From Candidatus Nitrosopumilus sp. (lineage in GTDB: Archaea; Thermoproteota; Nitrososphaeria; Nitrososphaerales; Nitrosopumilaceae): 41,246 bases of DNA. This document shows positions 1 to 41,246 of the stretch, piece after piece; the stretch's first letter is position 1, and each line of letters opens with the position of its first letter. The notes under the pieces are model-generated. The model was not told the DNA's origin and searched no databases. It was given only the letters and a program-made list of their open reading frames with translations. The position numbers and the translations under genes were made by a program. Location of the stretch: positions 3,432-44,677 of the forward strand of contig JAHELP010000005.1 in NCBI GenBank assembly GCA_024644105.1. The letters run 5' to 3'.

Positions 1-1013
1 TTCATAAAATCTTGATGTTCCAACAATAGTTCTATCATTTGGTCTCGTAGATCAGCATTATCCATTACTGCATTAAGCATAGGTTCCATCATTTGATGAG
101 ACATCATTGCCATATGAGAAGGATCTTCAAGCATCATAGTATGCATGTCTGTAGTCAAATCAGAATTAATCCACATATGATGAATCATGTCCATCATTTT
201 ATCAGAATTATTAATTGTCATTGAATGTGAACTCATTGAATGATTGCTATACTTTGGGCACCAAGGGCAGTTATCCAATCTCTTTTTTTCTTTCATTTTT
301 TCACACATTGGACATCCCATCTCAGAATCACCATGACTCATTTCAGATTTATCATCGCTCATTCCACAACTCATTCCAGAATCAGAACCATGACTCATTT
401 CAGATTTATCATCGCTCATTCCACAACTCATTCCAGAATCAGAACCATGACTCATTTCAGAAGTTTTTGGTTGATGGACTGAATCCATCCACATAGTATT
501 AGATTTTAGATGATTTTCCATTTGAGGGTGATTCATCATAATCTGAATCATTTTATCACGCAATCCAGGCTCACTAGTCATAGGGGCCAACATATTTTTG
601 AGTAATTCAGAATTGTTGTTCATATGAGAAACCAATTGATCCATAGTACTTTTCATGAGAGATGGATCTTTTTGCATCATTTCATGCCAGTGAGTCATAA
701 GTTTCTCATTTGATGCCATGCTGCTCATCAAATGAGTCATCATTTCAGGGTGTGTATCCATTATAGATTGATTGTAAAGACCATATCCTCTATCAACTAA
801 TTTCAAATATGTAGAAGGCATTACGCATGCAGGATAACCATTATTTTTTTGAATTAACAAATATCCAGATTTGCAAGTCACAATATCAGTGTCAGAAAAT
901 TTTTTCCATTGTTGATGCGGAGTCATTTGTTGAGCAAATGAATTTTCAAAAAAGATAGGACTGGCTCCAATGGTAAGAATCATCATAAAAAGAAATAGAA
1001 ATTTAAAATTCAA
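1..1013 (-). CDS. Partial secreted Met/His/Cys-rich protein, putative copper-binding (C-terminus beyond left edge)
   Basis: Open reverse-strand frame running off the window edge, so absent from the ORF track. A TTG start at 1013 gives MNFKFLFLFMMILTIGASPIFFENSFAQQ (signal-peptide-like); ATG alternative at about 986. Contains SEMSHGSDSGMSCGMSDDK x2 and MGCPMCEKMKEKK. Function inferred from composition only. Confidence 0.7.
   Translation of the reverse strand, partial: MNFKFLFLFMMILTIGASPIFFENSFAQQMTPHQQWKKFSDTDIVTCKSGYLLIQKNNGYPACVMPSTYLKLVDRGYGLYNQSIMDTHPEMMTHLMSSMASNEKLMTHWHEMMQKDPSLMKSTMDQLVSHMNNNSELLKNMLAPMTSEPGLRDKMIQIMMNHPQMENHLKSNTMWMDSVHQPKTSEMSHGSDSGMSCGMSDDKSEMSHGSDSGMSCGMSDDKSEMSHGDSEMGCPMCEKMKEKKRLDNCPWCPKYSNHSMSSHSMTINNSDKMMDMIHHMWINSDLTTDMHTMMLEDPSHMAMMSHQMMEPMLNAVMDNADLRDQMIELLLEHQDFM
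333..463. repeat. 57-bp tandem repeat (2 identical copies plus a partial third) inside the Met/His/Cys-rich CDS
   Basis: atgactcatttcagatttatcatcgctcattccacaactcattccagaatcagaacc at 333-389 and 390-446, then a 17-nt partial. Confidence 0.9.
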
Positions 1014-1074
1014 TATTAAAAATTCGTGTTTTTCTCTTAAAAAGCAATCGTAAAAAACCAAAGTTGTAAATTAA

Positions 1075-2478
1075 TTATTTAGAAAATAAGTTAATTTTTC
1101 TCTCAACTAGTTTACCATGACCTAGTTTTCCTATTACCTCAAAGTTTTCAGCAACAAGTTCTCCTCTAACTATAGTTTTTACAGGCCATCCAGTTAGATT
1201 TCTTCCTTCATATACAATATAGTCAGAGAATCCACCAAACAAATCAGAAGTTACTGTTTTTTCCTTTTTCAAGTCTAACATCACAATGTCTGCATCAGAA
1301 CTTTTCTCAAGACTGCCTTTTTGAGGATACATTCCAAAAATTTGAGCAGCATTTGTACTAGTAAATCGAACAAACTGTTCCAGAGTTATTTTGTTTTGAT
1401 TAACACCATCATTAAGTAAAATAGGAATTACTGTTCCAATACCAGGAAATCCTGCCAGTGCACTCCAAACATTGTCCCCATCTAGTTTCAGTTTAAGTTG
1501 ATTTGCAACATGATCTGTGCCTATTGTATCGATTTGATTAGAAGATAATGCATTCCATACTGCTTGTCTGTCATTTTCAGTTCTAATTGGAGGCATGACT
1601 TTAGCAAGATATCCAGATTGTTTTTCGTAAGATAGTGTAAGATAGTGTGGGCATGTTTCTACAAATATTTTAGTTCCAAGTTTTTTCTCTTCTTCAATTT
1701 GTTTTAGTGCACGCTCTGAACCAATGTGAACAAAGTAGATCACACAATCATATTCTCTACCAAACTTTGATACTGTTTTGATTGCTTTTGCTTCAAATTC
1801 AGGAGAACGGCTAGATGACCATGCAGATAACCCATCTTGATTTTTTTCTTTTGCAGTTTTAATTCCACAACCACATGATTCATAATCTTCTGCATGAACA
1901 AGAACAGGACAACCAAGTTCTGCTGCACCCTTTACTGTTTGTTCAACTAATTCATCAGTAACATTAACTTCTGCTGCAACAAGATCAGATGAGTTTGGTG
2001 GCATGTCCATGTAAACATGTCCAACTTCCCCACCAAGATTCATGTAAATTTTAAATGATGTAATTCCATTTTCAACACAATAATTCATCTCATTGATTTG
2101 TTGTGGTGTAAAAATTGAAGCATGAATTGCGTAATCAACATAATGTTTTTGCGATGAAACATCAAGTTGATCTTGAAGTGAATTTGTAAATGGATCACCT
2201 AGTCTAAGCATTCGCATCATAGTTGTAATTCCACCTATAGCTGCTGCATGAGATTCTGTTTGAGCAGCTTGATCTATTGATGAATAAACTCCATAGTGAA
2301 CATGTGTGTCAATCGGTCCTGGAACAGATACTAGTCCTGCACCATTGATTTTTCTATCACATGCAGGCGTATCAGTTGTAAATCCAACAATTTTTCCCTC
2401 ATCAATTAAGATATTTTTCTCTACCATTCCTTGTGGAAGGATAACGTGTGAGTCAGTGATTATAGTGTCATACGTCAT
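1075..2478 (-). CDS. Amidohydrolase, dihydropyrimidinase/dihydroorotase-like
   Basis: 467 aa; PGPIDTHVHYG metal-binding motif, FKIYMN lysine segment, HAED, VHIGS, GTDHV motifs. Confidence 0.85.
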   Translation of the reverse strand: MTYDTIITDSHVILPQGMVEKNILIDEGKIVGFTTDTPACDRKINGAGLVSVPGPIDTHVHYGVYSSIDQAAQTESHAAAIGGITTMMRMLRLGDPFTNSLQDQLDVSSQKHYVDYAIHASIFTPQQINEMNYCVENGITSFKIYMNLGGEVGHVYMDMPPNSSDLVAAEVNVTDELVEQTVKGAAELGCPVLVHAEDYESCGCGIKTAKEKNQDGLSAWSSSRSPEFEAKAIKTVSKFGREYDCVIYFVHIGSERALKQIEEEKKLGTKIFVETCPHYLTLSYEKQSGYLAKVMPPIRTENDRQAVWNALSSNQIDTIGTDHVANQLKLKLDGDNVWSALAGFPGIGTVIPILLNDGVNQNKITLEQFVRFTSTNAAQIFGMYPQKGSLEKSSDADIVMLDLKKEKTVTSDLFGGFSDYIVYEGRNLTGWPVKTIVRGELVAENFEVIGKLGHGKLVERKINLFSK

Positions 2479-2554
2479 CTGTAAATTTTATACATTTGAG
2501 GCTATTATGCGTTGAGAAAATGAATAAAAGAACAACCTAAAAGAGAAACTCTGA

Positions 2555-2626
2555 GGGCCGGTAGTTTAGGAGTATAATGCCTCGTTCGCAACGAGGAGGT
2601 CGAGGGTGCGATTCCCTCCCGGTCCA
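2555..2626 (+). tRNA. tRNA-Ala(CGC)
   Basis: Acceptor GGGCCGG/CCGGTCC with G3:U70; anticodon stem CCTCG/CGAGG with loop TTCGCAA; T-arm GAGGG-TGCGATT-CCCTC. Confidence 0.93.
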
Positions 2627-2651
2627 CTTTTCCAGAAACTATTATACATAA

Positions 2652-3029
2652 ATGAAAAATATCATCATCATGGAAGGTTTTGACGGCAAAAAAGCTGCAC
2701 AAGATTACATGTCAAAGCATACTTTAGCATTCTCTACTCCAGAATTAACTCTAATGAGATTTGCATTTTGGTTAGGAGATTCAGTTCCAGATCCAAAAAA
2801 TGATGGTAAAGGAATTCCAAGAATGATGACATATTTGGTAGAGCAAGACTTTGAACCAGTCTTAATCGATGATGAAACATATGTTCCATCAGGTGCAGTA
2901 AAAAGTTCAGCAATTGTTGGTAATGCATACAATGAGCAAATTCCTAGTGGGAAATTTTGTTCTGAATGCGGTACTAGTCTATCAGCAACTGCAAAATTCT
3001 GTCCTGAATGTGGAACAACACAAGAATAA
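2652..3029 (+). CDS. Hypothetical protein with C-terminal zinc ribbon
   Basis: 125 aa; ends FCSECGTSLSATAKFCPECGTTQE (two CxxC knuckles). Confidence 0.8.
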   Translation: MKNIIIMEGFDGKKAAQDYMSKHTLAFSTPELTLMRFAFWLGDSVPDPKNDGKGIPRMMTYLVEQDFEPVLIDDETYVPSGAVKSSAIVGNAYNEQIPSGKFCSECGTSLSATAKFCPECGTTQE

Positions 3030-3055
3030 GAAAATAAATTTTTTAATTATTAATT

Positions 3056-3592
3056 TTAGGCCTTTGCGCCACACTTTGTGCAAAACTTTGCATTTGCTCG
3101 AAGTGGAGAACCACATGAAGAACATCCATTTCCTCCTTGTTGTGGCGATACGGTTTGTCTTGGCACTAAAGCAGGATCTGGGGATGGTAAAGTTCCAACA
3201 TCTCCAAATGCTTCTTGTGCAGATACAATTCCTGGCGGACTACCGCCTACAGGATTTTCAGCTGTTCCAGATCTTGGTGGTTGACCCATTCCTCCTGCCA
3301 TCATTCCAGGTTGACCCATTCCCGGCATCAATCCAGGGGATTGTGTATTACCAGAACCAGAGCCGATTGATTTTTTTAATTCAAAGATTACTTTGATAGC
3401 TAGAAATTCTAATGCAGAATATGCAACTGTATAATCACCTAATTTTTGGAAAAATTCTTTGTCACTAAGTTGTCCTTTCTTGTACATGTTGTTGGTATCT
3501 AAAAATGATTCATAGTATCCTTGAGATTCATCAAACAAACTTTGAAGCTTATCAAAGAGCATGTTTAGAGTATCTACTTCACCAAACGACAT
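3056..3592 (-). CDS. Hypothetical protein, helical N-terminus, Gly/Pro/Met linker, C-terminal zinc ribbon
   Basis: 178 aa; ends CSSCGSPLRANAKFCTKCGAKA. Confidence 0.8.
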   Translation of the reverse strand: MSFGEVDTLNMLFDKLQSLFDESQGYYESFLDTNNMYKKGQLSDKEFFQKLGDYTVAYSALEFLAIKVIFELKKSIGSGSGNTQSPGLMPGMGQPGMMAGGMGQPPRSGTAENPVGGSPPGIVSAQEAFGDVGTLPSPDPALVPRQTVSPQQGGNGCSSCGSPLRANAKFCTKCGAKA

Positions 3593-3660
3593 AATCTCAC
3601 TCGATTTTTGGAATATTAATTACTTTAGGATCAAAAAAGAGTAAAAACGAGTGTTTGAAT

Positions 3661-3987
3661 TTATGCTAGTGCTCTATCAATCATACCTTGGTATGATTCT
3701 TTAGATGCAGCACCCACTTGCTGGCTAACTATCTCACCTTTGTTTAAGAGGATTAAAGTTGGAATACTAAAGACATTGTATTTTGATGCCAATTCATTGG
3801 CCTCATCAACGTTAACCTTGACAAATTTAACTTTGCCATCATAGTCAGCTGCCAGTTCTTCAACTACTGGACCTACCATTCTACATGGACCACACCATTC
3901 GGCCCAAAAGTCTACAAATACAGGAATGTCAGAATTTATGACATCTACTTCCCATGATTTTGCATCTGAAATTTGTGTTACAGCCAT
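3661..3987 (-). CDS. trxA: Thioredoxin
   Basis: 108 aa; FVDFWAEWCGPCRMVGPVVEELA active site and SIPTLILL cis-Pro loop. Confidence 0.97.
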   Translation of the reverse strand: MAVTQISDAKSWEVDVINSDIPVFVDFWAEWCGPCRMVGPVVEELAADYDGKVKFVKVNVDEANELASKYNVFSIPTLILLNKGEIVSQQVGAASKESYQGMIDRALA

Positions 3988-4102
3988 TCTATGATTAATT
4001 TATTGAACGTACCTAAAAACGTTCACCAGAATAATCACCATATTTTTTGTTGGAAAAAAATTTTCCATATATACTTAAATGACGTTTTGGTAAATCCCAG
4101 AT

Positions 4103-4858
4103 ATGAGTTCAGAACTTAGACTAAAAAAATTAAGAGGTTCCGGTGGCTATGTAATGGCTACTGTTACTGATGAGCAACAAATGAAAGGCAATCTAGGCGG
4201 TCCTGATCTATTTTTAGCACCAATTGGAAGATTGGATGCAGATAAAATTACTAAACATTTTTGCAATACTTGTGAGAAAGAATTTGAAGGTCCTCCAAAA
4301 ATTGAATATGAGAATCCAAATGAAGAAGTTGCAGAGAATCTAATACTTGCAGAACGTGGTCAATACATTTGTAATGCATGTAATGCGTCAATTGCAGAAT
4401 ACAGAGATTTTAGAAAAGAAGATGAAGCAGGAGAGGTTGGAGTTGCAAAACCACTAGAACCTCAAGTTCAAAGTGCACCGCAGCAAGAAACTGTACCTCA
4501 ACCAGAACCTGTTGCACAACAAGTACCAGAACCAGCTGCTCCACAAGAAACTGTAACACAACCAGGTCCAGCTACATCAGTTACATCAATAGAAGGTAAA
4601 ATTGTATTTGATGAGAGTGCAAATAAAATTGGAACTGCAAAACAAGTTGGAATTGATTCTACTCAATCAATGGTTTTAGTAATTACAAAAGAAGATGGAA
4701 CAGAAGGAAGTATTCCATGGAACAGTATCAAAAAAATTGGTGAAGTTGTTCTTTTAGGAAATCCTCAAGAAGCAGCACAGCCAGGAAAATGCTCTGGTTG
4801 CGGATTTGTAAACAAAGAGGGTTCTAAATTCTGTGAAGAATGTGGTACTAAGATCTAA
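4103..4858 (+). CDS. PRC-barrel-like domain protein with C-terminal zinc ribbon
   Basis: 251 aa; central IEGKIVFDESANKIGTAKQVGID...GSIPWNSIKKIGEVVLL resembles PRC-barrel; ends CSGCGFVNKEGSKFCEECGTKI; Pro/Gln/Glu-rich linker. Confidence 0.75.
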   Translation: MSSELRLKKLRGSGGYVMATVTDEQQMKGNLGGPDLFLAPIGRLDADKITKHFCNTCEKEFEGPPKIEYENPNEEVAENLILAERGQYICNACNASIAEYRDFRKEDEAGEVGVAKPLEPQVQSAPQQETVPQPEPVAQQVPEPAAPQETVTQPGPATSVTSIEGKIVFDESANKIGTAKQVGIDSTQSMVLVITKEDGTEGSIPWNSIKKIGEVVLLGNPQEAAQPGKCSGCGFVNKEGSKFCEECGTKI

Positions 4859-4901
4859 CAGTTAGTAAATTTAATCAATGACACTATAGGCGAGAATGTA
4901 A

Positions 4902-5672
4902 TTGGCAAAAAGATCAATCCCTAAAGGAGTAGTTAAAGACATCATAATTGTCGCAGTAGGGGTTTTAGTCATTTGGATTGGTCTGCAGGTGGCTTTTGGA
5001 ACACAAAATCCGTTTTATGTTGTAGCAAGTGGAAGTATGATTCCAGTTTTAGAAGTATATGATGTATTGATAGTTTCAGGTCATGAACCTTTTGAAGACA
5101 TTGAAGTAGGAGATATCATTGTGTTTAATCGCCCATCTGATCATGATAGAGTGATTGTACATAGAGTAGCATCAATAATTGAGGATGATCCTAAAACAAT
5201 TAGAACTAAAGGTGATGCAAATCCAGCATCAATTCCAGGAACTGACTTTCCGATTACAGAAGAAGAATATATTGGAAAAGTAGCATATACACTTCCTCAA
5301 GTAGGATATATCACTCAATTGCTAAAACCTCCAATCAACTACATCATTATTGCAATTGTAATTGGTATAATGGTTGTAAAACAATTGATAAAAAAGAAAA
5401 AGGAGAAAGAACTTCCTCTTGAAGATCCATTTGATTCAGTAAATCCTGATACAATTGAAGAGTTATCCGATATTGACAAGATTGAAAAAGATTCAGAATA
5501 TTCTGAGCATGTTGAAGAATCTACAGACGCAGAAGAGTTAGACGATACTGACAAACCTGAAAATGTTACAAAAGCTGCCAAGATCGATAAAACTTTTGAA
5601 GGAATAGAGGATTCCATAGATGAAAAAACAAAATCAGAAGAAAAGGATGAAAAAACAAAGAAGAAAGAATAG
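4902..5672 (+). CDS. Signal peptidase I (archaeal type), TTG start
   Basis: 256 aa; VVASGSMIPVLEVYDVLIV Ser motif, IVHRV, TKGDAN; TM segments; acidic/Lys-rich tail. Confidence 0.9.
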   Translation: MAKRSIPKGVVKDIIIVAVGVLVIWIGLQVAFGTQNPFYVVASGSMIPVLEVYDVLIVSGHEPFEDIEVGDIIVFNRPSDHDRVIVHRVASIIEDDPKTIRTKGDANPASIPGTDFPITEEEYIGKVAYTLPQVGYITQLLKPPINYIIIAIVIGIMVVKQLIKKKKEKELPLEDPFDSVNPDTIEELSDIDKIEKDSEYSEHVEESTDAEELDDTDKPENVTKAAKIDKTFEGIEDSIDEKTKSEEKDEKTKKKE

Positions 5673-5705
5673 ATTTTGTAAATTTTCAGGCAAACAGGTT
5701 CACAT

Positions 5706-5849
5706 ATGCCGTATGACAAGAGCAATAGATCGTCCTGCTTGCTTGGTAGTATAATTTCGTCAAATTTACTAAAAAAGGATTCTCAGAAATTATTAGTCTC
5801 AAGAGTAGTATCATTTATCAACAAGCAGAAAAAGAAAATTCCTAATTGA
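5706..5849 (+). CDS. Small ORF, 47 aa, translationally coupled to the next gene
   Basis: MPYDKSNRSSCLLGSIISSNLLKKDSQKLLVSRVVSFINKQKKKIPN*; its TGA (5847-5849) overlaps the TTG start of the next CDS (TTGA overlap). Below the ORF-track cutoff. Confidence 0.5.
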   Translation: MPYDKSNRSSCLLGSIISSNLLKKDSQKLLVSRVVSFINKQKKKIPN

Positions 5850-6709
5850 AATATTTGCTTATTTTTTCAATAATTTTTGTAATTAGTTCTGCATACGCAC
5901 AAACTCCATTTCGTGATACTGCAGGCTTGACATTAAATGGAATAGAATGGTGTGAAGAAAATTATCAGTTGTATTATTTTATGGGAAACGATTTCTTTGA
6001 ACATCACAATCATTCTATTGAATCAAGAATTTGTGGAAATTTGTACAACGATGATTTATGGTTGTATTCTGAACCAGACAGATACCAGAAACTAATTGAA
6101 CAAAGTAGAATTTATTATAATTTAGAAATTCAAGAAAGTGAAGTTGAGGCCCAAGAGGGTAAAATAGATACAAAATCTGTAAACATAAAAGAAATCCCTC
6201 AAGAGATTGCTCAACAACAAAAAGAATTAGATGAATCAGATGTAGAGTTGGAATCAAACCAAGAGATAGAATCAATTGGAGAGAATATCGAGACAATTAT
6301 TCCTCAAGAAGAGAAAATAGATAATTCCCAAGGCGGTGGTTGTCTAATTGCAACTGCAACATATGGCTCTGAAATGGCACCACAAGTTCAACTGTTACGA
6401 GAAATCAGAGACAATCAATTACTAAATACTGATTCAGGTGTTTCATTTATGACTGGATTTAACTCGCTATACTATTCATTCTCACCACATATCGCAGACA
6501 TGGAAAGACAAAGTCCAATATTCAAAGAGATTGTAAAGATTGGAATTACACCATTACTTTCTACACTATCTGTAATGGAGTATGCAGAGACAGACTCTGA
6601 GGTACTAGGGTATGGAATTGGAGTAATATTGATGAACTTGGGAATGTATGTTGCAGCACCAGCTATGCTGTTCTATCAAATAAAAAATAAAAGAAAAAAA
6701 GGATTTTAG
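5846..6709 (+). CDS. Secreted/membrane protein with CFI-box-like C-terminal module
   Basis: 287 aa; signal peptide; GGGCLIATATYGSEMAPQVQLLREIRDNQLL...SFMTGFNSLYYSFSPHIADMER; C-terminal TM. Confidence 0.75.
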   Translation: MKYLLIFSIIFVISSAYAQTPFRDTAGLTLNGIEWCEENYQLYYFMGNDFFEHHNHSIESRICGNLYNDDLWLYSEPDRYQKLIEQSRIYYNLEIQESEVEAQEGKIDTKSVNIKEIPQEIAQQQKELDESDVELESNQEIESIGENIETIIPQEEKIDNSQGGGCLIATATYGSEMAPQVQLLREIRDNQLLNTDSGVSFMTGFNSLYYSFSPHIADMERQSPIFKEIVKIGITPLLSTLSVMEYAETDSEVLGYGIGVILMNLGMYVAAPAMLFYQIKNKRKKGF

Positions 6710-7650
6710 GCGTTTTTGCTTATGTCACCACATATTCCAGGGGTAGAACCATCTGGAAGACATTCAGGACTAAATCCTACTATTTCGTCAATCTGTCTGT
6801 TTCCATTTCCATTTCCTGAATCGCTCAATTCAAACATCATCCATGCTTCATCATTAGATGCATCGGCATCAACAAATGCGTTATCTGGATTCCATTTATG
6901 AACTAGGAAATATACTCCGTTTGGAAGATCAGTGATATTGATTTCATTTCCTTCAACTGATTGATGATATTGATCAACCCAACCAGCTTGAATTCCTTGA
7001 AGACCTACTTCACAATCCCAATAGATTCTTTGAGAAGTTGGTGATTCATCGCCATTGTATTTGAATACATCAGCAATACAGAATCCAACTTTAACTGATG
7101 CAATTTCATTTCCATTTACATCAAGTGCTATATCACCTGGGACAGATGGATTTGTTATATCAGCATATCTTATTGAGAATTCTCCTATATCGTTAATGTG
7201 CCAGTGATTGTGTGTGTCATGAAAGATGAATTCACTCACAGTTTCACTCCAAATGTTTTCGGATGGCATACCAAAGTTTCCTGCATCATCATATAGATTT
7301 TGGAAAGCATCTTGGGTTGCTCCTTCATCAGCATTTGGATCAGGGAACAGTGGTTCAAATTCTAAAGAACCAACACCCACATTAGCCCATACATTGGTAA
7401 ATCTTAGCCATTCATTTTGTTGTTGGTTATGAATATTGAGATGTTTTGGAATTCCTGGAGATATGTCTGGAAGAAGTGCATTACTTGGTACACCTGAACC
7501 GCCATTATTTCCATTTCCATTTCCATTTCCATTTCCACCTGGAGCTGCTGCTGCATCCAATAGCATTGGAGTTGCAAACATAAATCCAAAGGCAAGCAAT
7601 ACCGGGATTAGCATTAGAGGTTTTCGAAGGATGTTTTTTCTAAAAGTCAT
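6706..7650 (-). CDS. Secreted lysyl-oxidase-like protein (putative copper enzyme)
   Basis: 314 aa; signal peptide, GNGNGNGN low-complexity linker, HNHWHINDIGEFSIRY (LOX-like HxHxH), VKVGFCIADV, GLQGIQAGWVDQY...NITDLPNGVYFLVHKWNP. Confidence 0.75.
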   Translation of the reverse strand: MTFRKNILRKPLMLIPVLLAFGFMFATPMLLDAAAAPGGNGNGNGNGNNGGSGVPSNALLPDISPGIPKHLNIHNQQQNEWLRFTNVWANVGVGSLEFEPLFPDPNADEGATQDAFQNLYDDAGNFGMPSENIWSETVSEFIFHDTHNHWHINDIGEFSIRYADITNPSVPGDIALDVNGNEIASVKVGFCIADVFKYNGDESPTSQRIYWDCEVGLQGIQAGWVDQYHQSVEGNEINITDLPNGVYFLVHKWNPDNAFVDADASNDEAWMMFELSDSGNGNGNRQIDEIVGFSPECLPDGSTPGICGDISKNA

Positions 7651-7769
7651 TGATCAAGACAAGAATGTTTGATACTTAAAGGCCTGTCAGTAAGACAAAT
7701 TACAAGCTATTTTTGAATGATACAAAGATATTTTGTTTAATTTCAGAGAATATGAAAACAGTATTTTTT

Positions 7770-9296
7770 CTATAGAAGAGAATCTTTTGTTTTGAAAACT
7801 CTATCAAAGTAATCAGATTGTTCTCTTGGTTCTTCAACATCGTTTGTGACTCCAGCCAAATTCTTTGCCAAGTTCTTTTTGTAACCTACTTGCATCTGTC
7901 TTTGGATTTGGATTCTTTGTGCTTGTGGTGAGCCTGCACCATGCATGGATTCTGTTAGATATCCTACGGCATTTCTTCCCAAAGTCATATTTTCAATTAA
8001 TCTTAAAATTCTCATTCTATTTTCTACATCAGCACCTTTTCTTCCTGCAAGATATTTTTTGAGTAGTGGTCCAGCCTCTGGATGTCTAAAGTCTTTTTCA
8101 GAAGGCAATGTAACTACAAGACCGCCTGCAATGTCTTGTGCAAGTCTGGCAATCTCATATGGTAATCTAGTAACATTGTGTTTGCAAACTTGAGCAAGCA
8201 TATCTTCATTTAGATATACACCTGATTTCATTTTATGTCCTTGATGTGAGGATGCAATTCCTGCTGCAAATATTGTTTCATTAAGATGAGTCATCTCAAT
8301 AAGTTTGTCCTTGATGTGAGATACTTTAGGAACACCATTGTAATCGGCAATTGTAGCTGCTGCACCAATTAACACATCACCAAGGCCGGTTTTGCATACA
8401 TAGCTGCGTCTATGATAACAAGTAAATCTCTCTATCAACATAGATGCAAATTCATATTCTCCATGCATGAAAACTTTATCCCATGGAATAAACACTCTAT
8501 CTAAAATCATCAATGCCTCTTGTCCACCATACTTTGCATTACCATCATCAATGTCACCTTCTTCCATACTTCTTGTGTCACAAGACTGTCTACCGTAAAT
8601 GTAAGTGACTCCTTTGGCATCTGCTGGAATTGCACCAACGATTGCCCAGTCTTTATCGTTTTCTGTTAGTCTGACTGTTGGCATTAAAATAATCCAGTGT
8701 GAATTAATACACCCAGTTTGATGGGCTTTTGCACCAGATACATAGATTCCTTTATCATCTCTATCAACTACTCTAGTAAACAAATCAGGATCCTCTTGTT
8801 CAGCAGGTCCTTTGCTTCTGTCACCCTTTGGATCAGTCATTGCACCACCAATAACGAGATTTTCTTTTTGCATCATCTTTACAAATTCTAAGAATTTTTT
8901 ATGATAATCTGTTCCATGTTTTTCATCAATTTCAAATGTAGTAGAATGTAAAGAATTCAATGCATCCATTCCTACACATCTTTGGAAACAAGTTCCTGTG
9001 TTTTGACCTAGTGTTCTTTGCATTTTGTTTTGCATTACTAAATCTTGAGCGCTTTCTGCAATGTGTAAAAATCGGTTTACTTTCAGTCCAGTAAGTGAAG
9101 AATCTGCAGATGCTAATGCTTCTTCACGTACAGCAAGATCATAGGTTTCTGCAACTGCATTAATTGATGGTCTAATCATAGGGTGATCGACTGGTTCTTT
9201 TACCAATTCTCCAAAGAGGTAAATTTTGAGATCTCTACCTCTAAGACTTTCAATGTAATCATCACCTGTTCTAATTGTCTTTAAGACATTAGCCAT
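7770..9296 (-). CDS. 4-hydroxybutyryl-CoA dehydratase / vinylacetyl-CoA delta-isomerase
   Basis: 508 aa; CFQRCVGMDALNSL and CYHRRSYVCKTG cluster/active-site segments of the 4-HB-CoA dehydratase family. Confidence 0.92.
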   Translation of the reverse strand: MANVLKTIRTGDDYIESLRGRDLKIYLFGELVKEPVDHPMIRPSINAVAETYDLAVREEALASADSSLTGLKVNRFLHIAESAQDLVMQNKMQRTLGQNTGTCFQRCVGMDALNSLHSTTFEIDEKHGTDYHKKFLEFVKMMQKENLVIGGAMTDPKGDRSKGPAEQEDPDLFTRVVDRDDKGIYVSGAKAHQTGCINSHWIILMPTVRLTENDKDWAIVGAIPADAKGVTYIYGRQSCDTRSMEEGDIDDGNAKYGGQEALMILDRVFIPWDKVFMHGEYEFASMLIERFTCYHRRSYVCKTGLGDVLIGAAATIADYNGVPKVSHIKDKLIEMTHLNETIFAAGIASSHQGHKMKSGVYLNEDMLAQVCKHNVTRLPYEIARLAQDIAGGLVVTLPSEKDFRHPEAGPLLKKYLAGRKGADVENRMRILRLIENMTLGRNAVGYLTESMHGAGSPQAQRIQIQRQMQVGYKKNLAKNLAGVTNDVEEPREQSDYFDRVFKTKDSLL

Positions 9297-9369
9297 GATA
9301 CATTATTCTTTTTTATCTTGTATAAATATTGTAAATTATGCACACGCAAGTTTTAGGAATGAATAGCGA

Positions 9370-11466
9370 TCAGAGTCCAATTCTGACATCTAGAATTTTA
9401 CAACCCTTACCCTTTTCCATAACAAGTACAGGGTTCATATCCAATTCTTTGATTTCTTTAAAGTCAGAAACCAATTGAGATAATCTCTGAATACATTCAG
9501 ACAGTTTTGCAATGTCTGATGGTTTTTCACCTCTTACTCCTTGAAGTAATTTTTGAGTTTTGATTGATGCAATCATGTCATCAGCTTCTAAACTAGTTAC
9601 GGGTGCAAGCTTGAATGTGACATCTTTTAGAACTTCTACATAGATTCCTCCCATTCCAAGCATGATTACAGGGCCGAATCCAGGCTCTAATTTTGAACCA
9701 ATGATTAGCTCTTTGCCACCTTTAACCATCTCAACAATTAGTACACCTTTAATCTCAGCTTTACTGTTGTATTTTTTTGCATTTTTGATAATTGTTTTGA
9801 ATGCATCTTTAATTTCTGCATCATTTGTCAAGTTAACTTTAACACCACCTGCATCAGATTTGTGAATTATTTGTGGTGATGCAATTTTCATTACAACAGG
9901 GTAGCCAATTTTTTTTGCAATCTTTACTGCTTCTGTTTCATTTTTAGCTAGTGAACTTTTAGGTAATGGTAAACCATATGCTTTTAGAACTTCTTGTCCT
10001 TCTTCTTCTAATAGATTTGGCCTTTTTTCTTTTTTGACTTTATCAAAAATTTTCTGAGCTTTTGCTTTGTTTACTTTGAATTTTGTAATTTTTCCATTCG
10101 GAGCTTTGACCCAATTTGAAAACGTAGTCATTGCACTAAGAGTTCTGATTGCTCCTTCAGCATAGTTGTAGTATGGAACATCTCCATCTGCTAAAATTTC
10201 TCTATTAGTAACACCTTCATCTAATCCCATTAGACTTGCAAGCATTGTTTTTTTGTATTTCTTTGACATCTCAACTACAACTTCAGCTAGTTTATCATAA
10301 TTGAGAGTTCCAGAAGGAGTACACATTGTAATTACAGAGCCTACCTTTGGATGTTTGAGTACACGATCCAAAACGTTATGGAATCTGTTAAAATCAGCAT
10401 CGCCTACAATGTCAACAGGATTTCTAGAGCTGCCCCAAGGTGGAATTACTTCATCAATTTTTTTTCTAATACTAGTTATTTCTGCCATTTTGAGTTTCAT
10501 TTTAGAGCATGCATCAGTTGAGATAATTGCAGGACCGCCTGCGTTTGAAACAATTACAAGATCACCAGCTGATGGTAATGGTTGTTTTGAGAATGCAGTT
10601 GCATAATCAAAGAGTTCTTCCATTGTATCAACACGGATAGCGCCTGATTGTTTGAGTAAGGCATCATAGATTTCATCTGAGCCCATTAGTGCTCCAGTAT
10701 GAGACATTGCAGCCTTTGCACCCTCTGGACTACGTCCGGATTTGAGAACAAGAACTGGTTTTTTTAGTTTTTTAGTAATATTTTTACAAACTTTGAGAAA
10801 CTCTTGACCATCTCCCATGTCTTCAAGATACATTACAATAACTTTGGTTTGTTTGTGGTTTGCGAGAATTTTTAGAATATCAACTTCGCTCATTACAGCT
10901 TTATTTCCAAGACTTACAACTGCTGAAAAACCAATTCCTTGAGCACTAGCATCTTCAACTAGTGCTGCACATATTGCTCCACTTTGAGACACAAGTGCAA
11001 TCTTTCCAGACTTTGGTGTTACTTTAAGGAAAGTAGAATTCATCATTGTTTTTGGATCAAGATTCATCACACCAAGACAATTAGGTCCTATGATTTGGAT
11101 TTTGTATTTTTTAGCAATGTCTTTGATTTCTTGTTCACGTTTTGCACCTTCTTCATCAACTTCTTTGAAACCAGCAGTGATAATGATAACACCTTTGACT
11201 TTTTTCTTTCCACATTCTTCTAAAACTGGTGCAACTAGAGTATTTTTGATAACTATTACTGCAAGATCAATTGATTTTGGAACATCTAGAACAGACTTGT
11301 ATGCTTTTTTGTAAAAGACTTTGTCTCTTGATGGACTAATTGGATAAACAATACCTTTGAAGCCATTCATAATATTGGATGTAATTGTAGCTCCAACACT
11401 TCCTCTCTTATCAGATGCACCAATCACTGCAATAGATTTTGGTGATAGAATAACAGATTCTGTCAT
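9370..11466 (-). CDS. ADP-forming acyl-CoA synthetase (fused alpha-beta), likely 4-hydroxybutyrate- or 3-hydroxypropionate-CoA ligase
   Basis: 698 aa; N-terminal CoA-binding domain, SQSGAICAALVEDA, MSHTGAL, C-terminal ATP-grasp; next to 4-HB-CoA dehydratase. Confidence 0.88.
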   Translation of the reverse strand: MTESVILSPKSIAVIGASDKRGSVGATITSNIMNGFKGIVYPISPSRDKVFYKKAYKSVLDVPKSIDLAVIVIKNTLVAPVLEECGKKKVKGVIIITAGFKEVDEEGAKREQEIKDIAKKYKIQIIGPNCLGVMNLDPKTMMNSTFLKVTPKSGKIALVSQSGAICAALVEDASAQGIGFSAVVSLGNKAVMSEVDILKILANHKQTKVIVMYLEDMGDGQEFLKVCKNITKKLKKPVLVLKSGRSPEGAKAAMSHTGALMGSDEIYDALLKQSGAIRVDTMEELFDYATAFSKQPLPSAGDLVIVSNAGGPAIISTDACSKMKLKMAEITSIRKKIDEVIPPWGSSRNPVDIVGDADFNRFHNVLDRVLKHPKVGSVITMCTPSGTLNYDKLAEVVVEMSKKYKKTMLASLMGLDEGVTNREILADGDVPYYNYAEGAIRTLSAMTTFSNWVKAPNGKITKFKVNKAKAQKIFDKVKKEKRPNLLEEEGQEVLKAYGLPLPKSSLAKNETEAVKIAKKIGYPVVMKIASPQIIHKSDAGGVKVNLTNDAEIKDAFKTIIKNAKKYNSKAEIKGVLIVEMVKGGKELIIGSKLEPGFGPVIMLGMGGIYVEVLKDVTFKLAPVTSLEADDMIASIKTQKLLQGVRGEKPSDIAKLSECIQRLSQLVSDFKEIKELDMNPVLVMEKGKGCKILDVRIGL

Positions 11467-11530
11467 TGTGATTTGATTTTAAGATTTTTGTATAATAAAG
11501 TTATTCTCGAAAAATTCTGATCTATGATTT

Positions 11531-11887
11531 TTAGCTTCCCAGCATTTTTCCTGCCAAATTCTCTTTTCTAGGAACCCAAATTATGGATAATTTAGAAAAT
11601 TTCCCAATTATTTCCCATGCTTCACGTGCTAATTTTCTTAATTCCTCATTATTTATTGCAAATTCGTGATTTAGTTGGTTTACAGTATTCTTAGAATCAC
11701 TATAGATAGTAACATCCTCATTTGTTTCAGAATACTTGTTTAGTGCAGCGATTATTGCCAGATATTCTGCCTGATTGTTTGTCAGATCTGATTTTTTTTC
11801 ATAAAATGATTCTCCTGTTTCTTTAACAAAATAACCAAAGCCACTGTTTGTTCCACCAGAACCATCAACGTAAATACTAATTCCCAT
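11531..11887 (-). CDS. RNase HI-like protein
   Basis: 118 aa; IYVDGSGGTNSGFGYF, LTNNQAEYLAIIAAL, TIYSDSKNTVNQL. Confidence 0.85.
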   Translation of the reverse strand: MGISIYVDGSGGTNSGFGYFVKETGESFYEKKSDLTNNQAEYLAIIAALNKYSETNEDVTIYSDSKNTVNQLNHEFAINNEELRKLAREAWEIIGKFSKLSIIWVPRKENLAGKMLGS

Positions 11888-12320
11888 CTTTATACAACCT
11901 TGTTATCTTTACACTTAGATTTAGTATTATCATGTAAATAATTGTAGATATACCCTGTGATACAATTGATGCCAAGTATGGATCGTAATTTATGGTTAAG
12001 AAATAATATTGGAATGCCCATCTAGCTACTGTATAAACAATTTCAGCAACTCCTAATGATGTAATTAATTTTTTTAGATCATGTTTTAGTTTTACAGTAT
12101 CAGTTTTCCCAGAATCTAATCTGTATTTTTTTCTGTTATCAAAATAAAATAAACTGCTAAAAACTGAAAAATAAATCACATAATCTGCAATTGTTGTATA
12201 TGTGGTATTTAGATAATCAGCTTGATCAGATAAAAGTTGAGCAATAATTGCTGAAATAATTATTGATGCTGCAAATGCAATAAGAACATTTTTGTTTAAT
12301 TTCAGATATTCTTGAAACAC
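11877..12320 (-). CDS. Predicted multi-TM membrane protein
   Basis: 147 aa, about 4 hydrophobic segments; overlaps the RNase HI start. Confidence 0.7.
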   Translation of the reverse strand: MFQEYLKLNKNVLIAFAASIIISAIIAQLLSDQADYLNTTYTTIADYVIYFSVFSSLFYFDNRKKYRLDSGKTDTVKLKHDLKKLITSLGVAEIVYTVARWAFQYYFLTINYDPYLASIVSQGISTIIYMIILNLSVKITRLYKDGN

Positions 12321-12355
12321 GTCTTTGAATGTAAATTGTTACAAATAAACTAAGA

Positions 12356-12640
12356 TTAGTCTAGTGTAATTTTCAAGAAGATAATCAAACCTGCAAGCTC
12401 TGCAATGCCTACTCCTAACATGTATGGGAAAATCTCATGAGAGAAAATTTCTTCCATTGAAAAGTATGCAAAGGCTCCAATAACATTATGTAAAAATAGC
12501 ATTCCAGCAACTACAATCATGCCTAAAGGAATTTGTGCCCTAGTTTTTGTGTACATTTTTCCAAATATGCAGATTAGAATTCCGAGAATTCCCATATTTG
12601 CAATTGAAACAATAGATAATACTAGAGAAGTAGATTCCAT
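12356..12640 (-). CDS. Small membrane protein (about 3 TM)
   Basis: 94 aa hydrophobic; downstream of a wHTH gene. Confidence 0.7.
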   Translation of the reverse strand: MESTSLVLSIVSIANMGILGILICIFGKMYTKTRAQIPLGMIVVAGMLFLHNVIGAFAYFSMEEIFSHEIFPYMLGVGIAELAGLIIFLKITLD

Positions 12641-12665
12641 TTAGTGTAAAACACCTCGTGTATGT

Positions 12666-12968
12666 TTATTTACTTTTGTCCAGTTTTCCTTCAATTTCTT
12701 CAAATGTCTCCATATTTACTTCAAGATAAGTTGAGATAAAATAGTTCACATTGTATTTTTCTCCAACTTTACTAATCATGTTATTTTTTTCAAGTACTCT
12801 GATATGATGTTGAATTGCTTTGTAATCAAGACCTAGTTCTTTGGATAGTTGATTTGTATTATACGGATTTTTCTTTAATTTTGAGATAATTTTTAATCGG
12901 TTTAATCCTCCACGTGAACCTGCAAAAACAAACCATAGTAGTCTTTTTGCATCAGGATCATTGGCCAT
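12666..12968 (-). CDS. Winged-helix transcriptional regulator (ArsR-like)
   Basis: 100 aa; NRLKIISKLKKNPYNTNQLSKELGLDYKAIQHHIRVLEKNNMI. Confidence 0.85.
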   Translation of the reverse strand: MANDPDAKRLLWFVFAGSRGGLNRLKIISKLKKNPYNTNQLSKELGLDYKAIQHHIRVLEKNNMISKVGEKYNVNYFISTYLEVNMETFEEIEGKLDKSK

Positions 12969-13070
12969 AAGTTATGGAATTCCTTCTCATTTACCACTAA
13001 AAGGTATTCGGGGATTAAAAAAGTAGAAACTATAAAAAACATAATCGAGCAAATGTCAGTGAACTAGAAA

Positions 13071-13952
13071 ATGATGTTAAATTATGATGCGCCACTTTAC
13101 AGACCACCTTCAGAAGCAAGATCATTAATTTTCCAAGTTACACTAGGCTGTTCGTTTAACGAATGCTCATTTTGCGATATGTATAGATCAAAAGAATATT
13201 CAGAAAGACCGTGGGAGGATGTCAAAGCTGAAATAGATATGATGGCAAATTATGTTCCTGAAACAAGGAGAGTTTTTCTTGCTGATGGTGATGCTCTAAA
13301 TCTTGATTCTGAATACATGATTAAAATTGTAAAGTATATCAGAGAAAAATTCCAAAACATTGAAAGAATTTCATGTTATGCAATGCCTATGAATATTCTA
13401 AAAAAATCTTCTGAAGAGCTAAAAAAGATGAATGAAGCTGGACTTGATATGTTCTATTTGGGAATAGAGAGTGGCTCAGATATTGTTCTAAAAAAAGTTA
13501 CCAAAGGTGCAGTTGCAAAGACAATTATCAAATCAGTAAACAAAGCAAAGGAAGCTGGATACGTAATGTCATGCATGGTGATTTTGGGACTAGGTGGAAA
13601 AAAATATTCTAAAGACCATATTAAAGGAACAGCAGAGGTAATTAGTGCATGTTCCCCAAACTATGTTGGCGCATTAACACTATATTTAGAAAATGGAATT
13701 AAACAAGAATTCATTGACAAATATGAAGGTGAATTTGTTAAAATTAATGACGATGAATCATTAGAAGAGTTGTATGAATTGATAAACCAGATTGATACCA
13801 AAGAAGAGATTGTATTTAGAGTGAATCATGGTTCTAATGCATACACTGTAAAAGGTACTTTTCCTCAAGACAAACAAGACATGTTAGATAAAGTGGAATG
13901 GATGAAACAGCATCCAGAAATTGTACGTCCTCAAGGACTACGTGGATTCTAG
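13071..13952 (+). CDS. Radical SAM protein
   Basis: 293 aa; LGCSFNECSFCDMYRSKEY (C-x4-C-x2-C), YLGIESGSD. Confidence 0.88.
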   Translation: MMLNYDAPLYRPPSEARSLIFQVTLGCSFNECSFCDMYRSKEYSERPWEDVKAEIDMMANYVPETRRVFLADGDALNLDSEYMIKIVKYIREKFQNIERISCYAMPMNILKKSSEELKKMNEAGLDMFYLGIESGSDIVLKKVTKGAVAKTIIKSVNKAKEAGYVMSCMVILGLGGKKYSKDHIKGTAEVISACSPNYVGALTLYLENGIKQEFIDKYEGEFVKINDDESLEELYELINQIDTKEEIVFRVNHGSNAYTVKGTFPQDKQDMLDKVEWMKQHPEIVRPQGLRGF

Positions 13953-14419
13953 ATTAGATTTTCTTGTTGTAAATATACTACCTTAAAGATTCTAACTGTA
14001 TAATCACCCTCAAAGATTTTAGTGGTAAGTCCATTTTCAGAATATAAAACTCTGAATTTATACTCGTAATTTCCACTTGGGCTCACATCAGTTTGGGCAA
14101 AATGAATTGCATCATTACCATTGAAAATTTGAATTACTACTGGGTAATTCTCAACATGATTTGCAATTTTTCCCTCAACAAATGCCCATGGCAAAATATT
14201 ATCTTCAGGAGAATGGAAAAAAACAGTTGTTTTTTCAATACCAATATTTCCATATAATCGAACAGTTTCAGTTTGTGATTCGTGAGTATGATCATTAATT
14301 AAAATTTGTCCTACATGAGGATGTGCAAAAGCAGAATCTATTGAAAAACCCACAAGAAAAGTCATTACCACAATACTTGAAAATAAAATTATTTTACTCA
14401 TATCAAAATCATGTATCAT
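13949..14419 (-). CDS. Secreted hypothetical protein
   Basis: 156 aa; signal peptide ending SAFAHPHVGQ; beta-rich. Confidence 0.7.
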   Translation of the reverse strand: MIHDFDMSKIILFSSIVVMTFLVGFSIDSAFAHPHVGQILINDHTHESQTETVRLYGNIGIEKTTVFFHSPEDNILPWAFVEGKIANHVENYPVVIQIFNGNDAIHFAQTDVSPSGNYEYKFRVLYSENGLTTKIFEGDYTVRIFKVVYLQQENLI

Positions 14420-14441
14420 AGTAGTTTAAGAATTTTTCAAG

Positions 14442-14693
14442 CTAAAGATTCTCAATTATAGATGTGAGGTGTTCTGGTAGTTCTGGCAATTCAGTATGGC
14501 TTTCATTATTTTGAAGGTTTTCAGGACCTATTCGTCTAACACGTTGAGTGCCAAGAAGAGTATCGATATTTCTTTGAATATCTTTTTCAGTTAATATTGT
14601 CTTTAATTTTTCAAATATGATTTCTTCGTTTTCATATTTTTTAATACCATATTGAACAAGAATGGTTTTTTCTTCAGATGAGAAATCAGGCAT
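14442..14693 (-). CDS. Hypothetical protein
   Basis: 83 aa, ATG start. Confidence 0.5.
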   Translation of the reverse strand: MPDFSSEEKTILVQYGIKKYENEEIIFEKLKTILTEKDIQRNIDTLLGTQRVRRIGPENLQNNESHTELPELPEHLTSIIENL

Positions 14694-14775
14694 AATATGA
14701 AAAAAGTTGTTTATGGCTAAGAATCTTTGGTTACTTAAAAATAGTTAAAATATGATGAATTGTAAATGAACCTAC

Positions 14776-15267
14776 TTGGTAAGTAAATTACAATTAATTT
14801 CAAATGTATTAACAACAAAAAGATATGCCACAATTGCAATAATTAGTGGTGCAGGTTTAGGGATAATCTATTATTTTTTAACAATGTCTATGTTTGTAGA
14901 ACATTTAGGCACTACATTAGAGATAATGCCCTATTACATTATTACTTCATTAGGATTAACAATTACAATTTCAGCTTTGGCCGGTATCAATTTTGCAATG
15001 ATGGCATTTAAAATTAAAAGAATGAAGATGATGAATTCAGTAAAATCCAATTCTTCTGCAGTTTTAGGTGGTGCATTTGCAGCATTTACACCTGGATGCC
15101 CTGCATGTACAGCACCTCTAGCAGTAATTTTGGGAGCAATAGGAGGATTATCACTATTTCCAATGCAAGGATTAGAGTTGAAATTCATTTCAGTAGGTGT
15201 GCTAGTTTTTTCTATTTGGTGGATAGCAAGAGGACTACAAAGCAAAAGTTGTTGTAAAATAGGATAA
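14776..15267 (+). CDS. Multi-TM membrane protein with TPGCPACTAP motif
   Basis: 163 aa; hydrophobic helices, conserved-looking Cys motif, CC near the C-terminus. Confidence 0.75.
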   Translation: MVSKLQLISNVLTTKRYATIAIISGAGLGIIYYFLTMSMFVEHLGTTLEIMPYYIITSLGLTITISALAGINFAMMAFKIKRMKMMNSVKSNSSAVLGGAFAAFTPGCPACTAPLAVILGAIGGLSLFPMQGLELKFISVGVLVFSIWWIARGLQSKSCCKIG

Positions 15268-15355
15268 TTTTGTTCCTAAATTTGGTTTGTTTTGATGAAA
15301 ATCATTTTTGAAATTTAACAATTTCCCTTTTATTTGAAATTCACATAACATTATC

Positions 15356-15658
15356 ATGTCTGCAGGATATAATCAACCAAAAAACGAATCAAGTAAAAAA
15401 TCTATTTTCATTATTTCTGGAATAATTCTAGTAGGTGCAATTTTGCTTTTTACATATCTGATGTGGTATGTTTCTCCAGACGAGTATATTGAAAGAGTGG
15501 AAGTGATTGCTGTGACTGATGCAGGATGTATAGCAGAAACCTTTGATGGTTTTGCAGTTAATATTGGTGATTGTAAAGTTCAACAAGGAGAATATGTTAA
15601 TGCAGTAATTGACAAAAAATTAAAGGAAAGAGCAGCTGCAATGAATCCTACTAGCTAA
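15356..15658 (+). CDS. Single-TM small protein
   Basis: 100 aa; one TM then a small Cys-containing beta-rich domain. Confidence 0.65.
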   Translation: MSAGYNQPKNESSKKSIFIISGIILVGAILLFTYLMWYVSPDEYIERVEVIAVTDAGCIAETFDGFAVNIGDCKVQQGEYVNAVIDKKLKERAAAMNPTS

Positions 15659-15669
15659 ATCTAAGAAAT

Positions 15670-16344
15670 TTAGATTACTAAAATTCCATTTGTAATCAAA
15701 TATTGAATGCCAGCAATAAAGTCTGAATCATTTAACAATCCTTCAGACCACCAACCTGCATTATTTTTTACCCATGATGGGATTTCTTCAGTGGTATTCT
15801 CACCTGCTTCAGTTGGTGGAATTACAATAACACCATTAGTAATCAAATATTTTATTCCAGCCACAAAATCTGCATCTTCTAGTAATCCACCAGACCACCA
15901 GCCTGCATTATTTTTTACCCATGATGGGATTTCTACAGTAGTTGGAGAAGAAGATAAGACACTTGTTCCAAGAATTTCAATTTCTTGATCATCAGTATAA
16001 AATGGAATAATCAAAGTTCTAGTGTTATCAGCTGAGTCAATTTCAAGGTAATCAGACTCTGTTCCATCAATCAATACAAAAAAGATATCATCCTCATCAT
16101 CAAATGTTGCATCGATTAATCCTCTGGGAATGTTAAGTTCTATAAAACCATCATCAAATGAGACAATTTCTATAATCAGTGATGTCGTATCAACATCTAA
16201 ATTCATAACAAGAATTTCACCATTTTCAATATCATAACCTACATCATAATCTAAAATATCATACAAACTAGCCTCAGCATATACTGAATTAAAAGAAACA
16301 AGAATCAAGGCTGCTGTAAGAGCAAACAATGACTTGAAGATCAT
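15670..16344 (-). CDS. Secreted protein with two C-terminal IPSWVKNNAGWW repeats
   Basis: 224 aa; signal peptide; IPSWVKNNAGWWSGGLLEDADFVAGIKYLITNGVIVI and IPSWVKNNAGWWSEGLLNDSDFIAGIQYLITNGILVI. Start overlaps the upstream stop. Confidence 0.8.
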   Translation of the reverse strand: MIFKSLFALTAALILVSFNSVYAEASLYDILDYDVGYDIENGEILVMNLDVDTTSLIIEIVSFDDGFIELNIPRGLIDATFDDEDDIFFVLIDGTESDYLEIDSADNTRTLIIPFYTDDQEIEILGTSVLSSSPTTVEIPSWVKNNAGWWSGGLLEDADFVAGIKYLITNGVIVIPPTEAGENTTEEIPSWVKNNAGWWSEGLLNDSDFIAGIQYLITNGILVI

Positions 16345-18182
16345 GTAGTATCCCCAACTATCTCTTGTTCCACTTCATTGCTTACTTCAGCACAAATCTC
16401 TGCTAGAAGATCGCCTTCTAGGTCTACAAGTTCTTCGTCAGATAATCCCTCTAATTCTGCATCAGTATAGAAATCAGCAAGTGTCATTTCATAGCAATCA
16501 TCAATTGATTCCTCAACTACTTCATTTACTTCGGCTATTTCCTCTACATCTTCAAAGACAGTTATTGGTACAGGATCATCAACTGCAAGTGTTCCTACAA
16601 AGTCTAGAATCCATTCAGTTCCAGATTTACTCTTACCATCTGTAGCAACAATATCAATTGATGCACCTAACTCTGTAGGAAATATTCCATCCATTTTGAT
16701 TTGCATTGCAAATGTATGTGGCATGCCACTAGTATCAACTGTGTTTATTGCAACTTGTAATGAATTAGTATCAAAGTTTGCTCTACTTCTTCCAAATGCT
16801 ACATCATGTACATTGTGTACTTCACCAGTAGCTGCATCTTCAATGACAATTTGTCCACCAATTATTTTTAGAGTTGCACCAGAATCACCCAACCTTACTA
16901 ACTCCAGATTAACATCACCTGATACTGTTTTTACATTATTTTCGTTTGATGTATTAAATGCATCACCTTGGAAACTTAGAACATAATTTGTTGTGTCTTC
17001 TTCAGGAAGTTCTACTATATCTCCATAGTAACTTCCATCTTCAACTTTATCTATCAAGTCTGATGATCTTACCTTATCTCGAATTGAATCAATTCTCTCT
17101 TTTACTTCAGCACGGATTTTCTCTTTGTGCTCTAATACAATTTCTCTAAATTTATCTTTCCCAACTTCTTGTATTTTTAATTTGATTAAATCAGTTCTAA
17201 ATTCCACTCTATCGTGAATTTTATCTTTAATTTTATCTCGAACTTCTTGACTTACTTTATCATTTACTTTGTCTTTAACAGCATCTTTAACTTTGTCTCT
17301 AATTTCTAATGCTACTTTGTCTTTAACTTTGTCAGTAATTCTATCCTTTACAGAGTCACGGAATTCTTGGATGTTAACTTTTTTATTTTGAATTCTTTCT
17401 TTAACTTCAGCTCGTTTGTCTTGGATTCTTTCTTTAACTTCAGCTCGTTTGTCTTGGGCCTTGTCTTTTAGATTTGAAATTATTTCACTTCTATTGTTTT
17501 GGAATTTCTCCCTAAGATCTGAGCGCTTATCTAAAATTTTTGATTGAATCTTGTCTTTTCTATCTGATATATTGTCTCTAATTTGATCTCTTTTTTCCTG
17601 TACTCTGTCTTTTATTGCATCTTTTCTATCCTGGATGTTATCATGAATTTGATCTCTTTTTTCCCTAGCTTTTTCCTGTAATTCTGCTCTTTTTTCAGCC
17701 AATTTTTCTCTGGCTTGTTGTTTTCTTTCTTCTAATTGATCTCTAATTTGCTGTTTACGTTCTTCTAGTTTTTCTCTGGCTTGTTGTTTTCTTTCTTCTA
17801 ATTGATCTCTAATTTGCTGTTTACGTTCTTCTAGTTTTTCTCTGGCTTGTTGTTGACGTTCTTCTAATTCAGCTCTTGCTTGTTGTTTTCTTTCTTCTAG
17901 TTTTTCTCTGGCTTGTTGTTGACGTTCTTCTAATTCAGCTCTTGCTTGTTGTTTTCTTTCTTCAATCTTGGCTTGCTCTTGTTGTCTACGCTCTTCTTCT
18001 AATTGAGCCATCTTACGTTTCTCTTCAGCAGTCATTTGATCAGAAGAAATTGAATTTGCATCTTTAGTGGTGTCAGTATGACTATCAGCAAAGGCAATAC
18101 TATATGATGAACTAGAAAATCCTGTAACTAATACTAAAATCAAAGATATTGCATATACTGTTTTTATCATGAAGACAAACAA
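16341..18182 (-). CDS. Secreted hendecad-repeat charged helical protein with C-terminal beta domain
   Basis: 613 aa; signal peptide; about 20 tandem 11-residue units (EERKQQARAEL/EERQQQAREKL/...); later VKTVSGDVNLELVRLGDSGATLKIIGGQIVIED domain. Confidence 0.85.
   Translation of the reverse strand: MFVFMIKTVYAISLILVLVTGFSSSSYSIAFADSHTDTTKDANSISSDQMTAEEKRKMAQLEEERRQQEQAKIEERKQQARAELEERQQQAREKLEERKQQARAELEERQQQAREKLEERKQQIRDQLEERKQQAREKLEERKQQIRDQLEERKQQAREKLAEKRAELQEKAREKRDQIHDNIQDRKDAIKDRVQEKRDQIRDNISDRKDKIQSKILDKRSDLREKFQNNRSEIISNLKDKAQDKRAEVKERIQDKRAEVKERIQNKKVNIQEFRDSVKDRITDKVKDKVALEIRDKVKDAVKDKVNDKVSQEVRDKIKDKIHDRVEFRTDLIKLKIQEVGKDKFREIVLEHKEKIRAEVKERIDSIRDKVRSSDLIDKVEDGSYYGDIVELPEEDTTNYVLSFQGDAFNTSNENNVKTVSGDVNLELVRLGDSGATLKIIGGQIVIEDAATGEVHNVHDVAFGRSRANFDTNSLQVAINTVDTSGMPHTFAMQIKMDGIFPTELGASIDIVATDGKSKSGTEWILDFVGTLAVDDPVPITVFEDVEEIAEVNEVVEESIDDCYEMTLADFYTDAELEGLSDEELVDLEGDLLAEICAEVSNEVEQEIVGDTT
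17337..17996. repeat. Hendecad-coding repeat array (33-bp period; 66-bp units near-identical at 17703-17966)
   Basis: 66-bp units starting at about 17703, 17769, 17835 and 17901; a further 33-bp duplication at about 17391-17456. Confidence 0.85.
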
Positions 18183-18205
18183 ATTTTGTGATTTAAAACA
18201 CTTTT

Positions 18206-18231
18206 GTAACTATGTTAGGGAACAATGTTAC
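18206..18231. promoter_or_regulatory. Two abutting imperfect copies of GTAAC-N3-GTTAC
   Basis: GTAACTATGTTAG (18206-18218) and GGAACAATGTTAC (18219-18231), upstream of the CDS starting at 18182. Confidence 0.55.
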
Positions 18232-18300
18232 TAAAATAAATTATTAAATTCAAATTATAATTTAGAGTAGTAATAATAAATTTTAAAAAAGTTATGAAAA

Positions 18301-18753
18301 TTAATCTTCTATAGAGTCATCAGACAATTTCTTGTCAATATCTGCTTGTTTTGCTTTAAAGCGGGCATATTTTTTATCCCATTTTGATAAAACAAACCAT
18401 TGCCGAACTCCAATACCTAACCAGACAAGTGAGATTGCAAAGATAATTAGCTGTGGTGGATTTAGAAGTAGATTGGTTCGTCCACGATCTATTACTTTGG
18501 ATTTAATATTTTCATATTCTTCCTCAGAAATGTCTCCATTGCTCAAATGATTTTGTAAACGCATCTCTAATTTTTCATCAAATGGAGAATCAAACACGCT
18601 TGTCATTACAAGCAAAGCTAATGGTGGTAAAATCAAAGTTGTCAAAATCATTATCATAAAGATTTTTTTTGTATTTCCCATTTGGAACATGATTCCATCT
18701 AAAATTTCAAAGACATTTTCTCGTTTTTCAGAGTCTTTACTCGAATCAGTCAT
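18301..18753 (-). CDS. Membrane protein with SHOCT-like segment
   Basis: 150 aa; two TM regions; LQNHLSNGDISEEEYENIKSKV resembles SHOCT. Confidence 0.7.
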   Translation of the reverse strand: MTDSSKDSEKRENVFEILDGIMFQMGNTKKIFMIMILTTLILPPLALLVMTSVFDSPFDEKLEMRLQNHLSNGDISEEEYENIKSKVIDRGRTNLLLNPPQLIIFAISLVWLGIGVRQWFVLSKWDKKYARFKAKQADIDKKLSDDSIED

Positions 18754-18788
18754 GAGTAAATCTCCCGTTTTTCATTAAAAACGCTTGA

Positions 18789-18801
18789 GTAACAATGTTA
18801 C
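18789..18801. promoter_or_regulatory. Palindrome GTAAC-AAT-GTTAC
   Basis: Perfect arms; 36 bp upstream of the CDS starting at 18753; overlaps the stop of the upstream wHTH gene. Confidence 0.55.
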
Positions 18802-19094
18802 TTGTCATTTTTGTCCTCCCTTGGGAATAATTCCTCATATGGATCCAAAACTTCTTTCATAATACGTACACCTTTTTCAGAAATCTTGTATTTTAGAATC
18901 AGTTTATTTCCCCATGGTTCTTTTTCTAAATTTAAAATCCCCTTTTCAATCATATCATCTAAAATTCCTTTGTGTTTTGCATTATTCAATCCACAAATAC
19001 TCATCAATTTACTTTGATTTAGTTCTCCGTATTCGTATAGCTTTAGTAAAATATCTTTTCGGATGTAAATTCGGTCTCTATATTCACGCGCCAA
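18798..19094 (-). CDS. Small winged-helix DNA-binding protein
   Basis: 98 aa; RKDILLKLYEYGELNQSKLMSICGLNNAKHKGILDDMIEKGIL...YKISEKGVRIMKEVL. Confidence 0.75.
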   Translation of the reverse strand: MAREYRDRIYIRKDILLKLYEYGELNQSKLMSICGLNNAKHKGILDDMIEKGILNLEKEPWGNKLILKYKISEKGVRIMKEVLDPYEELFPREDKNDK

Positions 19095-19132
19095 ATAAAT
19101 CCCCTTCTTTTGATTTACAATAGATTAGAACA

Positions 19133-19276
19133 TTACTGTTCCCATATTCTCTTACTTCTCGGTTTTGTTCTAAGTCGAGTTGCACAGCAAGGACAGTTAA
19201 CTTCTTCAGTATAAAAATAGCAATCACATGTACCACACCTTTTCTGTCCCGATTTGTATCGTAAATTATTTGGCAT
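19133..19276 (-). CDS. Small zinc-ribbon protein
   Basis: MPNNLRYKSGQKRCGTCDCYFYTEEVNCPCCATRLRTKPRSKRIWEQ; two CxxC pairs. Start chosen at the internal ATG of the listed 19133..19327 ORF. Confidence 0.65.
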   Translation of the reverse strand: MPNNLRYKSGQKRCGTCDCYFYTEEVNCPCCATRLRTKPRSKRIWEQ

Positions 19277-19357
19277 TGAAATTGATTTTTTCTGGCCACA
19301 AATACCCTTACAAATCTGCGTCAACAAATCACGGAATCATTTTTTTCACATAAAGAC

Positions 19358-19376
19358 AAGGTAACTTTGTTACCTT
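19358..19376. promoter_or_regulatory. Palindrome AAGGTAAC-TTT-GTTACCTT between divergent genes
   Basis: 8-bp perfect inverted repeat around TTT; about 47 bp upstream of the 19423 start, just before a TTTAAAT-like TATA element. Confidence 0.6.
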
Positions 19377-19422
19377 ACAATTGTTAACAAGTCTTTAAAT
19401 TCATTTTCTCATCTGATTTTCA

Positions 19423-20055
19423 ATGAAAACAAAACAAACGTTACCCGCTATGATTGCACTAGCTGCAATAATGGCAGTTGCCTTCTCACCTATGGCATTA
19501 GCCGTAGATGCAAATGGTAACATTGCCACAACTACCGATGTAGCAGGAGTATCTGCAGATGCTAACATTTCCACAAGTGTAGCAGCAGAACGTCCTGTAG
19601 TCACGGAAGTTAGACCACAAGTTCAATTTGATGGAACTACAAGTGGCTGGGCAGTTATAGCAGGTCAAGCACATGAAGCAAAAATTGCTATTGATGGAAA
19701 AGCAATACGTAATGATAATGGCGTATGGAAAGTTAAATCTAATGCAGAAATTTCTGCAGCAGATCACCATGCAACATTAGAATTAAAAGGTAAAGCAATC
19801 AATGGTAAAATCAAACTTCATGGTACTGGTACATTAGATTCAGGTGAATCCTTTAGAATTATTCTAAGAGGACATTACACACCAGTCTTTGATGAACAAG
19901 GAACATTTGTGATGGCCTTTACAGCAGCAAAAATTCATTCAACTCAAAATGGAATAAACATTCCATTGATTCAGAGTGGATTAGTAAATGTTGAGGCAGT
20001 AAACCCATCAACAGATGATTATGAGAAATTCGTAGATGAATTTACTGTTAAGTAA
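19423..20055 (+). CDS. Secreted beta-rich hypothetical protein
   Basis: 210 aa; signal peptide MKTKQTLPAMIALAAIMAVAFSPMALA. Confidence 0.8.
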   Translation: MKTKQTLPAMIALAAIMAVAFSPMALAVDANGNIATTTDVAGVSADANISTSVAAERPVVTEVRPQVQFDGTTSGWAVIAGQAHEAKIAIDGKAIRNDNGVWKVKSNAEISAADHHATLELKGKAINGKIKLHGTGTLDSGESFRIILRGHYTPVFDEQGTFVMAFTAAKIHSTQNGINIPLIQSGLVNVEAVNPSTDDYEKFVDEFTVK

Positions 20056-20107
20056 TTCATCTACTCTTTTTTCTTTTTTTTAAATTTATAAATATTATAT
20101 TTTTGTA

Positions 20108-20563
20108 TTAAGTATCTAAATTCTTTGTAAATGAAACAGCAGATTGTTCAAATCCCAAATGTTTATAGAATTTGTGAGAGTCTTTTCTTTGATTTCCAGA
20201 TTCTAATCTAATTCTATGACATTTTTTCTCTTGTGCAAGTGTTAGACAAGAATTGATTAATTTTTTTCCTATTCCTTGATTTTGATACTTTTCATGAACA
20301 ATTAATTCTGGAATATACATCTCAAGTTCAGAACGGTTGAGTCTTGGTAAAAACATTACACTTACCATCCCTACAATTTTCATATCATCAATTTCAGCAA
20401 CAAGAATTGTTTTGTCTGAATCCTTAACATATTTTCTAACTAATTTACGAAATTCTTCAACATTACCATCTGTTTTGGGTTTTGGACGCCCAAGTTCATA
20501 CAGTAATCCGAGAATTATCGGAATGTCTTTCCTGGTAGATACTCTGATAACAACATTATTCAT
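20108..20563 (-). CDS. GNAT-family N-acetyltransferase
   Basis: 151 aa; IPELIVHEKYQNQGIGKKLINSCLTLAQEKKCHRIRLESGNQRKDSHKFYKHLGF. Confidence 0.9.
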   Translation of the reverse strand: MNNVVIRVSTRKDIPIILGLLYELGRPKPKTDGNVEEFRKLVRKYVKDSDKTILVAEIDDMKIVGMVSVMFLPRLNRSELEMYIPELIVHEKYQNQGIGKKLINSCLTLAQEKKCHRIRLESGNQRKDSHKFYKHLGFEQSAVSFTKNLDT

Positions 20564-20617
20564 CAGTATAGATAATAATTGATTCTATATGAAGTGAAAC
20601 TCGTTTTAAACTCAGAA

Positions 20618-20791
20618 TTATGAACGTGCCTTTATGTAAATTACTAGAGCGACTACACCCATTGAAGAAGCAATCAACCCTATTCCAACTAGCCAATAAT
20701 CTGAAAATAAATCAGAGTATGAAACAAGCAAAATTCCAACAACAAACAAAATTACTATTGAAACTATGCCTATCAGAATTCTAGATACCAT
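20618..20791 (-). CDS. Small membrane protein (57 aa)
   Basis: MVSRILIGIVSIVILFVVGILLVSYSDLFSDYWLVGIGLIASSMGVVALVIYIKARS*; two TM helices; not in the ORF track. Confidence 0.6.
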   Translation of the reverse strand: MVSRILIGIVSIVILFVVGILLVSYSDLFSDYWLVGIGLIASSMGVVALVIYIKARS

Positions 20792-21216
20792 TTTTTTCTC
20801 CGATTGGTATGAATTTAGGGATATTTTGAAATAATTCTTTTCTCATCATTTGTATTAGTATATCAATACAGTATAAATTAAATTACATTTACTAGATCCT
20901 TCCTGAAAAATAATTTTAAAGGGTTAAAAAATTGGATCTTAAGACCAGCAACGATTAGTTGTTTGGTGAGAGTTCCAATTATAAGATATTTTGCAAATTA
21001 GTATTTAGATCATACTGATCATTTCTACTATTCTCTTTTAAGTAAAGAATCTAAAATGAATGATGGTATTTCTACAAGAGTTTTCTACTAGTTTACCATC
21101 GTCCAAGAGTGGGCATCTTTGGCCCAATCTTTCATAATTCAAATTCACACTGTCATCCAATTCTATGAATAGAAATAGACCAAGATGGATATAAAAAAAT
21201 AAAAAAGAAGAAAAAA

Positions 21217-21636
21217 TTATGATTTGGAGAAATTAGATGATGGCCACATTTCTATAATATTCTTATTTAGTTTGGCAAATTCTCCTGAATTTGCATTAAT
21301 TGTACTCAACGCCTGTTTTGTAGCATCAATTGAGGCAATTGCAACCTTAGTTTGAACATCTATGATCTTTTGTGATTCTTCTTCAATATCATGTACAATT
21401 TTTACTGATGAATCTGGAAGATTTGCAGTTGTACCTTTCCTTGTTGCAAAATTTCTCTGAAGATCAATTGTAGAGCATGAAATATTTTTCCATACTTCAA
21501 TGTATTCTTGAGCCAGATTTGTAATTGATTGATGATATTGGGGGATTGTCTTTTCAACATATGTGTACATGTTGTCAGTGTATTCTTTCCATATTCCATA
21601 GAAATCATTTTGTTTAACTGTATTTTGACTACTCAT
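21217..21636 (-). CDS. Helical phasin-like hypothetical protein
   Basis: MSSQNTVKQNDFYGIWKEYTDNMYTYVEK...; AGGAGGTG ribosome-binding site upstream of ATG 21636, so the listed 21666 start is probably too long. Confidence 0.65.
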   Translation of the reverse strand: MSSQNTVKQNDFYGIWKEYTDNMYTYVEKTIPQYHQSITNLAQEYIEVWKNISCSTIDLQRNFATRKGTTANLPDSSVKIVHDIEEESQKIIDVQTKVAIASIDATKQALSTINANSGEFAKLNKNIIEMWPSSNFSKS

Positions 21637-21640
21637 AAAA

Positions 21641-21823
21641 TTAACACCTCCTCTTGTTATCAGCAAAGTGTGATGTTGAATTGTCTTTAAAGACCCATGT
21701 CAATCCAACTAAATCTTGAGCTATAACTGAGTAGGAAAATGGAGTGTTTTTGGCATCACCAGTTTCCAGTACAAGTAAATTGCTAGAGATTTTGTCCTTT
21801 GCAATTTCCATGATTTGACTCAT
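21641..21823 (-). CDS. Small hypothetical protein (about 60 aa)
   Basis: MSQIMEIAKDKISSNLLVLETGDAKNTPFSYSVIAQDLVGLTWVFKDNSTSHFADNKRRC, immediately upstream of the phasin-like gene. Confidence 0.45.
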   Translation of the reverse strand: MSQIMEIAKDKISSNLLVLETGDAKNTPFSYSVIAQDLVGLTWVFKDNSTSHFADNKRRC

Positions 21824-22083
21824 AGTACGATATGAGTATAGAATGGTATTAAACAACAAGAATTTTGATTATATTCTGAATAAAATCAACTGTCAAATTA
21901 AGGATCACGATGGTGCACTTGTAAAATCAGTGTATCCCCAGGGAGGGATATTTTTTAAAATTAAAAATAAAATTAGTGTTTAAAATCTAGTACAGGCACA
22001 ACTTAGTGGCTGATTTTTTAAATTTGTTAGCACTAGACTAAAAATTACTACTAGTGTAAATACAGGAATTGCTAATTTCTTTT

Positions 22084-22368
22084 ATGGATATTATTTGGGG
22101 AAATGTAGGAAATGTTTTGTCAGGTCAGATTTTTGAATTAAATATAACTCATAGAAAAGATGGCAACAAAAATACATACTCTGATATTGAAAAGATTAGA
22201 ATTAGTGAAACCGATTTTATGAGCTTACCAGCTGATATGAGTAATTGTACAAAGGAATTAGTTGAAGAACATCTTTCTGGAGTATTTGTAAAATGTGAAA
22301 TAAAAGACAAGGATCAAGAAGGCAACTATCTATCTTCTGTTTCACATTCAGGTCAAGGTGGATACTAG
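22084..22368 (+). CDS. Small hypothetical protein upstream of the 2OG oxygenase
   Basis: MDIIWGNVGNVLSGQIFELNITHRKDGNKNTYSDIEKIRI...; stop abuts the next ATG (22369). Confidence 0.6.
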   Translation: MDIIWGNVGNVLSGQIFELNITHRKDGNKNTYSDIEKIRISETDFMSLPADMSNCTKELVEEHLSGVFVKCEIKDKDQEGNYLSSVSHSGQGGY

Positions 22369-23151
22369 ATGCTCCAAACATGGCCTTCAATAATAATAGA
22401 TTACAAAAAGATTCAACAAAGCAACATTAGATTAAATGAAATTATTGCCGGAGAATATTCAGTTTTAATAATTAGAAATTTTTATGATATAGATTCATGT
22501 AACAAAATTATTCAAAGAATTAATTCAAATGTTAGAAACCAAGATCATGTAAGAAAAATTGGAATCTCACTTGTTTCACATATTAACAGGAAAGCAGAAT
22601 ATTTTATTCAAGCAGATAAAGTTAGAAGAACTCTTAGAGAGTTATTTTTTGGATTAGAGGATCCTAGGAAAAAAATTCATAATCTTTTGGGTAAATTTTT
22701 TCCAAATAAAGAAATAATAATAGCCGAAGAGAATGGGAAAAAATATGCTTGTGGAGTAATTAGAATACATGGGTTGGGGGATTCTGCATCTCTACATAGA
22801 GACAATGTTAGTTATGAGGCAAAAAATTTTGATGTTTCCAAATTTCCAATACAATTATCAGCGGTACTATACTTTCAACAGTCCGAAAAAGGCGGAGAAT
22901 TAGTTTTGTACAAAAAACCGTGGGAGAAATCAGATGAGAGATTTCGAAATATTGAATTTGGATACAAGCGTGATGTGATTGCAGATTCAGCAGAATATCT
23001 AAAAATCAAACCAAAACAAGGTGATTTAATAATAATTAATCCAAAATACTATCATGAAATTCTAGCTGTAAAAGGTAGTAAAAAACGAATGACGTTAGGA
23101 TTGTTTTTAGCTTTTTCAAAATATGGAAAAAAAGTTGTTACATGGTCATGA
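22369..23151 (+). CDS. 2-oxoglutarate/Fe(II)-dependent oxygenase-like protein
   Basis: 260 aa; SLHRDNVSYEA (HxD), KGGELVLY, KYYHEILAV (distal His), KKRMTLGLFL (Arg) in the order expected for the double-stranded beta-helix fold. Confidence 0.82.
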   Translation: MLQTWPSIIIDYKKIQQSNIRLNEIIAGEYSVLIIRNFYDIDSCNKIIQRINSNVRNQDHVRKIGISLVSHINRKAEYFIQADKVRRTLRELFFGLEDPRKKIHNLLGKFFPNKEIIIAEENGKKYACGVIRIHGLGDSASLHRDNVSYEAKNFDVSKFPIQLSAVLYFQQSEKGGELVLYKKPWEKSDERFRNIEFGYKRDVIADSAEYLKIKPKQGDLIIINPKYYHEILAVKGSKKRMTLGLFLAFSKYGKKVVTWS

Positions 23152-23213
23152 AATTAAGAGTAAAAATGAATCCACGATGGTCTAACCTACCAAATTGAGG
23201 ATAGGAATGAACA

Positions 23214-23233
23214 CAGATAGGCGTTAAAATTCT
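23214..23233 (+). repeat. Direct repeat copy 1: CAGATAGGCGTTAAAATTCT
   Basis: Identical 20-mer at 24450-24469. Confidence 0.85.
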
Positions 23234-23262
23234 TATCTGAATTGAATTAATGAAATTCTGTA

Positions 23263-24018
23263 ATGGGATTGTTGGATAGATTTAGTCGTACGTTTGACAA
23301 GCATGGATATGATCTAGACGGTTATGACAAAAATGGTTATGACAAAAAAGGGTATGATAAGAATGGTTATGGTAAAGATGGATACAACAAAAATGGTTAT
23401 GACAAAAAAGGATACAACAAAAATGGGTTTAACAAAAATGGGTTTAACAAAAATGGTTATGATAAAAAAGGATACAAAGACGGTTATGATGAAGATGGAT
23501 TCGATTTCAAGGGTTACAATAAAGATGGGTATAACAAAAATGGTTATGATAAAAAAGGATATGACAAAGAGGGGTATGATAATCGGGGGTTTTCTATAGA
23601 TGGAATTCACATCGATACAAAAATTGCTTTTGATAAAGATGGGTTTAACAAAAATGGTTATGATAAAGATGGTTTTAACAAAAATGGTTATGATAAAAAA
23701 GGATACAACAAAAATGGGTTTAACAAAAATGGGTTTAACAAAAATGGTTATGATGAAAACGGGTTTAACAAAGACGGGTATGATGAAAACGGGTTTAACA
23801 AAGACGGGTATGATGAAAACGGGTTTAACAAAGACGGGTATGATGAAAACGGGTTTAACAAAGACGGGTATGATGAATTAGGATATGATGAAAACGGGTT
23901 TAACAAAGACGGGTATGATGAATTAGGATATGATCATTTAGGTTACGACAAAGAAGGATACAATCAAGAAGGATACAACAAATTCAATAAAAAGAAAAAC
24001 GAAGTATACAGTGATTAA
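23263..24018 (+). CDS. G[YF][DN]xx tandem 5-residue repeat protein
   Basis: 251 aa almost entirely GYDKNGYDKKGYDKNGFNKNG... No signal peptide. Overlapping track ORFs are repeat artefacts. Confidence 0.8.
   Translation: MGLLDRFSRTFDKHGYDLDGYDKNGYDKKGYDKNGYGKDGYNKNGYDKKGYNKNGFNKNGFNKNGYDKKGYKDGYDEDGFDFKGYNKDGYNKNGYDKKGYDKEGYDNRGFSIDGIHIDTKIAFDKDGFNKNGYDKDGFNKNGYDKKGYNKNGFNKNGFNKNGYDENGFNKDGYDENGFNKDGYDENGFNKDGYDENGFNKDGYDELGYDENGFNKDGYDELGYDHLGYDKEGYNQEGYNKFNKKKNEVYSD
23761..23880. repeat. 30-bp tandem repeat x4 inside the 5-residue repeat gene
   Basis: gggtttaacaaagacgggtatgatgaaaac at 23761, 23791, 23821; the fourth unit ends gatgaatta. Confidence 0.9.
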
Positions 24019-24169
24019 AACAAATTTTTTATCTGAATAGATTCAATAAAAAGTGTGCATCCTCACTGCTAGTCTATTTGCTGAGACTGAAGAAGATAAT
24101 ATTATGCATAAAATAATAATTACAAATTGTAGCTAGAACAATGTTACAGATTTTGGATCATAATAATTA

Positions 24170-24304
24170 CTAGGGAAGAGTAAAGATATTTTGTATAAAA
24201 TCGGTTGTACCATATAGCAATACAATTCCTATGAATGAAAAAATTACAGTATACATGATTAAAGAAAACAATCTATGAGTTCTTCTTCGCGGTCCCAATC
24301 TCAT
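24170..24304 (-). CDS. Small membrane protein (44 aa)
   Basis: MRLGPRRRTHRLFSLIMYTVIFSFIGIVLLYGTTDFIQNIFTLP*; internal ATG of the listed 24170..24412 ORF. Confidence 0.45.
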   Translation of the reverse strand: MRLGPRRRTHRLFSLIMYTVIFSFIGIVLLYGTTDFIQNIFTLP

Positions 24305-24449
24305 TAGTATGATAGAATTGGTTTTGGAATTAGTTAATAGATATTGTATGTGAATTTTGAACAACAGGTTCAAACCTGTTTGGGAAAAGAATTTTGCTCG
24401 ATTCCACATCACGGGGATTCAGGCACTAAATTGGGGAGGAAATGAGACG

Positions 24450-24469
24450 CAGATAGGCGTTAAAATTCT
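24450..24469 (+). repeat. Direct repeat copy 2: CAGATAGGCGTTAAAATTCT
   Basis: Identical to 23214-23233, with weaker similarity extending upstream. Confidence 0.85.
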
Positions 24470-24564
24470 ATTCAATAATAAATTTCTAAAAAAGAAGCAT
24501 CAAGATTTGATGTATTGTTAAAATATCAAGAAAAACTTATTCACTTAAAATAATCATACCAATT

Positions 24565-24852
24565 ATGATGAAAGATGATTATGAAGCATATCGAGAATTA
24601 GTTGAAGTGGCAGTAGAACATGCTCTTATAACAATGGGATCTCTTGAATTAAACAAAGCAAAAGAAATGCTAAAAGAAAATTATAATATAACATTGGCTG
24701 ATTCTCTCGAGCATCCTGATTATCTCAAAAAAGTATTATGTGAATTATTTGGGAATGCATACCAAAATATTTTAGATACAATTTATTCAGTTATAGAAAA
24801 ACAGCAAGAGGAAAAAATCATAAAAAAATTCCTTACTATAATGGAAAGTTAA
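24565..24852 (+). CDS. Small soluble protein, possibly a NitrOD5-like output domain
   Basis: 95 aa helical; resemblance to thaumarchaeal NitrOD5 recalled, not verified; 3 bp from the next gene. Confidence 0.6.
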   Translation: MMKDDYEAYRELVEVAVEHALITMGSLELNKAKEMLKENYNITLADSLEHPDYLKKVLCELFGNAYQNILDTIYSVIEKQQEEKIIKKFLTIMES

Positions 24853-24855
24853 TTC

Positions 24856-25647
24856 ATGAGTATAACTCAAAGAGAATCAAGTAGACATGATTTTCTTATT
24901 TTATCACTTATTCTAATAATTGTTATTTATCTAATTGGGAATATAATTGAACAAGAAAATTATCCTCTATCAGAAAATTGGTATTTTACAGATATTTTAT
25001 TTATCATCACACCGATTGTTGTAATTTCGTTAGGAATAATTCTCAATCTAATGTATAGATTCAAAGGTAATCATGGGAAAGGATGGATATTTTTTACACT
25101 TGCAATAACTTGTTGGTTTATTGGTGAATTAACATATAATTATGAAAATGAATACGATATTGAAAATATCTCAACATTTACTAGTGATATTTTTTATATT
25201 TTTGGTTATCCAATGTTTTTTGGATTTGAAATATTTTATCTTCATGCAAGAAGAAAAATAATTACAAAAAATAAATTAATTTTAGCATCGTTATTTTCTA
25301 TAGCATTAGTAATTCCCAGTTTATACATTACATTAGATGTCGATTATGAAATGGATAATCTAACTATGATTCTTTATTCAATTTACCCAATTTTAGATGG
25401 AATAATACTGGTGCCCGCAATAATTGCAATGTTTTTATTTTTTGGAGGAAAAGTAAATCTTCTTTGGACCTTAATTATGATTGCCACTATAGTGTACATT
25501 GCAGCAGATACCGTTTATCTAATGGCATCGTTAGATGATAGTTTTGGCCCTAGTCATTTGATAAATATTTTCTATATTTGGCCATACATTTTATACGCAT
25601 TTGGGCTTTACAGCCATATCAAACTATTCAAAAAGGTTGCAAAATAA
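24856..25647 (+). CDS. Stand-alone multi-TM sensor-like membrane protein
   Basis: 263 aa; co-linear by eye with the membrane domain of the histidine kinase at 30504..32303 (CWFIGE/FWFIAE, DIFYIFGYPMF/DIFYLAAYPLM, YSIYPILDGIILVPAIIAM/LAYPILGSIQIIPAIVGI, AADTVYLMA/VADTFFLFA). Confidence 0.75.
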   Translation: MSITQRESSRHDFLILSLILIIVIYLIGNIIEQENYPLSENWYFTDILFIITPIVVISLGIILNLMYRFKGNHGKGWIFFTLAITCWFIGELTYNYENEYDIENISTFTSDIFYIFGYPMFFGFEIFYLHARRKIITKNKLILASLFSIALVIPSLYITLDVDYEMDNLTMILYSIYPILDGIILVPAIIAMFLFFGGKVNLLWTLIMIATIVYIAADTVYLMASLDDSFGPSHLINIFYIWPYILYAFGLYSHIKLFKKVAK

Positions 25648-25707
25648 TAAATTCAATAATTTTAGGCATGAAATGATCTAAAAATGTATTACTTTATGAT
25701 GTTAATA

Positions 25708-25782
25708 TGGGCCCACGGGGATTTGAACCCCGGATCTTCGCCGTGTAAGGGCGACGTCATAACCGACCTGGACTATGAGCCC
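25708..25782 (-). tRNA. tRNA-Val(TAC)
   Basis: GGGCTCA/TGGGCCC acceptor; anticodon stem TCGCC/GGCGA, loop CTTACAC; T-arm CGGGGTTCAAATCCCCG. Confidence 0.95.
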
Positions 25783-25861
25783 AGAAACCTACCTTGTTAA
25801 AATCCATTTAAACTTTGAGACAAGAGAAAATCTAGAAATTTGATAAAAAATCAACAAAATC

Positions 25862-26878
25862 ATGAATGTTTTTAGTTTTTTTTCTAGCCCAATTGGCTTG
25901 GGTCATGTAACTAGAGATATAGCAATTGTAGAAAATTTTCAAAATATATCAACAAATTTTATCACTGGTAGTGGAGCTGCTAAAATTTTAAAAAAATTAA
26001 ATTACAATGTACAAGATCTTTACAACCCACCTTCATTTGTTATAGAAAATGGAGCATTAAAAAATTCTGCAAAGTGGTTATGGAATTATTATAATTATTA
26101 TAAAGATTGTAAAAATATTTCACAAAAAATACTTGAAGAAAACAAACCTAATTTAGTAATTAGTGATGAAGACTTTGCTTCATTAACAGTTGCACAAGAG
26201 ATGAAAATTCCATCGGTTTTAATTACTGATGTTTTTGAAACTCGTTTTACAAAAGGAATAGCATCATTGATTGAAAAAAAGATGAACAAATCAATGCAAG
26301 ATATAATTAAAAAATGCGATATAGTAATCTTTCCTGAAGATGGGGAGGATTTTGAAAATATAAAAAAAGTTGGTCCAATAGTCAGACAAACAAACTATAC
26401 AAGAGATGAATTAAGAAAAAAATTCTCCTTTGAAAAAAATACTATTCTAATATCCATAGGCGGAACAGATGCTGGAATATTTTTGATTGAAAAAGCATTA
26501 CAAGTTATCTCAAAAATTAATCAGGATTTAGAAATAGTTCTAGTATCAGGTCCAGCAGTAAGTAAAAAATTTGAAAATGTAAAAAATCTAGGATTTGTAG
26601 ATAATTTACATGAATTAATTTATGCTGCAGATATTCTAATCTCATTGGCTGGAAAATCAACAATAGATGAGGCTAATGCCTATGGAACACCTTCAATTTT
26701 CATTCCCATCAAAGGACATTTTGAGCAAGAAGATAATGCAAAGAGACAAGGATTTGTCTTTGAGGATATTAACAGATTAGAAGAATTAGTTTTAGAAAAA
26801 TTAGAACAGAAAAGAAATCAAGTAAATGTAGATGGTGCTAGAGTGGCATCAGAGATTATTCAAAAATTGGCAAATTAA
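25862..26878 (+). CDS. Glycosyltransferase-like protein (family 28/MurG-like fold)
   Basis: 338 aa; FSSPIGLGHVTRDIAI, ILISIGGTDAG, ADILISLAGKSTIDEANAYGTPSIFIPIKGHFEQEDNA. Confidence 0.8.
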   Translation: MNVFSFFSSPIGLGHVTRDIAIVENFQNISTNFITGSGAAKILKKLNYNVQDLYNPPSFVIENGALKNSAKWLWNYYNYYKDCKNISQKILEENKPNLVISDEDFASLTVAQEMKIPSVLITDVFETRFTKGIASLIEKKMNKSMQDIIKKCDIVIFPEDGEDFENIKKVGPIVRQTNYTRDELRKKFSFEKNTILISIGGTDAGIFLIEKALQVISKINQDLEIVLVSGPAVSKKFENVKNLGFVDNLHELIYAADILISLAGKSTIDEANAYGTPSIFIPIKGHFEQEDNAKRQGFVFEDINRLEELVLEKLEQKRNQVNVDGARVASEIIQKLAN

Positions 26879-26923
26879 CAATCAAATGCTTAATAGAAGG
26901 CCAATTGGATTTGATAGAGTACC

Positions 26924-28339
26924 ATGACTAGACTAGTAGTTGCCAAATTTGGTGGCAGTGCAATTGGTCCAAACGGAGAATCAATTTCAAAAATTATTCA
27001 AAGAATTAAAAATTTGAATACAAATTCCAAAGTTATTGCAGTTTTTTCAGCACCATTAACAATTCATAATGAAAAAAAGCGGTCATTGACTGATGTTGTT
27101 TTAGAGCAGGGTAGAAATGCAGAAAAAGGCGTAAAGCCCTCTTTAGAGATTGTAAAATCAACATATGAAAAAATTCTCCAGCTCGTTGATGATAAAAACA
27201 AAGAAAATTGCAAAAAAACAATTGATATTCATCTAGAAAAGGCCCAAAATGCACTTGATGAGGCATTAAACAGTAAAGAATTTGCCAATGAGGTTAGATC
27301 AAGAGCATTGGCATTCTCAGGGGAAATTCTAATGTCACACGTGATGAACCATATTCTTAGAAGCAATGGCATAAAATCAGAAGCTGTAGAGTTTGAGAAC
27401 TGGCCAATTATCACTGATAACAATATCGAATTTACAAATTTTCTCACTGCAGAATCAAGGGAAAAAATGGACCATACTGCCCAATTAGTAGAAAATAATC
27501 AAGTAGTAACTATCGGTGGATTTATCGGAAAAACAGTTGAAAATGTGACTACAACGTATGAGCGAGGTGGCTCAGATAGAACTGCAGCTGATCTTGGAAT
27601 ATTGTTTCACAAAAAATATGAAACCAGTATAGACTTTGAAAAAGATAGTGCAGTAGTATCAGCTGATCCAAAAATTGTTGATTCAGGATTAAGGGAAGTT
27701 ATTCAATTATCATACAATGAAGCAAGACTAGCAGGAATGTTTGGAATGAAAATTTTAGATCCGATTGCAATAAAAGAAATTGTAGAAAACGGTGTTGACA
27801 TGCCAATTACCATTACAAATATGAAAAATCCAGAAAAAATTACTACAATAAAGAGAAATCTAGATGATCAGAAAGGTCATCCAATTAAAATAGTTACAGG
27901 CAAAGAAAACTGTGCTATCTTTAGAATTGAAACAAATTGTATTCAAAAATTATTAACATCTCTAGAAAAAGACAAGCACTATAGTGAATTTATTATTTTA
28001 TCACCATTTACAAAAGATGGTTTGGAGTTTTCTAGAATATTATTTTTAGATGGAGACTATGTCAAAAGAAATGAAAAGTATCTTTTAGCATTTGATTCGC
28101 TTGCTACAATCACATACAACAGAGGAGTCATTACATTAATTGGTGATGAGATGTGGAGAGTTCAACAAGTAGCTTCTAGAACTAGTGCAAAGATTGGTGA
28201 ATCCGGATTAAACATTTTGAATATGGATGCGCAAGAAGAGACATCAAGAATAATTATTGTTGTAGAAGATACGCAAGATAACATTACAAAAGCAATCAAA
28301 GCAATACATCAAGAAATTTCAGATATTAATTTTATTTAA
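26924..28339 (+). CDS. Aspartate kinase
   Basis: 471 aa; VVAKFGGSAIGP, GGFIGKT, TYERGGSDRTAADLG, C-terminal ACT region. Confidence 0.95.
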   Translation: MTRLVVAKFGGSAIGPNGESISKIIQRIKNLNTNSKVIAVFSAPLTIHNEKKRSLTDVVLEQGRNAEKGVKPSLEIVKSTYEKILQLVDDKNKENCKKTIDIHLEKAQNALDEALNSKEFANEVRSRALAFSGEILMSHVMNHILRSNGIKSEAVEFENWPIITDNNIEFTNFLTAESREKMDHTAQLVENNQVVTIGGFIGKTVENVTTTYERGGSDRTAADLGILFHKKYETSIDFEKDSAVVSADPKIVDSGLREVIQLSYNEARLAGMFGMKILDPIAIKEIVENGVDMPITITNMKNPEKITTIKRNLDDQKGHPIKIVTGKENCAIFRIETNCIQKLLTSLEKDKHYSEFIILSPFTKDGLEFSRILFLDGDYVKRNEKYLLAFDSLATITYNRGVITLIGDEMWRVQQVASRTSAKIGESGLNILNMDAQEETSRIIIVVEDTQDNITKAIKAIHQEISDINFI

Positions 28340-28344
28340 TGAAA

Positions 28345-28480
28345 GAGAGGTGTTACGGGCTTTCACCTGTAAACACCTACATGGGTTTGTTCTTGGACCG
28401 TTATCTAGATTTAGTCCGGCGTTACCCAAAACACGCGATACTATTAGTAGAAATTTCTAGTATTTAGACCTGATCTATAT
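28345..28480. other. Structured intergenic element (candidate ncRNA or 3'UTR structure)
   Basis: AGGTGTTACGGG-CTTTCA-CCTGTAAACACCT hairpin (28348-28378); nested TGGGT/ACCCA and TTGGAC/GTCCGG; TAGAAATTTCTA palindrome (28448-28459). Strand unknown. Confidence 0.4.
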
Positions 28481-28488
28481 AGAACCGT

Positions 28489-28695
28489 TCACATACGCTC
28501 AGCTGCATACCAAAAAACAATCCCAATACCTAACAGAGCATACCACTTGAAGTTCTTTTTATTCATGAAAATATTAGCCGAGCCTAAGTTTTCATCTTTG
28601 TATGTCGATAAACGAATTTTTCTCATTTCAAAAGCCTGACCAACTAAGCCTGCTACAAGACAAGCAATTCCTGCAAAGCCCAAAGTCCACTCCAT
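28489..28695 (-). CDS. Small membrane protein
   Basis: 68 aa, two TM segments. Confidence 0.65.
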   Translation of the reverse strand: MEWTLGFAGIACLVAGLVGQAFEMRKIRLSTYKDENLGSANIFMNKKNFKWYALLGIGIVFWYAAERM

Positions 28696-28791
28696 ACTAG
28701 TAATAGTAACTTATCAGATATGTAGTTTCAGATATGCAAAAATCACTTGAAAAGATAATTCTTTAAATTAGCAGTGTTTTTTTCCACTCCT

Positions 28792-29706
28792 ATGAAAGAG
28801 ATTGGTAAAATTTGGATGAATGGGAAATTAGTGCCATTCAAAGATGCCAAAGTTCACGTATTAACTCATGCATTACACTATTCGACGTCAATTTTTGAGG
28901 GTATCAGATGTTATAATACTCCAAATGGTTCAGCAATTTTCAGATTACCAGAACATGTTGATAGATTTTTCAAATCTGCAAAATTATACTCTATGAAAAT
29001 GCAGTTTTCCAAAAAAGTAATTTCAGATGCAATTGTAAAAACTGTTCAAGCAGGAGGACTCAAAGAATCTTACATTAGACCATTAGCATATTATGGATAT
29101 GGAACAATGGGATTAACACCTACTACAAACAAAGTAGATGTTTCAATCGCATGTTGGGAATGGAAGATGGGAGAATCAAAAGCAGGAAAGTTTTCTGGAG
29201 CAAAATGTAAAGTTTCAAGTTGGACTAAAATTGATTCAAAATCTCAGCCAATGCAGGCAAAAGCTGCATCAAACTATGCAAATGCAGCTCTTGCAAGAAT
29301 GGAGGCATTAGAAAATGGTTATGATGAAGCAATAATGTTAAACTCACATGGCAAAGTTGCAGAAGGCAGTGCAGAAAATATTTTCATTATTAAAGATGAC
29401 ATAATTCAAACTCCTCCACTTTCAGCAGGTGGATTAGAAGGAATTACCAGAGATAGTATTATTCAAATCATTGAAGAAAACGGTGGATTTGTAATAGAGC
29501 GCGACTTGGAACGAGATGATCTGTATACAGCAGATGAAATCTTCATGACAGGAACTGCTGCCGAAGTAAAATCGGTTACTCAGATTGACAAAGTAAAGAT
29601 AGGAACAGGTAAGATGGGCAATATTACAAAAGCATTACAAAAATCATTTACTGATGTAGTAATGGGTAAGGATGAAAGATTTTTGCCTTGGTTGAGATTT
29701 ATCTAG
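28792..29706 (+). CDS. ilvE: Branched-chain amino acid aminotransferase
   Basis: HALHYSTSIFEGIRCY, YIRPLAYYGYGTMGL, EGSAENIFI; ATG 28792 preferred over the listed 28774. Confidence 0.95.
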   Translation: MKEIGKIWMNGKLVPFKDAKVHVLTHALHYSTSIFEGIRCYNTPNGSAIFRLPEHVDRFFKSAKLYSMKMQFSKKVISDAIVKTVQAGGLKESYIRPLAYYGYGTMGLTPTTNKVDVSIACWEWKMGESKAGKFSGAKCKVSSWTKIDSKSQPMQAKAASNYANAALARMEALENGYDEAIMLNSHGKVAEGSAENIFIIKDDIIQTPPLSAGGLEGITRDSIIQIIEENGGFVIERDLERDDLYTADEIFMTGTAAEVKSVTQIDKVKIGTGKMGNITKALQKSFTDVVMGKDERFLPWLRFI

Positions 29707-29746
29707 ATTCCATGAAGTTTTTTACACCCAGGATGGATTAGAAATT

Positions 29747-29908
29747 ATGGATTCATGTGCAACAGGTGGCACCCAAGAAATCTGCTGGTTTTGTAGAAAA
29801 GGACGTCACGATGAGTGTATGAAGGAAATTCCCACACAAGGAAAATCTGATGGCCCTCATGATTGCACATTTGATACAAAACTCATTCCGTGTAAATGTC
29901 AGCATTAA
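29747..29908 (+). CDS. Cys/His-rich microprotein (53 aa), putative metal-binding
   Basis: MDSCATGGTQEICWFCRKGRHDECMKEIPTQGKSDGPHDCTFDTKLIPCKCQH*; absent from the ORF track. Confidence 0.65.
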   Translation: MDSCATGGTQEICWFCRKGRHDECMKEIPTQGKSDGPHDCTFDTKLIPCKCQH

Positions 29909-29946
29909 ACAATTAGTAACAAATACAGCTAGCTAGAAAAAAATCT

Positions 29947-30501
29947 ATGAGTTACAATGAAGAATTTTGGAACAAGTATTCTGATGGGAACGAATCAAGA
30001 TACAATGAAGAATTTGCAAAGTTTGTAAGAGATTTGGCTACTTCCTTACATTGCACTAGTGTTTTGGAGATTGGTTGTGGAACAGGAATAGATTTGAGAT
30101 TATATCCTAACACATTTGAAATTCACGGAATTGACCTAAATGACAGAGCATTAAAAATTGCAAAAGAAAAGATACCCATGGGAAATTTCAAGAAAGGGAC
30201 AATTACAAAATTACCATTTGAGGATTCATCAATAGATTTTGTTTTTACTCATGGTTTGATGAATTATTTAGATGATGAAACATTGGAAAAGGGAGTTTCA
30301 GAAATGTTTAGAGTTTCAACTAAATGGATAATGAATTGTGAAAAATTTGAAGAGGTAGAAAAAAAGATAGACGATAATCAAAAATCAAGAAACATGAAAA
30401 ATTGGTGGCTTGATTATAAAGTAAAATTTGTCAGCAATGTGGATATGCATGAGGATATAGAACCAGACAAACCTAGATTTACTCTACTAAAGAAAGTATA
30501 G
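29947..30501 (+). CDS. SAM-dependent methyltransferase (class I)
   Basis: 184 aa; VLEIGCGTGIDLRLYP, HGIDLNDRAL, LPFEDSSIDFVFTHGLMNYL. Confidence 0.88.
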   Translation: MSYNEEFWNKYSDGNESRYNEEFAKFVRDLATSLHCTSVLEIGCGTGIDLRLYPNTFEIHGIDLNDRALKIAKEKIPMGNFKKGTITKLPFEDSSIDFVFTHGLMNYLDDETLEKGVSEMFRVSTKWIMNCEKFEEVEKKIDDNQKSRNMKNWWLDYKVKFVSNVDMHEDIEPDKPRFTLLKKV

Positions 30502-30503
30502 TG

Positions 30504-32303
30504 TTATTTTGGTTGTATTTTGGCTTGTTGTACAGTCAAAACTTTTGGCAATGAAATTGTAAAAGTTGTAGGTGAATTTGAGACTGAAATTTCTCCGTGA
30601 TGTTGTTCTACAATATTTTTACAACTTGCTAATCCTAATCCAGTTCCTTTTTGTTTTGTAGTAAATAATGGCTCAAAAATTTTAGGTAGGTTTTCTTCAG
30701 GTATCCCATCACCTGAATCAGAGAATTTGATTATTGCCAAATTATCCTGCTCAGTGATTTTGATGTCAATTTTTCCCCCTTCGTGCATTGCCTGAATTGA
30801 ATTAATTATTAAATTGATAAAGACAGCATCAAATTTTTCTTGATCACAGTCAATTGTAATATTATTTTTATCAAGATTAATTTCCACATCTTCAGGAATG
30901 TTTACTTTATCCAAAGAATATTGAATTAAATCACTTATTTTGATTTTTGTCAACTTTAGTGGGGAATTTCTAACATAACCTAACACATCATCTACTTGAT
31001 GAGATATTCTATCAATACTTTTTTCAATCAAATCAATACGTTTTGATACTTTTTCATCAGAAATTTTTGAATCATCAGGAGATTGTTTAATCAAATCTAT
31101 AGACATTTTCATTACAGAGAGTGGATTTCTCAAATCATGTGCAAGTCTACCGGATAATTCACCAATAGCAGATAATCGTTCAGATTTCAGAATTTCATGG
31201 GTTTTTTCTTCAACAAGATTTTCAAGATTATCTCTTTGTTCGATTAGTTCATTAGTTCTCATTTTTACCAGGCGTGCAAGATTCTTGTTTATTGTAAGTA
31301 CAATTGCAGTAAATACTGCCAACATTCCTAAAACTCCGAACATAATATTTTGAGTGGATGTCTCTACATCTGTTTCAATAAACAATGAATGAATAATTGA
31401 CATTAAAATAATCATACAAACAATGGCCAATGTCAGTGGAATACCAAATTTACTAATAGTTTCAAACTTTATACTTTCAGAAAAAAATATTGAGCTATTT
31501 TCTTCACCTGGAATATTTGCAATTTTTAGACGAATATGAAAAGCAAAAATTATTAGAATGTATGTGTATAGCCATAGCAGATCTACTGGATGGCCATCAT
31601 AGTATGTACCATCAAGTTCTGCAAAGAGGAAAAATGTATCTGCTACTCCATAAATTATGAATCCAAATAAAATCAACATCCATGAAAGACTTGCTCCTTG
31701 TTTAGTAAGATACATGATTCCAACAATTGCTGGAATAATCTGAATTGAACCAAGAATAGGATATGCCAGGGCAATTCCAGTTGCAAATGCTTCTTCACCA
31801 AACATATCATCATATGCAGCTAAAACAGAAGGAATCAAAAAGGAAACTGCAAGGACTGTTGCAAACAGCCAAACATTTTTCCCAGTTTTTCTAATTACAG
31901 GTTTTAGAGACAAGAAAAGAAATGCTGTCATTAATGGGTATGCTGCTAGATAAAAAATATCAGCTTCAGAAGGGAATGGTTCTCCCTCCCACACGTGATC
32001 ATAGAGTTGCCAGATTTGTTCAGCAATAAACCAAAATGCAGCAGCTACTGCAAACATCGCAAAACCTTTTGCTTGATAGTTTTTTTGTCGGTATAGCTTT
32101 ATAGCTAAAAGTGCTGAGTAGGCAGTCACAATGGCTGGAAGAATTGCATATGCAGGAATTGCAATGAATGAAAATTGAGTATCATCAAGAAAAGGTCTAG
32201 TTTGATAAATTACAGTAATAGCAACAATTACTAGAATTAAACTAATGACGATGTTTTTATTATTTTCAAGTGCATATCTAGAGAGTGTATCCCTTTTACT
32301 CAT
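30504..32303 (-). CDS. Membrane histidine kinase with multi-TM sensor
   Basis: 599 aa; LAHDLRNPLSVMKMSIDLI H-box; FSDSGDGIPEENLPKIFEPLFTTKQKGTGLGLASC. Confidence 0.95.
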   Translation of the reverse strand: MSKRDTLSRYALENNKNIVISLILVIVAITVIYQTRPFLDDTQFSFIAIPAYAILPAIVTAYSALLAIKLYRQKNYQAKGFAMFAVAAAFWFIAEQIWQLYDHVWEGEPFPSEADIFYLAAYPLMTAFLFLSLKPVIRKTGKNVWLFATVLAVSFLIPSVLAAYDDMFGEEAFATGIALAYPILGSIQIIPAIVGIMYLTKQGASLSWMLILFGFIIYGVADTFFLFAELDGTYYDGHPVDLLWLYTYILIIFAFHIRLKIANIPGEENSSIFFSESIKFETISKFGIPLTLAIVCMIILMSIIHSLFIETDVETSTQNIMFGVLGMLAVFTAIVLTINKNLARLVKMRTNELIEQRDNLENLVEEKTHEILKSERLSAIGELSGRLAHDLRNPLSVMKMSIDLIKQSPDDSKISDEKVSKRIDLIEKSIDRISHQVDDVLGYVRNSPLKLTKIKISDLIQYSLDKVNIPEDVEINLDKNNITIDCDQEKFDAVFINLIINSIQAMHEGGKIDIKITEQDNLAIIKFSDSGDGIPEENLPKIFEPLFTTKQKGTGLGLASCKNIVEQHHGEISVSNSPTTFTISLPKVLTVQQAKIQPK

Positions 32304-32473
32304 AGGATAAACCTCTTAACATCATATATTTTTGAATATTTTTACAATATACGTTATCGGCTAAATTCAATTGCATTATATCTCAAAAATCCTTGACCAA
32401 TATAATAGATAATTTGACATGTGTCACAATTTTAACTTACGCAGTCTTTAATAGTAAAGTATGAGAATAGTAC

Positions 32474-32857
32474 TTGGGCATGGGGAGAACTGTACTTGTT
32501 GTAGAAGACGATGTAGATTTAGTAGGAATTTACAAAGAGATTCTAGAGTTGCATGATTTTGATGTAGAGACAGCTTTGGATGGAGAAGAAGGTGTTAAAA
32601 AATTCATAGAAATTAAACCAGCTTTAGTAATAATGGATGGCGATATGCCAATTCTAGATGGTTATCAAGCATTTAAACAAATCAAAGAGATAGACCAGAA
32701 TGCAAATGTAGTAATTGTTACAGGTTTTTCAGAGTTTGAACCAAAAAGTCAAGACGCAATAAAACAAGGTTTGATCAAAGTTATTTCAAAACCATTAGGA
32801 GTTGACGAACTACTTGCTTTAGCAAAAAAATATTCTCAAATTCAAATTGAAGAATAA
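32474..32857 (+). CDS. Response regulator, receiver-only
   Basis: 127 aa; VLVVEDDVDLV, VIMDGDMPILDGY, TGFS, ISKPLG. Confidence 0.95.
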   Translation: MGMGRTVLVVEDDVDLVGIYKEILELHDFDVETALDGEEGVKKFIEIKPALVIMDGDMPILDGYQAFKQIKEIDQNANVVIVTGFSEFEPKSQDAIKQGLIKVISKPLGVDELLALAKKYSQIQIEE

Positions 32858-32894
32858 TTTATCTGAATAATATTTTAATTTTAGAAATTAAAAG

Positions 32895-32968
32895 CGGGTC
32901 TAAAGGGATTCGGACCCTTGACAACCGGATTAAGAGTCCGGTGCGCTACCTGGCTGCGCCATAGACCC
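32895..32968 (-). tRNA. tRNA-Lys(CTT)
   Basis: GGGTCTA/TAGACCC acceptor; anticodon stem CCGGA/TCCGG, loop CTCTTAA; T-arm AAGGGTCCGAATCCCTT. Confidence 0.95.
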
Positions 32969-33027
32969 ACCAAAAAGAATTAGCCTAGAGTTGTTATTAA
33001 TCTTAAGATCTTAAAATAAATGAAAAT

Positions 33028-33630
33028 TTAGTTTTGTGCTTTAGCTTCAATTTCATTGTATTTTTCAATGATTGCTGTAAGTGCAGTTGAAACTGGAACA
33101 TCGTTCATCTTTTTCTTTTCGGCTAGAAGTTTTTGGTATGCATCTAGTGTAATGTATACTGGAATTGAACCATTGCCTTCTAGTAATCCTCTAACGTTGT
33201 AAAGAGCAGTCTCCATTCCTTTTTCAGCAGATTTTGCAAATTTTGCTTTATCCAAAATTGCTCCTAGTGGACCAAATGGCATATCATAATCTACTGACAT
33301 GGTTACTCTTGTGAGATTATTACCTAATGCTTTGAATTCATTTGTAATTTGCCAGTTCTTGAAAGGACCTTCAATTTGCTTGGCAGTGATTCTCTCATTT
33401 CTGATAAATTCAGTTGTTTCACAATCCCACTCTAAACGTTTTCCGCTAAAGTCACCGATAATTCTAAAGGTTGTACCAACACCCATTCCTTCTTTAATAT
33501 CCATAGGAACTACTGTCATGCCTACTGCATCATTTTTGATTTGATCAGAAACATGTTCTGGTCTTGCAAAGTAGGTGAAAACATTCTCTACAGGTGTTTT
33601 AATATCGATTGATTTTGTTACGAGGGTCAA
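33028..33630 (-). CDS. SRPBCC-family protein
   Basis: 200 aa; START-like: VTKSIDIKTPVENVFTYFARPEHVSD...RVTMSVDYDMP. Confidence 0.75.
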   Translation of the reverse strand: MTLVTKSIDIKTPVENVFTYFARPEHVSDQIKNDAVGMTVVPMDIKEGMGVGTTFRIIGDFSGKRLEWDCETTEFIRNERITAKQIEGPFKNWQITNEFKALGNNLTRVTMSVDYDMPFGPLGAILDKAKFAKSAEKGMETALYNVRGLLEGNGSIPVYITLDAYQKLLAEKKKMNDVPVSTALTAIIEKYNEIEAKAQN

Positions 33631-33727
33631 CGATTGAGTTTCTTGCCAATAAGGATTTAAAGGTTTTGAAGATTTTCCTGAAATAATTGATTTACAATAT
33701 ATTCATCCAGTCTCCATCATATTCTAA

Positions 33728-34252
33728 ATGGCTAAAAAGCGATCAATTTTCTTAATCCTTGTTTTGATTTTTTCATCATATTCAGGATTAGATTTTGCAT
33801 ATGCTCACTCTATGTTTAATTCTGCTGAGCAAACATTAGGTGATTATAGAGTGCAGGTAGCCACTGCTCCAGAATTTCCACAAATTGATGAGCCATCACA
33901 GTTTCTCATCAAAGTAACTCAAGGATTTGACTATAAAGAAGTGGATGATTTTACAATGGGAATTAGAGTGTACTATAACAATCAACAAGTAGATGCAATT
34001 CCACCAACATTTGTTAGTGGTGCTCATTGGGACTTTGATTATACTTGGAAAAACATAGGAAATCATATAGTCAAAGTTGATTTGTATGACATGAAAGATT
34101 CTGATGGAATTTTGACTTATACCTTTAACATGGGAACTCAAAGTCCATTTGGAATAATATTCATTGCTGCAATTACCACAGGTGCTTTGGTACTTTTGGG
34201 AGTAATGTTGTATATCTTTATTCCAAGAATTTTAAAAAAATCTAAGCAGTGA
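33728..34252 (+). CDS. Secreted/membrane-anchored hypothetical protein
   Basis: 174 aa; signal peptide, beta-rich domain, C-terminal TM. Confidence 0.7.
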   Translation: MAKKRSIFLILVLIFSSYSGLDFAYAHSMFNSAEQTLGDYRVQVATAPEFPQIDEPSQFLIKVTQGFDYKEVDDFTMGIRVYYNNQQVDAIPPTFVSGAHWDFDYTWKNIGNHIVKVDLYDMKDSDGILTYTFNMGTQSPFGIIFIAAITTGALVLLGVMLYIFIPRILKKSKQ

Positions 34253-34685
34253 TTGGTTTTGAAGATTTTGCGATTCTAAATGCAAATAATGTAGTTAACA
34301 ATACCATGGCAAACAACCAAATTCCAATTCCTAAGTGAATTGCAACCAGTACAGCATGAAGTTTAGTATCAATTACCAAGGCTCCAAGTGTGATTTGAGT
34401 AATTACTAGTGCAGTTGCAAGGGAACTTGTAATCTTTATTTTGGTATCTGCATTCTTGTTGATTAGACTTGCAACCATAGTTGAGATTACTAGTACGCCT
34501 GTGGTGGCTGCAGTAGTTCTATGAATCCATTCAACTAGATATTCTTCAGAGGGCATTACTCCATTTGGGCACAAAGGCCATTCAGGGCAAGTTAATCCAA
34601 GTCCAGCTGCTGAAATATATCCACCAATGAACATTAAGGAATACAAAACAATCATTGTTGTTAATGCTAGATATTGAATGGCCAA
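34242..34685 (-). CDS. CtaA/COX15-like heme A synthase (half-length, 4 TM)
   Basis: 147 aa; GGYISAAGLGLTCPEWPLCP, EWIHRTTAA, HAVLVAIHLGIG; next to oxidase genes. Confidence 0.85.
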   Translation of the reverse strand: MAIQYLALTTMIVLYSLMFIGGYISAAGLGLTCPEWPLCPNGVMPSEEYLVEWIHRTTAATTGVLVISTMVASLINKNADTKIKITSSLATALVITQITLGALVIDTKLHAVLVAIHLGIGIWLFAMVLLTTLFAFRIAKSSKPITA

Positions 34686-34696
34686 TATTTTCTATT

Positions 34697-35665
34697 CTAG
34701 TTTACTGTTATTATACCTGTCATCCAAGGATGGACCATGCAAAAGTACGGATACTCACCTGCTTCATCAAGAGTCACAGAGAATGTTCCTCCTGCCATAA
34801 ACAAGCTACTATCAAAGAGTCCATCAGGAGCACCTGGTGCACCACTTGTTACTGTATGAGCTGCAGTGTCATCATTTGACCAAGTAATTTCCTCACCTGC
34901 TGAAACTGTAACATGATATGGGATATAGCATTCATTAGTTTGTTCACATCCAGGAACTCCAGAGCCTTCTGGTAGAGAGATTGGTCCGTCATATGCTACT
35001 GGTTCTGGTGCCATTACTTCTTCCATTACCTCTGGTTCTGGTGCCATTACTTCTTCCATTACTTCTGGTTCTGGTGCTGCTTCCATAACTTGTTCTTCAA
35101 CTGAAGCATCTCCTACTATGATTTTACCTACCATTCCTTGTTCTCTATGACCTGGAACTGTACAAATGTAATAATAAACTCCATCTTCACCGGCAATAAA
35201 CTCTGATGTTCCACTTTCACCTGCTTTTAGTGGGTTTGATGCTGATGCAACTTCACTTCCTGCAATAATTCCACCAAAGCCTTCTTCATCTGCTGTAACA
35301 CCAAATGCATGGAATGATACTCCATCATTGATTATATCAAAGACGACTTTGTCTCCAACTTCCATATTGATTGTTGGGTTATTGTCTGGTTCTCCCGGTA
35401 ATGCGTTAAATGCCAAAGTCCTAAAGTCTGATGATTCAATAAATGACAGGGTAGACATTATAGTTGCACCAGTGTGTGCAGCTGGACCTGCTGAACCTGA
35501 ATCACCTGCCATCATTGCAACAACTGGGGCCGGTTCTGAAATCCAATAATCCCACATTGAAAAGAAGATTGCTCCACCAACTAAACAAATACCTAACATG
35601 ATAGCCATCATTTTTCCTGTTCTAGCAGGAGTTGTTCTGTAAATTTGGGAATTATCGTGACTCAT
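34697..35665 (-). CDS. Membrane-anchored double-cupredoxin protein of the terminal oxidase operon
   Basis: 322 aa; TM anchor; ...YYYICTVPGHREQGMVG and ...YPYFCMVHPWMTGIITV; PEVMEEVMAPE linker repeats. Confidence 0.88.
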   Translation of the reverse strand: MSHDNSQIYRTTPARTGKMMAIMLGICLVGGAIFFSMWDYWISEPAPVVAMMAGDSGSAGPAAHTGATIMSTLSFIESSDFRTLAFNALPGEPDNNPTINMEVGDKVVFDIINDGVSFHAFGVTADEEGFGGIIAGSEVASASNPLKAGESGTSEFIAGEDGVYYYICTVPGHREQGMVGKIIVGDASVEEQVMEAAPEPEVMEEVMAPEPEVMEEVMAPEPVAYDGPISLPEGSGVPGCEQTNECYIPYHVTVSAGEEITWSNDDTAAHTVTSGAPGAPDGLFDSSLFMAGGTFSVTLDEAGEYPYFCMVHPWMTGIITVN

Positions 35666-35676
35666 TTCATTTGCTC

Positions 35677-37203
35677 CTAATGTGAAGGGTTCTTTGCCTC
35701 AAATGGATAGTAATACTTGCCTCCGACTCCGAATGGGTCTTCGGTATTTGCAAGTTTTCCTTTACCAGAACTGTAAATCATGTTTGCTAGGAAGATTGCC
35801 ATACTGACACCAATAACCATTGCACCAACTGTTGCAATTTGGTTCATAGCAATCCATTCTGGGATTGGCGGATAATCGAAAATTCTTCTTGGCATTCCAT
35901 ACAAGCCAAGTACGTGTTGTGTGAAGAATACTAGAACAGTACCAACAAATGACATTATAAAGTGAACCTTACCCATAGTTTCATTATACATTCTTCCAGT
36001 TACATATGGGAACATGTAGTAAAGATAACCAATTGAACCAAACGCAATAGTACCCATCACAAAGAGATGGAAGTGACCAACTACCCAGTATGTATCGTGT
36101 GTTGTAAAGTCTAATGGCATAGCAGCATTTGCAACACCACCTGCACCTGCAGAGAAGAATAATGCAATTCCACCTACTGCCCACATCATTGGAGTTGAGA
36201 ATTTGATTCTACCATTCCACATAGTTGCAACAAAGTTAAACACGTGCATTGCAGATGCTGGTACTGCTGCAAGTGTTCCTACCATGAAAACTGTTTTTTC
36301 AGTAAATGACATTCCGGTTGCATACATGTGGTGTGCCCATGATGAGAAACCTACAATAGATAACAAAACAAATGCAAAGACACCAGAGTTGTAGCTGTAA
36401 ATTGGTTTTCTTGAGAATCTTGGAATGATTTCATACATCATACCGATTGCAGGAATTACCAATACATACACTTCAGGATGGAATGTAAACCAAAACAAGT
36501 GGGCATATGCAATTGGATCCCCACCCATTGCAGGATTGAAAAATCCACTAACACCTAGTCTGTCAGTTAATAGCATTAACAAAGCTGCTGCAAATGTAGG
36601 AATTGCAACAAGGATAATCAATGATGTTGATAGAAATGACCATGCCAGTAATGGAACCTGTCCAATTGACATGTCCGGATGTTTACATTTGAGAATTGTA
36701 ACTACAAAATTAATTGCACCAAGTACTGAGGATATACCTAAAATCTTTAATCCAAAAATCCACATGTCTGCTGCAGGACCAGGAGCACTGATAATCGAAT
36801 AGGGAGGAGTTGCATACCAAGTAAAGTCTGCAAATCCTAACCAGATAAGTGCACCAGATGGTGGAATCATCCAAAATGCAATGGCATTAAGTTTTGGATA
36901 TGCCATGTCTTTGTATCGGACCATAATTGGAACGTAATAGTTACCTACTGCAGATGCAAATGGAATGATAAACAAAAAGATAAGCGTTGTACCGTGAACT
37001 GTGAAAATTCTGTTAAAGGTCATTGCATCACCAATAATTTGTGCACCTGGCAAGAACAACTCTGCTCTGATTGCAAGAGCAAGGGTTCCACCTAAGAACA
37101 AGAATGCTAGTGACGAGATGAGATAAAGTAAACCAACATCAGTGTGATGTGTTGAGAACATGATTTGCCAAATTGGACGTGGCTTTTGTAATTCTAGAAC
37201 CAT
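35677..37203 (-). CDS. Heme-copper oxidase subunit I
   Basis: 508 aa; FTVHGTTLIF, FTFHPEVYVLVIPAIG, WAHHMYATG, HDTYWVVGHFHL. Confidence 0.97.
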   Translation of the reverse strand: MVLELQKPRPIWQIMFSTHHTDVGLLYLISSLAFLFLGGTLALAIRAELFLPGAQIIGDAMTFNRIFTVHGTTLIFLFIIPFASAVGNYYVPIMVRYKDMAYPKLNAIAFWMIPPSGALIWLGFADFTWYATPPYSIISAPGPAADMWIFGLKILGISSVLGAINFVVTILKCKHPDMSIGQVPLLAWSFLSTSLIILVAIPTFAAALLMLLTDRLGVSGFFNPAMGGDPIAYAHLFWFTFHPEVYVLVIPAIGMMYEIIPRFSRKPIYSYNSGVFAFVLLSIVGFSSWAHHMYATGMSFTEKTVFMVGTLAAVPASAMHVFNFVATMWNGRIKFSTPMMWAVGGIALFFSAGAGGVANAAMPLDFTTHDTYWVVGHFHLFVMGTIAFGSIGYLYYMFPYVTGRMYNETMGKVHFIMSFVGTVLVFFTQHVLGLYGMPRRIFDYPPIPEWIAMNQIATVGAMVIGVSMAIFLANMIYSSGKGKLANTEDPFGVGGKYYYPFEAKNPSH

Positions 37204-37252
37204 TATACTATCTCCTCAAAATTGAGCATTGAAAGTTGTGATAAAAGCGTTG

Positions 37253-37684
37253 TCAAGCCGTTGGGTCCTCCACAATTAAAGTTCCGCGCATATTATAGTG
37301 AATTAAACCACAGTATTCTCTGCATTGAATGTCGTGAGTTCCTGCATCAGTTGGAGCAAACCACACTGTGTTGACTCTACCAGGAATTGCATCCATCAAT
37401 ACAACATAATCGTGAATGTTAAAAGAATGATTAACGTCTTTGGAATGAATTTCAAATTTGTATGCCTTGCCAACTTCAACATGTAGCTCACCAATTTCTT
37501 TTGTTCCATCTTCATGTTCAAAAGTCCAGAACCACTGTTGACCAGTTACAATAATTGTTTCAGCACCCTCTGGAACATGTTCAACAAGTCTTTCTGCTTC
37601 CCATGCTTCTGCACCAACCCAACACATCAATGCTACTACAACACCGATGTAAACCCATTCAGGCCAGTTAGAGTGTCCACCCAT
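37253..37684 (-). CDS. Heme-copper oxidase subunit II, CuA domain
   Basis: 143 aa; QQWFWTF, NHSFNIHD, CREYCGLIHYNMRG. Confidence 0.95.
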   Translation of the reverse strand: MGGHSNWPEWVYIGVVVALMCWVGAEAWEAERLVEHVPEGAETIIVTGQQWFWTFEHEDGTKEIGELHVEVGKAYKFEIHSKDVNHSFNIHDYVVLMDAIPGRVNTVWFAPTDAGTHDIQCREYCGLIHYNMRGTLIVEDPTA

Positions 37685-37686
37685 TA

Positions 37687-37947
37687 TTACCAGTCCGTGC
37701 CCTCATATGGAGTTGGTTTAGCTTTAGGATGAGATTCTCTGAATCTCCAACATTGCCAAATGATTGTTCCAGATACTACTGCACCAACAGTAAATCCGAC
37801 AGTCATCAGTCTATAAAATAAATTCCAAATTACCACTCTACGGTCAAGATATTCTCCAGGTTCATCACCTGCAGCAAATGCTAAGTCTACAGCTGGAATT
37901 ACCATCAAAATTCCCAATACTAAGAATAACCCAACGAATTTCTTCAT
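37687..37947 (-). CDS. Small membrane protein, probable N-terminal half of split oxidase subunit II
   Basis: 86 aa; signal/TM then VIWNLFYRLMTVGFTVGAVVSGTIIWQCWRFRES; 2 bp before the CuA ORF. Confidence 0.7.
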   Translation of the reverse strand: MKKFVGLFLVLGILMVIPAVDLAFAAGDEPGEYLDRRVVIWNLFYRLMTVGFTVGAVVSGTIIWQCWRFRESHPKAKPTPYEGTDW

Positions 37948-38002
37948 AGTGATTGAATCTCGTGGCCTATAATTTCTATTTAAGGGTTTTCAAGATTATT
38001 AG

Positions 38003-38626
38003 CTACCAACCCTGATCGAATCGCGATGGATGCATTACATTAAGTCCAGAAAGAGAGAACTTTTGATCTTTTTCTCTAAAGATGTTAAGTGATGCATTTG
38101 CAATGATCAATTCAAACAGATTGACAGGAGATAAATCAACTATGGTTGAAAGCATAGCTTTGATTGGATCCATATGAGTTACTAAAACCACATTTTCATC
38201 AGGGTGCTTTTCAGTAACATGATCAACAATACCTAAAACACGTTTTTTTACTTGATCAAAAGTTTCTACACCATTATGAGCAATTTCTAATTCGCCATTA
38301 TAGAATTTCATAAAGACATTACCATGACTGGTAAAAATCTCATCATAAGGCATTCCAGTGAATTTTCCCATGTCAAGTTCAATTAATCTATCATCAATTG
38401 TTACATCAATTGAATTGTGCTTTCCAACAATTTCTGCAGTATGTTGTGCTCTTTGAATAGGACTAGAGTAAATCGCTGAAACATTCATGTCTTTGAGTAA
38501 TTCAGCAGTATGTTCTGCTTGTTTAATACCAGTATCAGTTAGTGGAACTCCTTCTGTTCTACCAGCTAGAATTCTTTCAGTGTTGTTTTTTGCTTGACCG
38601 TGTCTAAGGAAGATAATCTGTCCCAA
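38003..38626 (-). CDS. Histidine phosphatase (phosphoglycerate mutase-like)
   Basis: 207 aa; IIFLRHGQAKNN, IYSSPIQRAQHTAE, VTHMDPIKA. Confidence 0.9.
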   Translation of the reverse strand: MGQIIFLRHGQAKNNTERILAGRTEGVPLTDTGIKQAEHTAELLKDMNVSAIYSSPIQRAQHTAEIVGKHNSIDVTIDDRLIELDMGKFTGMPYDEIFTSHGNVFMKFYNGELEIAHNGVETFDQVKKRVLGIVDHVTEKHPDENVVLVTHMDPIKAMLSTIVDLSPVNLFELIIANASLNIFREKDQKFSLSGLNVMHPSRFDQGW

Positions 38627-38676
38627 TTTGATCGCTTTTCAAATAGAGATAATAATAACATATCAAATGAATAATC

Positions 38677-39348
38677 ATGAAAGTTGGAATTATTGGTGGA
38701 ACCGGTGGAATGGGAAAAGGTTTTGCTTTAAGATGGTCACAAAACAATGATGTTATTGTTGGCTCTAGAGATGCTGCAAGAGCATCTGAATCAGCAGTAG
38801 AGTATACAAATCTCGCAAAAGAGGCATTTGGAGAAATAAAGGGAACAATTACCGGAAACGACAATGTTTCAGTTGCTAAAGAAAGCGATGTTTTGATTCT
38901 ATCAATTCCATATGAGAATATTGATTCTGTATGTTCTGGAATTTTATCAGAAATTAAAGACAGTTGCGTGGTTGTATCTCCAATTGTACCAATGACAAAA
39001 ACTGATGTTGGATTTGAGTGTGTTTCAATTAAAGATAACAAACCATTTTCATACAAACTTGTTTCAGAACACATGAAGGATAAATCAAAATTGGTTTCAG
39101 CATTTCATGTAATTTCTGAAAAGAAGTTAATCAATCCAACATTGGAATTAGATTATGATATCTTTGTTTGTGGAGATGATAAAGAATCAGTTGCAGTTGT
39201 GAATACCTTGATTGATGAAATCAAAGGATTAAGATCAATTTACTTGGGACCAATTGAATTATCATATCTTGCAGAAATGTCTACACCATTGCTTCTAAAT
39301 GCAATGATTAGAAATAAGATAAAGAATCCAGGTATCAAAATAATCTAA
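38677..39348 (+). CDS. NADPH-dependent F420 reductase-like protein
   Basis: 223 aa; MKVGIIGGTGGMGKGFALRWSQ...VIVGSRD Rossmann motif. Confidence 0.88.
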   Translation: MKVGIIGGTGGMGKGFALRWSQNNDVIVGSRDAARASESAVEYTNLAKEAFGEIKGTITGNDNVSVAKESDVLILSIPYENIDSVCSGILSEIKDSCVVVSPIVPMTKTDVGFECVSIKDNKPFSYKLVSEHMKDKSKLVSAFHVISEKKLINPTLELDYDIFVCGDDKESVAVVNTLIDEIKGLRSIYLGPIELSYLAEMSTPLLLNAMIRNKIKNPGIKII

Positions 39349-39367
39349 GTATACATTTTCATTTATC

Positions 39368-39601
39368 ATGAGTCACGAATACTATAGACGGGGTAGGAAC
39401 TGGTTTACTGCTATAGGTGTGCTTTTTTGTGTAATGGGTGGAATTGTTCTAATTCAGCAATTACTTATCTGGGGAATAGATTTTGTTGAAGAATTTTTGT
39501 TTAATGCAGAATTTACAAATGAAAAAGTCTCAGTTGCAATGTTAGGGTTTGGGATTTTTATGATAGCATTAGGATTTAGAAAACATGAACAGAAGAGATG
39601 A
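39368..39601 (+). CDS. Small membrane protein
   Basis: 77 aa, two TM; overlaps the next CDS. Confidence 0.65.
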   Translation: MSHEYYRRGRNWFTAIGVLFCVMGGIVLIQQLLIWGIDFVEEFLFNAEFTNEKVSVAMLGFGIFMIALGFRKHEQKR

Positions 39602-39986
39602 ATTTCTAAAAGAGCAAAAAATATTACGGTTAGCAACAATTGGTAAGAACAAAACTCCACATATTGTGCCTGTTTGGTATAGATATAGTGGAAAGAAATT
39701 CTACATTGGAACAAATACTAAAACTGTTAAAGCAAAAAATGTATTAAAAAATAATCACGTTTCTTGTTGTGTAGATGTAGGAATTAGTGCTCCAAATATT
39801 TACGGTGTTCTAGTACAAGGAAAAGCTAGTTTAATTTTAGAAAAAAACAAAGTCAAAACTATTGCAAAAAAAATTCTTTTACGATATTTCAAATCATTAG
39901 AGAATAAATCAGCTATACAATTACTAGAAGATACTGATTGTATTATAGAAGTAGTTCCTGAGAAATTTACTGTTTGGAATTACTAA
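39585..39986 (+). CDS. PPOX-class FMN/F420-dependent oxidoreductase-like protein
   Basis: 133 aa; LRLATIGKNKTPHIVPVWYRYSGKKFYIGTNT. Confidence 0.85.
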   Translation: MNRRDEFLKEQKILRLATIGKNKTPHIVPVWYRYSGKKFYIGTNTKTVKAKNVLKNNHVSCCVDVGISAPNIYGVLVQGKASLILEKNKVKTIAKKILLRYFKSLENKSAIQLLEDTDCIIEVVPEKFTVWNY

Positions 39987-41151
39987 CAAACTCTTCAATT
40001 TTGTTCATTGCTGAATCCAATATTTTAAGATCAGGAAGATAGACTAGTCTAAAGTGTCCACTACCATATTGTTCTCCAAATCCAGAGCCATGAACAGTAA
40101 GAACACCTTTTTCTTCTAATAATTTTGTAACAAATTCTTTATCTGTTCCAAACCTATTATCTTCAATTTTTGGAAATGCATAAAATGCACCTTTTGGATT
40201 TGAACATGACAATCCAGGCATTTCATTTAGTCGTTTTACAACAAAGTCTCTATGTTTTTTCATTTGAGATACAAAGTCATTGATATAACCTTGAGGACCA
40301 CGAAGAGATTCCAAAGCTGCATACTGTACTGGAAGACTGGTGGCAATTCTAACTCTAGCTAGTTTTGGAAGATGCTCACGCAACTCTGCTAGTTGTGGAG
40401 ATTGATTAAATGCAATGTAACCAATTCTCCAGCCAGACATTAAATGGACTTTGGAAAATCCATTGAGAACAATTACTGGTGAATCACCTGCAACTTTACC
40501 AATTCCAACAAATTTATCATCAAATATTATTTGATCATAAATTTCATCACAGATGATATACAGATTATGCTGATTTGCAATCTCCACTAATTCCTTGAGT
40601 GCTTTTTCATTAAAGACAACCCCAGTAGGATTATTTGGGCTTATCAAACAAATAGCTACTGTCTTTTGAGTAATTTTTGATTTAATATCTTCAATATCTG
40701 GAGTTGAATTATTCAGGTCAACTGCAAACTCTACAGGTACTCCACCATGCAATCGTACATAGGAAGCATATGGTGGATAGTAAGGACCAGGCAATAATAC
40801 TTCATCTCCTTCCTCAACAATAGATGAGATTACCATATCAAGGCCTTCAGAAACGCCATTTGTAATTAGAATATCATCAGCTGAAATTGATAGTCCTTTA
40901 GCATTTTCTTTTTTAGCAATTTCTTCTCTTAATTCAAGTAGACCCTCAGATGTGGAATAGAAATTATCACCATTGTTAATTGCATTAATCAAAGCCTGCT
41001 TTACATTCTCTGGGGGTTGAAAGCCAAACTGGACAGGATCCCCAATGTTCAGATAATCAACTTGCATTCCTTTTTGTTCTACTTTTCGGGCAGCAAGAAC
41101 AATGTCTCTAATAGCATATTCAACTCCAACTACTTTTTTTGATACCTTCAA
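39967..41151 (-). CDS. PLP-dependent aminotransferase (class I/II)
   Basis: LISPNNPTGVVFN, ICDEIYDQIIFD, NGFSKVHLMSGWRIGYIAF. TTG start at 41151 preferred because the listed 41208 start lies inside a tRNA. Confidence 0.92.
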   Translation of the reverse strand: MKVSKKVVGVEYAIRDIVLAARKVEQKGMQVDYLNIGDPVQFGFQPPENVKQALINAINNGDNFYSTSEGLLELREEIAKKENAKGLSISADDILITNGVSEGLDMVISSIVEEGDEVLLPGPYYPPYASYVRLHGGVPVEFAVDLNNSTPDIEDIKSKITQKTVAICLISPNNPTGVVFNEKALKELVEIANQHNLYIICDEIYDQIIFDDKFVGIGKVAGDSPVIVLNGFSKVHLMSGWRIGYIAFNQSPQLAELREHLPKLARVRIATSLPVQYAALESLRGPQGYINDFVSQMKKHRDFVVKRLNEMPGLSCSNPKGAFYAFPKIEDNRFGTDKEFVTKLLEEKGVLTVHGSGFGEQYGSGHFRLVYLPDLKILDSAMNKIEEFVSNSKQ

Positions 41152-41195
41152 AGTATCTAGACAGATATTTACACCCGTTAAAATCTTACTTGTTT

Positions 41196-41246
41196 GGACT
41201 CGTTGCACAGTCTGGATAGTGCGAGCGGCTTCGAACCGCTAGGTCG
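41196..41246 (+). tRNA. tRNA-Arg(TCG), 3' part truncated by window edge
   Basis: GGACTCG-TT-GCAC...GTGC D-stem; anticodon stem AGCGG/CCGCT with loop CTTCGAA. Confidence 0.85.

Follow-up and report, generated by a model that had tools for sequence, protein, structure and literature searches.

The window, by which we mean the whole stretch of 41,246 nucleotides that was analysed, comes from a Nitrosopumilus-like genome that comprises 1,285,034 bases in 95 contigs. Within it, a short gene for a winged-helix (wHTH) protein is surrounded by genes for membrane and secreted proteins, and the palindrome GTAAC-N3-GTTAC recurs in the spaces between them (Table 1). The sequence-only reading had placed these palindromes upstream of three gene units. 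All of its coordinates match the sequence, and they also confirm that the 19-bp palindrome AAGGTAACTTTGTTACCTT (19358-19376), which contains the exact site at 19361-19373, lies between the zinc-ribbon-like gene 19133 and the secreted protein gene 19423. The sites therefore stand, but the count of units does not, because four promoters are involved: those of 16341, of 18301, of 19133 together with 18798, and of the divergent gene 19423.

Table 1. Genes, operator copies and promoter elements of the module, in window positions.
Feature	Position	Strand	Sequence	Remark
Secreted protein gene	15670..16344	-		Overlaps the end of 16341 (16341-16344)
Target gene, secreted helical-repeat (hendecad) protein	16341..18182	-		Probable start is the ATG at about 18169
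TATA of 16341	18198-18191	-	TTTTAAAT	7 nt past the proximal operator
Operator copy, TATA-proximal for 16341	18206..18218		GTAACTATGTTAG; - strand CTAACATAGTTAC	One mismatch
Operator copy 2 for 16341	18219..18231		GGAACAATGTTAC; - strand GTAACATTGTTCC	One mismatch; abuts the 18206..18218 copy
Partner gene, 150-aa protein	18301..18753	-		Two hydrophobic helices, charged helical ends; adjoins the wHTH gene
TATA of 18301	18781-18774	-	TTTTTAAT	7 nt past the 18789 operator
Exact operator between wHTH and partner genes	18789..18801		GTAACAATGTTAC	Overlaps the wHTH stop codon
Regulator gene, 98-aa wHTH protein	18798..19094	-		TTG start; HTH_45 / Sso10a-related branch
Gene for a 64-aa double CxxC (zinc-ribbon-like) protein	19133..19327	-		From the ORF list; start uncertain
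Exact operator common to two divergent promoters	19361..19373		GTAACTTTGTTAC	Serves 19133/18798 and 19423
Weak second operator register	19374..19386	+		Abuts 19361..19373; ends 7 nt before the 19423 TATA
Divergent target gene, 210-aa secreted protein	19423..20055	+		N-terminal hydrophobic signal

The 16341 protein gave an apolipoprotein-like helical repeat match (E 2e-10) that lies under the curated cut-off. Its gene probably shares a transcript with 15670..16344, and the order of these two genes is kept in the related loci L047, L048 and L049. The protein encoded at 15670-16344 carries two PSWVKNNAGWWSxGLLxDxDFxxGIxYLI repeats in its C-terminal half. Upstream of the wHTH gene and in the same direction, 19133 has a counterpart in many, but not all, of the related loci; a Pfam search with its protein gave no match. 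The 18301 protein had been labelled SHOCT-like, and this membership is rejected, with 16 bits (E 0.0099) against the 27-bit cut-off of Pfam PF09851. The hydropathy profile of this protein has its maxima at residues 31 and 103, and the fold model is all-helical with a low confidence (pLDDT 71.5). It forms a separate family of two-helix membrane proteins.

In a genome-wide scan, GTAACNNNGTTAC was matched exactly at two places in the 1,285,034 bases, both of them inside the window at a distance of 572 bp, and the tandem one-mismatch copies (18206-18231) lie 558 bp from the nearest exact site. When one mismatch was allowed, there were 22 distinct places in the genome, four of which fall within this 1.2 kb. 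All four local sites (18206-19373) are intergenic and stand beside TATA boxes; among the other one-mismatch sites, nine of the 11 readable ones lie within long ORFs. Two exact and four near-exact sites were observed where a first-order Markov model of 18151-19450 gives means of 0.0005 and 0.021, respectively; in 4,000 simulations, neither number was ever attained. The motif is above background and concentrated at its own locus, in agreement with the earlier proposal of a local regulon.

Read towards the gene, the promoter of 16341 is GTAACATTGTTCC-CTAACATAGTTAC-AAAAGTG-TTTTAAAT, and that of 18301, immediately upstream of which the 18789 site lies, is GTAACATTGTTAC-TCAAGCG-TTTTTAAT. The promoter of 19133 and 18798 reads GTAACAAAGTTAC-CTTGTC-TTTATG, where the TATA-like TTTATG stands 6 nt from the operator, and the promoter of 19423 reads GTAACTTTGTTAC-(20 nt)-TTTAAATTC, with TTTAAA as its TATA. 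The operator end is thus separated from the TATA by 6-7 nt at three of the promoters and by 20 nt at the fourth, that of 19423. The weak second register on the side of 19423 is very degenerate in the window (six mismatches in 10) and clearer in the set of relatives, and the back-to-back layout of the divergent side recurs, in a stronger form, at 16341.

According to Pfam, the wHTH protein belongs with HTH_45 (PF14947). The protein of the window scored 23.7 bits (E 4.9e-5), just under the curated 25.5, and the assignment holds through its relatives, which scored 29.7, 30.3 and 31.1 bits (E 4.3e-7 to 2.5e-7) against the same threshold. NCBIfam Sso10a_fam gave 22.6 and 29.2 bits, with an E of 6.8e-7 for the type C protein described below, and these scores lie below the cut-off of 60; MarR (Pfam PF01047) gave 17.1 to 21.5 bits against 24.6, and the wHTH likewise fell under the Pfam cut-off for PadR. 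The AF2 model (pLDDT 88.8) has a helix-turn-helix, a wing and a long C-terminal helix, and among solved structures it comes closest to the centromere protein AspA, MarR/PadR regulators and Sso10a-2 (TM about 0.64, 25% identity); ZitR, Rv3488 and OhrR are also among the Foldseek matches. An alignment of 60 sequences has 19 invariant columns and a conserved core, EYRDRIYIRKD. In the recognition helix, GLN..KHK is kept and residues 38, 39 and 43 are clade-specific. Cys34, in the turn before this helix, is nearly invariant across all clades and may be a candidate redox or metal-sensing residue.

We searched 84,980 species for wHTH loci with a scan that depends on conserved peptide words, leaving out close matches to the genome of the window. 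The scan returned 69 loci, 67 of them usable, and all 69 are labelled Thaumarchaeota or Nitrososphaeria. In the 67 loci, 55 exact sites fall in the 146,864 bases that lie no more than 1 kb from the wHTH gene, and six in the remaining 751,451 bases; these counts, like all site counts over the loci, are not independent and are inflated by common ancestry. The motif is kept at orthologous promoters across Nitrososphaeria, as the sequence-only reading had required of a genuine regulatory site. Two places are fixed, one upstream of the wHTH gene or of its small upstream gene, and the other immediately past the stop codon of the wHTH, ahead of the membrane-protein gene. Where a locus carries extra envelope genes, operators are found upstream of these too. 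Coding constraint at the wHTH stop codon was considered as the cause of the 18789 site and rejected, since relatives keep the site up to 60 nt past the match end.

The spacing is also conserved. On the membrane-gene side, an A/T-rich TATA starts 5-8 nt past the operator in 30 of 37 sites, and at exactly 7 nt in 16; on the divergent side, the TATA is found at 20-21 nt in 22 of 34 sites. The wHTH side of the divergent site shows a looser TATA spacing, as judged by a crude measure of A/T runs. Across 35 loci, the 13 bases that abut the divergent operator have a mean of 4.91 mismatches of 10, the lowest of 26 registers (the next lowest, at offset 13, has 5.6, and most have 6.4-9.0), and in the relatives, too, 7 nt separate the end of this register from the TATA. 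By this comparison, these bases resemble a second, degraded operator.

The membrane-protein gene is a near-constant companion of the regulator. A profile search of 80 relatives found the partner in 24, the wHTH in 23 and both in 22 (one genome, G056, being weak in both searches). The two genes are adjacent, and in type C loci they are convergent; therefore, their adjacency is not merely a matter of co-transcription. The wHTH loci that have no partner also have no operator (four of four; Fisher p = 0.0006). At seven partner-bearing loci, no site was found even when one mismatch to any of the consensus forms was allowed; four of these have two-mismatch forms. Purely from this near-invariable linkage, we infer that the membrane protein is probably a sensor, tether or restraining partner of the wHTH.

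The operator changes with the regulator. The type B clade has (A/G)GAAC-N3-GTTAG at the same place, and the type C wHTH, a paralogous clade with 45-49% identity, is without the GTAAC form and has TTAACAWTGTTAA (TTAAC-AWT-GTTAA). In the complete 1.56-Mb genome G007, all seven type C operators found genome-wide lie at 502,021-505,531, with the wHTH gene at 502,094, and near the wHTH gene lie seven of eight in G045 and five of six in G013. Both the A and C systems are carried by G002, G013 and G015. On a tree of 72 wHTH proteins, operator class requires 15 changes, against a mean of 37.4 when shuffled, and none of 200 shuffles was as low. This correlated change of operator and regulator is the strongest evidence that the wHTH reads the palindrome. 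There is no simple residue-to-base code, because three Nitrosotalea-like loci pair a type A operator with a type-B-like protein.

The putative target genes vary between loci. In most type A loci the divergent gene encodes a PepSY-like secreted protein; the window, L046 and L049 have the 19423 type there, and several type B loci have a gene for an ABC-transporter ATPase. The PepSY match (Pfam PF03413) of the divergent protein in relatives is suitably placed, but its scores of 17.8 and 18.0 bits (E about 0.004) lie below the cut-off of 24. In L048 and L049, the PepSY-like gene lies apart from the wHTH and has retained its own operator. Elsewhere in the genome of the window, a search that had no positive control there found no PepSY-like gene. 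Helical-repeat orthologues of 16341 in L047, L048 and L049 have an operator with about 7 nt between it and the TATA, and SRPBCC-domain genes in L059 and L060 carry operators. The secreted targets differ between lineages and are usually PepSY-like rather than of the 19423 type.

We consider the palindrome to be the operator of the wHTH, and the module to be a local, self-regulated envelope regulon in which the wHTH is a probable TFB/TBP-loading activator with a membrane sensor partner (probability about 0.83). The sequence-only reading had suggested the protein of 18798..19094 as the possible regulator of a local envelope module, and the clustering of the sites, their conservation and their tracking of wHTH clades give that suggestion strong support. 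A wHTH dimer would probably bind the palindrome directly, one subunit to each GTAAC half-site. It would act on its own operon, together with the small zinc-ribbon-like gene, and hence be autoregulated, and its further targets would be the two-helix partner gene and one to several genes for secreted or membrane proteins, which would be co-regulated. With operators almost only at the few promoters round the wHTH gene, such a regulon would be local. Most likely, by analogy with TFB-RF1, the wHTH bound directly upstream of the BRE/TATA would help TFB/TBP to load and would thereby activate transcription. The membrane partner would probably sense, or restrain the wHTH at, the membrane, with cell-envelope proteins as the output. 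Autoregulation, an invariant membrane partner, a secreted target that varies with lineage and a near-constant distance from operator to TATA all go beyond the sequence-only reading.

The same wHTH could instead be a local repressor that blocks TFB from the BRE and keeps the module shut until an envelope signal arrives, which we regard as a real but minority possibility. Close palindromes at every promoter of a small, self-regulated unit are typical of local MarR/PadR-type repressors, whose fold the wHTH resembles. Furthermore, the short distance between operator and TATA permits overlap with the BRE, blocking of TFB there would give the same spacing, and the tandem sites of 16341 could lengthen a blocking complex. 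However, the sites leave the TATA box and the start uncovered and stop a rather constant 7 nt short, whereas repressors tolerate variable positions. Archaeal activators usually bind upstream of the BRE/TATA, and repressors within it or downstream (PMC5937170). Because the operator lies directly upstream of the BRE/TATA at a near-constant spacing, we favor activation under this rule.

It is very improbable that the wHTH is a mere neighbor and that the sites are bound by another protein, such as the zinc-ribbon-like product of 19133 or some unlinked global regulator. The zinc-ribbon-like gene does share the operon in the window and in several type A and C relatives, and CxxC genes related to it occur at type A and type C loci. 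At many loci with operators, however, it is not seen, for which reason we reject its product as the binder, whereas the wHTH is always there and the form of the operator shifts with its clade. Moreover, among the matches listed, exact sites with an A/T-only spacer number 20 in 22 wHTH genomes, 16 of the 20 being near the wHTH gene, against about five in some 55 relatives without a wHTH. An RNA-level role as hairpins or terminators, or an origin as remnants of a mobile repeat, is scarcely credible: each site does have a T-rich run after its inverted repeat, but the stem has only 5 bp, the copies are short and share no longer sequence beyond the promoter, and the placement ahead of divergent genes, where transcripts would not be expected to terminate, together with the near-constant distance to the TATA leads us to reject the hairpin or terminator. 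That a 10-base palindrome clustered here by chance, in an A+T-rich genome, is next to impossible: about one exact match is expected by estimate for a genome of this size and composition, and relatives do contain exact matches that are unrelated and frequently have G/C in the spacer, but the simulations, the recurrence of the arrangement across Nitrososphaeria, the site counts of the 67 loci and the type C clustering in G007, G045 and G013 refute it.

The closest functional parallel to an activating wHTH is the TFB-RF1 system, which we liken to it by its working and not by sequence homology. In Pyrococcus furiosus, TFB-RF1 (PF1088) uses a 13-bp palindrome, TCTGAANTTCAGA, upstream of a weak BRE and activates its own expression; its operon includes PF1089, an integral membrane protein whose function is not known, and it has one further target, a transporter (PMC5937170). 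Both are small archaeal regulators with a palindromic operator upstream of the BRE/TATA, a reach confined to their own operon and a few targets, an output related to transport, and a membrane-protein partner; in our system, the palindrome is likewise upstream of the BRE/TATA at its own and a few other promoters, and the integral membrane partner has two hydrophobic helices. However, the operator sequences are unrelated, PF1089 has four predicted transmembrane segments against two in the partner here, the present partner has its own operator and may be convergent, and the lineages differ (Nitrososphaeria and Thermococcales).

By family, the best match is Sso10a/HTH_45, which has a similar fold. 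Sso10a1 and Sso10a2 bend, bridge or coat DNA and have been assigned a role in chromatin (PMC4941522). In contrast, the palindromic operators of the wHTH branch differ from clade to clade and are confined to the locus of the regulator, and these operator data point to sequence-specific binding rather than to non-specific coating of the Sso10a kind. With MarR and PadR regulators, the wHTH shares the winged helix, the long C-terminal helix, palindromic operators and self-regulation, but in its 98 aa it has no separate ligand domain, and it has an invariant membrane partner. EarA, which activates the archaellum operon of Methanococcus, is comparable as an archaeal activator linked to the BRE of its target promoter, where a change of the BRE bypasses the need for EarA (PMC5512572, PMC5937170). 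The copper-limitation motifs of Nitrososphaera viennensis (TTCSGSMTTTGWACYANT and RATTTAAABATAGATTTAAATAATAAS) differ from the operator (PMC7785015) and were set aside. A literature search, with most subscription journals outside the set searched, found no description of the motif or the regulator. We regard the wHTH system as a one-component regulator that would act locally by reading a palindrome, with a membrane partner that is nearly obligatory and with parallel copies that have diverged.

Ammonia-oxidising archaea are among the most abundant cells of the ocean, and their transcription regulation is poorly known, with few pairs of regulator and operator. The present system occurs in both marine and soil members and would provide a compact gene switch for cell-surface proteins. 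It offers a protein with exact 13-bp sites, a promoter geometry and a list of targets, and nature supplies a series of protein-operator pairs that have diverged. In organisms whose genetics is difficult, one small protein would suffice to examine in vitro how specific the binding is, whether it activates or represses, and whether a signal passes from membrane to gene. The findings also suggest that part of the HTH_45/Sso10a group, which is known for chromatin proteins, would be operator-specific switches. Going further, we put forward tentatively, at somewhat less than even odds, an undescribed signalling design, in which an obligatory two-helix partner that senses the envelope would hold or release a wHTH that drives its own few envelope genes, and which would have been duplicated within the phylum, the parallel systems being kept apart by diverged half-sites (GTAAC, GAAC/TAAC and TTAAC), with A and C in one cell.

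Several minor observations accompany these loci. In L047 (genome G044), the wHTH gene at 5033-5326 has an in-frame TGA at codon 8, and all three operators have one mismatch each; this single case possibly reflects decay of operators after loss of the regulator. The type B loci L081, L091, L093, L101, L104, L106, L110 and others adjoin an ABC-transporter ATPase and a large secreted CARDB-related protein, which suggests an export-linked version of the switch. In the type C module of L115, seven TTAACATTGTTAA operators occupy 3.5 kb (6022-9532, corresponding to G007:C1:502021-505531). The genes flanked in type C loci encode a CxxC protein, a pair of DUF1059 and EMC3/TMCO1-like membrane proteins, C2H2-like small proteins and an AsnC-domain protein, and in L118 they include a cupredoxin. 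In many Nitrosopumilus-like genomes, GTAACACCGTTAC occurs once, off the wHTH (G035:C1:1376134, G007:C1:1357810), and these recurrences are possibly a conserved coding stretch and not an operator. In the window itself, AGAACAATGTTAC at 24135-24147 is a type-B-like copy of the operator that lacks a TATA box at the customary spacing and that we left out of the operator counts, and the protein encoded at 23263-24018 consists almost entirely of short repeats of the GYDKNGYDKKGYNKNGF type.
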